54,403 nt of DNA from positions 1-54,403 of the forward strand of contig JAHEIO010000001.1 in the NCBI GenBank assembly GCA_024639325.1, written 5' to 3'. The notes below the pieces were generated by a model. The model was not told the DNA's origin. It did not search any database and worked only from the letters and a program-made list of their open reading frames with translations. Below are positions 1 through 54,403 of this stretch, piece after piece. Source of the stretch: Gammaproteobacteria bacterium (lineage in GTDB: Bacteria > Pseudomonadota > Gammaproteobacteria > Arenicellales > JAANXG01). The position numbers and the translations under genes are program-made. Numbering within the stretch: position 1 is the first letter of the stretch; every line of letters starts with the position of its first letter.

Positions 1-352
1 GGTCCGACTCGGGGTCGGGAACTGCAAGATTCTCGATATCCGCGCGGCTGCGCAAAGGCTTTTCTAGACGAGGTCCGACGCCTTCTTCGACCGACAGTCC
101 GAGTCCCATGGCGTCGGGAATAGTAAGAATATCGGAAAAGAGAATTGCCGCGTCCAGGTCGAACCTCCGCAGGGGCTGCAAGGTGACTTCGCACGCTAAT
201 TCGGGCGTTTTACACAGGGTCAGGAAGTCCCCGGCGCGGGCACGAGTGGCCCGATATTCAGGTAGATACCGGCCGGCCTGTCGCATGATCCACACCGGTG
301 TGCAATCCACCGGTGCACGGACAAGCGCCCTCAAAAACCGGTCATTCTTCAT
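1..352 (-). CDS. hemE: uroporphyrinogen decarboxylase, 5' part only (runs off the window start)
   Basis: HemE decarboxylates uroporphyrinogen III to coproporphyrinogen III in the cytosol. The minus strand reads [16 protein letters not shown], then the family motif [15 protein letters not shown], then [20 protein letters not shown] and the stretch [11 protein letters not shown]. These match the first ~115 residues of HemE, including the conserved RQAGRY substrate-binding motif. The frame stays open to base 1, so about two thirds of the gene lies outside. I chose the ATG at 352; a GTG three codons upstream (361) is also possible and would fit family alignments (xxxKNDRxL). It lies 42 nt downstream of pyrF on the same strand, so it probably belongs to the pil-aro-pyrF transcription unit. 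Confidence 0.9.
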
Positions 353-394
353 TTGTGCCACCAGAGGCGCGGGCCAGCAATCGATGCCTTTGGT

Positions 395-1090
395 TCACGC
401 CGAGAACAGGTTCGAGATCTCATCCTGGATCGCTTGCGCGGCCCGCTTGGGGTCACCGGCATCCCGGATGGGGCGACCTACAACAATATAGTCAGCGCCA
501 TTTCTGAATGCCTGAACCGGCGTCACCACGCGTTTCTGGTCATCGTCATTATCAACGGGCCGGATGCCGGGAGACACCACCAGAAATTTTTCGCCAAGAG
601 CTGAACGCAATCCCTTGGCCTCGAGGCCCGAGGCTATCACGCCATCGCATCCCGCCTGAACGGCGCGGCGCGCCCGGGAGATCACCAGGTCTCCGACGTC
701 GCAATCAAAGCCCAGGTCGTCGAGGTCGCCGCGATCGAGACTGGTCAACACCGTGACCGCCAATAGTTTGACATCGCCCTTGGCCTCGGCGGCGGCGCGC
801 ATGATCGCATCATTGCCGTGCACCGTTGCGAAGCTGATACCGCGGCCGGTCAATTGACCAACAGCGCGGCCAACGGTGGTGGGTACGTCGAAAAACTTGA
901 GATCGACGAATACTTTTTTACCCTTGTCGCGGAGCCAGTCGATCAAATCGAAGCTGTCGCGGGTCATAAACAGTTCAAGCCCGACCTTGTAAAAATGGGC
1001 GCTGTCACCGACAGCCTCGACCAGCGCGCGCGCCCGTGCACTGGTCGGTACATCCAAAGCTACTATCAGCCGATCGCGAGTCGGAATCAT
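395..1090 (-). CDS. pyrF: orotidine-5'-phosphate decarboxylase
   Basis: This enzyme converts OMP to UMP, the last step of pyrimidine synthesis de novo. At 231 residues it is the usual length for bacterial type I enzymes. The N-terminus reads RLIVALDVP. The catalytic Asp/Lys cluster is visible as VFVDLKFFDVPTTV (D-x-K-x-x-D type), and the phosphate-binding end as SPGIRP followed by ADYIVVGRPI. The ATG at 1090 has a strong ribosome binding site, AAGGAGAT, at about 7 nt spacing. It lies 72 nt after aroB and is followed by hemE on the same strand. Nothing looks damaged. Confidence 0.97.
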   Translation of the reverse strand: MIPTRDRLIVALDVPTSARARALVEAVGDSAHFYKVGLELFMTRDSFDLIDWLRDKGKKVFVDLKFFDVPTTVGRAVGQLTGRGISFATVHGNDAIMRAAAEAKGDVKLLAVTVLTSLDRGDLDDLGFDCDVGDLVISRARRAVQAGCDGVIASGLEAKGLRSALGEKFLVVSPGIRPVDNDDDQKRVVTPVQAFRNGADYIVVGRPIRDAGDPKRAAQAIQDEISNLFSA

Positions 1091-1140
1091 GGGTGGATCT
1101 CCTTGTCCGTCTCAACATACTCGAATTCGAAGCCGGGGTC

Positions 1141-1165
1141 TAACCCGCGTTCAGGATGCGGGCTA
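1141..1165. repeat. short inverted repeat TAACCCGC-N9-GCGGGCTA at the aroB 3' end
   Basis: TAACCCGC (1141-1148) and GCGGGCTA (1158-1165) form an 8-bp inverted repeat with one mismatched position and a 9-nt spacer. Its inner end contains the aroB stop codon. It resembles the GCGGGYTAA ends of two larger inverted repeats at 29737-29815 and 36799-36875. No T-run follows in either direction, so a classical intrinsic terminator is not supported. It may be an mRNA 3'-end hairpin or a degenerate copy of the dispersed motif. Confidence 0.4.
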
Positions 1166-2239
1166 GTGACAAAATCCAGACAGGCTCAGGTTCAACTGCG
1201 CCGTGGCATAGTCATCGCTGAGATAGGCATCACCAAGCGCATTCAGCAGCACCAGGCGGACGCGTCCCTTTTCGACTTTCTTGTCGACGGCCATGTGCGT
1301 CAGAAACATCTCTGGTGACATGCCGGCCGGCGGCCGCACAGGCAGGCCTGCCTGCTTCAGCAGATCGACTACGCGGACCATATCGGAGGTTTTGATTTTG
1401 CCCATTCGGACCGAAAGATCCATCGCCATGACCATGCCGACGGCGACCGCTTCTCCGTGAAGCCAGGAGCCGTAGCCGGTGTGGGTTTCGATGGCATGTC
1501 CGAAAGTATGGCCGAGATTGAGCAGCGCCCGTTCGCCTGTTTCACGTTCGTCTGCTGCGACCACGCGTGCTTTGTTGCGGCAGGATCGTTCTATGGCATG
1601 CGCGAGACTGTCCGGGTCGAGTTCGAGCAGATGCCCGATATGCTCCTCAAGCCAGGCGAGGAACTCATAGTCTCCGATGAGCCCGTATTTGATGACCTCG
1701 GCAAGTCCCGAGCGCAGTTCCCGCGGTGGAAGGCTGCCCAGCGTATCGGTATCCGCGATGACGGCGATCGGCTGATAGAACGCCCCAATCATGTTCTTGC
1801 CCAGGGTGTGGTTCACCGCCGTTTTCCCGCCAACGCTGGAGTCGACCTGAGCGAGCAGGGTGGTCGGCACCTGCAGCAACGGGACGCCACGCTGGTAGCA
1901 TGCTGCTGCGAAGCCGGCGACGTCGCCTATGACGCCGCCGCCAAGGGCTATGATTGTAGTCTGCCGGTCGCAGGGTACTTTCAACAGGGCGTCGAAAATA
2001 GAATTCAAAGTCCTCAGGTCTTTGTAGCGCTCGCCATCCGGCAGCACCGTCGTATGGACATCGAATCGTGCCAATGCCGGCAGCATCATGTTCAGATACA
2101 AGGGTGCGACAATCTCATTGGTGACGATCATGACCTGAGGGCCGCATACATGGCGATCGAGGATATCGGATCGGTTCAGCAGGTTACCGCCGATATAGAT
2201 GGGGTAGCTGCGCCCCGCCAGGTCGACGTCAATCTGCAT
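1163..2239 (-). CDS. aroB: 3-dehydroquinate synthase
   Basis: AroB makes 3-dehydroquinate from DAHP, the second step of the shikimate pathway, using NAD and a divalent metal. The protein is 358 residues from the ATG at 2239 ([17 protein letters not shown]), matching the family length. A longer frame to 2356 exists but its extra 39 residues have no family counterpart. Visible motifs are LPDGERYK, the glycine-rich [35 protein letters not shown], and the metal-ligand region [12 protein letters not shown] with [15 protein letters not shown] sequence lies upstream as a weak ribosome binding site. aroK-aroB adjacency downstream of pilQ is the classic gammaproteobacterial order. Confidence 0.96.
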
Positions 2240-2409
2240 ATTGCAGCCGGATCCCCGGTGGTGGCGCAGGACAGGTTTGGTTGGGCGCCGCTCCGTAGCG
2301 AGGAGAATGGCCGAAGCTCGGATCCGAACGAATGCCAAGATCGGGCAAAGCCGCACAGGTCAGCGCCAGGATAGGCCGACTTCCGCGACAAACTAACCTT
2401 TTGCCCGGA

Positions 2410-2934
2410 CTATTCAAACACGTTTAGTTTTCTTATCAGTTCCCGCACGACGCTGTGCGGAGAGCGATTTTTGCTGTGCACGACTATGTCCGCTTCCTGC
2501 CGATAGATGGGCTCCCTCTCCCTCATCAGCGAGCGCAGCTTATCGGCCGGCTGATCCGTTTGCAGCAGAGGACGATGTTTACTGCTGCGGGTCCTTTTGA
2601 GTTGGGTTTCAACGGGCGCGTACAAATAGACTACGATGCCGCTGCGGCGAAGTGCGAGGCGGTTTTGCTCCCGCAGGACCGCTCCCCCCCCGGTTGCAAG
2701 TACGATGTTCTTCTTTCGGGCAAGGGCTTCTATGGTCCGGCTTTCCCGTTCGCGAAATCCTTCTTCACCCTCGATTTCAAATATCAGATTGATTGTTACG
2801 CCGGTCTGTTTCTCGATTTCCTGGTCGGAGTCATAGAACTGTTTGTGCAGTTGCTTGGCAAGGTTCCGGCCAATCGTACTTTTTCCGGCCCCCATGGGGC
2901 CTATAAGGATGATGTTTTCCGACGACGTGTGCAG
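2410..2934 (-). CDS. aroK: shikimate kinase, apparently started at CTG
   Basis: AroK phosphorylates shikimate with ATP. The Walker A region is GPMGAGKST, followed by FYDSDQEIEKQTG, FRERES, LATGGGAV and the lid RPLL. The first ATG in frame (2895) is the Met inside Walker A, so starting there would remove beta-strand 1 (NIILI) and the first glycine of the P-loop. Upstream, the frame continues as HTSSENIILIGP until a TGA at 2946-2944, with no ATG, GTG or TTG. A CTG at 2934 gives 174 residues, aligns within one residue of the E. coli AroK start, and sits 27 nt after the pilQ stop. The start codon is inferred, but the gene identity is secure. Confidence 0.93.
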   Translation of the reverse strand: MHTSSENIILIGPMGAGKSTIGRNLAKQLHKQFYDSDQEIEKQTGVTINLIFEIEGEEGFRERESRTIEALARKKNIVLATGGGAVLREQNRLALRRSGIVVYLYAPVETQLKRTRSSKHRPLLQTDQPADKLRSLMREREPIYRQEADIVVHSKNRSPHSVVRELIRKLNVFE

Positions 2935-2961
2935 ATCTCGAGGTCAGCGCGGCACCGTCTT

Positions 2962-5658
2962 CTACAGTCCGGCCAGGTCCACGGCGGGATTCACCCCCTG
3001 TGGCGCCGCACCCAGGTTCAATGCCGGGTTGACGATCTTTGGCGTCAGGAAGAATATCAGCTCCACGCGATCGTCGATCTTGGTTTTTTTCTTGAACAAA
3101 TATCCCAGCAGCGGAATGTCGCCCAGCAGCGGTACCTTGACTTCGCCTTCACGCAGATTCTGCTGATAGATGCCGCCTATAACCACCGTTTCCCCGTTCT
3201 CCAGCAGGACCTGCGTCCGGATCTGCTTGGTGTTGATGGTGGGGTCGAGGGGTGAAACGAAATCATCCTGCGTTATGAAGACGTCGAGGACAACCCGATC
3301 GTCCGGCGTAATCTGCGGTGTGACGGTCAAGCTCAGCACCGCTTTCTTGGTGACCACGCTACCCACGCCCAGTACCGTGGTCGTAAAGATCCGCTCCTGT
3401 CCCTGTTCGATATGGGCTTCCTGCTGGTTTGAGGTAATGAGTCGGGGATTGGCAATGACCTTGCCCCGGCCTTCCTGCTCGAGCGCGGAAATTTCGAGAT
3501 CGAGTATCTGGGCAAAGCCTAGACCGCTGGTGGCGACGGTCAGGGCATAGGATGCCGTTCTCTCGTCACCGATGGAGTTCGCCGGCAGATCGACATTGAG
3601 CACGTCCGTGCCCGCGTTGACGATGCCCCCCTGGGCGATGCCCCGCGTCCCTTCAAGGGTGCCGGTAGTGAAGGTGTCGCCGATGGTACCACCGCCCGGG
3701 CCCTGAGCCTGCTGGACCAGCCGGGTGAGACCGAAGCGTGCGCCAAGCTCGCGAGTGAAGGTGTCGGAGGCCTCGATGATCCGTGTCTCGATGAGCACCT
3801 GCCGCACCGGCTTGTCGAGCTGCGCGATCAGTTTGCGTACTTCCCGGATCTTGGCCCGGGTGTCCTGGATAAGGATGGTGTTGGTCCGGTTGTCCACGGT
3901 AACGCTGCCGCGTGGAGACAACAGGGAGTTGGATTCGGTTTCGATCTGGCCAATGCTGACGCTGCCGAACAAGGATTGCTGAACACCGGTGTCGACGGCT
4001 TTGACGGTTCTCAAGATACTGGCAATATCCGCGGCCCTTGCGTAGTTGATCTGGATGAGATCCGAGGTGAGGGGTTCGAGTTCACCCTTCTGCTTCTGGC
4101 TCTCAAGCTTTGCCCGCTCTCTGGACGCAATTTCCTCGGCCGGCGCAACCCACACCACGTTGCCGGTCTGGCGCATACCCAGCCCTCGAGTTTGAAGGAT
4201 GATATCCAGCGCCTGGTCCCAGGGGACGTCCTTCAGGCGCAGGGTCAGCGTACCGGTGACCGAGTCGCTGGTTACGAAATTGAGACCGGTAAAGTCCGCG
4301 ATGACCTGCAGAGCGGCACGTACGCTAATTTTCTGGAAATTCAAGGACAGTCGCTCGCCGCTGAAACCGAATTCGTCCACTTCGGGCTCCTCTTCGGCGG
4401 TAAGGATGGGGTCGACATTGATGTTGAAAATATTGCCGGACTGGTACGCGAGATGCTGGTGCCGTCCTAGCGGAGTCACCACCATCCTGACCGTGCTGCC
4501 GTTCTGGAACGTATCTATAGTCTGTACCGGTGTGGCGAAGTCGATCACGTCCAAACGCTGTTCCAGTTCAGACGGAAGATTTGTGTTCGGAAAATCGACG
4601 ATGATCTCGCCGTCTTTTTCCTGAACATCGACGCCGACTTTGGGGTCCGACAAATTGACTATGATTCGGGCGCCGCCGGTTTTGCTCCGTCTGAAATCGA
4701 TCCGCTCGATGCTGTATTCGACGCTACCGACGGCATCGCGGAACGGCTTCGGTTTGGTCCTGGCCGAACGCGCTGCCGCGGTGTCCGGATTTTCTACGAG
4801 GAATACGATGCCCGTGTCGGTGATCTCCATTTTGTACGGTACCGGACGGACCAGGTTGAAAACAACGCGGGTACGGTCATCGGTCTGCACGGTGGCGATG
4901 CTGTCCACGGCGCCTTTACCAACCTTTATAACGTTCTGATCTAGATTGCTGCGCATGCCGAAGAAATCAAAGGCAATGCGCGGTGGTTTATTGGTGCTGA
5001 AAGTACCCGGTTCTTTAGGTTTACTATCGGTGGAAAGGTTGATCTGGAGGGCGCCGCCGGGAAGCGCCGAAAACTTGATGTCGTTGAGGCTGTATTCAGC
5101 CGGCTGCATCGACTCGGAAGCAGCGCTTTCCGTTGGTGCATCCGTTTGCGCGACCAAGGGTTCGGCAGTAATGTCGAGCTCCGGTGAGGATGTATCGTCG
5201 GTCGCCTCGGCTACTACCGCCGGCGTATTGTCAGCCAGATCAACGGCGGGTTCGTTGTCGATGGAATCACTGTCCGTCGACCGGGGTGTGACCTCGAAAC
5301 CGTACTCCGTCTTCAGCACTATGAGTTTCGACGGCTCACGCATTAACAAGTCGACATGCACTGATTGTCCATCGGCTGCAAGGTACGGAAATACCCCCTT
5401 TACCTGTCCCCGGCCCGAGACATCGACGGCGTTGTGTCCTAGCGACGTGCCCAGCAGGTTTATTCGCAACCGCTTACCGTCGTCCAGGATTTCTGTCCGG
5501 TGGCGGGCTTGACCATCGATAAGGACGCTGAGGGTGCCGCTATCGTCCGATTGCCACTCGACTTGTTTCAATTGCGCTCCGTGAGCGGAATTCAGCGACA
5601 ACACCAAACTGGTGGCCACGATCGAAGCACTAAGCAGTCTGTTTGCAACCTGGTACAT
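2962..5658 (-). CDS. pilQ: type IV pilus secretin with three AMIN domains
   Basis: PilQ forms the outer-membrane channel through which the type IV pilus passes. I start it at the ATG at 5658 because AAGGGG lies 7 nt upstream and gives a clean signal peptide (MYQVANRLL to NSAHGA); an ATG at 5682 would add 8 residues without a ribosome binding site. Domains of the 898-residue product are three AMIN-like peptidoglycan-binding modules (roughly 35-130, 195-295, 315-425), an STN/N0 domain (about 440-500), an N1 (NolW-like) domain (about 525-625), and the C-terminal secretin barrel with LIETRIIEAS and VPLLGDIPLLGYLFK. Many PilQ proteins are near 700 residues with two AMIN domains, so this one is long. 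It is last in pilMNOPQ. Confidence 0.96.
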   Translation of the reverse strand: MYQVANRLLSASIVATSLVLSLNSAHGAQLKQVEWQSDDSGTLSVLIDGQARHRTEILDDGKRLRINLLGTSLGHNAVDVSGRGQVKGVFPYLAADGQSVHVDLLMREPSKLIVLKTEYGFEVTPRSTDSDSIDNEPAVDLADNTPAVVAEATDDTSSPELDITAEPLVAQTDAPTESAASESMQPAEYSLNDIKFSALPGGALQINLSTDSKPKEPGTFSTNKPPRIAFDFFGMRSNLDQNVIKVGKGAVDSIATVQTDDRTRVVFNLVRPVPYKMEITDTGIVFLVENPDTAAARSARTKPKPFRDAVGSVEYSIERIDFRRSKTGGARIIVNLSDPKVGVDVQEKDGEIIVDFPNTNLPSELEQRLDVIDFATPVQTIDTFQNGSTVRMVVTPLGRHQHLAYQSGNIFNINVDPILTAEEEPEVDEFGFSGERLSLNFQKISVRAALQVIADFTGLNFVTSDSVTGTLTLRLKDVPWDQALDIILQTRGLGMRQTGNVVWVAPAEEIASRERAKLESQKQKGELEPLTSDLIQINYARAADIASILRTVKAVDTGVQQSLFGSVSIGQIETESNSLLSPRGSVTVDNRTNTILIQDTRAKIREVRKLIAQLDKPVRQVLIETRIIEASDTFTRELGARFGLTRLVQQAQGPGGGTIGDTFTTGTLEGTRGIAQGGIVNAGTDVLNVDLPANSIGDERTASYALTVATSGLGFAQILDLEISALEQEGRGKVIANPRLITSNQQEAHIEQGQERIFTTTVLGVGSVVTKKAVLSLTVTPQITPDDRVVLDVFITQDDFVSPLDPTINTKQIRTQVLLENGETVVIGGIYQQNLREGEVKVPLLGDIPLLGYLFKKKTKIDDRVELIFFLTPKIVNPALNLGAAPQGVNPAVDLAGL

Positions 5659-5698
5659 ATTAGAGCCCCTTGCCATATTCATACGTTATGGATGCTTG

Positions 5699-6217
5699 TT
5701 ATTTGACAATCGCGATGCTGGATTCTCTCTCTACCCAGTTATTATTGCCACCGGGAACCAGTTCGTTTACGAATAGCTTGCTGGACGTAATTTTGTCGAT
5801 TCTACCGTGATTTTGGCCTAGATAGTTACCGTTCTGTGCACGGTGAACGGTATCGTCAGGCGCGCGGATCACGGCCCAGGTCGTATCGCCTCTCGACAAT
5901 GTGCCAACCATGCTCAGCGAATCGAGCGGGAATTGCTCCAGCGGCTCTTTTCTTCTGGTCTGATCCGGCGAAAGACCGCTGTTCGGCGCCGCCGGCTGGC
6001 TCTGCGCCAGATTGCCCGCAAAAAACGGGTCAGTGAGCTTCGACGCGGTATACGTAAACGTCTCGTAGGGCTTGATGCGGGGGAGCGGGTCCACCCTGGG
6101 TTTTTTGTCCTTGTGCACGTTATCTACAAATCTACGCAAATCATCCATCTGGTGCTCGGCGCAACCGATCAATAGAAGGGAGGCAAGGATCGTTATGGAG
6201 ATTCTGGTGATTGACAT
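5699..6217 (-). CDS. pilP: type IV pilus assembly lipoprotein
   Basis: PilP is the inner-membrane lipoprotein linking the PilN-PilO dimer to the secretin PilQ. The N-terminus carries a lipoprotein signal with lipobox LLIGC (Cys at residue 19). A Pro-rich linker with RVDPLPRIKPYETFTY follows. The C-terminal beta domain reads MVGTLSRG, VHRAQNGNYLGQNHGRI, the family signature that docks on the secretin N0 domain. Length (172) is typical. It lies 6 nt downstream of pilO and 40 nt upstream of the pilQ start used here. Confidence 0.96.
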   Translation of the reverse strand: MSITRISITILASLLLIGCAEHQMDDLRRFVDNVHKDKKPRVDPLPRIKPYETFTYTASKLTDPFFAGNLAQSQPAAPNSGLSPDQTRRKEPLEQFPLDSLSMVGTLSRGDTTWAVIRAPDDTVHRAQNGNYLGQNHGRIDKITSSKLFVNELVPGGNNNWVERESSIAIVK

Positions 6218-6223
6218 GGTCGT

Positions 6224-6856
6224 TCAGGATCCGGTTTTCCGTTGTTTCTTTTGTTTCGACGCTCGGCGATTCTCGACGGTGTCGTCATCCAGGTAGTGGT
6301 AGGTCTTGGTCACCGCACTCATTCGCAGCGTTGCACCACCGGCTGGTTTTATGACCAAGTCCCCGATCGTAACGATCCGAGGCAGTGCAGCCAGATCGCT
6401 TATGAAGTTGCCAAGCTCGTGATAAGTACCGACCACCTGAACGTTGATCGGCAATTCGGCATAGAAATCTGCAGTCCGGCGGTTTTGCGGTTTGAACAGT
6501 TCGAACTGCAGCCCCCGCCCCAGTCCGGCCTGTGTGATGTCGATCAACAGCTCCGGCACCTGCGTTTTGTCCGGTAGCTGCTGCAGCATGATGCCGAAAG
6601 TGTCTTTGATTTCCTCGAGCTGATTCCGGTACGCCACGAGGTTTATGGCGAGTCCCTTCTTGTCCGCGTATTCCGAACGAAGCTGGAGTTCCTCTTTCTC
6701 AACGCGAGCCAGCTCGTCGATTTGGTGCTGTACGATAAAATAGTATCCGGCGAACAAGATGGCGCCGCTCAACAACGCGGTTGCGCTGATTTTTATCCAC
6801 GTCGGCCACGAAGGGATGTCGTTGATATCGATATCGCGGAGATCAGATAGTGCCAT
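6224..6856 (-). CDS. pilO: type IV pilus inner-membrane alignment protein PilO
   Basis: PilO pairs with PilN in the inner membrane to form the alignment subcomplex. The 210-residue protein begins with a short cytoplasmic stretch (DLRDIDINDIPSWPTW, the typical PilO start). One membrane helix follows (about 27-48), then a coiled coil, then a ferredoxin-like periplasmic domain with the family strings LPDKTQVPELLIDITQAG and YHELGNFISDLAALPRIV. The start codon shares its A with the pilN stop (boundary 6856), so translation is coupled. A short basic tail (KKQRKTGS) ends the protein. Confidence 0.96.
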   Translation of the reverse strand: MALSDLRDIDINDIPSWPTWIKISATALLSGAILFAGYYFIVQHQIDELARVEKEELQLRSEYADKKGLAINLVAYRNQLEEIKDTFGIMLQQLPDKTQVPELLIDITQAGLGRGLQFELFKPQNRRTADFYAELPINVQVVGTYHELGNFISDLAALPRIVTIGDLVIKPAGGATLRMSAVTKTYHYLDDDTVENRRASKQKKQRKTGS

Positions 6857-7434
6857 TAGCCTTTCTCCGCTATAGCGCCGTTTTTGTCATTCTTGATTTC
6901 CTCACGAACCTTTAGGCTGAATTTGCTGATTCGTGACCCTCCCTGGGGAGTTACGTTGATGACGTCGAGATTTGCATTGGTAAACCAATCCGACGCTTCG
7001 AGGCTGTTCATCAGAGCAGATACCCTCGCATTGGACTGTGCGAATCCGTTGAGTGCCATCGCGTTCTTCTTTTTGGTGAACTGGGTCAGGTAGACGCCTT
7101 CGGGCAGCTTGCGCACAAGATCGTCGAATACGTGGACGATTTTCGTTCGGTCACTTTGCAGCCTCTGAATGATTTCCATCCTGGCCAGCAGCGCGTCCTT
7201 ACGTCTTTTCAAATCTTCGATTTCCTCGATCTGCTTTTCCAGCTTGCTGATCTCGCCGCGCAGGAAGCTGTTTCGATTCTTCTGATGATCGATGACATCA
7301 TTCATATACCATTGAGCGTAAAAGACTACCACTACCATCAGGATCCAGGTCGCGATCGATGCTGATAACAACTGTCGGTCTTTTTCACGCCGGCGTATCT
7401 CGCGCCAGGGCAGCAGATTGACCCGGGTCGTCAT
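6856..7434 (-). CDS. pilN: type IV pilus inner-membrane protein PilN
   Basis: PilN carries the cytoplasmic tail that binds PilM. The N-terminal motif RVNLLPWREIRRREK is the known PilM-binding INLLPWR-type peptide. A single membrane helix follows (about residues 23-45), then a coiled coil (LRGEISKLEKQIEEIEDL), then the periplasmic domain containing VRKLPEGVYLTQFTKK. The length of 192 is normal. The ATG overlaps the end of pilM by 4 nt, so translation is coupled. Confidence 0.96.
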   Translation of the reverse strand: MTTRVNLLPWREIRRREKDRQLLSASIATWILMVVVVFYAQWYMNDVIDHQKNRNSFLRGEISKLEKQIEEIEDLKRRKDALLARMEIIQRLQSDRTKIVHVFDDLVRKLPEGVYLTQFTKKKNAMALNGFAQSNARVSALMNSLEASDWFTNANLDVINVTPQGGSRISKFSLKVREEIKNDKNGAIAEKG

Positions 7435-8495
7435 GAGTCAAAACTCCTCAACGCCAGTCCACAGGCCACCATCAGGGAAGATGCATCCCCACTGAGCTGC
7501 TGCGGTTTGATGCGCGAAGCAAGGGACATGCTGGCAAAGGGGTTGGCGACGGTTGTCGGTACGCCGACCCGGTTGGCAATCATTTCGTCCGAGTTCGGTA
7601 TCTGGGCACAGCCGCCGGCCAGCAGGATCTGATCCACGGTGTTGTAGGGGGTGGATGAATAAAAAAACTGCAGCGCGCGCATGGTTTCCTGGCACATTGC
7701 TTCGAGAAACGGTTGCAGGATATCCGTTTGATAGTTATCTGGCAGGCCACCAACTTTTTTGGCTAGCCCGGCTTCTTCGAAGGAGAGGCCGTAACGCCTC
7801 TGAATCTCCTCGGTTAGCTGGCGTCCGCCGAAGCTGTGGTCACGGGTATACACGGAACGGTTGTTGTGCATCACGTTCATATGGGTGGTGGTCGCACCGA
7901 CATCGAGTATGGCAACAACCTTCTCCATGCCGCCGCCCGGCATGTGGCGCGAGATCAGCGAGTATGCACCTTCCATGGCAAACGCATCTACATCCACCAC
8001 TCTAGGCTCGAGCCCTTGCCGGCTCACAACCGCAATGTAATCGTCCACGATTTCTTTTCTGCAGGCGGCTATGACTACATCATCTTCGTTGGCATTGACG
8101 TCGGAAGGACCGAGCACCTCAAAATCCAGGTTGACCTCCTCCAGGGGGTAGGGAATGTAGTGGTCGGCCTCCAGTTCGATCTGCTGTTCCATATCGCCCT
8201 CACGCATCCCCGAAGGCATGGTGATCGTTTTGGTTATTACATGGGAGGCCGACACGGCCACCGCGGCGTAGCGAGATTTAGACCCCGAGCGTTTGACGCA
8301 GCGCTCTACGGCGCGGCTTACCTGTTCGACCTCGGTAATGGTATTTTCCACTACCGCGTTTTGCGGCAAAGGTTCCACCGCGTAGCGTTCCACGCGATGA
8401 TGGGCACCGCTCTTGCTGAGTTCCAGCAGCTTGACCGCCGAAGAGCTTATGTCCAGGCCAATCAATGCGGGTTGCTTTTTTCCGAAGAGTGCCAG
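7431..8495 (-). CDS. pilM: type IV pilus ATPase-like (actin-fold) protein PilM, non-standard start
   Basis: PilM is a cytoplasmic actin-fold protein that binds the PilN tail. Family strings seen are LIGLDISSSAVKLLELS, AVEPLPQNAVVENTI, ADHYIPYPLEEVNLDFEVLG, ACRKEIVDDY and LAGGCAQIP. The only conventional start in frame is a TTG at 8465, which would cut off the usual leader. Upstream codons read LALFGKKQPA, matching the N-termini of other PilM proteins, up to a TAA at 8522-8520. In that stretch the candidate starts are CTG at 8495 (preceded by AAAGGGGGA, spacing about 4) or ATT at 8498, which aligns exactly with the Met of P. aeruginosa PilM. I use the CTG. The protein is then 354 residues and heads the pil operon. 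Confidence 0.94.
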   Translation of the reverse strand: MALFGKKQPALIGLDISSSAVKLLELSKSGAHHRVERYAVEPLPQNAVVENTITEVEQVSRAVERCVKRSGSKSRYAAVAVSASHVITKTITMPSGMREGDMEQQIELEADHYIPYPLEEVNLDFEVLGPSDVNANEDDVVIAACRKEIVDDYIAVVSRQGLEPRVVDVDAFAMEGAYSLISRHMPGGGMEKVVAILDVGATTTHMNVMHNNRSVYTRDHSFGGRQLTEEIQRRYGLSFEEAGLAKKVGGLPDNYQTDILQPFLEAMCQETMRALQFFYSSTPYNTVDQILLAGGCAQIPNSDEMIANRVGVPTTVANPFASMSLASRIKPQQLSGDASSLMVACGLALRSFDS

Positions 8496-8552
8496 AATTC
8501 CCCCTTTAATTTCCTTTAGTTACAGGCATAATGTGCCAATTTACATTAGTCT

Positions 8553-8582
8553 TTGAAACTATAGTCCAAGCAAAAGTAAAAT
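8553..8582 (+). promoter_or_regulatory. candidate sigma-70 promoter for the class A PBP gene
   Basis: TTGAAA at 8553-8558 and TAAAAT at 8577-8582 are separated by 18 nt in the divergent pilM/ponA intergenic region, which is AT-rich. Transcription would begin near 8590, giving a leader of about 65 nt to the GTG at 8656. This is a consensus match only. I did not find an equally good promoter for pilM on the other strand. Confidence 0.4.
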
Positions 8583-8655
8583 AACAGTCTAAATCGGGCT
8601 TTTTGTCGGGCTATGCTAAGCTTAGACGGTCTTCCTCACACATCCAGTAGTTGCG

Positions 8656-11082
8656 GTGCGATTCGTTCTCAAATTTGTCGGCGTCCTGTTCAGTTTGGTC
8701 GTCGCAGCAGGGGTCGCGGTGGCGTTGTATGTGTTCACGCTGCTGCCGAATCTGCCGTCCGTAGATTCTCTCAAGGACGTCCCTTTGAAAGTGCCGCTCA
8801 GGGTATATACGTCCGAGGGACGCCTGATGGCCGAATTCGGCGAGGAACGACGGGAGCCGGTCGTTATCGAGCAGGTACCCGAGCCGCTCATACAGGCGAT
8901 ACTTGCCGCGGAGGATGAGCGTTTCTATTCGCACCCGGGAGTCGATTTCATGGGGGTCATGCGTGCTGCCGCTGCCAATCTTCGAACCGGGAGCCACGAT
9001 CAGGGGGCCAGCACTATTACCATGCAGGTCGCGCGCAACTACTTTCTGACGCGGGAAAAAACCTACACCAGAAAGGTGAGGGAAGCGCTGCTGTCATTTC
9101 GTCTGGAACGTGCGTTGACGAAGGACCAGATCCTGGAGCTGTACATCAACAAGATATTTCTCGGGCATCGCGCTTACGGCTTTGCCGCCGCGGCAAAGGT
9201 CTATTACGGCAAGCAACTGGAAGATCTGAGCATCGCGGAAATGGCAATGCTGGCGGGGCTTCCCAAGGCGCCGTCCAGGGACAATCCGCTGACCAACACC
9301 AAACGCGCAATGCAAAGGCGCAACTATGTACTCAGGCGCATGCATGGTTTGGGCCATATCGATGATGCGGATCTTCAACAGCTGCTGGAGACTCCTTTGA
9401 CTGCCAGCAAGCATTCGGTCCCTGTTGATGTCGATGCACCCTATGTTGCAGAAATGGTGCGCGATCACCTGGTGGCCAAGTACGGCGAAGACGCATACTG
9501 GCGCGGTTTTAAGGTTTACACTACGGTTGCAGGCGCACTCCAGCAAACGGCACAGCAGGCGTTGCGCACGGGACTCAAGGCCTACGACCGGCGGCATGGA
9601 TTCAGGGGGGCTTTGACTCATGCCGACCTCGATGAAACCGCAGACAAGAGCCAGCTGGATGAGATCCTGAAACAGATACCCGCGAGCGGGGAACTGGTAC
9701 CGGCGGTAGTAATCGAAACCAGGGCCAAAGCGGCCACCGTATACACCTTGAAAAGCGCCTTGGTGACCATTCCCTGGGAGGGAATGGCATGGGCGCGCAG
9801 GTACAGAAGCGCGGAAAGTCTGGGAGGTCAGCCGAAATCCGCATCTGAGATGCTCGCTCCAGGTGATGTAGTGTATGTGGAGCGCGGCCTGGAGCAGGGA
9901 GGTTGGCGTCTGTCTCAACTTCCTGCAGTGGCGGGCGGGCTTGTATCCCTCAGGCCAGACGATGGCGCGATCCTTGCGCTAACCGGCGGATTCGATTTCT
10001 ACCTGAGTAAATTCAATCGCATTATGCAGGCGGAAAGACAACCCGGTTCCAACATAAAACCGTTTATCTATTCAGCGGCGCTGGATCACGGATTTACCCC
10101 GGCAACACTGGTCAGCGGCGCGCCCATTGTGGTCGAGGACGAGTCACAGGATACCATCTGGCGACCCGAAAATTACAGCAAGAAGTTCTTTGGGCCGACC
10201 CGGCTGCGCAGGGCATTGAGCCAGTCCCTGAACCTCGTGTCTGTAAGGATATTGAGAGCGATCGGCATTGAAAATGCGCTGGACCACCTGGCCAGGTTTG
10301 GACTCGATCCCGATGATCTGCCGAGGGGGCTTTCGCTGGCGCTCGGGTCGGGCACGTCAAAGCCCATCGACATCGTCCGCGCGTATGCCGTATTCGCCAA
10401 CGGTGGGTATCTCGTAGAACCCTATTTCATCAAATGGATCGAGAACCAGTACGGGGATATCATCGAACAGACAAATCCGCGGAAAGTTTGTCGTGCCTGC
10501 AGCGTCACGGATCGCGCCAAAGCTGTGGATGCTGAGCCATCGCCAGGCCCGCAACAACCAGCCGCGAGACAGGTCCTCGACTCAGGCAATCATTTTCTGA
10601 TCACTGACATGATGCAGCAGGCCGTCAGGTCCGGCACGGCCAGGCGTGCGCTGCAGCTCAACAGAACCGATCTGGCGGGCAAGACCGGGACCACCAACGA
10701 TTTTCGGGACGCCTGGTTTTCGGGTTTCAACCGGGAAGTGGTGACTACCGTGTGGGTGGGTTTCGATGATTCGTCGACACTGGGCCGAGGCGAAGCGGGA
10801 TCGAGAGCGGCTCTGCCGATATGGATAGATTTCATGCAAGTCGCGCTGGAGGGAACCGCAAACCGATTCTTTATCCCTCCCGATAACGTCGTGTCTCGCT
10901 ATGTGGACAAGGACACGGGCAGAGTCACCCAGACGGGTTCCCCGAACGGATATAAAGAGTTTTTTCTTGTCACCAATGCTCCGGTCGGGCTCCCCGTTGT
11001 CGACGGCCTTGGGCCGGCAAATCCTGCAACCTTGTCGACGTCGCCGCAGCCTCAGCCTGGCACTACGGAAGGTCTCTTCTGA
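8656..11082 (+). CDS. mrcA: class A penicillin-binding protein 1A (glycosyltransferase/transpeptidase)
   Basis: This bifunctional enzyme polymerises lipid II and crosslinks peptidoglycan in the periplasm; it is often called ponA. At 808 residues it has a membrane anchor at 2-25, a GT51 domain with AEDERFYSHPGVD, GASTITMQVARN and EIYINKIFLG-like LELYINKIFLG, and a transpeptidase domain with the SxxK nucleophile motif PGSNIKPF (Ser465), SQSLN and AGKTGTTND. An OB-like insertion lies between the two domains, as in PBP1a. The start is GTG 8656; the frame is open only to a TAG at 8623, no better start lies between, and no clear ribosome binding site is visible. Location opposite pilMNOPQ is conserved in gammaproteobacteria. 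Confidence 0.95.
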   Translation: MRFVLKFVGVLFSLVVAAGVAVALYVFTLLPNLPSVDSLKDVPLKVPLRVYTSEGRLMAEFGEERREPVVIEQVPEPLIQAILAAEDERFYSHPGVDFMGVMRAAAANLRTGSHDQGASTITMQVARNYFLTREKTYTRKVREALLSFRLERALTKDQILELYINKIFLGHRAYGFAAAAKVYYGKQLEDLSIAEMAMLAGLPKAPSRDNPLTNTKRAMQRRNYVLRRMHGLGHIDDADLQQLLETPLTASKHSVPVDVDAPYVAEMVRDHLVAKYGEDAYWRGFKVYTTVAGALQQTAQQALRTGLKAYDRRHGFRGALTHADLDETADKSQLDEILKQIPASGELVPAVVIETRAKAATVYTLKSALVTIPWEGMAWARRYRSAESLGGQPKSASEMLAPGDVVYVERGLEQGGWRLSQLPAVAGGLVSLRPDDGAILALTGGFDFYLSKFNRIMQAERQPGSNIKPFIYSAALDHGFTPATLVSGAPIVVEDESQDTIWRPENYSKKFFGPTRLRRALSQSLNLVSVRILRAIGIENALDHLARFGLDPDDLPRGLSLALGSGTSKPIDIVRAYAVFANGGYLVEPYFIKWIENQYGDIIEQTNPRKVCRACSVTDRAKAVDAEPSPGPQQPAARQVLDSGNHFLITDMMQQAVRSGTARRALQLNRTDLAGKTGTTNDFRDAWFSGFNREVVTTVWVGFDDSSTLGRGEAGSRAALPIWIDFMQVALEGTANRFFIPPDNVVSRYVDKDTGRVTQTGSPNGYKEFFLVTNAPVGLPVVDGLGPANPATLSTSPQPQPGTTEGLF

Positions 11083-11094
11083 AGGCTAGTCGAT

Positions 11095-11721
11095 ATGAAA
11101 AAGCCGCGTAATGCAACCCAGTATTTCGCCTCCAGCGAACACAGACGGATATTAATCAGTGAAGAAGCGGCTCGTATCATGGACCAGCAGGGTATACGGG
11201 ATTTTCACATGGCGAAAACCAAAGCCGCACGAAGATTGGGTCTAGGTAACCGGGTACCCCTTCCGACCAACAGGGAGATCGAAGCGGCGCTGCAACAGCG
11301 GCTGCGTCTATTTGATGGAGATCGATGGTCGGCCCGCTGCAGAATGTTGTGGTGTCTGGCGACGATGACCATGGAGATGTTCGTACGCTACGAACCGCGG
11401 GTGGTGGGTGCGCTCCTGCGCGGAAGCGTCACCGAAAAGACTCCGGTTGAACTGCATCTTTTTGCCGATACCCCGGAAGACATCGCCGACTGCTTTGCGA
11501 AAAATTCCATTCCCTACGAATCGTTCGAGAAGAGGGCTCGGTTCAGGCGTGGAAGATACACTATGATCCCAGCGTTTCGGTTCGCTCGTGAAGGAGTTGG
11601 CGTCGAGGTTCTGGCTTTTAACACCAAGGATATCCGGGAAGCGCCGTTGTGCCCAGTTGCCGGCAAGCCGATGCAGCGGATCGCGCTGCAGCGCGCCCGG
11701 GAAATGCTGGCCAGCCTGTAA
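11095..11721 (+). CDS. conserved nucleotidyltransferase-like protein of unknown function
   Basis: The 208-residue protein starts at an ATG 12 nt after the PBP gene stop, so it is probably cotranscribed. The N-terminal half is helical and basic (ISEEAARIMDQQGIRDFHMAKTKAARRLG). The middle reads YEPRVVGALLRGSVTEKTPVELHLFADTPE, which resembles a nucleotidyltransferase fold (G-S/R-G-S then alternate acidic strand). However, the two-Asp metal site of active minimal nucleotidyltransferases is not obvious. I recall similar proteins as conserved in gammaproteobacteria, sometimes labelled nucleotidyltransferase and sometimes misnamed as a UDP-N-acetylmuramate ligase. No signal peptide or membrane segment is visible. 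Function is unassigned. Confidence 0.75.
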   Translation: MKKPRNATQYFASSEHRRILISEEAARIMDQQGIRDFHMAKTKAARRLGLGNRVPLPTNREIEAALQQRLRLFDGDRWSARCRMLWCLATMTMEMFVRYEPRVVGALLRGSVTEKTPVELHLFADTPEDIADCFAKNSIPYESFEKRARFRRGRYTMIPAFRFAREGVGVEVLAFNTKDIREAPLCPVAGKPMQRIALQRAREMLASL

Positions 11722-11754
11722 CGCCATCGTCCAGCCCGATACCAACCTTCCGTC

Positions 11755-14130
11755 TCAGGAGCCGGCGGCAGATTTCCTTTTGGCCGATTTTTTGGCTGTT
11801 TTTTTAGTAGTTTTTTTAGTGGTTTTTTTAGTCGATTTTTTCTTGGCGCGTGACCGAGGCGGCGGCGCGGCTTCCAGCAGCGTTTGGCATTCATCAAACC
11901 CCAGTGACTCCGGTTCCCTGTCCTTGGGAACCCGCGCGTTTTTCTTTCCGTCGGTGATGTAGGGTCCGTATCGCCCGCGCAGGATCTGCAGCTCGGAATC
12001 TGGAAATTGCTTGATGATCTTGTTTGCATCCGCCCGCTTCTTCTCGGTAATGACTTGAAGTGCGCGCTCGAGAGTGACGGTATATGGATCGTCCACCTTC
12101 AGGGAAACGAACTTGTTATCATACTTGACATAAGGTCCAAAGCGGCCAATGTTGGCGACGATTTTTTCTCCCTCGGGGCCGACGCCTAGATCTCTGGGCA
12201 GCTTGAACAGCTCCAATGCCTGCTCTAGGGTAATTTCCGTCATTTTTTGACCGGGTCGTAGGCCCGCGAAACGGGGTTTTTCTGTGTCGTCCTTGGTGCC
12301 GATTTGTGCGAAGGGGCCATATCTGCCCATCCTGACGCTGACGGGCTTTCCCGATATGGGGTCGTTTCCAATGTTGCGTGCCTGAGCGACTTCTTCTCTC
12401 GATACGTTCGCCTTGGTTTCTACCTGCTCTTTGAACGGCCGCCAGAACTCGTTCATAACCGGGACCCACTCCTGTTCGCCGCGGGAAACCGAATCGAGCT
12501 GGTCCTCCATCTTTGCCGTGAACTCGTAGTCTACATACTGATGGAAATGCGTGGACAGAAAGTTGTTGACGATCCTGCCCATGTCGGTTGGATGAAACCG
12601 GCGGTTTTCCAGGGTTACGTATTCCCTATTCATAAGCGTCGAGATAATGGAGGCATAAGTCGAGGGCCGGCCTATGCCGTATGTCTCCAGCGTCTTTACG
12701 AGACTAGCTTCGGAGTATCTCGGGGGCGGTTCCGTAAAGTGCTGTTCCGGCCTTATCGCATTCAACATGACCGTGTCTCCGGACTTCAGCGGCGGCAAGA
12801 TCTTCTGCTCGAAATCTTTCCTGGCGTCGTCGGTACCTTCCTCGTAGACCGTCAGGAAGCCTGGATGGACTACCGTGGATCCGTTGGCGCGAAATATGTT
12901 CCCCGTTCCAACTTCGAAATCCACCGCGACGGTGTCAATCGTGGCATGGATCATTTGACAAGCGATGGTTCTTTTCCATACCAGTTGATAGAGCTTATAT
13001 TGATCTACGCTGAGGGCGGGTTGAATAGTGTCCGGATCTCTTTCCGGCGCTGTAATTCGGATCGCCTCGTGTGCCTCCTGAGCGTTCTTCGACTTGTTCT
13101 TGTACATCTGCGGTTTTGGGGGCACGTTGTCGGCACCAAATTTTGTACCGATATAGTCCCGGATCTGACCAATAGCCTCTTGCGCAAGATTGACGGCGTC
13201 CGTACGCATGTAGGTAATCAAACCTACGACTTCGCCTTCAATTTCCACGCCTTCATACAGCTGCTGAGCGATGCGCATGGTTTTTTGCGCACCAAATCCT
13301 ATTTTTCTTGCAGCTTCTTGCTGCAATGTCGACGTGGTAAACGGCGGCGCCGGATTTCTCCGGCGCTGTTTCTTATCTACCTTGGAGACGGTGAATTTGC
13401 CCTGAGCCAGTTCGTTCAGATCTCGTTTTATCTCCGACGCATGCTTCTCACTGGTGACTGAGAATTGCTTCAACCTTTCCCCGTTGTATTGGATTAGCTT
13501 GGCAACGAACTGCTTTTCCTCGTGTGTAAGGTCCGACTCAATAGACCAGTACTCACGAGTTTCGAACCGCTCTATCTCTTCCTCACGCTCTACAATCATG
13601 CGCAGAGCGGGGCTTTGTACCCTTCCGGCGGAAAGTCCCGGGCTAATTTTTCGCCACAGTAGCGGAGACAGGTTGAATCCGACCAGATAGTCCAGGGCGC
13701 GGCGTGCCTGCTGAGCGTTTATCAGGCTTGTTGAGAGGTCGCGCGGATTTTCAACGGCCTTGCGGATTGCATCTCTGGTGAACTCGTAGAACTCTACGCG
13801 GTGTATATCCTTGCCACTGAGAACGTCCCGGTCCTTGAGCAGTTCGTAAAGATGCCACGAGATCGCTTCACCCTCCCGATCCGGGTCAGTTGCCAGATAC
13901 AGCGCATCGGAGTTTTTAAGCGCCCTGGCGATGGCGTCTACGTGCTTCTTGTTGCGCTCAATAACCTCGTAGTTCATTTCGAACTGCTTGTCCGGGTCGA
14001 CGGCTCCGGTCTTCGGTTTCAGGTCCCTGACATGCCCGTAGGATGCGAGTGCCTTGAATCCTTTGCCGAGATATTTGCTGATTGTCCGGGCTTTGGCCGG
14101 AGATTCTACGACGATCAGATTCTTGGGCAT
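11755..14130 (-). CDS. topA: DNA topoisomerase I (type IA)
   Basis: TopA relaxes negative supercoils by nicking one strand through a tyrosine. The Toprim domain opens with VVESPAKARTISKYLG and carries the acidic triad region DPDREGEAISWHL. The catalytic Tyr307 lies in TYMRTDAVN, and RPSTYASI follows later. After the core, three C-terminal topoisomerase repeats are visible (MGRYGPFAQIG, IGRFGPYVKYDN, RGRYGPYITDG). No CxxC zinc ribbons of the E. coli type are present. The protein ends in a Lys/Thr/Ser-rich tail. Length is 791. It is convergent with the upstream nucleotidyltransferase-like gene (33 nt apart). Confidence 0.97.
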   Translation of the reverse strand: MPKNLIVVESPAKARTISKYLGKGFKALASYGHVRDLKPKTGAVDPDKQFEMNYEVIERNKKHVDAIARALKNSDALYLATDPDREGEAISWHLYELLKDRDVLSGKDIHRVEFYEFTRDAIRKAVENPRDLSTSLINAQQARRALDYLVGFNLSPLLWRKISPGLSAGRVQSPALRMIVEREEEIERFETREYWSIESDLTHEEKQFVAKLIQYNGERLKQFSVTSEKHASEIKRDLNELAQGKFTVSKVDKKQRRRNPAPPFTTSTLQQEAARKIGFGAQKTMRIAQQLYEGVEIEGEVVGLITYMRTDAVNLAQEAIGQIRDYIGTKFGADNVPPKPQMYKNKSKNAQEAHEAIRITAPERDPDTIQPALSVDQYKLYQLVWKRTIACQMIHATIDTVAVDFEVGTGNIFRANGSTVVHPGFLTVYEEGTDDARKDFEQKILPPLKSGDTVMLNAIRPEQHFTEPPPRYSEASLVKTLETYGIGRPSTYASIISTLMNREYVTLENRRFHPTDMGRIVNNFLSTHFHQYVDYEFTAKMEDQLDSVSRGEQEWVPVMNEFWRPFKEQVETKANVSREEVAQARNIGNDPISGKPVSVRMGRYGPFAQIGTKDDTEKPRFAGLRPGQKMTEITLEQALELFKLPRDLGVGPEGEKIVANIGRFGPYVKYDNKFVSLKVDDPYTVTLERALQVITEKKRADANKIIKQFPDSELQILRGRYGPYITDGKKNARVPKDREPESLGFDECQTLLEAAPPPRSRAKKKSTKKTTKKTTKKTAKKSAKRKSAAGS
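11790..11842 (-). repeat. low-complexity lysine-codon repeat at the topA 3' end
   Basis: On the plus strand this shows as T6-7 runs each separated by AGTAG, AGTGG or AGTCG. On the coding strand these are near-identical 12-nt units encoding K-K-T-T, giving a KKTTKKTTKKTAKK tail. It is a slippage-prone coding microrepeat; the T-runs here should not be read as terminators. Confidence 0.7.
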
Positions 14131-14235
14131 GCTAGGCTTCGGCCCCGGGTTGGTTGACGGCTATTCATGGCGAAGAAGTAGCTCAATGACCAGTATCGGC
14201 AGCGAACTGCTATGGTGCGATTCTCAGCGCAAACA

Positions 14236-14718
14236 TCAGTGCAAATGGGCCTGTACGCCATCCAGCACCAGCTCTTCCGCCCACGCGAACAGATCCTCCC
14301 GGCCTGGCTGGTTGCACAAGATCATCATTATCACCCATTTCAAATCATCAATATCGATGTCATCGGTTTCCAGGGCCATGATCCGGTCGATAACCAGCTC
14401 GCGGGTCTGCGCGTCGAGTATTCCCGTTTGCTGAAGAGACAGCAGCAGACCCTGCGCCTCCATGGGAAATCGTGCACGTTCGTCCAGAGAAAAATAGCGT
14501 ACGCCGTATTCGCTGCCCCCCGCAGGGGGGGTCCCCACCTGTTCACACAGGATGGACAGATCCTCCAGCCAGTCGAATGCCTTGTTGATTTCACCATCCC
14601 CGAAACCAGCCCGCGCCAGCTCGGCTGTTAAGACCTCCTGGTCCGGCTCAAATTCATTTCCTTCGATCATATAGTTCTCGAAAAGATACATAAGGACTTC
14701 GAGCATATTCTCTTTCAT
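14236..14718 (-). CDS. smg: Smg family protein (DUF494)
   Basis: Smg is a small conserved gammaproteobacterial and betaproteobacterial protein encoded beside dprA; its role is not established. The 160-residue product starts MKENMLEVLMYLFENYM and continues GFGDGEINKAFDWLEDL, the family signature. The middle carries YSLDERARFPMEAQGLLLSLQQTGIL-type sequence (seen here as YFSLDERARFPMEAQG). It is acidic and all-helical, without membrane segments. GAAGG before the ATG is the ribosome binding site. It lies between dprA and topA on the same strand. Confidence 0.95.
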   Translation of the reverse strand: MKENMLEVLMYLFENYMIEGNEFEPDQEVLTAELARAGFGDGEINKAFDWLEDLSILCEQVGTPPAGGSEYGVRYFSLDERARFPMEAQGLLLSLQQTGILDAQTRELVIDRIMALETDDIDIDDLKWVIMMILCNQPGREDLFAWAEELVLDGVQAHLH

Positions 14719-14744
14719 ACTTTACCTTCATTTACCGGGGCAGG

Positions 14745-15851
14745 TTACCCAAGTCGAACATAGTGGCCACCGGTGACAGCCTCCACCAGCCCCTGCATTT
14801 CCAAGCGTAACAGGATGGAGCAAACTTTGTCAGCCGTCAATCCGCTCCGTTGCACGATGGCGTCTATGGCAACGGGATCATAGCCCATCGACGACAAAAG
14901 CAGGTTGTCAGAATCGCCACCGCCCCCTTCAACTGGAGGATGACGTCGTGGAAGTTCGACAAGGCTAATTTCGCCCAGGATATCGTCTTCACTTTCCACC
15001 AGGCCGGCACCGTCCCGAATAAGTGTATGACAGCCCCTGGACAGCGGCGAGTGAATGGAGCCGGGAATCGCGTATACCTCTCGGCCCTGCTCGCCGGCGG
15101 TCCTGGCGGTGATCAGCGATCCGCTGCGTTCGGTCGCCTCGACGACCAGCGTACCGATGCTCAAGCCGCTGATGATCCGATTGCGGCCGGGAAAGGACCA
15201 TCTTGTCGGCTTTGCACCCACCGGGCGTTCGGATACCAGCGCGCCTGTAGCCTCGATGTCCCTGGCCAGGTTTCGATGCCGGGCCGGATACACACGATCC
15301 GGCCCGGTCGCCATGACGGCGATTGTGGGGCCAGACGCCGCCAGGGTCCCTTCATGGGCGGCTGCATCGATACCAATGGCGAGTCCGCTGGTGATGGTAA
15401 AACCCGCCCGTGATAGATTGCGCGCGAAGCGGAATGAGAGATTGCGGCCGCCGGGGGTCGGGTTTCGGCTTCCAACGATCGCGATTTGATTCGATTCCAG
15501 ACACTCTGGCTCACCTCTCACATACAGGAGCAACGGCGGATCCGGGATTTCCCTAAGCAAGCTGGGATAGCGGCCGTCCGCCCACGTGAGAATATGGTTT
15601 CGATCAGATTGTCCGGCCCACGCGATATCCCGCTGCACACCCTCTTCGTCGCAATCGAAGAGGATTCTGTCGGAAATATTCCTGTTGCCCACGAGTTCCC
15701 TAAGCCGTTTGGTAGAGGCGGCTAGAACCGCCTCCGCACTGCCGAGTGCTGCAGCCAGTTTCAGGGCGACCGGAGGCGGTAGTCGGCGGCAGTGGCGCAA
15801 ATGCAGCCATGCGCGGTATTGCTCGCAGCTGCCGACGGTTTCCCTGTCCAT
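14745..15851 (-). CDS. dprA: DNA-processing protein DprA
   Basis: DprA binds incoming single-stranded DNA and loads RecA during natural transformation; it is also kept in many species not known to be transformable. The 368-residue protein has an N-terminal SAM/HhH-like part and the Rossmann-fold DprA domain with IAIVGSRNPTPGG, SGLAIGIDAAAHEGTL, ATGPDRVYP and FPGRNRIISGLS, ERSGSLITARTAGEQGREVYAIPG. A C-terminal winged-helix (DprA_WH) ends in MQGLVEAVTGGHYVRL. AAGAGG precedes the ATG. Together with pilMNOPQ in this window, it fits natural competence, although that is inference. Confidence 0.96.
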   Translation of the reverse strand: MDRETVGSCEQYRAWLHLRHCRRLPPPVALKLAAALGSAEAVLAASTKRLRELVGNRNISDRILFDCDEEGVQRDIAWAGQSDRNHILTWADGRYPSLLREIPDPPLLLYVRGEPECLESNQIAIVGSRNPTPGGRNLSFRFARNLSRAGFTITSGLAIGIDAAAHEGTLAASGPTIAVMATGPDRVYPARHRNLARDIEATGALVSERPVGAKPTRWSFPGRNRIISGLSIGTLVVEATERSGSLITARTAGEQGREVYAIPGSIHSPLSRGCHTLIRDGAGLVESEDDILGEISLVELPRRHPPVEGGGGDSDNLLLSSMGYDPVAIDAIVQRSGLTADKVCSILLRLEMQGLVEAVTGGHYVRLG

Positions 15852-15883
15852 TAAAAAACCTCTTCCCTGAAGTGTCGTAACAC

Positions 15884-15917
15884 CTGCCCCTGGAGGCAGA
15901 CCGGGTCAGTGACCCGG
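15884..15917. repeat. hairpin plus near-perfect palindrome between the LysM gene and dprA
   Basis: CTGCC-N6-GGCAG (15884-15899) is followed directly by the 17-bp palindrome CCGGGTCAGTGACCCGG (15901-15917, perfect apart from the central base). The surrounding 143-nt gap between the two minus-strand genes is G+C-rich and holds no reading frame I can support. The palindrome has too small a loop for a normal RNA hairpin and could be a protein-binding site. Without a T-run, it is not a standard terminator. Confidence 0.35.
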
Positions 15918-15994
15918 GTCCCCAAGCCCCGACCTAATTCGTAGACCGTGAAACGGGAGCCTCGCCCACTGAGAGAGGCCTACCGGACAGGCCC

Positions 15995-17068
15995 CTAGGG
16001 CGTTTGTACTACATCGTTGATGTGGATGACGCGATTCGATGTCATCACAAGCGCATAGCTCACCTTTTCAAAGGTCCTGAAGATCATGGCCAGCCCGCTT
16101 TTCTGCAACGGGGGTTGGAACAGCTTTCCGGTGACTGGATCCTTTTTCTCTGGCTCTTTCCTGAGAACCCTCAGGACGTGCCCAGGCTCCATGCCGTCAC
16201 GGTCACCCAGCGTGAGCACGACAATGCTCAATCGGCTGAGTTCCGATACGGTCCCCGGCGCATCGACGATGATCCCGCTGACTTTGCTTTCCGGAGCCCG
16301 GGGCTGGAAGTAAGGCAGATTGATCTGTTCTTCCTGTGCAACCAGACGGTCACCGGGATTGATGTCCTCGTAGGCGAGTATGATCTCCATTTTGGAGGTT
16401 TCACCAGGCTCGATTACCCTGGCGATTCCCAGGTGAAGCGCCTGGATCCCCAGCGCCTCATTCGTCTCGGGGTGTATCAGCAGTTTACCGGGCCTGAAGA
16501 CGTGAAACAGATCGCCGGCTTTGGCGCGGTTGTTGTTCCGGTCAAATCCCCTGCCCCAGAAAATGTCGTACTTGCCTAAGGAAATGGTCCCCTCCTCACC
16601 GGCCGCAACGTAAGGTACGTTTTCCAGTTCAGTACGCCCGACAATTAGGGGTTTACGCAGGAAAGGCAGAATAATATCTGGGGAGATCGTGGGCACGGCC
16701 TGATCGATCGGCTCGGCGCGGACCGTGGGTGAAAGTTTGGTTACTTTGCGACTGCGGAGCACCTTGACCTGGGCCGTATCACCCTCGCCTATTCCCGACA
16801 GGACCAGGACGTCGCCCGGGAAAATAAGATGCGGGTTTTCGATTCCGGGATTCATTTGCCAGATTTCCGGCCACCTCCACGGGGCGACGAGAAACTTCTG
16901 AGCGATGCCCCATAGCGTGTCTCCATCCTGGACGACATATCGTTCAGGTGCCCCGGGCACCAGTTGAGGCGGCTCGTTTTCAGCCGCATATAAAGGGTAT
17001 GCAATACCTCCGGAAACTAGCCAGAGGGCAACCAGAATGGCGCTAAATCGCCTTTGACGTCGGATCAT
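15995..17068 (-). CDS. secreted LysM-domain peptidoglycan-binding protein
   Basis: The product is exported: MIRRQRRFSAILVALWL followed by a small-residue cleavage region near YPLYAAEN. A LysM domain follows (about residues 43-93; YVVQDGDTLWGIAQKFL, then WPEIWQMNPGIENPHLIFPGDVLVL). The remaining 260 residues are beta-rich and lack a catalytic domain I recognise. Homologues are encoded next to dprA in many gammaproteobacteria. I use ATG 17068; a TTG at 17074 would add two residues. The gene is divergent from def and probably precedes dprA-smg-topA in one unit. A role at the cell wall is inferred from LysM only. Confidence 0.88.
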   Translation of the reverse strand: MIRRQRRFSAILVALWLVSGGIAYPLYAAENEPPQLVPGAPERYVVQDGDTLWGIAQKFLVAPWRWPEIWQMNPGIENPHLIFPGDVLVLSGIGEGDTAQVKVLRSRKVTKLSPTVRAEPIDQAVPTISPDIILPFLRKPLIVGRTELENVPYVAAGEEGTISLGKYDIFWGRGFDRNNNRAKAGDLFHVFRPGKLLIHPETNEALGIQALHLGIARVIEPGETSKMEIILAYEDINPGDRLVAQEEQINLPYFQPRAPESKVSGIIVDAPGTVSELSRLSIVVLTLGDRDGMEPGHVLRVLRKEPEKKDPVTGKLFQPPLQKSGLAMIFRTFEKVSYALVMTSNRVIHINDVVQTP

Positions 17069-17231
17069 TAGCAATATTATTGTCTGTTATCAGGTGGATA
17101 AAGCAGGGTGCTTATGTCAAGTCTAGCCCAAGTGAGCCACAACTCCAATGTGAAACTTCCCGTTCCTTTGCAACAGCGGGAAAAGTACAATATTCCGCGA
17201 TTATCCGCGTAAGACTCCACTTTATCAGAAT

Positions 17232-17762
17232 ATGGCAATTTTGAACGTTTTGACGTATCCCGATCCGCGGTTGCGTAGATGCGCCGAAGCGGTAAAAGTC
17301 GTAGACGATGACACGCGCAAGCTGATAGACGATATGGCCGAAACCATGTACACCGCACCTGGAATCGGTCTCGCCGCGATCCAGGTCGATGTCCGGAAAA
17401 GAGTGATAGTCATCGACGTATCCGAGGACCAGTCAGCGCTGAATGTGTTCATCAATCCTGTTATTACGGCGTCCTCGGGAGAACAAGAGCGAGAGGAAGG
17501 GTGCCTGTCGGTCCCGGGAATCTATGCCACTGTCAAGCGCGCGGAGTCCATAGTGGTAAATGCGTTGGACCGCAGCGGGTCGGAATTCATCTTGGAGGCG
17601 AACGGTGTTCTGGCGGTGTGCATCCAGCACGAGATAGACCATTTGAATGGTAAGGTGTTCGTCGACCACCTGTCCCGAATCAAGCGTGACAGAATTCGTA
17701 AAAAACTGAGTAAGCAGGAACGCCGCGGTTCAGAAACTTTGGCCGGCAGCGCGGTCGCTTAG
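17232..17762 (+). CDS. def: peptide deformylase
   Basis: This metalloenzyme removes the N-formyl group from nascent proteins. All three motifs are present: [17 protein letters not shown] (metal-ligand Cys91) and [14 protein letters not shown] (His133, Glu134, His137). The 176-residue length is standard. The ATG at 17232 is close to the first frame start. It begins the def-fmt-rsmB block, where deformylation, formylation and 16S rRNA methylation genes are linked in most gammaproteobacteria. Confidence 0.97.
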
Positions 17763-17865
17763 CCGTTACGGGAAATTGTACTGCAGCCGAGAAAGCCGTC
17801 CGCTCCTGGTTTCCATGTAGCACCGGGTCGGCCGGGATTCACTTGAAACCTGTATATCGTTTCCC

Positions 17866-18837
17866 ATGCCGAATTCCAAACGAATAGTTTTTGCCGGCAC
17901 GCCCGAGTTTGCCGTGCCGGTATTACGCCGATTGATGGACAACGGGTTAAATCTAGTCGGTGTTTACACCCAACCGGATCGACCCTCAGGTAGAGGTCGT
18001 CGCATTTCAAGGAGCCCGGTGAAGCTGCTGGCAATCGAGTACGCCGTACCGGTGATGCAGCCGGCAACGTTCAAGGAAGCTGCTGTGTGCCGTGAATTCA
18101 GGATGCTCCGGCCCGACATCATGATCGTCGCGGCGTATGGCCAGATCCTTCCGACCGGTATTCTGGATGTTCCAAAGTATGGTTGTTTGAACGTGCACGC
18201 ATCACTGCTGCCGAGATGGCGAGGCGCGGCTCCCGTGGCACGGGCGATAGAGGCCGGAGATAAGACAACTGGTATAACGATCATGTTGATGGACTCAGGA
18301 ATGGATACCGGTGCGGTCATCGCGAAAAGTGAAATCAATTTAGACCATTACGATAACTCGGTCACGCTCATGGAAAAGTTGGCGGCTCTGGGTGCGGAAG
18401 TTCTATTGAGCTGCCTGCCCGATTACCTGTCGGGAGAATTGACGCCGGTGCCCCAGGACGAGGTCCACGCAACCTACGCTCCCAAGCTCAAAAAAAGTGA
18501 AGCGCCGATAGACTGGGCGAGATCTGCGGAGAATATCCGGAACAAGATAAGAGCTTTAAACCCCTGGCCCGTCGCCCATACAAAGCACCAGGGGAACAGG
18601 ATCAGGATTCTTGAAGCCGAAATCTCGGATGACATGGATACTGGCGCCCCGGCGACGTGCGGTTCCGTTTGTCGGGTCGACAAGCGGGGCATAGCCGTGG
18701 CCTGCGGAGAGGGCATGTTGAGATTGACCAAGTTGCAGAGGGACCACGGCAGACCGCTTGCTGCGCGTGATTTTTTGAACGGGTACTCCATCGCCAAGGG
18801 CGATCGCTTGCTCTGCAATTTTCAACGGGAACCCTGA
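17866..18837 (+). CDS. fmt: methionyl-tRNA formyltransferase
   Basis: Fmt formylates initiator Met-tRNA with 10-formyl-THF. The 323-residue protein starts RIVFAGTPEFAVPVL. The formyl-donor motif LNVHASLLPRWRGAAP (catalytic Asn, His) and the distal Asp in MDSGMDTG are intact. The C-terminal OB-like domain begins near RALNPWPVAH. It follows def by 103 nt and precedes rsmB by 58 nt. Confidence 0.97.
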   Translation: MPNSKRIVFAGTPEFAVPVLRRLMDNGLNLVGVYTQPDRPSGRGRRISRSPVKLLAIEYAVPVMQPATFKEAAVCREFRMLRPDIMIVAAYGQILPTGILDVPKYGCLNVHASLLPRWRGAAPVARAIEAGDKTTGITIMLMDSGMDTGAVIAKSEINLDHYDNSVTLMEKLAALGAEVLLSCLPDYLSGELTPVPQDEVHATYAPKLKKSEAPIDWARSAENIRNKIRALNPWPVAHTKHQGNRIRILEAEISDDMDTGAPATCGSVCRVDKRGIAVACGEGMLRLTKLQRDHGRPLAARDFLNGYSIAKGDRLLCNFQREP

Positions 18838-18895
18838 TGGCAGTGCCGCGTCGGCACGGTCGATCCGACAGCCCATCCAGCCGCCGAGCTGCAAC

Positions 18896-20188
18896 ATGCA
18901 AGCCAGAGTAGCGCGCTGCAGGGCCGACGCGGTGATGGTTTTGCGGTCGATGCTGGAGCAGGGGAAATCCTTGAGCGAAGCGCTGCCCGACAAGGCATCA
19001 CCGCTGCTCAGAGAACTGGTGTTCGGCGTGACAAGGTGGTATTGGCGTCTCAGCGAGGCCGCGATCGAACTTCTGCAAAAACCCCTGCGCAGAAAAGATA
19101 GGGACCTCGAATTGTTGATACTGGTGGGATTGTACCAGCTGGACGAGCTCAGGATTCCCGCCCACGCGGCGATAAACGAAACGGTCAAAGCGTGCGATCA
19201 CCTCGGCAAAGGCTGGGCGAAGGGGTTGATCAATGCGCTGCTGCGAACCCATATCAGGCGGCGCGGCGAATCGATGTCAAATCTTTCCGAGGAGGCCCTC
19301 TACAACCACCCGAAGTGGATGTTGACGCATATCCGCGGTTCGTGGCCAGCGTTCTGGCCGCGAATCGTGAAAGCCAACAACGAGCGTGCACCGATGGTAT
19401 TGCGGGTCAACTGCCGGCGATTGGATCGGACTGAATACCTCGGAGAAATAATCCGCTGTGGTCTCGGTGGACGCATCGACGACCTGTCAGCGGATGGTGT
19501 GGTATTGGACAAACCCGTCGCTGTCCATGAACTGCCGGGCTTCTCCGAAGGGTGGGTGTCGGTGCAAGATAGCGCGGCGCAATGGGCTGCGCCGGCTTTG
19601 CCTGTAAAACCGGGTCACCGCGTGCTGGATGCGTGTTCCGCTCCGGGGGGCAAATTGACCCACATCCTCGAAAGATATCCCGATATGGGTTCCGTGCTTG
19701 CAGTTGATATCAGCGATAAAAGGGTCGCAATGATCCGCGAAAATCTCGGCAGGCTGAATTTGTCAGCAGAAGTCCGGGTGGCGGACGCCGGTGACCCCGG
19801 TTCCTGGTGGGACGGGAGACCGTTCGATTGCGTCTTGCTGGATGCGCCTTGCACCGGGACCGGAGTGATCCGCCGCCATCCCGACATCAAACATCTCAGA
19901 CGGCCCGACGACCTGGCCGGACTGGTAGCCAGACAGTCGTCACTTCTCGAGCAATTGTGGCTAACCGTCGCTATGGAAGGCCATTTGCTGTACGTCACCT
20001 GTTCTATTTTTCCGGAAGAAAACGATTGTCAAATCGCGCGGTTCCTGGCGGATCGTGATGATTTGAAGGTCCGTCAGATACGAGCGCCAGCGGGGCGGCG
20101 CAGCCGATTTGGCTTGCAGACTTTACCCGGAGTACATAATGTAGACGGGTTTTACTACGCACTCATGCAGAAAAGGAAGAGTGAATGA
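18896..20188 (+). CDS. rsmB: 16S rRNA (cytosine-967-C5)-methyltransferase
   Basis: RsmB methylates C967 of 16S rRNA with SAM. Residues ~1-140 form the NusB-like RNA-binding domain (LVFGVTRWYWRLSEA, LLILVGLYQLDELRIPAHAAINETV). The Rossmann methyltransferase follows, with VLDACSAPGGKLTHILE, VLLDAPCTGTGVIRRHPDIK and the second cysteine motif LLYVTCSIFPEEND. Both catalytic cysteines are therefore present. The length of 430 is normal. Its stop overlaps the start of the DUF4390 gene (GTGAATGA). Confidence 0.97.
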   Translation: MQARVARCRADAVMVLRSMLEQGKSLSEALPDKASPLLRELVFGVTRWYWRLSEAAIELLQKPLRRKDRDLELLILVGLYQLDELRIPAHAAINETVKACDHLGKGWAKGLINALLRTHIRRRGESMSNLSEEALYNHPKWMLTHIRGSWPAFWPRIVKANNERAPMVLRVNCRRLDRTEYLGEIIRCGLGGRIDDLSADGVVLDKPVAVHELPGFSEGWVSVQDSAAQWAAPALPVKPGHRVLDACSAPGGKLTHILERYPDMGSVLAVDISDKRVAMIRENLGRLNLSAEVRVADAGDPGSWWDGRPFDCVLLDAPCTGTGVIRRHPDIKHLRRPDDLAGLVARQSSLLEQLWLTVAMEGHLLYVTCSIFPEENDCQIARFLADRDDLKVRQIRAPAGRRSRFGLQTLPGVHNVDGFYYALMQKRKSE

Positions 20189-20801
20189 CGTTCGCATGCC
20201 GCCCATAAAACGGATTAGAGGATTCCGCCTGCACCGGTGCAGACTACGGGTCAAAGAGGTTCTGTTGCCGACCCTTGGGGTGTTTATGGCGCTGACCGGC
20301 GCGGCGTCGGCCGACTTCGTGGTCAGGGATGTGCAGGCTCGCCTGGATCAACAAGCTCTGCACGTGTCTACCTGGGTCGAGATAAACCTCAGTGAGCAAG
20401 CGGAACTCGCGATAGAAAACGGCGTTCCGCTGGTGATGCTCACAGAATTCGAGTTACTGAGCGGCGGCGTGCTGTGGAACAAAGCTTTGCTGGAATCGCG
20501 CGTGCGTCGACAGCTCCGTTATCATAGTCTTGCGGATCGATACGTGGTGGAGAATCTGGAAAATGGTGAAATCGATATCTACAACTCCGTAAACGAAGCG
20601 CTGAGCAGTATAGGTGTGCTTAGGCGTCAGGTATTCACCCTGCCGGTGGGCGTGAGACCGGGTGTTAGGGGGTATACTCTGGCAGTGCGCAGTCGCCTTG
20701 ACATTAACAGGCTGCCCGCGGCTCTAAGGCCTCTGGCGTTTTTCTCACCATCCTGGCGGATGTCCAGTGACTGGACAAGATGGCAAGTAAGAAATCAGTA
20801 G
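20181..20801 (+). CDS. DUF4390 exported protein
   Basis: This 206-residue protein of unknown function belongs to DUF4390, regularly found between rsmB and ntrY-like kinases. A basic N-terminus is followed by a hydrophobic segment (LLPTLGVFMALTGAASA, about 30-48) that looks like a signal peptide. The mature part, DFVVRDVQARLDQQALHVS onwards, is beta-rich and ends FSPSWRMSSDWTRWQVRNQ, a typical family end. I start at GTG 20181, which overlaps the rsmB stop and is preceded by AAGGAAGA; ATG 20196 is the alternative. Its last 22 nt overlap the kinase gene. By context it may work with the kinase at the membrane. Confidence 0.88.
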   Translation: MNDVRMPPIKRIRGFRLHRCRLRVKEVLLPTLGVFMALTGAASADFVVRDVQARLDQQALHVSTWVEINLSEQAELAIENGVPLVMLTEFELLSGGVLWNKALLESRVRRQLRYHSLADRYVVENLENGEIDIYNSVNEALSSIGVLRRQVFTLPVGVRPGVRGYTLAVRSRLDINRLPAALRPLAFFSPSWRMSSDWTRWQVRNQ

Positions 20802-22996
20802 TGAGATTCATGCTCGGGCCAGTTCCGGCGGTGGTTCTTTCCCTGCTGCTGCTGTTCACTTTGTTTCTCCTCACTTCCGCGGCGCAGCATGCGAAACTGT
20901 CCGGGGAGTTTTACTCCGCGCTTCTCGGTGTAAATATCCTTGGGATCCTTGCTCTGAGTATCCTCATCGCGGTCAATCTGCTTCGTCTGTATCGACAACT
21001 GCGGGCGAAGGTGCTGGGATCGAGATTGACCCTGCGCATGGTGGCAATGTTCGTCTTGCTCGTTCTGGCGCCGTTAACCGTGGTATATCATTTTTCCGTC
21101 CAGTTCCTGAGCAAGGGGGTTGACAGCTGGTTCGACGTCAAAATCGACAATGCGGTGGACGATGCTCTGTTGCTTGGGGCAACGACGCTGGAGGCCATCA
21201 AGCAAGAGGGAGTAGATCAGCTGGTCGAGGGTGCGCGAAGGCTTGAGAGCGTCAGCAATACCTTTGAGATCATCCCCTTGCTGAACGAGCTGAGCGATGA
21301 GGGCGGATACCTGGAGCTTACGATGTACACTCAGGAGGGACGGTTCATTGCTTCCAGTTACGGCGATGAACAGTTCCTGCTCCCAAGCATCCCCGACGAA
21401 CGGGTCCTGTCGCAGACGAGTCGGGGCCAGGAGTATGCCGGCCTCGAGCCGATCTCCGGGGGAGGGCAGCAGCTGAGAATCGCCGTGCCCGTGGGCTCTG
21501 CTGTGATGGGCGAGCCGAATCGGATACTGCAGGCCCTTCAATTGTTGCCTTCTCGCTATGCCGAACTTGCCGACAGCGTGGAATCCGTCTCGGCCCAGTA
21601 CAAGCAGATGATTTTTTTCCGGGGCCCTCTCAAGTTCAGTCTCATTCTGACGCTGACGCTGGTTGCGCTGGTCGCGACCCTCCTGGCGGTGTGGGCCGCG
21701 ATCTTCATATCACGCCGCATTACCGCGCCCTTGAGGGATCTGGCCGAGGGGACGCGCGCGGTGGCAGCCGGTGACTACCAGAAGGAGCTACCGGTCAACA
21801 GCACGGATGAACTCGGCGTGCTGGTCCAATCTTTCAACGAAATGACGCAGAAGATCAACCAGGCGCAGAGCAGGGCCCGCCGCAGCCAGAAAGAGGCGGA
21901 AAATCAGCGAACTTATCTGGAGACCGTCCTGGAACATCTGTCTTCCGGCGTCATGTCCTTCGACGACAATCACAAACTGAGGACTGCGAACTCGGCGGTA
22001 GTCCAGATCCTGGGCGCCGGAATCAAGAGAGGTCTTACGGCGAATCGCATCGGGGAAGAGCACCCCAATCTGGACCCTTTATTCAGCGTGATCGGCGAGT
22101 CCATGACCCGGAGGCTGACCGAATGGCAGAATGAAGTCACGATATTTGGTTCCCACGGCAGACAGGTGTTGATCCTTCGGGGTACGAAACTGACCGGCCG
22201 GGGCGATTATGTTGTCGTGTTTGACGACATCACCGATCTCATCCAGGCGCAGCGGGACGCGGCGTGGGGAGAAGTCGCCCGGCGCTTGGCGCACGAGATC
22301 AAAAATCCCCTGACCCCGATCCAGTTGTCTGCCGAACGGATAAGGCGCAAGTATCTGGGACTGCTGACGGGCGCTGATCGCGCAACGCTGGACCGCGCGA
22401 CCCGCACGATCGTACAACAGGTAGAGTCGATGGAGGAGATGGTCAACGCTTTCTCGAGTTACGCACAGCCGGTGCGTATGGAGTTGAAGGAAGTCAATCT
22501 GAATAACCTGATTACGGACGTTTCCGAGTTGTACAAGCGGGATGATCGCGGGATTGGCTTTAGCTATGATCTGGACACTCAATTGCCTCGGATAACAGCC
22601 GACGCGGGCCGGTTGCGGCAGGTGCTCAACAACCTGTTGATCAACGCTCAGGATGCGCTGGTAAATACGGAAGCTCCAGCCATCGTGCTTTCTACCCGGA
22701 CCGTGGAAACGGGAGACAACAGCTACGTCGAGCTGGTGGTTCGCGACAACGGGCCCGGCATCCCTGAGGAAATGATGAGCAAGTTATTCGAGCCTTACGC
22801 CACGTCGAAGGAAAAAGGCACCGGGCTTGGACTGGCGATCGTGAAAAGGATCGTTGAGGAACATGGCGGCGGGGTCTGGGTGGACAGCCGGCCGGGCGAG
22901 GGCACCAGGACCACGATCAGATTGCCCCAGACGAACCATCGATCGAATTCCGTGACCGAGTTCGCCAAGGTCGGATCGACCGGGGAGAAAGCATGA
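20780..22996 (+). CDS. ntrY: NtrY-type membrane sensor histidine kinase
   Basis: The 738-residue kinase has several N-terminal membrane helices (about 12-34, 45-65, 80-102), an extracytoplasmic sensing region (about 105-280) and another helix near 285-310. HAMP follows (SRRITAPLRDLAEGTRAVAAGDYQ), then a PAS domain (TVLEHLSSGVMSFDDNHKLRTAN), the phospho-acceptor HisKA box RRLAHEIKNPLTPIQLS (His505) and HATPase_c with NLLINAQDAL, DNGPGI and GTGLGLAIVK. This is NtrY-family architecture. The stimulus is not visible from sequence. Overlap with ntrX (ATGA, 22993-22996) indicates coupled translation and one signalling pair. Confidence 0.92.
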   Translation: MASKKSVVRFMLGPVPAVVLSLLLLFTLFLLTSAAQHAKLSGEFYSALLGVNILGILALSILIAVNLLRLYRQLRAKVLGSRLTLRMVAMFVLLVLAPLTVVYHFSVQFLSKGVDSWFDVKIDNAVDDALLLGATTLEAIKQEGVDQLVEGARRLESVSNTFEIIPLLNELSDEGGYLELTMYTQEGRFIASSYGDEQFLLPSIPDERVLSQTSRGQEYAGLEPISGGGQQLRIAVPVGSAVMGEPNRILQALQLLPSRYAELADSVESVSAQYKQMIFFRGPLKFSLILTLTLVALVATLLAVWAAIFISRRITAPLRDLAEGTRAVAAGDYQKELPVNSTDELGVLVQSFNEMTQKINQAQSRARRSQKEAENQRTYLETVLEHLSSGVMSFDDNHKLRTANSAVVQILGAGIKRGLTANRIGEEHPNLDPLFSVIGESMTRRLTEWQNEVTIFGSHGRQVLILRGTKLTGRGDYVVVFDDITDLIQAQRDAAWGEVARRLAHEIKNPLTPIQLSAERIRRKYLGLLTGADRATLDRATRTIVQQVESMEEMVNAFSSYAQPVRMELKEVNLNNLITDVSELYKRDDRGIGFSYDLDTQLPRITADAGRLRQVLNNLLINAQDALVNTEAPAIVLSTRTVETGDNSYVELVVRDNGPGIPEEMMSKLFEPYATSKEKGTGLGLAIVKRIVEEHGGGVWVDSRPGEGTRTTIRLPQTNHRSNSVTEFAKVGSTGEKA

Positions 22997-24372
22997 ACGG
23001 ACAAACAATCCTGATCGTCGATGATGAACCCGATATCAGACAGGTCGTGCAGGACGTTCTGGAAGACGAAGGGTATGGGGTCCTCACAGCGGAGGGCGGC
23101 GACAGCGCCAGACGGCTCCGAAAAGAGCACAAGTTCGATCTGGTACTGCTCGACATCTGGATGCCGGGGACGGACGGCATTTCGCTGCTCAAGGAGTGGT
23201 CGAAAGATGATGCGCTCAGAGCGCCCACTATCATGATTTCGGGGCACGGCAATGTAGAGACTGCGGTCGAGGCGATCCGCTACGGGGCCTATGATTTTCT
23301 GGAGAAACCGCTGTCGACAGCCAAGCTATTGATCACCGTGAATCGGGCGCTGCAGAGCGAGAAGCTGCGGCTGGAAAACCTCAATCTCAAGGATCGGCTG
23401 CAGCCTAGTGCCGAACTGATTGGCAAAAGCGAACAGATCAGCAGACTCAAGGATCTCATAACACGGACAGCCGCCACCGACAGCTGGGTGCTGGTAACCG
23501 GAGATCCGGGAAGTGGCAAGAGGGTGGCTGCACGGATGCTGCACCAACTTAGCAAAAGAGCGGCGAATCAGCTGGTGGAAATCAGCGTCGCCGCCATTCC
23601 AGGAGAAAACCTGGCGGTGCAATTGTTCGGTAGCGAACAGAACGGCCACATAGGGCGCGGCCGTTTCGAGGAAGCGCAGGGGGGTACGCTGGTGTTGGAC
23701 CAGATTACCGACGCAAACCTCGAGGTGCAGGCGAGACTGTTGAGCGCGCTCGAAGACGGCACCTTTGTGCGGGTTGGAGGACAGAAGAACATCGATATGG
23801 ATGTTCGTATCATCGCGACTACCAACAGGGATCTGGCGGTTCTGGTACGCGAGGGGAGGTTCAGGGAGGATTTGTATTACCGTTTGAACGTCGTGCCGAT
23901 TCACGTGCCTCCCTTGCGCGAACATATCGAGGATATCCCTGAATTGACCGAGTTCTATCTCAATTGGATGGTCGAGAAGGAACAGCTGCCTTACCGAAAA
24001 TTTTCAACCGGGGCGCTAAATGCCATGCGTCACTACGCCTGGCCGGGGAACGTCCGCGAGCTCAGGAACGTCATTCAACGCGTTCTGATTTTGAACAAGG
24101 AAGTCGATGTCAGTGCCGAGGAGATTGAAGATGCCCTCGGCATGAAAAAGCACAGCACCGATCATCAGTGGTTTTCGGAATCAATGCTGGACCTGCCGCT
24201 GCGGGAAGCAAGGGATATGTTCGAAAGATCGTATCTGATTCAAAGGCTGCGCGAGGTGCGCGGCAGTGTCAGCGAGCTTGCGCCCCTGGTCGGCATCGAA
24301 CGGACCCATCTTTATCGGAAGCTGAAGTCACTGGATATCGATCCAAAATCGATAAAGAAGTCGAATAAATAA
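22993..24372 (+). CDS. ntrX: NtrX-type response regulator with degenerate AAA+ domain
   Basis: The 459 residues comprise a receiver domain (phospho-acceptor Asp54 in LVLLDIWMPGTDG), a sigma-54-activator-type AAA+ domain (about 140-375) and a Fis-type HTH (LAPLVGIERTHLYRKLKSL). Walker A is GDPGSGKR and the arginine-finger region REDLYYRLNVVPI is kept. However, the sigma-54-contacting GAFTGA loop is missing: the segment reads LFGSEQNGHIGRGRFEEA. The Walker B sequence is LVLDQI instead of LFLDEI, so the catalytic Glu is Gln. It therefore probably binds DNA as a regulator without activating sigma-54. Partner of the upstream kinase. Confidence 0.92.
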   Translation: MNGQTILIVDDEPDIRQVVQDVLEDEGYGVLTAEGGDSARRLRKEHKFDLVLLDIWMPGTDGISLLKEWSKDDALRAPTIMISGHGNVETAVEAIRYGAYDFLEKPLSTAKLLITVNRALQSEKLRLENLNLKDRLQPSAELIGKSEQISRLKDLITRTAATDSWVLVTGDPGSGKRVAARMLHQLSKRAANQLVEISVAAIPGENLAVQLFGSEQNGHIGRGRFEEAQGGTLVLDQITDANLEVQARLLSALEDGTFVRVGGQKNIDMDVRIIATTNRDLAVLVREGRFREDLYYRLNVVPIHVPPLREHIEDIPELTEFYLNWMVEKEQLPYRKFSTGALNAMRHYAWPGNVRELRNVIQRVLILNKEVDVSAEEIEDALGMKKHSTDHQWFSESMLDLPLREARDMFERSYLIQRLREVRGSVSELAPLVGIERTHLYRKLKSLDIDPKSIKKSNK

Positions 24373-24383
24373 CAAACTTCGAT

Positions 24384-25760
24384 ATGAAGATCATCATACT
24401 AGGCGCCGGCCAGGTCGGCGCGTCAACCGCCGAAGTGCTGTCTGGGGAAGCGAACGATATAACGCTGATCGACATCGATTCAAATGCATTGCGACAGCTG
24501 CAGGATCGGCTCGATATCAGAACGGTTACAGGGAACGCCGCATATCCTAGTGTGCTGAGCCGCGCCGGAGCCGAAGATGCAGATCTTTTGCTGGCGGTTA
24601 CCAACAGTGATGAGATCAACATGGTGGCATGTACCATTGCCGCCACCATATTCGATACGCCCACCAAGATGGCGCGCATTCGGGCGCCGGAATATCTCAC
24701 CTGCCAGGAGATTTTTGACAATGACGCATTCCCCGTCGATGTATTGATCAGCCCGGAGCAGATACTGACCAACCATATAATGCGCCTGGTCGAATATCCG
24801 AGTGCCATACAGGTGCTGGACTTTGCCGGCGGCAGGATACAGCTGGCCGGAGTGCGCGCAGACCATGACGGCCCCATGGTCGGGTGTCCACTATCGGAAC
24901 TGAGGGACCACGTGCCAAACGTGGATGCCCGCGTTGCGGCGATCTACCGCTCGGAGAAAGTCATTTCACCCGAAGCCGACACCATCATCAAGCTCGAGGA
25001 TGAGGTGTTTTTCGTGGCGGCGCGTGAAAACATCAACGACGTGATGAGAGAAATGCGCAAAGTGGACCGCTTGGTGAACCGGGTAATGCTGGCTGGCGGT
25101 GGCAATATCGGATTTGGTCTGGCCACGAATCTAGAGGCCAAGGGTTACTCGGTCAAGGTCATCGAGCGCGACCCGGCATGTGCCGAAAGCGTGGCTGATC
25201 GTTTGAACGACACGGTGGTTCTACTCGGGGACGCGGCGGACGAGGAATTGTTACGCCAGGAAAACATCGACGGCATGGACGTGTTTTGCGCGGTAACGAA
25301 CAACGACGAGGCTAACATATTATCGGCAATGCTGGCCAAACGACTCGGTGCACGCCGGGTGATGGCGCTGATCAACCGCGCCGTTTATGTGGCTCTGTTC
25401 GAGCACAGCGAACTGGATGTCGTGATCTCCCCCAGGCTGGCCACCGTGGGTAGCATACTGGCGCATATCCGCCGCGGAGACATCGTGGCGGTGCACTCTT
25501 TGAAACACGGCAGCGCGGAGGCAATAGAAGCTATCGCGCACGGTGACCGAAATTCATCGCGAGTCGTGGGGCGTGGCGTCCGCGATCTGCCGCTGCCGGC
25601 TGGTACTGGTATCGGCGCCATCCTCAGGAATGATGAAGTGCTGATTGCCCATAAAGACACCGTAATCGAATCCGAGGATCACATCATTCTCTTCGTCGTG
25701 GATAAAAAGTACATCCCGGAGGTCGAAAGATTGTTTCAGGTCGACGTCATGTATCTGTGA
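24384..25760 (+). CDS. trkA: Trk potassium uptake system NAD-binding protein
   Basis: TrkA is the peripheral cytoplasmic gating subunit of the Trk/Ktr-type potassium channel. The 458 residues contain two RCK units: the first begins MKIIILGAGQVGASTAEVL and the second VMLAGGGNIGFGLATNLE. Each has a Rossmann GxGxxG motif and a following RCK_C domain (TIIKLEDEVFFVAA, TVIESEDHIILFVVD). It lies 11 nt after ntrX and 55 nt before trkH, so the two Trk genes and the two-component genes are probably cotranscribed. Confidence 0.97.
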   Translation: MKIIILGAGQVGASTAEVLSGEANDITLIDIDSNALRQLQDRLDIRTVTGNAAYPSVLSRAGAEDADLLLAVTNSDEINMVACTIAATIFDTPTKMARIRAPEYLTCQEIFDNDAFPVDVLISPEQILTNHIMRLVEYPSAIQVLDFAGGRIQLAGVRADHDGPMVGCPLSELRDHVPNVDARVAAIYRSEKVISPEADTIIKLEDEVFFVAARENINDVMREMRKVDRLVNRVMLAGGGNIGFGLATNLEAKGYSVKVIERDPACAESVADRLNDTVVLLGDAADEELLRQENIDGMDVFCAVTNNDEANILSAMLAKRLGARRVMALINRAVYVALFEHSELDVVISPRLATVGSILAHIRRGDIVAVHSLKHGSAEAIEAIAHGDRNSSRVVGRGVRDLPLPAGTGIGAILRNDEVLIAHKDTVIESEDHIILFVVDKKYIPEVERLFQVDVMYL

Positions 25761-25815
25761 TGTTCATCGCTTTCATGAACCATCAACCGCGAACTTGGTG
25801 AAAAATTCGAGCTAG

Positions 25816-27267
25816 ATGCAATACCAGGTCGTCTTGAAGATCGTGGGAGTGCTGCTGATTATCTTCAGCACCTCGCTGATCCCACCGATACTGCTCTCGT
25901 ATTTATACGACGACGGTGCAACGGGCCCCTTTGCCATCGCCTTCTTCGTCACGCTGCTCACCGGAGCGGTATTGTGGCTGTTCAATAATCACGTGAGCAA
26001 GGACATGCGCTACCGCGATGGTTTCATGGTGGTCGTGTTGTTCTGGACCGTGCTGGCACTCTACGGGGCGATCCCGCTATACCTGGTCCATAAGCCACTG
26101 CTTTCTTTCACCGATGCCGTATTCGAGTCGATGTCCGGGTTGACCACGACGGGCGCCACGGTGCTGGAAGGTATCGATCACCTGCCCCAATCGGTAAGGT
26201 ATTACCGTCAGCAGCTCCAGTGGCTGGGTGGGATGGGCATCATCGTGCTGGCTGTGGCGGTAATGCCGATGCTTGGTGTGGGCGGTATGCAGCTGTTTCG
26301 GGCGGAAACGCCCGGGCCGATGAAGGACACCAAGTTGACTCCAAGGATTACGGAGACCGCGAAAGCGCTCTGGTATATCTATCTTGGCTTGACCGTAGTC
26401 TGCGCTGTGAGCTACCGGCTGGCCGGTATGACATGGTTTGATGCGGTCGGGCACAGCTTCTCCACCGTTGCGATCGGTGGTTTTTCGACCCACGACGCGA
26501 GCCTGGGCTATTTCGACAGCATGGCGGTTGACCTGGTCGCCATTGTTTTCATGTTGATCGCCGGAGTGAACTTCGCGCTGCATTTCCTGGCGTGGCAGTC
26601 GAAAAGCCTGGTTGCCTATGTGCGGGACAACGAAGTCATGGTGTTTCTCGTCGGTGTGCTTGCGGCTGCCGTCTTCGTGATCGGTGTGCTCGCCGGCTAT
26701 CAGACTTTCGCGGAGCCGGGCGAGTTGATCCGGCAGGGGCTGCTTCAGACCGTATCGATTGCGACGACCACGGGATTTACTACCGGAGGTTATCACTGGT
26801 GGCCTACTTTTCTCCCGGTATTCCTGGTTTTGCTGAGTTTCATAGGCGGCTGTGCGGGGTCTACCGCAGGCGGAATAAAAGTGCTCCGTATCGTATTACT
26901 TTACCGGCAGTGGCGCCGCGAAATCGTTAGGCTAATTCATCCCAACGCCATGTTACCGCTCAAGCTTGGAGGTAAACCGGTCTCTGACAGCGTTAGCAAC
27001 GCCGTATGGGGCTTTTTCTCTCTGTATATGCTCAGTTTTGCGGTGCTCGGCGTGGTCATGTCCGCGACCGGGGAGGACTGGGTAACGGCCTTTTCAGCAG
27101 TTGCGGCGTGTTTGAACAACCTTGGTCCCGGCCTGGGAGAGGTTGCCCAAAACTACTCCGGTATCAGTATGTCGGGAAAATGGGTGCTGTGTTTCAGCAT
27201 GCTTTTGGGGAGACTGGAACTATTTACCCTGCTGGTGTTGTTCAGCGGTGCATTCTGGCGCAGTTAG
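25816..27267 (+). CDS. trkH: Trk potassium uptake membrane subunit
   Basis: TrkH is the pore-forming subunit that pairs with TrkA. The 483-residue protein is almost wholly membrane-embedded. The four pore loops with conserved glycines are visible: GLTTTGATVL, STVAIGGFSTH, TTTGFTTGG and NNLGPGLGEV. Further family strings are QWLGGMGIIVLAVAVMPMLG and GGCAGSTAGGIKVLR. It follows trkA directly, as in many gammaproteobacteria. Nothing is missing. Confidence 0.97.
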   Translation: MQYQVVLKIVGVLLIIFSTSLIPPILLSYLYDDGATGPFAIAFFVTLLTGAVLWLFNNHVSKDMRYRDGFMVVVLFWTVLALYGAIPLYLVHKPLLSFTDAVFESMSGLTTTGATVLEGIDHLPQSVRYYRQQLQWLGGMGIIVLAVAVMPMLGVGGMQLFRAETPGPMKDTKLTPRITETAKALWYIYLGLTVVCAVSYRLAGMTWFDAVGHSFSTVAIGGFSTHDASLGYFDSMAVDLVAIVFMLIAGVNFALHFLAWQSKSLVAYVRDNEVMVFLVGVLAAAVFVIGVLAGYQTFAEPGELIRQGLLQTVSIATTTGFTTGGYHWWPTFLPVFLVLLSFIGGCAGSTAGGIKVLRIVLLYRQWRREIVRLIHPNAMLPLKLGGKPVSDSVSNAVWGFFSLYMLSFAVLGVVMSATGEDWVTAFSAVAACLNNLGPGLGEVAQNYSGISMSGKWVLCFSMLLGRLELFTLLVLFSGAFWRS

Positions 27268-27432
27268 CGTATGATCCACACGCATCAGCGCAATCCGCAG
27301 CGCCGACCTGGGCTTGGTGTGCCCGGCTGAGGACCACAGTTGCAGTCGTATCGGATTTTCGCAACCATCATAGTTAGCATTCGTTCGCGGTTTGCGTGCG
27401 CACGGACGCAGGCTGGCAGCAAGGAGTAATTG

Positions 27433-29733
27433 TTGGGAGAGCGAGTAGCAAGGTGGGCGATACGCTGGCGTTATCTGATCGTCGGGTTGACTCTCGTTGC
27501 TGCTTTTGTTGCGGGAAGTGGCGTCCGCTATTTGCATTTCGATACCGATTATCGAATATGGTTCAGCGATGACAACCCGCAGCTTCAGGCATTCGAAACG
27601 ATTCAGAACACATACACGAAGTACGACAATTTGTTATTCGTGCTCTCGCCCGCAAGCGGCGATGTATTCACCCGCTCGACGCTGGAAGCCGTCGAGTGGT
27701 TGACTGAACAGGCCTGGCAGATTCCATATTCCATCCGCGTCGATTCTCTCTCGAATTTTCAGCACACGCGGGGAGAGGGTGATGATCTTATCGTGCAGGA
27801 TATGTACTCCAATGCGAAATCACTTACGGATTTGGAACTTGATTCACTACGTGAAATCGCGCTATCGGAACCCTTGTTGCGTAACAGGCTGGTTTCCGGC
27901 AGGGGCCATGTCACCGGGATAAACGTGACGGTCCAGCCTCCCGGTGTCCGAACCGATTTGGAAGTGCCGGAGATCGCGGATTTCGCACGTTCCCTGAAAT
28001 CCGCGTTGATCGAACGATTTCCCGATATCGACCTGCGAATGACCGGTATTGTGATGATGAACAACGCATTTCCGGAAGCGTCTCAACATGACATACAGAC
28101 CCTGATACCGATCATGTTCGCGGTGGTCGTGCTGGTCCTGGGATTCTTGACTCGCTCGCTGATCGGCACCGTGGGCACGGTCCTGTTGATCGCTTTCACG
28201 GTGGTGATCACCATGGGTTTGGCCGGCTGGGCAGGTATCAAGTTGACCGGCGCGTCGGCAATCGCGCCGACAATTATATTGACCCTTGCGGTGGCCGACT
28301 GTGTTCACATTCTGGTCAATTTTATCCACGCAATGCGCAATGGTGCCGATAAGTATTCGGCGCTCGGTGAAAGCCTGAGGTTGAATCTGCAACCGGTTTT
28401 CCTGACCAGCATTACCACGGCAATCGGGTTTCTGAGTATGAACCTGGGCGATGTCCCGCCCTTCAGAGACATGGGAAATCTTGTCGCCCTCGGGGTGATG
28501 CTGGCCTTCGTCCTGTCTGTACTATTTTTACCCGCTTTCGTGGCAATCATGCCGGTAAACATCAAGCAGCGGCCGACCCACGGCGACCGGGCGATGCGAA
28601 TTTTCGCTAATTGGGTCATCCGAAGGAGGCGGATGCTACTGTGGGTCATGGGCCCTTGCATACTATTGCTCATAGCCTTCATCCCACGAAACGAGTTCAA
28701 TGACGAATTCGTAAAGTATTTCGATGAAACGATCCAGTTTCGTCTGGATACGGACTACACGACCGAAAACCTGACCGGAATCTATACCATTCAGTATTCA
28801 CTGTACGCTGGCGAATCCGGCGGCATCTCGAATCCCGAGTTTCTGGCAACAATCGAACGATTCGCGCAGTGGTTCAGGCAGCAGCCGCGTGTGATACACG
28901 TCAACACGATTACCGATACGCTCAAACGACTGAATAAAAACCTGCATGAGGATGCCGATGAATGGTATCGGGTCCCGCAGCAGCGGGATCTAGCTGCCCA
29001 GTATCTTCTTCTCTATGAAATGTCGCTGCCGTACGGTCTGGACCTCAATGACCAGATAAATATCGACAAATCTGCAACACGGTTCATAGTCACCACGGAG
29101 AGTCTGTCCACCAAAGATACTTTGGAAATGGTCGAGAGGGCGCGCGAATGGATTCGGGTCAATGGTCTGAACAGATCCGGAGATGTGAAGGGATCGAGTC
29201 CCAACATCATGTTCGCCCACATCACCGGAAGGAATATCAAGAGCATGTTGGTGGGGACCACTACCGCGCTGGTACTGATTTCGCTGATTCTGATAGTCGC
29301 CCTGCGATCCTTGAAGCTGGGCCTGATAAGCATGGTGCCCAACCTGGTGCCCGCGGCACTGGCCTTCGGGCTGTGGGGGATCGTGGTCGGGCAAATTGGT
29401 TTGGCCATATCCGTTGTGAGTGCAATGAGCCTTGGCATCATCGTAGACGACACCGTGCACTTTCTGACGAAATATGAACGCGCCCGACGTGAGCAGGGCA
29501 TGGATGCCCAGGATGCGGTGCGCTATGCGTTCTCGACGGTGGGTATGGCGTTGTGGGTCACATCCCTTGTCCTGGTCGCGGGATTCCTCGTTTTGTCGCA
29601 ATCTGCGTTTCAGGTCAACTCCGGTATGGGGTTGTTGACCGCCATCGTAATCATATTTGCGTTGATCGCAGATTTTTTGTTCCTACCGCCACTGCTGATT
29701 AGACTGAGCGCGAACCGCGGCGCGAAATGCTGA
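27433..29733 (+). CDS. RND/MMPL-family exporter
   Basis: This 766-residue protein has the RND duplicate layout: a helix near 15-33, a large periplasmic domain (about 35-225), five to six helices (about 225-375), a helix near 395-415, a second periplasmic domain (about 415-610), then helices 612-750. Charged intramembrane residues typical of proton-coupled RND proteins are seen in TM4 (LAVADCVHILVNF) and TM10 (SLGIIVDDTVHFLTKY). It belongs to the predicted exporter group COG1033/MMPL, substrate unknown. The start is TTG 27433 with AAGGAG 6 nt upstream; TTG 27430 is possible. Periplasmic adaptor, lipoprotein-carrier and outer-membrane partners are absent nearby. Confidence 0.88.
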   Translation: MGERVARWAIRWRYLIVGLTLVAAFVAGSGVRYLHFDTDYRIWFSDDNPQLQAFETIQNTYTKYDNLLFVLSPASGDVFTRSTLEAVEWLTEQAWQIPYSIRVDSLSNFQHTRGEGDDLIVQDMYSNAKSLTDLELDSLREIALSEPLLRNRLVSGRGHVTGINVTVQPPGVRTDLEVPEIADFARSLKSALIERFPDIDLRMTGIVMMNNAFPEASQHDIQTLIPIMFAVVVLVLGFLTRSLIGTVGTVLLIAFTVVITMGLAGWAGIKLTGASAIAPTIILTLAVADCVHILVNFIHAMRNGADKYSALGESLRLNLQPVFLTSITTAIGFLSMNLGDVPPFRDMGNLVALGVMLAFVLSVLFLPAFVAIMPVNIKQRPTHGDRAMRIFANWVIRRRRMLLWVMGPCILLLIAFIPRNEFNDEFVKYFDETIQFRLDTDYTTENLTGIYTIQYSLYAGESGGISNPEFLATIERFAQWFRQQPRVIHVNTITDTLKRLNKNLHEDADEWYRVPQQRDLAAQYLLLYEMSLPYGLDLNDQINIDKSATRFIVTTESLSTKDTLEMVERAREWIRVNGLNRSGDVKGSSPNIMFAHITGRNIKSMLVGTTTALVLISLILIVALRSLKLGLISMVPNLVPAALAFGLWGIVVGQIGLAISVVSAMSLGIIVDDTVHFLTKYERARREQGMDAQDAVRYAFSTVGMALWVTSLVLVAGFLVLSQSAFQVNSGMGLLTAIVIIFALIADFLFLPPLLIRLSANRGAKC

Positions 29734-29736
29734 TAG

Positions 29737-29815
29737 ACCCGCATATTGCACCAGACCGGCGCTCAGGCAAACCTATGCCGCGTCATCGCTCGGGATACTG
29801 GTGCAATTTGCGGGT
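29737..29815. repeat. long imperfect inverted repeat after the exporter gene
   Basis: ACCCGCATATTGCACCAG (29737-29754) pairs with CTGGTGCAATTTGCGGGT (29798-29815) at 17 of 18 positions, with 43 nt between. It begins 3 nt after the exporter stop, in a convergent intergenic region, and could end transcription or protect the mRNA 3' end. No T-run follows, although very AT-rich DNA does. Its right arm is nearly repeated at 42044-42062 (TGGTGCAA..TGCGGGTTAA), and its outer end resembles that of the repeat at 36799-36875. Confidence 0.6.
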
Positions 29816-29988
29816 TAAGTAAATGATATTCCCACCATAGCCAATAAGTAAGGATATATATATAAAATATTACCCACATATAGAAAATTGAAAGAATAAA
29901 TTTAGATTAGCGTCTATTTTTAATGGAAGTGTTGAAAATAAATATTATTTTCAAATAATGGGGAGTATTGTGGGGAGAACATACTATT
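29816..29988. other. AT-rich convergent intergenic segment with a perfect 10-bp palindrome
   Basis: This stretch is strikingly AT-rich compared with its surroundings. It contains no supported reading frame. At 29932-29954, TTGAAAATAA and TTATTTTCAA form a perfect 10-bp inverted repeat with a 3-nt centre. It lies 35 nt past the stop of the minus-strand glycosyltransferase gene, so on that strand it could fold as a 3'-end hairpin. A protein-binding palindrome is the alternative. Confidence 0.45.
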
Positions 29989-30630
29989 TTATATGCTCCA
30001 TTGTTTCAGTATTGGTATCTGATCTGCCAAGGCGACGAGATCTCGATAGTCGTCGATGTCCCGCAACGTGTCGAGTACAGTGAATTCAATGCCCAGCGCC
30101 GCTGCGAGCGCCATCGTTTTGGGGAACACATCCACCCCACCCCAACTTATTCCGGAAAACAAGCCCGGCTGGCAATTCTGCAGTCCAATCAGGTAGTAGC
30201 CTCCATCCGTGCCCGGTCCGATTACGTTGCGTCCCGCTTTAAGCGATTCACCAGCCAGTTGAAGCTGACAGGGTGGGCAATGCGGAATATCACATCCCAT
30301 TACGGCGGTGGGAATCCCTTTGGCCGTATGGCTGCAAATGGCGCCGCTGATTTTTTCTCCAAGGCCTCCCTCGATCTGGACGCCGAGCTGAATACGGGTG
30401 CTTTCAGCAAGATCATTGAACACGTCATGGTCCAGGTCCGGCCAGCCGAGTAGGAAGACCGGCCCGGTCCAGGCGTGGACGGCGAGTCGAACGGACGCCC
30501 TGATGAGCGCGGCAGCCACCTCCGCTGCATCATGCGCGCTAAGCTCGGGCATCAGCCTCGTTTTGACCTGCCCGGGTATCGGGCTCTTGGCGAGGAGTAT
30601 CAGTGCGGGAGCGGGGCCTTCAGCGGGCAT
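29989..30630 (-). CDS. TIGR04282-type glycosyltransferase (DUF2064)
   Basis: The 213-residue protein resembles the short GT-A-like proteins labelled TIGR04282 (arsenosugar biosynthesis-type glycosyltransferase). Visible motifs are LILLAKSPIPGQVKTRLMPEL near the start, VMGCDIPHCPP (the DxD-like region) and IGPGTDGGYYLIGLQ. Members often occur beside a TIGR04283 glycosyltransferase, as here: the two genes overlap by 11 nt. The family name comes from clusters with arsenic genes in cyanobacteria; no arsenic methyltransferase or radical SAM gene is in this window, so the substrate is unknown. It is last in the argG unit. Confidence 0.85.
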   Translation of the reverse strand: MPAEGPAPALILLAKSPIPGQVKTRLMPELSAHDAAEVAAALIRASVRLAVHAWTGPVFLLGWPDLDHDVFNDLAESTRIQLGVQIEGGLGEKISGAICSHTAKGIPTAVMGCDIPHCPPCQLQLAGESLKAGRNVIGPGTDGGYYLIGLQNCQPGLFSGISWGGVDVFPKTMALAAALGIEFTVLDTLRDIDDYRDLVALADQIPILKQWSI

Positions 30631-31312
30631 GCCCGTATCGCTCCGCCAGTTCGCCAGGGGAAACGCCGGTCCAATATAGGATACGCAGCCACCACATGGT
30701 GCCTACGGTCCGGAATACCCCGTTCTTTCTCCATCGGCGGCTGGCTGTGACGACCGGTGCCCGGATCCTGATTGGCCAGCCGGTTCTCCTGAGCCGCTTC
30801 GAGAGTTCGATATCTTCCATCAGTGGAATTTCCAGATACCGGCCCGCGGCTTTGAACACGCGGGCGGTGGTGAAAATGGCCTGATCACCGGTGCATATCC
30901 CGGTTAGTATCGAGCGGTGGTTCATGAACCGGGCAATGGTGTTCATTGCTGGCGAGCTATCATCGAACGTAACGTCGAATCGGCCCCATTCCGACGACAT
31001 TCTTGCAAGCGCGTCCGTGGCCAGGTTGATTCCATCCGACGGCAGCATCGTATCCGCGTGCAGGAACAGCAGGCATGTCGTTTTCGCGAGCGAAGCGCCG
31101 AAGTTCATTTGCCGGGCCCGGCCGGTTTCTGTTTGCACCACACGGACATTCGCTGCCGCCATGGTACACAGGTCCGAATAGGTCCTATCCGTGCTTCCGC
31201 CGTCGACGGCGATAACGGGGCAGGGCAGGGAATTTAGGTGTGAGCAGAGTGACGCAACGCGCGCCGATTCATCGAGCACGGGAACTATTACGGTAAGGTC
31301 CCGTGTATCCAT
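30620..31312 (-). CDS. TIGR04283-type family 2 glycosyltransferase
   Basis: The 230-residue protein is a short GT2 enzyme. It begins LTVIVPVLDESARVASL, then VIAVDGGSTDRT and the DxD region LLFLHADTMLPSD. Near the C-terminus are MEDIELSKRLRRTG and the short GVSPGELAERYGHAR tail, as in TIGR04283 members. No membrane helices are evident. The start ATG overlaps the argG stop (TGATG), and the 3' end overlaps the DUF2064 gene by 11 nt, so the three genes are translationally coupled. I infer that the two glycosyltransferases act in one pathway, with unknown sugar and acceptor. Confidence 0.87.
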   Translation of the reverse strand: MDTRDLTVIVPVLDESARVASLCSHLNSLPCPVIAVDGGSTDRTYSDLCTMAAANVRVVQTETGRARQMNFGASLAKTTCLLFLHADTMLPSDGINLATDALARMSSEWGRFDVTFDDSSPAMNTIARFMNHRSILTGICTGDQAIFTTARVFKAAGRYLEIPLMEDIELSKRLRRTGWPIRIRAPVVTASRRWRKNGVFRTVGTMWWLRILYWTGVSPGELAERYGHAR

Positions 31313-32538
31313 CACAAAGGCATTTTGCCGCCCGCATTCCTGATCTTGCCGGCAAGCCGGAGACGCAGGGCGTTAAGCTTGATAAAGCCTTCCGCATCGG
31401 ACTGATTGTATGCGCCCTCGTCGTCTTCGAAAGTCACGATTTTCTCATCGAACAGGGAATCGGCGTCCGACCGTCGGCCGGTGACAATCACGTTGCCCTT
31501 GTATAAAGACAATCGGACGAAGCCGTTGACGACCCTCTGTGAGGCATCGATCATCGTCTGCATCATTTCCCGTTCGGGGCTCCACCAGTAACCGTTGTAG
31601 ATGAGCGTCGCATATCGCGGCATGAGTTCATCCTTGAGGTGTCCGACCTCCCGGTCAAGCGTTATCGACTCCAGCGCACGGTGGGCTTTCAACAGGATCG
31701 TCCCGCCCGGTGTCTCATAACAGCCGCGGTTCTTCATGCCGACGTAGCGGTTTTCGACGATATCGGCACGTCCTATACCGTGACGACCACCAAGCGCGTT
31801 CAGTGTCTCCATGACCCCCGCCGGCGACAGTGGTTCGCCACAGACCGCCACGACATCGCCCTGTCGGAATTCGAGTTCGACTGATTCGCCCTGGTCCGGC
31901 GCATTCTGGGGAGAGACGGTGAGCCGCCACATCTTATCGTCCGGTTCATGCCAGGGATCTTCAAGGCTGCCACCTTCATAAGATATATGCAGCGCATTGG
32001 CATCCGTAGAATACGAGGAACTGCCATCGGCTTTTTTCTCAACCGGAATACCATGTTGATCGGCATAGGCAACGAGCTTTTCTCGAGAGTTGAGGTCCCA
32101 CTCCCTCCAGGGGGCTATGATCTTGATTTCCGGATTCAGAGCATAAGCACCGAGTTCGAATCGCACCTGATCGTTGCCTTTGCCGGTAGCGCCGTGTGAT
32201 ATGGCATCGGCACCGGTGGTCGCGGCGATTTCCACCAGACGCTTTGCAATCAGGGGACGTGCGATCGAGGTCCCCAACAGGTATTCTCCCTCGTACACGG
32301 TGTTGGCGCGGAACATTGGAAAGATGAAATCCCGGGCGAATTCCTCCCGCAGGTCTTCGATGTAAATTTCACTTATGCCAAGTTGCCGTGCCTTCAACCG
32401 GGCCGGTTCCAGTTCCTCGCCTTGACCGATGTCGGCGGTAAACGTGACGATCTCGCAGTTGTATTGTTCCTTAAGCCACTTCAGGATCACCGACGTATCG
32501 AGTCCTCCGGAATAGGCCAATACTACCTTCTTTATCAT
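31312..32538 (-). CDS. argG: argininosuccinate synthase
   Basis: ArgG joins citrulline and aspartate with ATP, giving argininosuccinate. The 408-residue protein has the pyrophosphatase-type P-loop [45 protein letters not shown] and [18 protein letters not shown]. Length and motifs are normal. It is the first gene of a three-gene unit, with its stop overlapping the next start. argD lies about 0.8 kb away on the other strand, so two arginine genes sit close together but divergently. Confidence 0.97.
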
Positions 32539-32621
32539 GATTGCGTCCGTGGTGGGAAAAACCCGCTATCTTCATCTGTTTGCGAACAAGACTCAAGTAC
32601 CGCTTGAAATTCGTTTGCAGG

Positions 32622-32649
32622 TTGGCATAGTCTACCGACCAATTATAAA
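32622..32649 (+). promoter_or_regulatory. candidate sigma-70 promoter for the 31-residue membrane protein gene
   Basis: TTGGCA (32622-32627) and TATAAA (32644-32649) are spaced by 16 nt in the divergent region upstream of the small frame at 32668. Transcription would start near 32656, leaving a very short leader that still holds the GGAG at 32659-32662. This is a consensus match only. Confidence 0.45.
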
Positions 32650-32667
32650 AGCCGCTGCGGAGCAAAC

Positions 32668-32763
32668 ATGAAAAATCCACTGGATTCGATTACCGGCACG
32701 ATCACCTCTGGCGTGGTGCTTACACTGGTGCTCTACGTATTCGTAAAAGGCTTTCTGGTTTAG
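32668..32763 (+). CDS. 31-residue single-pass membrane protein
   Basis: This short frame reads MKNPLDSITGTITSG followed by a hydrophobic stretch VVLTLVLYVFVKGFLV to the end: one membrane helix with the N-terminal half polar. GGAG lies 5 nt before the ATG, and a promoter-like pair lies just upstream, so expression is plausible. The next gene (PuuD-like membrane protein) starts 19 nt after its stop, suggesting an operon. I do not recognise a family. It may be an assembly or stabilising subunit of the neighbour, by analogy with small subunits of membrane complexes; that is inference. Confidence 0.65.
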   Translation: MKNPLDSITGTITSGVVLTLVLYVFVKGFLV

Positions 32764-32782
32764 TGTTTGCGGGAGGATCGTG

Positions 32783-33301
32783 ATGGACCCTTTGATTCTG
32801 GCTATAGATAGATGGCTGCATGTGCTGGCCGGGATTACCTGGATCGGATTGCTTTACTATTTCAATTTCGTCCAAGTTCCGGGACTTGCCGCTGCAAAGG
32901 CGGACGGGACTGCCGCTGGGATCACCAAACACATCGCTCCCCGCGCGTTGTTGTGGTTCCGGTGGGCTGCGGTGGCAACCTGGTTGACAGGTGCGGCGTA
33001 TCTGCTGCTTGGTCACGGCACCGGTGAGATGAACGGCGTGGCCCGGGCATTCATGCTGCAGGGCTCCGCCGCACCCATCGGGGTGGGTGCCTGGCTGGGT
33101 ACCATCATGCTGTTCAACGTATGGGCATTGATCTGGCCAAATCAGAAGAAAGTACTGGGCCTGGTCGAGGCCAGCGATGAAGAAAAAGTAAAGGGTGCGC
33201 GTGTCGCCCTGCTGGCATCGCGCACGAACACGATGCTTTCGATCCCAATGCTGTTTTTCATGATCACCGGTTCACCGGCACACGGCGGTGGACTCTTTTA
33301 G
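32783..33301 (+). CDS. PuuD-like (DUF989) short membrane protein, possibly haem-binding
   Basis: The 172-residue protein has about four membrane helices. It begins LILAIDRWLHVLAGITWIGLLYYFNFVQVPGL, which resembles the N-terminal membrane domain of PuuD-type urate hydroxylase and related proteins. Histidines at the start of helix 1 (RWLHVLAG), after the first loop (ITKHIAPRAL) and in GHGTGE could be haem ligands. The C-terminal cytochrome c part of full PuuD is absent and there is no CxxCH motif. The start is ATG 32783 with GGAGG 6 nt upstream. Genome annotation often calls such short proteins urate hydroxylase PuuD, but no purine-catabolism gene is nearby, so I would not assign that activity. 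Confidence 0.75.
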   Translation: MDPLILAIDRWLHVLAGITWIGLLYYFNFVQVPGLAAAKADGTAAGITKHIAPRALLWFRWAAVATWLTGAAYLLLGHGTGEMNGVARAFMLQGSAAPIGVGAWLGTIMLFNVWALIWPNQKKVLGLVEASDEEKVKGARVALLASRTNTMLSIPMLFFMITGSPAHGGGLF

Positions 33302-33348
33302 ACCGGCGGGTCGCACGACGCCTATCCGGCGCTATCTTTTTTTCCTCT

Positions 33349-34527
33349 ATGAATAAAGCCGGCACTAACCTGATGCAGACGTACCAGAGGCTGCCGCTGG
33401 CTTTTGTTCGTGGCAAAGGCGCCTGGCTATGGGATGACAAGGGTAACGCATATCTGGACGCCCTTAGCGGCATTGCGGTGGTAGCTCTGGGCCATGGCAA
33501 CGATGTGTTGGCGGATGCGCTCGGCGATCAGGCGCGGAACCTGATCCACACTTCGAATCTCTATCGCATCCCGCTGCAAGAGGAGTTGGGCCGCAAGCTG
33601 TGTGGTTTGAGCGGAATGTCCAGCGCTTTTTTCTGCAATTCGGGTGCCGAGGCCAATGAAGCCGCGATAAAGATTGCGCGGCGCTACGGCCATGGCAAGA
33701 AAGTCCGGGTACCGAGCATTATGGTCACGGAGGGCAGTTTCCACGGCCGTACCATGGCGACGCTCACGGCAACCGGTAATCGCAAAGCCCATGCGGGATT
33801 CGAGCCCCTGGTAACCGGCTTCAAGAGGGTGCCTTACAACGATCTCGATGCGGTTTCTCAGTTGGCGGAGAGTGATCCGGATATTGTGGCGGTGCTGGTC
33901 GAGCCAATCCAGGGTGAAGGAGGCGTCAACATTCCGGACAAGAATTATCTTGCCGGGTTGAGAGATCACTGTGACCGGCGGGGTTGGCTTTTGATGGTCG
34001 ATGAAATACAGACCGGCATGGGCAGGACGGGAAAATGGTTTGCGTTTCAGCATGAAGGCATTCAACCGGATGTGGTCACCGTGGCGAAAGCCCTTGGCAA
34101 TGGCGTGCCAGTAGGGGCATGTCTGGGAGCGGACACCGTGCGCGGATTGCTTACGGCTGGCAGCCACGGTACGACTTTCGGAGGAAGTCCATTTGCATGC
34201 CGTGCCGCGCTTACCGTCGTCGGTGAAATCGAACGCAACGATCTGGTCAATCGGGCAGGCGAATTGGGAACGCGGATACTGAGGGATCTAAGTAATCGTT
34301 TGGCTTCTGATCAAAGAATTCGTTCTATCAGGGGTATGGGCCTGATGATAGCGCTTGAGTTCGATAAACCGTGCCCGGATCTTGTTTCATTGTGCCTGAA
34401 TCAAAGATTGCTGATCAACGTAACGGCGGGGAACGTTGTGCGTTTGCTGCCCCCTCTTGTCCTGGACGATGAAGAAGCGAATTTGCTGGTGGACAGACTC
34501 GTGGCAGCCATCCGGGTGTATAGTTGA
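33349..34527 (+). CDS. argD: acetylornithine aminotransferase
   Basis: ArgD is a PLP enzyme that transaminates N-acetylglutamate semialdehyde to acetylornithine; many also serve in lysine synthesis. Its 392 residues include FFCNSGAEANEAAIKIAR, EGSFHGRTMATLTATGN, EPIQGEGGVN, VDEIQTGMGRTG and the PLP-lysine motif VTVAKALGNGVPVGA. The length is typical of ArgD rather than longer class III relatives. The start ATG at 33349 lies close after a T-run with no clear ribosome binding site; ATG 33373 is an alternative. Divergent argG nearby supports the arginine role. Confidence 0.95.
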   Translation: MNKAGTNLMQTYQRLPLAFVRGKGAWLWDDKGNAYLDALSGIAVVALGHGNDVLADALGDQARNLIHTSNLYRIPLQEELGRKLCGLSGMSSAFFCNSGAEANEAAIKIARRYGHGKKVRVPSIMVTEGSFHGRTMATLTATGNRKAHAGFEPLVTGFKRVPYNDLDAVSQLAESDPDIVAVLVEPIQGEGGVNIPDKNYLAGLRDHCDRRGWLLMVDEIQTGMGRTGKWFAFQHEGIQPDVVTVAKALGNGVPVGACLGADTVRGLLTAGSHGTTFGGSPFACRAALTVVGEIERNDLVNRAGELGTRILRDLSNRLASDQRIRSIRGMGLMIALEFDKPCPDLVSLCLNQRLLINVTAGNVVRLLPPLVLDDEEANLLVDRLVAAIRVYS

Positions 34528-34600
34528 AATCGCATCTGCCTGCCGTCTGACCATGGGGTACATCATCAACGAACAAGCCGGGCTCTGAAAATTCGTCACG

Positions 34601-35641
34601 ATGAAACTTCTGGATATCAAATCGATAGTCTGTAAGCATGATGCGCATGCCACCGTAAAGGACTTATCGTTTGATGTAAGCCAGGGATCCCTGGCTTGTC
34701 TACTTGGCCCGAGCGGCTGCGGCAAGACCACTGTGTTGAGAGCCATCGCCGGTTTCCACCCCCTCTCCCAGGGCGAAATTCGCATCCGGGGCCGCACCGT
34801 GTCGAGGCCCGGATTCGGTGTCGCACCCGAACAGCGAAAGGTTGGCATGGTTTTTCAAGACAGCGCTCTGTTCCCGCACCTGACGGTTCAGGACAACGTT
34901 GGATTTGGACTCAAAACTCTCGGCTCCGACCAGAGAAGGCAACAAGTCCGGCGCCTGCTGCAGCGGGTTGGCCTGCTGGAGATGGATAAGCGTTATCCGC
35001 ACGAGTTGTCCGGGGGGCAGCAGCAAAGAGTGGCGCTGGCGCGGGCCCTCGCACCAAAGCCCGACCTTGTCCTGATGGATGAGCCGTTTTCCAATCTCGA
35101 CGTCGAAACCCGGGAACGGCTGGGTCACGAGGTCCGGGATATCTTCAAGGAGCAGGGAACGACATGCGTGCTGGTTACTCACGACCAGAATGATGCTTTT
35201 TCCCTTTGCGACTACGTCGGAGTAATGCAAGAAGGCCGGATTCTGCAGTGGGACACGCCTTATAATCTGTATCACGAACCGGCGACCCGGTTCGTCGCGG
35301 ATTTCATTGGAGACGGTGTGTTCCTTCCAGGAGAGATCGTTGAAACCGGAATCGTAGAAACGGGGATTGGCAGAATCACCGGTAAATCTACGGGCAAGGG
35401 CGCTCGTGGTGACGTGATGGACGTGTTGATCCGACCGGATGATGTCGTACCAGCAGATTCAGACGGCATCGTCGCCACTGTGATACGCAAGGTTTTCAAG
35501 GGGGCAGATGTTCTGTATACGCTGCGCACGAGCAACGGCAGCCAGGTACTGTCCTTGTTTCCCAGTGATGCTAATTTAGAACTGGGCGACGCGGTAAAGG
35601 TGCGATTACAGGCCACGCATCTGGTGGCATTTCCGCAATGA
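34601..35641 (+). CDS. orphan ABC transporter ATPase (FbpC/CysA-like)
   Basis: The 346-residue ATPase has Walker A GPSGCGKTT, Q-loop VGMVFQDSALFPHLTV, signature LSGGQQQRVALARAL, Walker B LVLMDEPFSNLD and H-loop VLVTHD. A C-terminal TOBE-like domain (about 235-346) includes IRPDDVVPADSDG. This layout fits importers for ferric iron, sulfate or polyamines (FbpC/CysA/PotA group); the substrate cannot be told. A short tandem (VETGI repeated, about residues 247-257) sits in the linker. No permease or binding-protein gene is adjacent. The stop overlaps the next gene start (ATGA), so that unknown protein is probably its functional partner. Confidence 0.9.
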   Translation: MKLLDIKSIVCKHDAHATVKDLSFDVSQGSLACLLGPSGCGKTTVLRAIAGFHPLSQGEIRIRGRTVSRPGFGVAPEQRKVGMVFQDSALFPHLTVQDNVGFGLKTLGSDQRRQQVRRLLQRVGLLEMDKRYPHELSGGQQQRVALARALAPKPDLVLMDEPFSNLDVETRERLGHEVRDIFKEQGTTCVLVTHDQNDAFSLCDYVGVMQEGRILQWDTPYNLYHEPATRFVADFIGDGVFLPGEIVETGIVETGIGRITGKSTGKGARGDVMDVLIRPDDVVPADSDGIVATVIRKVFKGADVLYTLRTSNGSQVLSLFPSDANLELGDAVKVRLQATHLVAFPQ

Positions 35642-36303
35642 GAAATGAACTCGGAGTATCGATTCGATTAGCCGCCGCCATTCTCGGGGTTATCGTTATG
35701 CTGCAGGTTGCTGCGGATGGTTCGAATATGCAGAAGGCCCACAGCGCCATGGAGATAGCAAGATCGTACAAGGGTCAGGGGGACCTGCGCAAAGCCGAGC
35801 ATATGTTTCGCGTGGTAATGGAAAATTCGCCGGCAGAAAGCAATATACATCATGAAGCGAAGGATGAACTGGAATATTATATGCCGTTGATCCGCATCCA
35901 GCGATTGTTGTGGGACGGCAAGGTGCGGGCGGTGGAGCAGGAACTTTTTACGCTTCAGCAGGCGTTCGAAGATCAACCGTTGCGACTGCAGGAGATCAAC
36001 CGGATACTCAATGGCCTGCAAGCCGCTGCCGTGGATAGCAAAGAAAAGCCAGATTCCAAAGTCGATGAAAAACACGTTTTGCGCGAAGCTAGGACGAACC
36101 TGGATAGCTACTACCGGCAAAACAACCGCTACCCAACAAGCCGTTCTACATTGGCGGATGTGTTGGATTTCGCTGCGTCGCCACTGAATGCTTTCGAGAT
36201 CGAACGCTACTCCAGCAACGGCCTCGGATACCTCCTGGTATTGCGGAAAAAGGAAGATAAAACCCAGACTATCACTCTGCAGAACACGGGACTGTTGCAG
36301 TAA
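35638..36303 (+). CDS. unknown membrane-anchored protein coupled to the ABC ATPase
   Basis: The 221-residue protein begins with a hydrophobic segment (IRLAAAILGVIVMLQVAA, about 9-26) that would anchor or export it. Residues ~35-130 are helical and look like TPR-type repeats (AMEIARSYKGQGDLRKAEHMFRVVM). A charged linker follows. The last ~75 residues, with RTNLDSYYRQNNRYPTSRSTLAD, resemble the alpha-helix and following loop of type II pseudopilins (ALDxYxxxNxRYPT), but without the pilin N-terminus. I do not recognise the whole family. It starts within the ATPase stop, so translation is coupled. A role in an envelope complex is inferred. Confidence 0.75.
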   Translation: MRNELGVSIRLAAAILGVIVMLQVAADGSNMQKAHSAMEIARSYKGQGDLRKAEHMFRVVMENSPAESNIHHEAKDELEYYMPLIRIQRLLWDGKVRAVEQELFTLQQAFEDQPLRLQEINRILNGLQAAAVDSKEKPDSKVDEKHVLREARTNLDSYYRQNNRYPTSRSTLADVLDFAASPLNAFEIERYSSNGLGYLLVLRKKEDKTQTITLQNTGLLQ

Positions 36304-36364
36304 TCAGGCCAACCTCATTCGGTGTTTCCGCACCGTGCCGTGATAGCGGATTTGGAGTATATTA

Positions 36365-36802
36365 TTGGCCGCAAAGGCTACTCCAAACGCCGGGCTGAGA
36401 GACCGCGGGCAATTGATTCCAAACGTACAAACCATCGTGGCGGCCGCCATGCGCAGCCGACGGCGTCTTAAAGTGCACTACGACAGGCGCGTGGCTCCCC
36501 GAGTTCTGGAGCCGCATTTGATATTTAAGTCCGAGGATAAATCTCTGAATCTGCTCGCTTATCAGGTCCGGGGATACCACTCGTCCAAGCGGCAGGGACC
36601 TTTCTGGAGACCTTTCCAGCTGCGCAAGATCGACCATATCTCGGTCATGGATGAACTGTACGAACCCCGTATAGAGGCGGGATTCTTTAAGGTCTTAGCT
36701 ATGGTGAAAGGTGAAATCCTGCTCCGGGTCGAGGAGGCAGGCGACTACACTTACTTCAACACGGGCATCTACGGGCCGCCCTCACCGAGGCAAGCCGATT
36801 AG
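36365..36802 (+). CDS. stand-alone WYL-domain-like protein
   Basis: The 145-residue protein matches the WYL pattern: AMRSRRRLKVHYD, then RVLEPHLIFKSEDKSLNLLAYQVRGY, then FRPFQLRKI-like WRPFQLRKIDHISVMDE. WYL domains bind nucleic acid or small ligands and usually follow an HTH; here no HTH is present and the N-terminal 30 residues are short and unstructured-looking. The start is TTG 36365 with TTGGAG 7 nt upstream. The protein ends 80 nt before the rpoH stop on the opposite strand. Function is unknown; ligand-sensing is an inference from the fold. Confidence 0.7.
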   Translation: MAAKATPNAGLRDRGQLIPNVQTIVAAAMRSRRRLKVHYDRRVAPRVLEPHLIFKSEDKSLNLLAYQVRGYHSSKRQGPFWRPFQLRKIDHISVMDELYEPRIEAGFFKVLAMVKGEILLRVEEAGDYTYFNTGIYGPPSPRQAD

Positions 36803-36875
36803 CCCGCGAGTTGGAGTTATTCGCCTGACTTCCCCAGCGCCTTCGCTGGGGATCCTGGCGAGAAATGCGGGCTAA
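36799..36875. terminator. branched inverted repeat between converging genes, likely bidirectional terminator
   Basis: Outer arms TTAGCCCGC (36799-36807) and GCGGGCTAA (36867-36875) enclose a perfect hairpin, CCCCAGCG-CCTT-CGCTGGGG (36832-36851), with a smaller CGCC/GGCG pair between. It fills the gap between the WYL gene (plus) and rpoH (minus). There is no long T-run on either side, so Rho-independent action is not certain. Its CCTGGCGAGAAATGCGGGCTAA-like end resembles that of the 29737-29815 repeat. Confidence 0.55.
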
Positions 36876-36881
36876 CATTCT

Positions 36882-37730
36882 TCAAATCGTGCTCAACTGG
36901 TCTTTCATTTTTTCCATGGCACGTTTCTCGATCTGGCGAATTCTCTCGGCGGAAACTTTATACTCCGCAGCCAGCTCGTGCAACGTAGGTTTATCTTCTT
37001 CCAACCAGCGCCGGCGGACGATATCTTGACTCCGCTCGTCGAGTACGGTGATCGCCTGATGCAACCTCAAGTTCATCATTTCCTCTTCATCCGCTTTCGC
37101 GATCAGGCGTTCGGGATTGTGCTGAAGATCCGGTAAATAGCTGGCCGGCGCGGTGTATTCCTCATCGGAGTCATCGCCGTCGAACGACAGGTCCAGCCCG
37201 GACATTCTCGCTTCCATTTCCCGCACGGTATCACGCGGCACATCAAGGTTTTCAGCAATCCGCTCGATTTCATTCTCGCGAAGCCAGCCAAGACGGGTCT
37301 TTGATTTGCGCAGATTGAAGAAAAGTTTCCTCTGCGCCTTGGTCGTTGCCATTTTTACGATTCGCCAGTTGCGGAGAACGTAGTCGTAGATCTCAGCCTT
37401 GATCCAGTGCACCGCAAAGGAAACCAGCCGGACACCCCGCTCAGGATCGAAGTTTTTAACGGCTTTCATCAGCCCAATGTTGCCTTCCTGTATAAGGTCG
37501 GCCAAAGGCAATCCATAGCCGGAAAAACCCCTCGCAACACGGACGACGTGGCGCAATTGCGACAATACCAGTTCCCGCGCGGCATCCAGGTCGTTATCCT
37601 GACCATAGCGGATAGCGAGCTCACGTTCCTGAGCTGCGGTCAGGACGGGCGCCGTGTTCACCGCTTGAATGTAAGACGCGAGGCCCTGACCATTCGGGAT
37701 GTCGATCGGAATAGGTAAGGTTTGAGACAT
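36882..37730 (-). CDS. rpoH: RNA polymerase sigma-32 factor (heat shock)
   Basis: RpoH directs RNA polymerase to heat-shock promoters. From the ATG at 37730 (AGGAG 6 nt upstream) it is 282 residues; an upstream TTG at 37745 is rejected. Region 2 reads [41 protein letters not shown]. The RpoH box [12 protein letters not shown] (133-144), specific to sigma-32, follows. Region 4 ends [20 protein letters not shown]. It lies after ftsYEX on the same strand, the conserved gammaproteobacterial position, but with a 154-nt gap containing a CIRCE operator and a promoter-like pair, so it has its own control. Confidence 0.97.
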
Positions 37731-37761
37731 ATTGAACTCCTGCAATCGATTTGACGGTATT

Positions 37762-37788
37762 TTAGCACTCAGTGAGTTGGAGTGCTAA
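37762..37788. promoter_or_regulatory. perfect CIRCE operator (HrcA site) in the rpoH leader
   Basis: TTAGCACTC (37762-37770) and GAGTGCTAA (37780-37788) are separated by exactly 9 nt, identical to the CIRCE consensus for the heat-shock repressor HrcA (TTAGCACTC-N9-GAGTGCTAA). It ends 31 nt upstream of the rpoH start codon and would overlap the promoter -10 and transcription start region. CIRCE is normally at groESL or dnaK operons; here it implies that HrcA represses rpoH. No groESL, dnaK or hrcA gene is in the window. Confidence 0.9.
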
Positions 37789-37815
37789 TAACAGAAAAAG
37801 TTGCATAGAAATCAA
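37786..37815 (-). promoter_or_regulatory. candidate rpoH promoter overlapping CIRCE
   Basis: On the minus strand, TTGATT (37815-37810) and TTATTA (37791-37786) are spaced by 18 nt. The -10 overlaps the upstream CIRCE arm, placing the transcription start inside CIRCE, as expected for an HrcA-repressed promoter. The match to sigma-70 consensus is moderate. Confidence 0.4.
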
Positions 37816-37884
37816 TGGGATCAACCTCGAAATGAATCAGGGCTACCCCGCGGAGGGGCGATATGCGGGCCGGTTCGAAATCAT

Positions 37885-38799
37885 TTACTGAGGTTCGATA
37901 CGGCGCAGGTGGCGTCCGACGGCGGTTCGCGCCGCCAGCCAGCCCAGGACGCCGCCGGCCACTAGCAGCATTGAAATCGTTCTCGGGTTTATCCCCGACA
38001 TTGCAAATCCGCCGTGATAGAGCGCCATCAATTCAGCGATCGGACCGTCCAGGAGGCTTAAGCATACTGACACGATAATAATCGCGCACACCGCGCCCAG
38101 CACGCCCTGGATCACGCCCCCATAGAGAAACGGGCGCCGGATGAAACCGTCGGTAGCGCCAATGAGTTTCATGGTCTCGATTTCATCTCTGCGATTCAGG
38201 ATGGCGAGGCGGCTGGTGTTGCTCACGATGATGATCACGGCCAATCCCAGGAGGGCCGCCAGCACGATCACGGCCCTTTGAACGAGCTTCAGAATAACAT
38301 GGAGTCTCTTGACCCAAGCCAGGTCCCATTGAGCCAAGTCCACTTCCGGGCGGGTCTCGATGTCTCTCACCAGGGCTTCGATAACCGCCGGATCGCCAGC
38401 GTCGTCGCTGATATGTATGACGATGGAGGCAGGCAGCGGATTCTCCGACAGTATGTCCAGTGCCTGCCCGAATCCCGAACGGGTTTTGAATTCCTCCAGG
38501 GCCTCGTCCGACGTTATCAGTTCTATGCTTTCTGTCTCCGGTCTTCGAGCCAGCTCCTGCTGCAGGGATAGCACATCCTGTTCCGCTACATTTTGTTTCA
38601 GAAAAACGGAAACCTGGGGGCGTCCCTGCCAGTTTCTGATGACGCTTTTGGCGTTATCGACGAGGAGATAAAGCATGGCCGGCAAGGCCAGGGTGATACC
38701 GATGACGCAGACCGTCATAAGGGTAGAGCCGGGTGCACGCGCCAATTGGCCAACACTGGCCAGCAGCACCTGGACATGCCTCAGCAGGTACTCTGTCAA
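37885..38799 (-). CDS. ftsX: cell division ABC transporter permease-like protein FtsX
   Basis: FtsX with FtsE recruits and activates peptidoglycan hydrolases at the septum. The 304-residue protein has a first helix near 25-47, a periplasmic domain (about 50-165), then three helices in the C-terminal half with the family string RLAILNRRDEIETMKLIGATDGFIRRPFLY (seen around residues 205-234). It starts at TTG 38799, overlapping the ftsE stop (TTGA), with GGAG 5 nt upstream. Its length is somewhat short of E. coli FtsX (352) because the N-terminal cytoplasmic tail is short. Confidence 0.95.
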   Translation of the reverse strand: MTEYLLRHVQVLLASVGQLARAPGSTLMTVCVIGITLALPAMLYLLVDNAKSVIRNWQGRPQVSVFLKQNVAEQDVLSLQQELARRPETESIELITSDEALEEFKTRSGFGQALDILSENPLPASIVIHISDDAGDPAVIEALVRDIETRPEVDLAQWDLAWVKRLHVILKLVQRAVIVLAALLGLAVIIIVSNTSRLAILNRRDEIETMKLIGATDGFIRRPFLYGGVIQGVLGAVCAIIIVSVCLSLLDGPIAELMALYHGGFAMSGINPRTISMLLVAGGVLGWLAARTAVGRHLRRIEPQ

Positions 38800-39470
38800 C
38801 CGTGCTCCTCGCTTGCACCCCTGACAAGCCGTCCGTTGTCGAGCTCCAGTACCCGCTTCCTGAGTCGGTCTATATGCCGATACTCGTGAGTTGCAACGAG
38901 CACGGTGACCCCGAATTGATTGAACTGGTGGAAGATGTCCATGATCTCGTCGGATAGCAACGGGTCCAGGTTTCCGGTAGGTTCATCCGCCAGCAGTACC
39001 GGCGGGCGATTGACCACGGCGCGGGCAATACCGACGCGTTGTTGCTCTCCCCCGGACAACATGATTGGGTAGAGCCGCTCCTTGCTGAGCAGATCTACCT
39101 TGTCCAGTGCGGCACGGACACGACGGCCGATCTCCCGGTGTCCTACTCCCGACACCACCAGAGGCAGGGCCACATTGTCGAATACCGTTCGGTCGTGCAG
39201 CAGCCTGTGGTTCTGGAATACAACACCGATTTCGCGACGCAACCGCGGAATGTGCCGATCCTTCATCCGGGTAACGTTGCGTTCATTCACGATGAGCTGC
39301 CCTTGGGTCACATTTTCGACGCGAATGATCAATTTGAGCAGAGTGCTCTTTCCCGCTCCAGATCGCCCGATTAGAAATGCCATCTCCCGCTTCTCCAGGA
39401 AAAAACTGACGTTTCTCAGGGCCTCGTGGCCGCTCTCATAACGCTTCGAAACCTGCGCAAACTGGATCAT
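38796..39470 (-). CDS. ftsE: cell division ATP-binding protein FtsE
   Basis: FtsE is the cytoplasmic ATPase of the FtsEX complex. The 224-residue protein has Walker [17 protein letters not shown]-loop region [17 protein letters not shown], signature [16 protein letters not shown], Walker [22 protein letters not shown] and H-loop LVATHE. The start is typical ([18 protein letters not shown]). It overlaps ftsX by 4 nt and follows ftsY by 32 nt. Confidence 0.97.
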
Positions 39471-39502
39471 GACTGCCGCCCAGAGCCGAGTTCAGATCAG
39501 GC

Positions 39503-40411
39503 TCATTGTTCCTGAACCAGTGCGTCGACAAAGGACCGGGCTTCGAAGGGCTGCAGATCGTCGAACCCCTCGCCGGTACCGACGTAGCGGATCGGAATTT
39601 GGAACTCGTTTGATATTGCAAGGACTATACCTCCTTTGGCGGTTCCGTCGAGTTTGGTGAGGCACAGAGTGTCGACGGAAACGGCGTCGTTGAAATGCCG
39701 CAGTTGCGACAACGCATTCTGGCCGGTTGTGGCATCCAGTACCTGCATGATTTCATGGGGTGCGCCCTCGTGCACTTTGTTCAACACGCGCTTTATTTTC
39801 CTGAGCTGTTCCATGAGGTCACTATGCGTGTGCTGACGACCGGCGGTGTCAATGATAAGGATGTCCACGTTCTTTGACAGTGCCGAACTGAGTGCGTCGT
39901 GAGCCACCGCCGCCGCGTCTGCGCCCTGGTGTTGTGCAACGATCGGGATATCGAGTCTGCGGGCCCAGGTCTGCAGCTGCTCCAACGCGGCGGCGCGGAA
40001 CGTATCGGCCGCGGCGAGCATGACCGATTTTCCCTCCTGTTTGAAGCGGTTGGCTATCTTTGCGGCCGAAGTCGTTTTTCCTACACCATTCACACCAACC
40101 ACCAGCAGCACGTAAGGTCTGCAGCTCAATTCTGGCGGCGCGCCAGTTTGCTCGAGCGTCGAGACCATGGCCTCGCGAATCATTTCGTTCAGAGCCGCTA
40201 CGTCCGATATTCTGTGCGATTTGGCGGACACCCTCAGCCTCTCGACAATGTGTTCGCTCACGGAAACGCCGACATCTGCACTAATGAGGATATCTTCCAG
40301 ATCATCGAAATCGCTGTCTTCGAGCTTCGTCGCACCAAAAAGCTGGGACAAACCACGGGAGAGCGAGAGCCTCGATTTGCTCAATCGCTTGTGGAGTTTA
40401 CTGGCGCCCAT
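39503..40411 (-). CDS. ftsY: signal recognition particle receptor FtsY
   Basis: FtsY is the SRP receptor GTPase that targets membrane proteins. The 302 residues cover the N domain (LSRGLSQLFGATKLEDSDFDDLEDILISADVG) and G domain with GVNGVGKTTSAAKIAN, LAAADTFRAAALEQL, DTAGRQHTHSDLM and TKLDGTAKGG. The long acidic A domain of E. coli FtsY is missing, as in many other bacteria. The 272-nt gap to the divergent M16 gene shows no frame I can support and no strong promoter match. Confidence 0.96.
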   Translation of the reverse strand: MGASKLHKRLSKSRLSLSRGLSQLFGATKLEDSDFDDLEDILISADVGVSVSEHIVERLRVSAKSHRISDVAALNEMIREAMVSTLEQTGAPPELSCRPYVLLVVGVNGVGKTTSAAKIANRFKQEGKSVMLAAADTFRAAALEQLQTWARRLDIPIVAQHQGADAAAVAHDALSSALSKNVDILIIDTAGRQHTHSDLMEQLRKIKRVLNKVHEGAPHEIMQVLDATTGQNALSQLRHFNDAVSVDTLCLTKLDGTAKGGIVLAISNEFQIPIRYVGTGEGFDDLQPFEARSFVDALVQEQ

Positions 40412-40683
40412 TCTGTTTCACTTCTGATTTAGCCGAGGCTCCGATCAATTCCGCGTACTTCCATTAAAAATGACGCACCAGCGTCGATCGCAATCAACGG
40501 TTTGCCAGGTTGCGCCACAGGGCTCAAGGGCGCGGCCTGATTGATCGGGGCTCGACCGCGCAATGATGTTACGGTGTGTCGATTTTCTGTATCCTACCAT
40601 GTTATTTTGAACTTGCCCGATTCATCCTGGTCTTGAATCAGCACCGGTGAAGCAATTCCGCTACTAATCGAGAATATCGTGAA

Positions 40684-42039
40684 ATGAAAAAAAGTTTGGT
40701 CCTACTTTGCCTGTTCAGCGTGGTTGCGGCGTGTGCCACTGAAAGCGCACGAAAGCCGGCAGCGCCTGATGCCTACGAGAAAGTGCTCGACAACGGGCTG
40801 AAGGTGCTGGTCAAGCCCGATACCCGCGCACCCATCGTGGTATCTCAAATCTGGTACAAGGTCGGCGGCAGCTACGAGCCGGATGGCAAGACCGGGGTAT
40901 CCCACGTTCTGGAGCACATGATGTTCAAAGGCACGAGCACCACGGCGCCCAACGAGTTTTCACGAATCATTTCGGCGCTCGGTGGACAGGAAAATGCTTT
41001 TACCGGTCGCGACTATACGGCTTATTTCCAGACCCTGGAAAAGTCGCACCTGGAGACCGCATTCAAGCTCGAATCCGGGCGAATGCATGATTTGGTATTC
41101 GATACGGCGGAGTTTGAAAAAGAAGTTGAGGTCGTCAAGGAAGAACGGCGCTCGCGCACGGATGACAGTCCTGAGGCGGTAACCTATGAACGGTTCATGG
41201 CCGCGGCATACAAGGAATCCAGTTACCGCAATCCGATAGTGGGCTGGCCCTCGGATCTCGAGGCGATGCGGGTGGAAGATCTTAAAAGCTGGTATTCCAG
41301 CTACTACGCACCGAACAATGCAACACTGGTCGTTGTGGGCGACGTCGAACCCGTTGAGGTATTCGAATTGGCCGAAAAGTACTTTGGCGGGATACCGGCG
41401 CGTGATATACCTGGCATCGTGGATCGTGGCGAACGGCCCCAGTCTGCAAGCCGCCGGATCGAGGTCAGGGCCCCGGCCAAGGTTCCGTATCTCCTGCTCG
41501 GGTATCACGTTCCGGTGATCGCAACGACCAATAACATGGAGGACTGGACGCCCTACGCACTCGAGGTGGCTGCGTATCTGCTCGACGGCGGTAAAAGCGC
41601 CCGGCTACATTCCGAACTCGTGCGCAAGCAGGGAATCGCTTCTTCCACTGGCGTCAGCTACGACCCGCTGGCACGTAAAGCCACGATATTTTTGTTCAGC
41701 GCGAATCCATCGCAAGGTGAAACGGTCGCTGCGGTGGAGTCGGCAATTAAAGAGCAGATCCGGATAATGAGTGAAGAAACTGTATCTGATGAGGAGCTGG
41801 AAAGGGTCAAAGCACAAATCGTCGCCGGCAAGGTCTACCAGCAGGATTCCAGTTTCTATCAGGGCATGCGTCTGGGGCTTCTCGAGACCAACGGGTTGGC
41901 GTGGCAGCTGGGCGAAGAAATTCATCACCGCCTGCGTGCCGTAACCGCTGAGCAGGTACGCGAAGTCGTGAAGCGATATCTGAGGGAGAGCAATTCGACG
42001 GTGGCGGTACTGACCCCCGAATCGGACGCAGAGGGATAG
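40684..42039 (+). CDS. M16 family zinc peptidase, lipoprotein, catalytically complete
   Basis: This pitrilysin/processing-peptidase-like protein is 451 residues with an N-terminal lipoprotein signal (MKKSLVLLCLFSVVAACATES, Cys at residue 17). The inverted zinc motif HVLEH is present (His74, Glu77, His78), with the downstream Glu region around FDTAEFEKEVEVVKEERR. It is paired with a second, motif-less M16 gene 3 nt downstream. Paired active and inactive M16 subunits that work together are known. Substrate is unknown. This position between ftsY and rsmD is conserved in gammaproteobacteria. Confidence 0.93.
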   Translation: MKKSLVLLCLFSVVAACATESARKPAAPDAYEKVLDNGLKVLVKPDTRAPIVVSQIWYKVGGSYEPDGKTGVSHVLEHMMFKGTSTTAPNEFSRIISALGGQENAFTGRDYTAYFQTLEKSHLETAFKLESGRMHDLVFDTAEFEKEVEVVKEERRSRTDDSPEAVTYERFMAAAYKESSYRNPIVGWPSDLEAMRVEDLKSWYSSYYAPNNATLVVVGDVEPVEVFELAEKYFGGIPARDIPGIVDRGERPQSASRRIEVRAPAKVPYLLLGYHVPVIATTNNMEDWTPYALEVAAYLLDGGKSARLHSELVRKQGIASSTGVSYDPLARKATIFLFSANPSQGETVAAVESAIKEQIRIMSEETVSDEELERVKAQIVAGKVYQQDSSFYQGMRLGLLETNGLAWQLGEEIHHRLRAVTAEQVREVVKRYLRESNSTVAVLTPESDAEG

Positions 42040-42042
42040 ACC

Positions 42043-43353
42043 ATGGTGCAAATGCGGGTTAACTGCCTGTTATTCTTGTTGCTTGCTACCGTCGGCGCGG
42101 AAGCGCGTGCATTCTCACAAATTCAGCACTGGATCACGGATAACGGTGCCAGGGTATATTTCGTCGAAACGCATCAAATTCCTATGGTGCAATTCGTGGT
42201 CGGTTTTGACGCAGGCAGTGCAAGAGACCCAGCCTACCTGAAAGGCTTGTCGAATATCGTAAAGGGCATGGTCGAGGAGGGTACGTCGAGCATGGACGGC
42301 GATATGATTTCGACCAGTTTTGATTCCGTTGGGGCGGAATACTCTTCCGGCAGCGGGCGTGACATCGCGTTATTCGAGCTGCGCAGTCTCAGCGAGGAAG
42401 CAATTCTGGACGGTGCAATCGACGTGTTTGGCGAAGTCATCAGCGAACCCTCGTTCCCGGAAGATGCTATGGAACGCGTCAGGCAGCGGGTTTTGATCGG
42501 CCTGAAAAGGAGAGAGCAATCTCCCGGGAGTGTCGCATCACGGGTTTTTTACAACAGATTGTACCAAGACCACCCCTACAGCCATTCCCCCCTTGGGGAA
42601 GAGCAGACAGTCTCGCAGATAAGCAGACAGGATCTGGTTGATTTCCACGAAGAGTTTTACGTGGGGGCGAATGCGGTGCTCGTGATCGTCGGTGATCTGA
42701 GCCCCGAACAGGCGCGAATCCGGGCCGGGCAAATCGTTGACGGACTGCCGCGGGGAGCGAATCCGTCTCCCATCCCCGAGGTCCGGGGCTTGAACGAGTC
42801 CGTTGTGTTGAGTGTCAGCTTTCCATCCAGCCAGACCCACCTGCTGATGGGTCAGGCCGGTATCGCGCGCAACGACCCTGATTATTTCCCGCTGTATGTG
42901 GGCAACCACATACTTGGAGGCAACGGTCTGATATCCAGGCTCGCCACGGACATAAGAGAAGAGAGGGGGCTGGCATACAGCGTTTACAGCACTTTTAGCC
43001 CGATGAAGGAGCCCGGCCCGTTCATCGTCAATCTGCAAACGCGCAGTGACCAGGCGGAACTTGCGGAAGGGCTGTCCATGGAAACAGTTCGCCAATTCGT
43101 CGAGCAGGGTCCCGACCAGGATGAGCTGGAAGCGGCCAAAAGCAATATCATCGGCGGATTTCCACTGCGTGTCAGCAGCAACGGCAAGATCGCCGACAAT
43201 GTACTTGGCATTGCATTTTACGGTCTTCCGCTCAACCATTTGGCGACTTTTTCAGAGCGCATCAAAGACGTCAGTCTAGAACAGGTCAAAGGGGCATTCC
43301 AAAGACGGGTTTTACCCGGCAAATTTTTACGCGTGCGGGTCGGAAGTGGCTGA
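42043..43353 (+). CDS. M16 family protein lacking the zinc motif (partner subunit)
   Basis: The 436-residue protein has a signal peptide (MRVNCLLFLLLATVGAEARA, from the second ATG at 42052). The region where HxxEH should be reads KGLSNIVKGMVEEGTSS, so zinc-binding residues are lost. C-terminal family strings are kept, for example SSQTHLLMGQAGIARNDPDYFPLYVGNHILGG and REERGLAYSVYSTF. It probably forms a heterodimer with the upstream active subunit (inference from paired M16 families). ATG 42043 or 42052 may be the start; the first overlaps the dispersed repeat motif. Confidence 0.92.
   Translation: MVQMRVNCLLFLLLATVGAEARAFSQIQHWITDNGARVYFVETHQIPMVQFVVGFDAGSARDPAYLKGLSNIVKGMVEEGTSSMDGDMISTSFDSVGAEYSSGSGRDIALFELRSLSEEAILDGAIDVFGEVISEPSFPEDAMERVRQRVLIGLKRREQSPGSVASRVFYNRLYQDHPYSHSPLGEEQTVSQISRQDLVDFHEEFYVGANAVLVIVGDLSPEQARIRAGQIVDGLPRGANPSPIPEVRGLNESVVLSVSFPSSQTHLLMGQAGIARNDPDYFPLYVGNHILGGNGLISRLATDIREERGLAYSVYSTFSPMKEPGPFIVNLQTRSDQAELAEGLSMETVRQFVEQGPDQDELEAAKSNIIGGFPLRVSSNGKIADNVLGIAFYGLPLNHLATFSERIKDVSLEQVKGAFQRRVLPGKFLRVRVGSG
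42044..42062. repeat. copy of the GCGGGTTAA repeat arm at a gene start
   Basis: TGGTGCAAATGCGGGTTAA matches the right arm of the repeat at 29799-29818 (TGGTGCAATTTGCGGGTTAA) except for one base deletion and one substitution. It contains the candidate start codons of the second M16 gene. I see no inverted partner nearby. Confidence 0.4.
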
Positions 43354-43388
43354 TATTCCTCCCTTTCCGCATACGCTGCTGCCGCAAA

Positions 43389-43958
43389 TTGCCCGGCAGG
43401 TATAAAAGCGGAGTCCGCGTTATCGGAGGGCGGTGGAAAGGCGCTAAGATAATAGCGCCCTCTGCTGCGGGGTTGCGTCCGACATCGGACCGGATTCGGG
43501 AAACGCTCTTCAATTGGCTGCAACCGCGCATCACGGGTGCGAAATGCCTGGACCTTTTTGCGGGAAGCGGTGTTCTATCGCTAGAGGCGCTGTCCAGGGG
43601 TGCGTCTCATGCGCTGGCCGTGGATTGTCAGCTCCGTTCAGTTGAGGCCATGTCCAGCGTATGCAACAGGCTGGAAGTCTGCGGTCTTGAGGTGCGGCTC
43701 GACAGGGCGGAAAATTTTCTCGAAAGACCCCACGAAGATGTTTTCGACATCGTATTCGTGGACCCTCCGTTCGATCTCGGGATCCAGCAGTCGATATGCG
43801 CGAAGCTTCAGGAGTTCAGGTGGCTGTCGCCTGATGCCCTAATTTATGTCGAGAAGGCCGGGAAGAATGGATTCATTTGCCCGGCCGGCTGGCTTGAGTT
43901 GAAACGCAAGCACACCGGCAATGTCACATACATGCTGTTCCAGGTACCGGGCAGTTGA
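43389..43958 (+). CDS. rsmD: 16S rRNA (guanine-966-N2)-methyltransferase
   Basis: RsmD methylates G966 of 16S rRNA. The 189 residues include SGVRVIGGRWKGAKI, LRPTSDRIRETLFNWL, LDLFAGSGVLSLEALSRGASHA and the catalytic motif VFVDPPFDLG (DPPF-type). The start TTG 43389 is the only conventional one before the conserved region; the frame extends upstream without a stop past the M16 stop, so a slightly longer start is possible. It follows the M16 pair by 35 nt. Confidence 0.95.
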   Translation: MPGRYKSGVRVIGGRWKGAKIIAPSAAGLRPTSDRIRETLFNWLQPRITGAKCLDLFAGSGVLSLEALSRGASHALAVDCQLRSVEAMSSVCNRLEVCGLEVRLDRAENFLERPHEDVFDIVFVDPPFDLGIQQSICAKLQEFRWLSPDALIYVEKAGKNGFICPAGWLELKRKHTGNVTYMLFQVPGS

Positions 43959-44009
43959 CAGTCCAATGTTTTTCTAAGTAGTCTGCGCGCACGATGAATT
44001 GGAGTATTC

Positions 44010-46457
<2,448 letters not shown>

Positions 46458-46458
46458 T

Positions 46459-48417
46459 TCAGGCAGTCCGGCCCATCTGTTCGAGACTACGTACGTCCAC
46501 CACCACATCGATTGCCTTGCTCAACGACTGTATCTGGTTGTATTGAGTGCTTATACCCTCGCGTACGTGCTCCAGCTCGGCCAGCCTATCCTCCAGTGTG
46601 TCACTGGCCGTATGGATTCGCTTGATGCTTTCGAGTCGACGCCGCAGCTGAACCTGGTGCTCCCTGACCTGTGACTCCATAGGCGACATCATCGTCCGCA
46701 GCCAGTCGTCAGCGTCGCGGTTGGCCCGTTCAAACGTATGTTTTATCTTGGCGACAACGGAATCGTAGAAGCGCCGCGTCAACACCATTTGTTCTGTCAT
46801 AACCATTGACAATCCTCTGATGAAATGGTCGTGGCGCTCGATCAGGCGCTTGATCTCCCTCTGGTACTTGTTGACCGAGAAACGCCTCGGTCTGATATTG
46901 GCCAAACTGTGCTCCTGCTGGAATTTGCGATAGACACCCTCCATCAGTTCCTGGATTTCCGTACCTTGTGCAGCGGCTTCGTCCAGGGTTTCAGTGACAT
47001 TCGAGAAAAACCGGACCATCGACGTCCTCAATCCGCCTGTTGTCAGGCTGATGGACATGTCCTTCTTGTTTTCGGCAATAAGTAGCTCCAGCTTTTGCAG
47101 ACTGAGAGACTCGTAGAGTTTCGCGGTCTGCCTGGCGAAAATCGAGCGTGTAACCTGGAAACGCTGCAGGTTGCGCTCCAGATGATTCTTGTCGCTCCTG
47201 ACCTTGTGCATCATGTCTTCGACGACTTCTATATTTTTGTGGCTTAGCTGTTGTAAATCCGAGATATGTTCGGTGACGTCGTCCAGGCGCTGTTTATTGA
47301 TCGCCGATACGGTGTCTACGATGTCTTTGAGCTCCCCGCGGACGTTTCCGCTCACTATCTCACGCCTGGCTGGGATTAGAACATTGGCCAAGGCATCTTC
47401 GAATTCGCTGATGCGGCTGCTGATGGTGGTCTTTTCATCCCTCCTGATTTTTCCCAGCAGCGCTTTCTGGGCTGAAAGGGGGTATATCCGGGATGGGTCG
47501 ACACCGAGCGTATGTGCCGTGCTCTGAATCTGCCTGTCGAGCTCGTTTTCCACTTCAAAACCATCCTTGAGCTCATCCCACAATACGTCGATCTTGTTGA
47601 GAACGACGAGCTGACCTTTGTTGTTGCCATTGATATTGATATGATCCCGCCACAACGCCATGTCTGATTTGGTGACGCCCGCGTCCGCCGACAGTATGAA
47701 AACGACGGCGTGGGCGTTGGCCAGCAAACTGAGCGTGAGTTCCGGTTCGGAACCCAGGGCGTTGAGCCCGGGAGTGTCCAGAATGACCAGTCCCTGTTCG
47801 AGAAGAGGATGAGGATAATTCACAATGGCGTGCCGCCATTTTGGTATCTCCACCTCTCCAGATTCCGTGATCTGCATCCCGTCCTCGTGGGCAGTGTCTT
47901 CGGTGACGGGCAAGCCGAGGTCCTCTGCCTCCTGCCGGCTAACCAGTTTGACCTCGGTCAATTGTCTTAGCAGCTCTGCGATTGACTGGGTATTACCGGG
48001 ATCCAGCGGCAGGTTGTCCCATTCCTCCGGGTACTGCTTGTATTCGTGTACCGTGGTTTCCTGGCTGCGTGTTTCGATGGGCAGGAGCTTGAGACAAGGT
48101 TCCCAGTCATCGCGGTAAAGCAATTCGGTGGGACACATGGTGGTTCTACCGGCACCGGATGGCATGACCCGCTGTTCCATGTCACCGAAGAAAATAGCGT
48201 TGATCAGTTCTGATTTTCCGCGGGAAAACTCCGCGACGAAAGCCACGTAGAGCCGGTCGTCGGACAGATTGGAAACGAGCTGCCCGAGGCGCTGATCGAC
48301 ATCATCATTGGCCACGTTCTGCTGGTTTAGCCAACCCTGATAGTCCCTGATGCGCTGTTGAACGACGTGCCGCCAGCTGCTGTAGGCATCCAGTTCGTGT
48401 TCGATTCGCGTAGTCAT
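46459..48417 (-). CDS. bacterial dynamin-like GTPase
   Basis: The 652-residue protein has a dynamin-type GTPase domain (about 55-330) followed by long coiled coils and no evident membrane helix. G1 reads VAEFSRGKSELINAIF, with Ala in place of the usual first Gly (GEFSRGKS). G2 is in RTTMCPTEL, G3 is LDTPGLNA and G4 is LNKIDVLW. The C-terminal half (about 345-650) is helical, as expected for a stalk. Bacterial dynamin-like proteins remodel membranes; the role here is unknown. A good promoter match lies 59 nt upstream. It ends next to ggt in convergent orientation. Confidence 0.88.
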   Translation of the reverse strand: MTTRIEHELDAYSSWRHVVQQRIRDYQGWLNQQNVANDDVDQRLGQLVSNLSDDRLYVAFVAEFSRGKSELINAIFFGDMEQRVMPSGAGRTTMCPTELLYRDDWEPCLKLLPIETRSQETTVHEYKQYPEEWDNLPLDPGNTQSIAELLRQLTEVKLVSRQEAEDLGLPVTEDTAHEDGMQITESGEVEIPKWRHAIVNYPHPLLEQGLVILDTPGLNALGSEPELTLSLLANAHAVVFILSADAGVTKSDMALWRDHININGNNKGQLVVLNKIDVLWDELKDGFEVENELDRQIQSTAHTLGVDPSRIYPLSAQKALLGKIRRDEKTTISSRISEFEDALANVLIPARREIVSGNVRGELKDIVDTVSAINKQRLDDVTEHISDLQQLSHKNIEVVEDMMHKVRSDKNHLERNLQRFQVTRSIFARQTAKLYESLSLQKLELLIAENKKDMSISLTTGGLRTSMVRFFSNVTETLDEAAAQGTEIQELMEGVYRKFQQEHSLANIRPRRFSVNKYQREIKRLIERHDHFIRGLSMVMTEQMVLTRRFYDSVVAKIKHTFERANRDADDWLRTMMSPMESQVREHQVQLRRRLESIKRIHTASDTLEDRLAELEHVREGISTQYNQIQSLSKAIDVVVDVRSLEQMGRTA

Positions 48418-48475
48418 GTGTATCAGGATGTGAACGGCCGGCGCCAGTCAAGGTGTAGATTCGTGGTCTTCTTAA

Positions 48476-48504
48476 TCTATATACCAAGAATTAGGAAATT
48501 GCAA
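48476..48504 (-). promoter_or_regulatory. candidate sigma-70 promoter for the dynamin-like gene
   Basis: On the minus strand TTGCAA (48504-48499) and TATAGA (48481-48476) are separated by 17 nt in an AT-rich segment. Transcription would start near 48469, leaving about 50 nt of leader to the ATG at 48417. This indicates the gene can be expressed apart from mutM. Confidence 0.5.
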
Positions 48505-48630
48505 AAAAGCAACAGACAATCAATAACTTTTCCCCATAGTCTAGAAAATACTTTAAGAACCCGTTCCCAGGTCCGCATTGCTGCTCAGGTTGGCTGTATT
48601 TCGCACCTGGTCAGAGGGACAGGACTCGGA

Positions 48631-49443
48631 TCATCGCTGGCACTGAACGCAATAGTATGTAGAGCGCTGCTGCGTCATCCTGCGCCGGATTGGCCGTGAG
48701 CACGACGGGCAGGGTTCGCCCTCTCTGCCATAGATCTGGAGTGACAACCCGAAGTAACCTGGGTTTCCATCGGCTTTCTGAAAGTCTCGCAGGGTTGTGC
48801 CTCCCGCGTTGATTGCGTTACTCAAGACCCGTTTGACTTCCTCCGCCAGTCGCTGGTAACGCTCTACGCTGATTCTGTTTGCGGATCGCAGGGGATGTAT
48901 GCCGGCCGAAAACAGCGCTTCGTTTGCGTAGATGTTACCGATGCCGCTAACCAACCGGGCGTTCATGAGAAGGTGTTTCACCGGTCCTGGCCGGCGGTAA
49001 GCCGACCGGTGCAGGTACGCGCCGTCGAATTCGTCGCCCAGCGGTTCCGGCCCCAGGTGTCGCAGCAGCCTGTGGTGCAGCGGATGTCGTGACCAAAGTA
49101 TGCATCCGAACCTTCTTGGATCCCGGTAGCGAAGACAAATACCTCCGTCGAACACGATATCGACGTGATCGTGTTGGTGCGGTGGCACATTCTGATTTAG
49201 TATTCGAAGGCTTCCTGACATACCGAGATGGATGATTATGCTGCCGCTGCCGGCAGCCAGCAGGAGATACTTGGCGCGTCGCTCCACGAGTTCAACCTCG
49301 CGACCTTTCACGTAAGAGGCTAACCGAGTCGGGATCCGCCAACGTAAATGGGGATTTCGCACGATGAAGTCCGTAATCCTGCGATCGATTATGTGGGGTG
49401 CGATGCCTCTTCTGGTAATCTCGACTTCGGGGAGTTCGGGCAT
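48631..49443 (-). CDS. mutM: formamidopyrimidine-DNA glycosylase
   Basis: MutM removes 8-oxoguanine and ring-opened purines by base excision with AP-lyase activity. The N-terminal MPELPEVEITRRG supplies the catalytic Pro2 and Glu3. The H2TH region reads NARLVSGIGNIYANEALFSAGIHP, and the zinc finger CPSCSRPIRRRMTQQRSTYYCVQCQ is complete. At 270 residues it is the normal length. A 213-nt gap, AT-rich in part and without a frame I support, separates it from the dynamin-like gene. Confidence 0.98.
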   Translation of the reverse strand: MPELPEVEITRRGIAPHIIDRRITDFIVRNPHLRWRIPTRLASYVKGREVELVERRAKYLLLAAGSGSIIIHLGMSGSLRILNQNVPPHQHDHVDIVFDGGICLRYRDPRRFGCILWSRHPLHHRLLRHLGPEPLGDEFDGAYLHRSAYRRPGPVKHLLMNARLVSGIGNIYANEALFSAGIHPLRSANRISVERYQRLAEEVKRVLSNAINAGGTTLRDFQKADGNPGYFGLSLQIYGREGEPCPSCSRPIRRRMTQQRSTYYCVQCQR

Positions 49444-49511
49444 TTTTTTCGATTGGATTTGAACGCTTGTGTGGCAATAACGAATATCTGACAGGTTGTA
49501 TAGGTCAATTT

Positions 49512-50537
49512 ATGGTTTTTCAAGTAAAACTCTTCAAGAGCGGCAATGAGTTCAGTGTGGATGAATCGGAGACCGTGCTGGACGCGGCTCTCAAGCACGG
49601 GTACGTCATTCCCTACAGTTGCAGGTCTGGAAGTTGCGGAGCATGCAAAGCCAGGATCGTGTCTGGGCGCGTGGACTATGGCGACTACGCGGGCGATACA
49701 CTGACCGATGCGGATCATGCCAAAGGCATAGCGCTGCTTTGCCAGGCCCGGCCGATCGAAGATCTGGTGGTGGATGCACGAGAGGTTGCGGTATCTCAGG
49801 AGATCGAGATCAAAATGCTCCCGTGCCGGGTTTCCCATCTCGAAAAACTCAATCATGACGTGATGCTAATGACACTGAAACTGCCGGCAAACCAACAGTT
49901 TACCTACCTGGCGGGACAATATATCGACATGCTGCTGCGCGACGGCAGACGCCGTAGCTTTTCCCTGGCCAGTGCTCCGCGGGATGGAGGCGAACTCGAA
50001 CTCCACGTGCGCCGGGTCCCGGGCGGGTTCTTTACCAACCAGATTTTCAACACCATGAAGGAAAGGGACCTGCTTCGTTTTCAGGGGCCACTGGGAACTT
50101 TTTTCCTGCGCCAGGATTCGGAAAAGCCGGTGATACTCGTGGCCGGCGGTACCGGATTCGCCCCGATCAAGGCGATAGTTGAAATGGCCATCGAGGAGAA
50201 AAATACGCGTCCCATCCATCTGTTCTGGGGCGTGCGTGCCGAACCGGACCTGTATATGAACGACCTGGCTGGACGATGGTCAGAACGCTACGACCACATC
50301 GAATATACCCCGGTGCTGTCGGAGGTGAATGCGGATTCAGGCTGGACCGGAAAGGTGGGATGGGTGCACGAGGCCGTGGTAGAACAATATCCGGATCTCG
50401 GCGGATATGAGGTTTACATGTCGGGGCCGCCACCGATGATCGAGGCAGGTAGTGCGGCGTTTCTCGAGCACGGTTTGTCGGACCAGTGCCTGTTTTTCGA
50501 TTCCTTCGAGTTTGCGTCCGACGTGCCACAGGGCTGA
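49512..50537 (+). CDS. 2Fe-2S ferredoxin-NAD(P)H reductase fusion (AscD-like)
   Basis: The 341-residue protein joins an N-terminal plant-type 2Fe-2S domain (PYSCRSGSCGACKARI, distal Cys in LLCQARP) to an FNR module with FAD motif RRSFSLASAP and NAD(P) motif LVAGGTGFAPIKAIVE, ending YMSGPPPM. Such proteins are often annotated CDP-6-deoxy-delta-3,4-glucoseen reductase, but no matching sugar genes are nearby, so I call only an electron-transfer reductase. I use ATG 49512 (AGG 7 nt upstream) rather than the longer frame at 49467. It is divergent from mutM and converges on hemY. Confidence 0.9.
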   Translation: MVFQVKLFKSGNEFSVDESETVLDAALKHGYVIPYSCRSGSCGACKARIVSGRVDYGDYAGDTLTDADHAKGIALLCQARPIEDLVVDAREVAVSQEIEIKMLPCRVSHLEKLNHDVMLMTLKLPANQQFTYLAGQYIDMLLRDGRRRSFSLASAPRDGGELELHVRRVPGGFFTNQIFNTMKERDLLRFQGPLGTFFLRQDSEKPVILVAGGTGFAPIKAIVEMAIEEKNTRPIHLFWGVRAEPDLYMNDLAGRWSERYDHIEYTPVLSEVNADSGWTGKVGWVHEAVVEQYPDLGGYEVYMSGPPPMIEAGSAAFLEHGLSDQCLFFDSFEFASDVPQG

Positions 50538-50570
50538 TCTGCAACACGAACCCAGCGGACGAATCAAGCC

Positions 50571-51836
50571 TTACCTCGCCTCGCTGTCCGGCAAAATATC
50601 CGCCTCACCCTCACCGCTGTCCTGATCGTCCGTCATGACCGGCGCAGGCACGGGCGTTACCTCCCGCGGCGTGGCCTGTTCGATTCCGCGTCGATAGAGG
50701 TCCAGCGCCTTCTCCTTCTCATCGAGTTGCTCGAGCAGGTGACCGAGCTCACGGTAGGCCTCAACCGTTCCACCGCAATCGATGCAGGCTTCGAGATATT
50801 CCCTGGCCTTGCCCCACAGCTCGTTGTTTAGCGCTATCTGTGCCAGGCTAAGCATCAGTTCCGGGCTGTCCTTGTGGCCCGCGGCCCATTTTTCCGCATG
50901 TTTGAGCTGCAGCGCAGGCTTTTCGGTCCGGATCCGTCCATACATCCTTACCAGATTCGGGTCCCAGTTGCGTTGGATCGATTTGCGGACGAGCTCTTCC
51001 GCCTGCTGATTTTGACCCTGGTCGATCAGGCGCTGCGCGTACGTGGCGAGCAGCTCAGGATTGTTACGTTCATTCCGGGAAAGCGACCGCCAGGTCTTTT
51101 TTAGCGTATCTTCCTGTGTGGAATCGGTTAGTAAACGGCGGCTCGACAGTTTCTGGAGGCGATCGATCTCTTCTTCCGGCGCCGCTTTCTGTTTGCGAAC
51201 ACCGGGCAATATATTGTGCAGGGTTGGCCAATCCTGCGTTTGTTCGAGAACTTTGACGCTCAAGCCCAGTACCCGTTTATTTCTCGGCGCCCGGATGCGG
51301 AGCCGCTCCAGGGTTTTTCCTGCCTGATCGTACTGGCCAGAGCGATACTTCAGGGTGGCCTCGGTCAGGCCGATCGCAACGGCCTGGTCCGGGTCGCGTT
51401 TCAAAGCCTGGTTCAAATACTCATCGCGCTTCTTGAAGTCACCCCGCCCCTGTGCGGCATGGGCTGCACCGAGGTAGTTCAACGCCGGGGTATCGGTTTC
51501 GTTGACGTAGTTCAATAGCTGGCGTTCGGCTTGTTCCCAGTCACCCTCGATGACCCGCATGATACCCTGTGTCTGCAGTCGCCGCGCCTTGTTATGCTTG
51601 CGCCCCGTGCGCCAGGTGTTCACTGCGCGTGGCGAATGCCATAGCCTGGCCAGGAACCGCACGAGTAAATAAACGATCGCAAAAATCAACAACAGCAGCA
51701 GGAGGAACAAGGCCAGAGACATCTCAATGTTCCAAGGTGGAATGGTGATCAGAACGTAGCCGGGATCATCCATTACCATGGCCACGAAGCCGGCCGCCAG
51801 CGCCAGTGCAATGAAAATTAGAAACAGGGATGTCAT
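50571..51836 (-). CDS. hemY: HemY-type inner-membrane TPR protein
   Basis: HemY (not the protoporphyrinogen oxidase of Gram-positives) is encoded in the hemCDXY operon and its exact role is unclear. The 421-residue protein has two membrane helices (about 3-24 and 38-62), then RLWHSPRAVNTWRTGRKHNKARR and helical TPR repeats with NYLGAAHAAQGRGDFKKRDEYL. A low-complexity acidic tail ends it. Its ATG overlaps the hemX stop by 4 nt. Confidence 0.93.
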   Translation of the reverse strand: MTSLFLIFIALALAAGFVAMVMDDPGYVLITIPPWNIEMSLALFLLLLLLIFAIVYLLVRFLARLWHSPRAVNTWRTGRKHNKARRLQTQGIMRVIEGDWEQAERQLLNYVNETDTPALNYLGAAHAAQGRGDFKKRDEYLNQALKRDPDQAVAIGLTEATLKYRSGQYDQAGKTLERLRIRAPRNKRVLGLSVKVLEQTQDWPTLHNILPGVRKQKAAPEEEIDRLQKLSSRRLLTDSTQEDTLKKTWRSLSRNERNNPELLATYAQRLIDQGQNQQAEELVRKSIQRNWDPNLVRMYGRIRTEKPALQLKHAEKWAAGHKDSPELMLSLAQIALNNELWGKAREYLEACIDCGGTVEAYRELGHLLEQLDEKEKALDLYRRGIEQATPREVTPVPAPVMTDDQDSGEGEADILPDSEAR

Positions 51837-53059
51837 TGCGGCGTCACCTTTGGCTTGATCTCCTGCAGTTTCGCAATGGAGCCGGAAACGTTCGGCCGTT
51901 CGGTGGCTAGAGTTACGCCGGACATCTCATCCAATTCCGCAAGTATGGATTTGACCGATTGCTCTCCGGTATCGAAATAGTCCTTGAGAATTAGTGAGGC
52001 CTGTTCGAGATTGGCCTTGAATGTGTTGGTATCCGCGCGCAACACCGCGATCTGGGCCCCCGACAGCAGCAGGCGCAGGTTTCCGGTGAGGAAATAGCGC
52101 TGTTCGGGCGCCAGGAGCGGTTTCGCGGGTTCCGCGGTGTTCTGGATACGCACCAGGCCCTTGAGATCGTCGAGAATCTCAGAACCCGCCTTCATCCACA
52201 TGTTTTCCTCTTCTGTGCTTTCGGTGTCGCTCTGTTCGCCCGCGCCGGGTCGGGTCGGCTTGTTAACCTGGGGCAGCTGATCAACCGTGGAAATAATACC
52301 GGCCAGTCTGAATGCAAGGCCAGGCAGGTCAACTTGGTCCAGAGACTTGAGTTGGCCAATTTCCTCCGCAATCAGTCGCCTCACCTCGAGCAGCTCGGGA
52401 TTGCCCAGTTCGGCCAGCCGTTTATCGGCATAGTCGAACGCAATGATGCCGGTTGCGATGTCCCCGGCCAGGCTGACACTGTTATTTGCCATGCGCAGCA
52501 ACTGCTCGACTTCCTCCAGTGCCCAGGAGTCGATGCTTCTGTCCATTGATTCATACATCTTGCTGACCGAACCGGTCAGCGCTTCCTGTTGCTTCTGCAG
52601 CGCGTTCACGCTGCTTTCCAGTTCTTCCTTGATCGAGGTGGCCAGGTCATCCTGTCGGGCAACAAGCTTGTCCTGATCCGCGGACAGCCTGTCCTGCTGT
52701 TTCTCAAGTGCACGTATACCCTCCGTGACGCCTCTCAATTCACCGGTCAGGTTGGCGGCGGTAAGTTCCTGCTGGTGCCGGCCCTGTACTTCCTGCCTGT
52801 ACCAAGAGTATGCCGTAGCGATACAGGCGACCAGAGCGAGTACAAGCGCGACGATTCCAATCCCGCGGCCGGGTTTTGCCTCTGCGGGTGGCGGAGCGGG
52901 GGTGCCCGGCTTGGAATCCTCCGTGTTGCTGTCGATTACCGCCTCATCCGTGGGCGCCGAGCCCTCTGCCGTCTCCGATTCGCTGTCCGGCAAAGTGTCT
53001 TTCCCGCCATCCGTTTCATTGACAGCGTCGCTGGCGGCTTTGTCTTTATCTGGATCCAT
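51833..53059 (-). CDS. hemX: HemX-type inner-membrane protein
   Basis: HemX is encoded between hemD and hemY; it was named as a uroporphyrin methyltransferase but its real function is unproven. The 408-residue protein has an acidic disordered N-terminus (1-60), one membrane helix (GIGIVALVLALVACIATAYSW, about 66-86), a coiled coil (about 95-165) and a C-terminal helical domain with SWALEEVEQLLRMANNSVSLAGD. This matches E. coli HemX organisation. The hemD gene ends 115 nt upstream. Confidence 0.93.
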   Translation of the reverse strand: MDPDKDKAASDAVNETDGGKDTLPDSESETAEGSAPTDEAVIDSNTEDSKPGTPAPPPAEAKPGRGIGIVALVLALVACIATAYSWYRQEVQGRHQQELTAANLTGELRGVTEGIRALEKQQDRLSADQDKLVARQDDLATSIKEELESSVNALQKQQEALTGSVSKMYESMDRSIDSWALEEVEQLLRMANNSVSLAGDIATGIIAFDYADKRLAELGNPELLEVRRLIAEEIGQLKSLDQVDLPGLAFRLAGIISTVDQLPQVNKPTRPGAGEQSDTESTEEENMWMKAGSEILDDLKGLVRIQNTAEPAKPLLAPEQRYFLTGNLRLLLSGAQIAVLRADTNTFKANLEQASLILKDYFDTGEQSVKSILAELDEMSGVTLATERPNVSGSIAKLQEIKPKVTPQ

Positions 53060-53174
53060 GGTTTGTTCTTTGCATCAGGTGGATGGTTTGCGTGACTTTA
53101 CCATAGGAGCCGATAAAATCTGAGCGCAAACCGTTGGAATATTCGGTTGAACCGGCAGATCAGCCACGGCCGGG

Positions 53175-53978
53175 CTAGGCGGCGGTCAACTCACCGAGTT
53201 TCTCCAAAATGGCAATGTTTCCGGCGTCACGAGCTGCCGCTACCCCGCCTCTCCAGCCCATTCGCCTGGCCTCCCGGAGCTGCCGGTCCCCGGCTACGAC
53301 GAGCCTCGAATCCATCAGGTTCTCGAGCGAATGCCGTCTGAGCATTTTTATCAGGTTTTCGAGGCCGTAGACGCTGGTGGTTACTATCACGACGGCCTGT
53401 TCGTGGTCGAAAGTCTCCAGTATGGGATCGACGGGCACCGCGGGACAGCGGCGCTCATAGCATTCGACGTATTCCACCTCGGCGCCGCGTTTCCGCAGTG
53501 TGCTGCCTAGAAGTTCCCTGCCACCCGTACCTCTTATGATAAACATGGTTTTGCCTCTGACATTGCCCATTTCCGGTGTCGACAGGAGGGATTCACTGCC
53601 CGGGGGAGGCGGGCATTCCAGAGTGACGCTTTCACCCGCGTGGATAAGTGCCTGCGTGGTCGCAGCACCAATACTCGCTATGCGGATCTTGTCAAGGCTG
53701 ACGCCCGCCAAGCGGGCGCATTGCAGGCCAAACCTTACAGCATAGATACTGATGAAAATAACCCAGTCAGCGGATTTGAGGCCCTGCATCTGTCTTGACA
53801 TAAGATCGGTGAACCGCCGCGAGCCGATCTCGATCGTTGGAAAGATCAACGTCCGGCCGCCCGATTGCTCGATCAAAGCCGCCAGTTCGCCCGCTTGTTC
53901 AAGCGGGCGCGTCACGATGACGCTAAGGCCGTTCAGTCCGGTTTTCGCTGAAGACTTCACGCAGAATGTCTTGCGCAC
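53175..53978 (-). CDS. hemD: uroporphyrinogen-III synthase
   Basis: HemD closes and rearranges hydroxymethylbilane to uroporphyrinogen III. Family strings: LSVIVTRPLEQAGELAALIE, ADWVIFISIYAVRFGLQ, IASIGAATTQALIHAGE and VVIVTTSVYGLENL. The frame has several possible starts: GTG 53978 (used here, 267 residues, 56-nt overlap with hemC), GTG 53960, or a CTG at 53936 that best matches the usual N-terminus (xNGLSVIVTRP). The GTG codons lie inside the hemC coding end, so coupling to hemC is likely. Sequence conservation in this family is low, but the context is decisive. Confidence 0.92.
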   Translation of the reverse strand: MRKTFCVKSSAKTGLNGLSVIVTRPLEQAGELAALIEQSGGRTLIFPTIEIGSRRFTDLMSRQMQGLKSADWVIFISIYAVRFGLQCARLAGVSLDKIRIASIGAATTQALIHAGESVTLECPPPPGSESLLSTPEMGNVRGKTMFIIRGTGGRELLGSTLRKRGAEVEYVECYERRCPAVPVDPILETFDHEQAVVIVTTSVYGLENLIKMLRRHSLENLMDSRLVVAGDRQLREARRMGWRGGVAAARDAGNIAILEKLGELTAA

Positions 53979-54403
53979 CTCGCCTGATCAACTCGTCCGC
54001 GGCCCGTTTACCCAGCCGGATAGGTTCATCCGCTGTGCCCTCGATGCGGGTCCTGATGAGGTGACTTCCGTCGACGCTGCCGACCAGGCCTTCCAGCAGC
54101 ATGCGGTCGCCCGAGATTTGCGCGTATGCGCCTATCGGGACCTGGCAGCCACCTTCAAGTTTTTCGTTCATTGCCCGCTCCGCTTCCACGCACCGCCGGG
54201 TGGGAAGATGATCCAGCGGTTTCAGAAGATCCTGCACCGCGATGTCGCTGCGTCGGGATTCAATTCCGACCGCTCCCTGTCCGACGGCGGGAAGGGACAC
54301 GTCGGTGTTTAGTGCGTGTCGGATCCGGTCTGACAGGTCAAGGCGCTTCAGGCCCGCGGCGGCCAGGATGATGGCATCGAATTCACCTGCGTCGAGTTTG
54401 CTC
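53923..54403 (-). CDS. hemC: porphobilinogen deaminase (hydroxymethylbilane synthase), 3' part only
   Basis: HemC joins four porphobilinogens on a dipyrromethane cofactor. The window holds the last ~160 residues: FDAIILAAAGLKRL, LPAVGQGAVGIE, then AERAMNEKLEGGCQVPIGAYA with the cofactor-binding Cys in EGGCQVP. The stop at 53923 overlaps the hemD reading frame. The 5' part lies beyond the right edge. It leads the hemC-hemD-hemX-hemY operon. Confidence 0.96.
   Translation of the reverse strand, partial: SKLDAGEFDAIILAAAGLKRLDLSDRIRHALNTDVSLPAVGQGAVGIESRRSDIAVQDLLKPLDHLPTRRCVEAERAMNEKLEGGCQVPIGAYAQISGDRMLLEGLVGSVDGSHLIRTRIEGTADEPIRLGKRAADELIRRGAQDILREVFSENRTERP

Follow-up and report, generated by a model that had tools for sequence, protein, structure and literature searches.

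A CIRCE element sharing bases with predicted sigma-E- and sigma-70-type promoter boxes upstream of rpoH, and its co-occurrence with hrcA in Gammaproteobacteria

We analyzed a stretch of DNA of 54,403 nucleotides (contig JAHEIO010000001.1; hereafter, the window) from the genome of a gammaproteobacterium of the order Arenicellales. On its minus strand, ftsY, ftsE, ftsX, and rpoH follow one another in this order, and a motif scan of the window located a CIRCE element, TTAGCACTC-N9-GAGTGCTAA, with no mismatch at 37762-37788, between ftsX and rpoH (Table 1). A perfect CIRCE 31 nt ahead of the start codon (ATG) of rpoH had been claimed in a preliminary description of this DNA, and this was confirmed, with the identity of rpoH given by TIGR02392. 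When up to three mismatches were allowed, CIRCE was matched once in the window, as compared with 0.01 matches expected from shuffled sequences. Next beyond ftsY, furthermore, a protein encoded on the other strand (40684-42039) has weak M16-type matches (YfmH and pitrilysin), all under the cut-offs.

Table 1. Features at the rpoH locus, in coordinates of the window
Feature	Position	Strand	Basis
ftsX, gene before rpoH	37885..38799	(-)	TIGR00439, over cut-off
Sigma-E-like -35 box, GCAACTT (6/7 to GGAACTT)	37798..37804	(-)	In phase with CIRCE
CIRCE, predicted HrcA operator of rpoH	37762..37788	(-)	Exact match; conserved in relatives
Sigma-E-like -10 box, TCCAA, inside CIRCE	37777..37781	(-)	16 nt after the -35 box
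Extended -10 box, TGCTAAAAT, sigma-70 type	37759..37767	(-)	Right CIRCE half plus three bases; promoter scan
AGGAG, likely ribosome-binding site of rpoH	37737..37741	(-)	Sequence reading
rpoH, sigma-32, 282 aa	36882..37730	(-)	TIGR02392, 382.9 bits (cut-off, 323.1)

The operator had also been said to overlap a plausible promoter, and a promoter scan indeed found a sigma-70-like one, TTAGCA-N18-TAAAAT with TG before the -10 box, which was the one match over 401 scanned bases as compared with 0.2 in shuffled sequences. When 150 rpoH contexts were profiled (151 less one with a short flank), two conserved blocks were evident besides the arms of CIRCE, and most bases of the spacer varied. One block is formed by the bases right after CIRCE, which are A, A, and T in 72, 77, and 90% of the 150 contexts; the right half of CIRCE and AAT together spell TGC-TAAAAT, namely an extended -10 box. 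The other block, GGAACTT, occupies the positions -16 to -10 before CIRCE, and the bases 16 nt past it, where the left half of CIRCE runs into the first bases of the spacer, read TCTAA or TCTCA as the commonest forms in the class. Boxes of the type GGAACTT - 16 nt - TCTRA are what we take to be the promoter boxes and the spacing of sigma-E. In the window, the corresponding boxes are GCAACTT-N16-TCCAA, each of which is one base off the group consensus, GGAACTT-N16-TCTAA/TCTCA. As judged from the sequence, the operator is one that shares bases with both a putative sigma-E-like and a putative sigma-70-like promoter, a point that the preliminary description had missed.

The genome assembly comprises 352 contigs totalling 4.69 Mb and is 95.55% complete. 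In it, hrcA was found on contig C271 (323.4 bits; cut-off, 197.2), and its product has both Pfam domains of HrcA, the DNA-binding and the C-terminal one. Perfect CIRCE sites are two in number genome-wide: the site at rpoH and that at C186:4209-4235, which precedes groES (Cpn10). Of the checks proposed in the preliminary description, hrcA and CIRCE at groESL, the former is thus present and the latter was found at groES. At up to two mismatches, these two sites stand alone (none for the backward consensus used as a control), and a third match, which has three mismatches, does not rise above the background given by the backward control (two per strand). At hrcA itself, no CIRCE was found at up to three mismatches in this genome; given CIRCE at groES and rpoH and none at hrcA, the predicted targets of HrcA here are groES and rpoH. 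Ahead of hrcA, a sigma-32-like promoter, TTGAAA-N12-CGCCAT, was noticed at L004:1279-1302 (11 of 12 bases), which is a single motif match, and the frame after hrcA looks grpE-like when read by eye.

We then compared the regions upstream of rpoH in relatives. All of the 12 other genomes sampled from the family have the site, giving 13/13 with that of the window, each with zero or one mismatch. In the order sample of 60 genomes, rpoH could be scanned in 59 (including G037, whose gene is split between contigs; in G024, the rpoH search gave nothing beyond a paralogue-level match), and CIRCE with up to three mismatches was found at rpoH in 57 of the 59, 42 of these sites being perfect. A match to hrcA was obtained in 58 of the 60 genomes (in two, a fragment only), and two hrcA-bearing genomes of the order, G035 with two copies of rpoH and G057, have no CIRCE at rpoH. 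As regards genomes with two rpoH genes, CIRCE lies at one copy in G091 (L237 and L284) and at neither in G035 (L209 and L210). We also noticed a tandem pair of CIRCE before rpoH, with starts 31-32 bp apart, in L264 (G069), L149 (G017), and L189 (G023); G069 gave no rpoE match at E <=1e-30, and its second operator occupies the place where the sigma-E -35 box would be.

The class was sampled with one genome per family (143 genomes). A match to rpoH at E <=1e-55 was obtained in 130 of them, and the other 13, nine of which have hrcA, were dropped. Genomes were regarded as having hrcA when TIGR00331 was matched at E <=0.001, a few of these matches being fragments under the cut-off, and as having CIRCE at rpoH when a site with up to three mismatches was located within 350 nt upstream. 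The best CIRCE had zero or one mismatch in 83, two or three in 12, and five to nine in 35 of the 130 genomes; the backward consensus never had fewer than five. The site at rpoH was found in 87 of the 93 genomes with hrcA versus 8 of the 37 without (p = 5e-16 when families are taken as independent, as in all p values here), and also at zero or one mismatch, the counts were 76/93 versus 7/37 (p = 3e-11). CIRCE is therefore normally found ahead of rpoH in genomes that retain hrcA. The link between HrcA and rpoH as something special to this genome is not supported, and we reject this idea given that the site was found across the family, order, and class samples.

The exceptions were also inspected. 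Eight genomes (G064, G075, G097, G134, G158, G163, G187, and G194) carry the site with no hrcA match. Four of these, G064, G097, G158, and G163, are 62-85% complete; for the rest, the sample includes hrcA-bearing members of the same genus (G075) or family (G134, G187, and G194), so that the gene was possibly missed or newly lost in these cases. The site of G134 has three mismatches, and that of G136, which also has no hrcA match, is shortened and was counted as none; these degenerate sites look like relics. Conversely, six genomes with hrcA have no site at rpoH (G072, G085, G096, G131, G172, and G180), although a CIRCE whose spacer is shorter can be read in G172 and a half-site in G096. Ahead of rpoH, L171 (G172, with hrcA) and L245 (G136, without) thus have sites that resemble CIRCE but in which the spacer or an arm is shortened.

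A chance match was rejected as an explanation for the operator in view of the 0.01 matches expected in shuffled sequences and the way in which the site tracks hrcA in the class sample. More broadly, a site that arose by chance or was inherited as a remnant with no present function is most improbable: besides that expectation for the window, the arms are constant while most spacer bases vary, and the site is mostly absent or degenerate where hrcA was not found. The control of rpoH by HrcA, as put forward in the preliminary description, is upheld by inference from the presence of hrcA, the CIRCE at groES, and the conservation of the site together with hrcA, and the function of the site as an operator is a prediction. 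Among the findings that this description had named as refuting, neither an absence of hrcA nor a lack of conservation in relatives was observed.

Spread beyond these samples was surveyed by scanning genome contigs for the core of CIRCE with a sigma-70-family motif located after it at the appropriate distance. At least 118 stretches were obtained, and the groups named in their titles include Beta-, Gamma-, and Zetaproteobacteria as well as Desulfuromonadales; because the scan was pre-selected for CIRCE, this number indicates the breadth of the spread and not its frequency. In the 118 listed, the frame after the site begins like RpoH when read by eye (seven are short, 86-232 aa).

The sigma-E reading of the upstream block was examined by counting GGAACTT with at least 5/7 identity at offsets of -17 to -15 from CIRCE. 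This -35 box was found in 61 of 95 class contexts, as compared with 1-8 in nine control windows; as the motif was first seen in a profile including the class sample, the class count alone is no blind test. Better tests are provided by the named set, by the association with rpoE, and by the coupling between the two boxes. Among the matches listed in the named set, 80 of 116 contexts have the -35 box (two of the 118 were dropped because of a short flank; controls, 2-7), and when L005, L061, and L122, which are identical to sampled genomes, were removed, the count among the matches listed was 78 of 113 (controls, 2-7). With respect to rpoE, which scored above the cut-off in 97 of the 143 class genomes, the -35 box is present in 60 of the 81 contexts from such genomes versus 1 of the 14 from the others (one-sided p = 2.8e-6). 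In this lone exception, G129, the rpoE match is truncated and, at 224.7 bits, narrowly misses the cut-off of 236.15. The two boxes are also coupled: in the class, the -10 form inside CIRCE occurs in 46 of 61 contexts with the -35 box and in 11 of 34 without (one-sided p = 5e-5), and the same comparison among the matches listed in the named set gave 56/78 versus 14/35 (p = 1.4e-3). The AT behind CIRCE is independent of the -35 box (p = 0.8 and 1.0).

CIRCE elements away from rpoH (40 among the matches listed: 28 at groES, 9 at hrcA, and 3 unassigned) served as a further control. The -35 box, the -10 form, and the AT (xAT) after CIRCE are present in 61, 57, and 67 of the 95 class contexts of rpoH, respectively, versus 1, 0, and 1 of the 28 groES sites and one each of the 9 hrcA sites among the matches listed. 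Being common at rpoH and rare at the CIRCE of groES or hrcA, the promoter boxes belong to rpoH and not to CIRCE itself. Furthermore, among the 35 class leaders with no CIRCE, a looser search found a sigma-E-like pair of boxes in 6 of the 10 from genomes with rpoE versus 1 of the other 25, as would be expected if the sigma-E promoter can outlive the operator. In the genome of the window, rpoE is on C296 (311.7 bits; the same cut-off), adjoined by a gene for an RseA_N protein, and all 13 sampled family members including that of the window have the -35 box at 5/7 or better in phase with CIRCE.

The sigma-E block is not universal across CIRCE-bearing rpoH contexts. Of 56 order contexts, 25 have the -35 box, 23 have the -10 form, and 45 have the AT, and the -35 box is absent in all nine sampled contexts of the family f10 and in the records of Pseudoalteromonas, Rheinheimera, and Alishewanella examined. 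That several groups keep CIRCE with no GGAACTT block would be in line with HrcA repressing rpoH via CIRCE while the sigma-E-like boxes are unused and the flanks serve the binding of HrcA or another factor. We regard this as unlikely, however, because GGAACTT lies 16 nt from TCTAA or TCTCA with the same spacing as at rpoH of E. coli, the block follows rpoE (60/81 versus 1/14), and it is present in 1 of the 28 groES sites among the matches listed.

CIRCE is known to affect the stability of groE mRNA, and the site at rpoH might likewise act mainly at the level of RNA, where a hairpin in a leader transcribed from an upstream promoter would alter the stability or translation of rpoH mRNA. The inverted repeat is indeed located 31 nt before the start codon, and when G-U pairs are allowed, the two arms can pair at all nine positions in 77 of the 95 class contexts; nonetheless, an arm pair is broken in the other 18 (such variation in the arms is compatible with a hairpin), conserved promoter boxes lie outside the repeat, transcripts of both inferred promoters would start within or after it, and a site that follows hrcA is a better fit to a DNA operator. 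We thus consider an action mainly through RNA to be very unlikely. The RNA of the rpoH leader and early coding region was predicted to fold no more stably than shuffled sequences (z = 0.61), and Rfam gave one match, far below the threshold, both of which leave room for an mRNA thermosensor like that known in E. coli, which HrcA control was suggested in the preliminary description to replace or supplement. Autoregulation by sigma-32 was considered as well and rejected, given that no site like TTGAAA-N12-15-CCCCAT (at least 9/12) was found in the 270 nt before rpoH.

CIRCE probably functions here as an operator through which HrcA represses transcription of rpoH, and which forms an integral part of the core promoters of this gene. 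From the observed sites and genes, their conservation, and their co-occurrence with hrcA and rpoE, we infer HrcA binding, promoter use, and repression at rpoH. In Bacillus, GroEL is known to control HrcA, which is released when GroEL is busy. At normal temperature, free GroEL would keep HrcA folded and bound on CIRCE, where it would cover the sigma-E -10 box with the left half and the extended sigma-70 -10 box with the right half of the operator. When misfolded proteins occupy GroE, HrcA would be released, both promoters would open, and increased sigma-32 would drive the chaperone genes; sigma-32 and the release of CIRCE would then raise GroE, itself controlled by CIRCE, so that HrcA is reactivated and the loop is closed. 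Transcription of rpoH would in this way report the GroE load through HrcA and envelope stress through sigma-E, and HrcA could shut off the operator through which the sigma-E input would have to pass. DnaK controls sigma-32, and the activity and stability of sigma-32 may report the DnaK load as a second layer, as in E. coli; the sigma-32-like promoter before hrcA would add feedback.

The rpoH gene of E. coli K-12 resembles that of the window in adjoining ftsX and in having GAACTT-N16-TCTGA ahead, which starts 120 nt before the ATG and is presumably part of the sigma-E promoter P3, but has no CIRCE (the best match has eight mismatches); in the hrcA search, E. coli was not among the control genomes with a match. 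HrcA and CIRCE control groESL in Bacillus subtilis and many other bacteria, and in the present genome, which has the gene for the same repressor, the same operator is found at groES. The target there is a chaperone, whereas it is a regulator at rpoH, and the groES sites (28 among the matches listed) are largely without the promoter boxes fused to the operator at rpoH. Among the papers listed in a literature search, we recognized none that dealt with an rpoH-associated CIRCE in the class or with CIRCE overlapping sigma-E boxes. Permina and Gelfand (2003) reportedly surveyed beta, gamma, and epsilon proteobacteria and may already list rpoH as a target of HrcA, and we therefore do not claim that the link between CIRCE and rpoH in the class is unpublished; Ueki and Lovley (2007) and Rhodius (2006) are said to have dealt with Geobacter RpoH and the sigma-E regulon, respectively.

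In 2004, a CIRCE site was predicted ahead of rpoH in Geobacter sulfurreducens (PMC545781, Table 8). A perfect TTAGCACTC-N9-GAGTGCTAA is given there a short distance upstream of rpoH (position -51) and also at groESL, as in the present genome, but this species belongs to another phylum and has CIRCE also at hrcA (PMC545781). In three Desulfuromonadales-type records of our own set, the sigma-E -35 box was matched at 2/7 in two and 5/7 in one. We lean, by a modest degree, toward the reading that gating of rpoH by HrcA through a 27-bp operator supplying the -10 boxes for both sigma-E and sigma-70 is ancestral in Gammaproteobacteria in the wide sense, and that the E. coli type, in which the sigma-E promoter stands free and HrcA is absent, was left behind when hrcA was lost.

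The circuits of the HrcA repressor and the sigma-32 activator are usually described as parallel, but as far as their sites allow us to read them, these two classic heat-shock controls look wired in series here, with a link that is lacking in E. coli. If this is true, the serial arrangement would hold for most members of the class that carry HrcA, with the model of E. coli as a derived exception. Transcription of rpoH would then be a simultaneous sensor of GroE load and envelope stress, which predicts phenotypes for hrcA, groEL, and rpoE mutants, and the placement of one operator across two -10 boxes that are read differently would constitute a compact three-input promoter logic.
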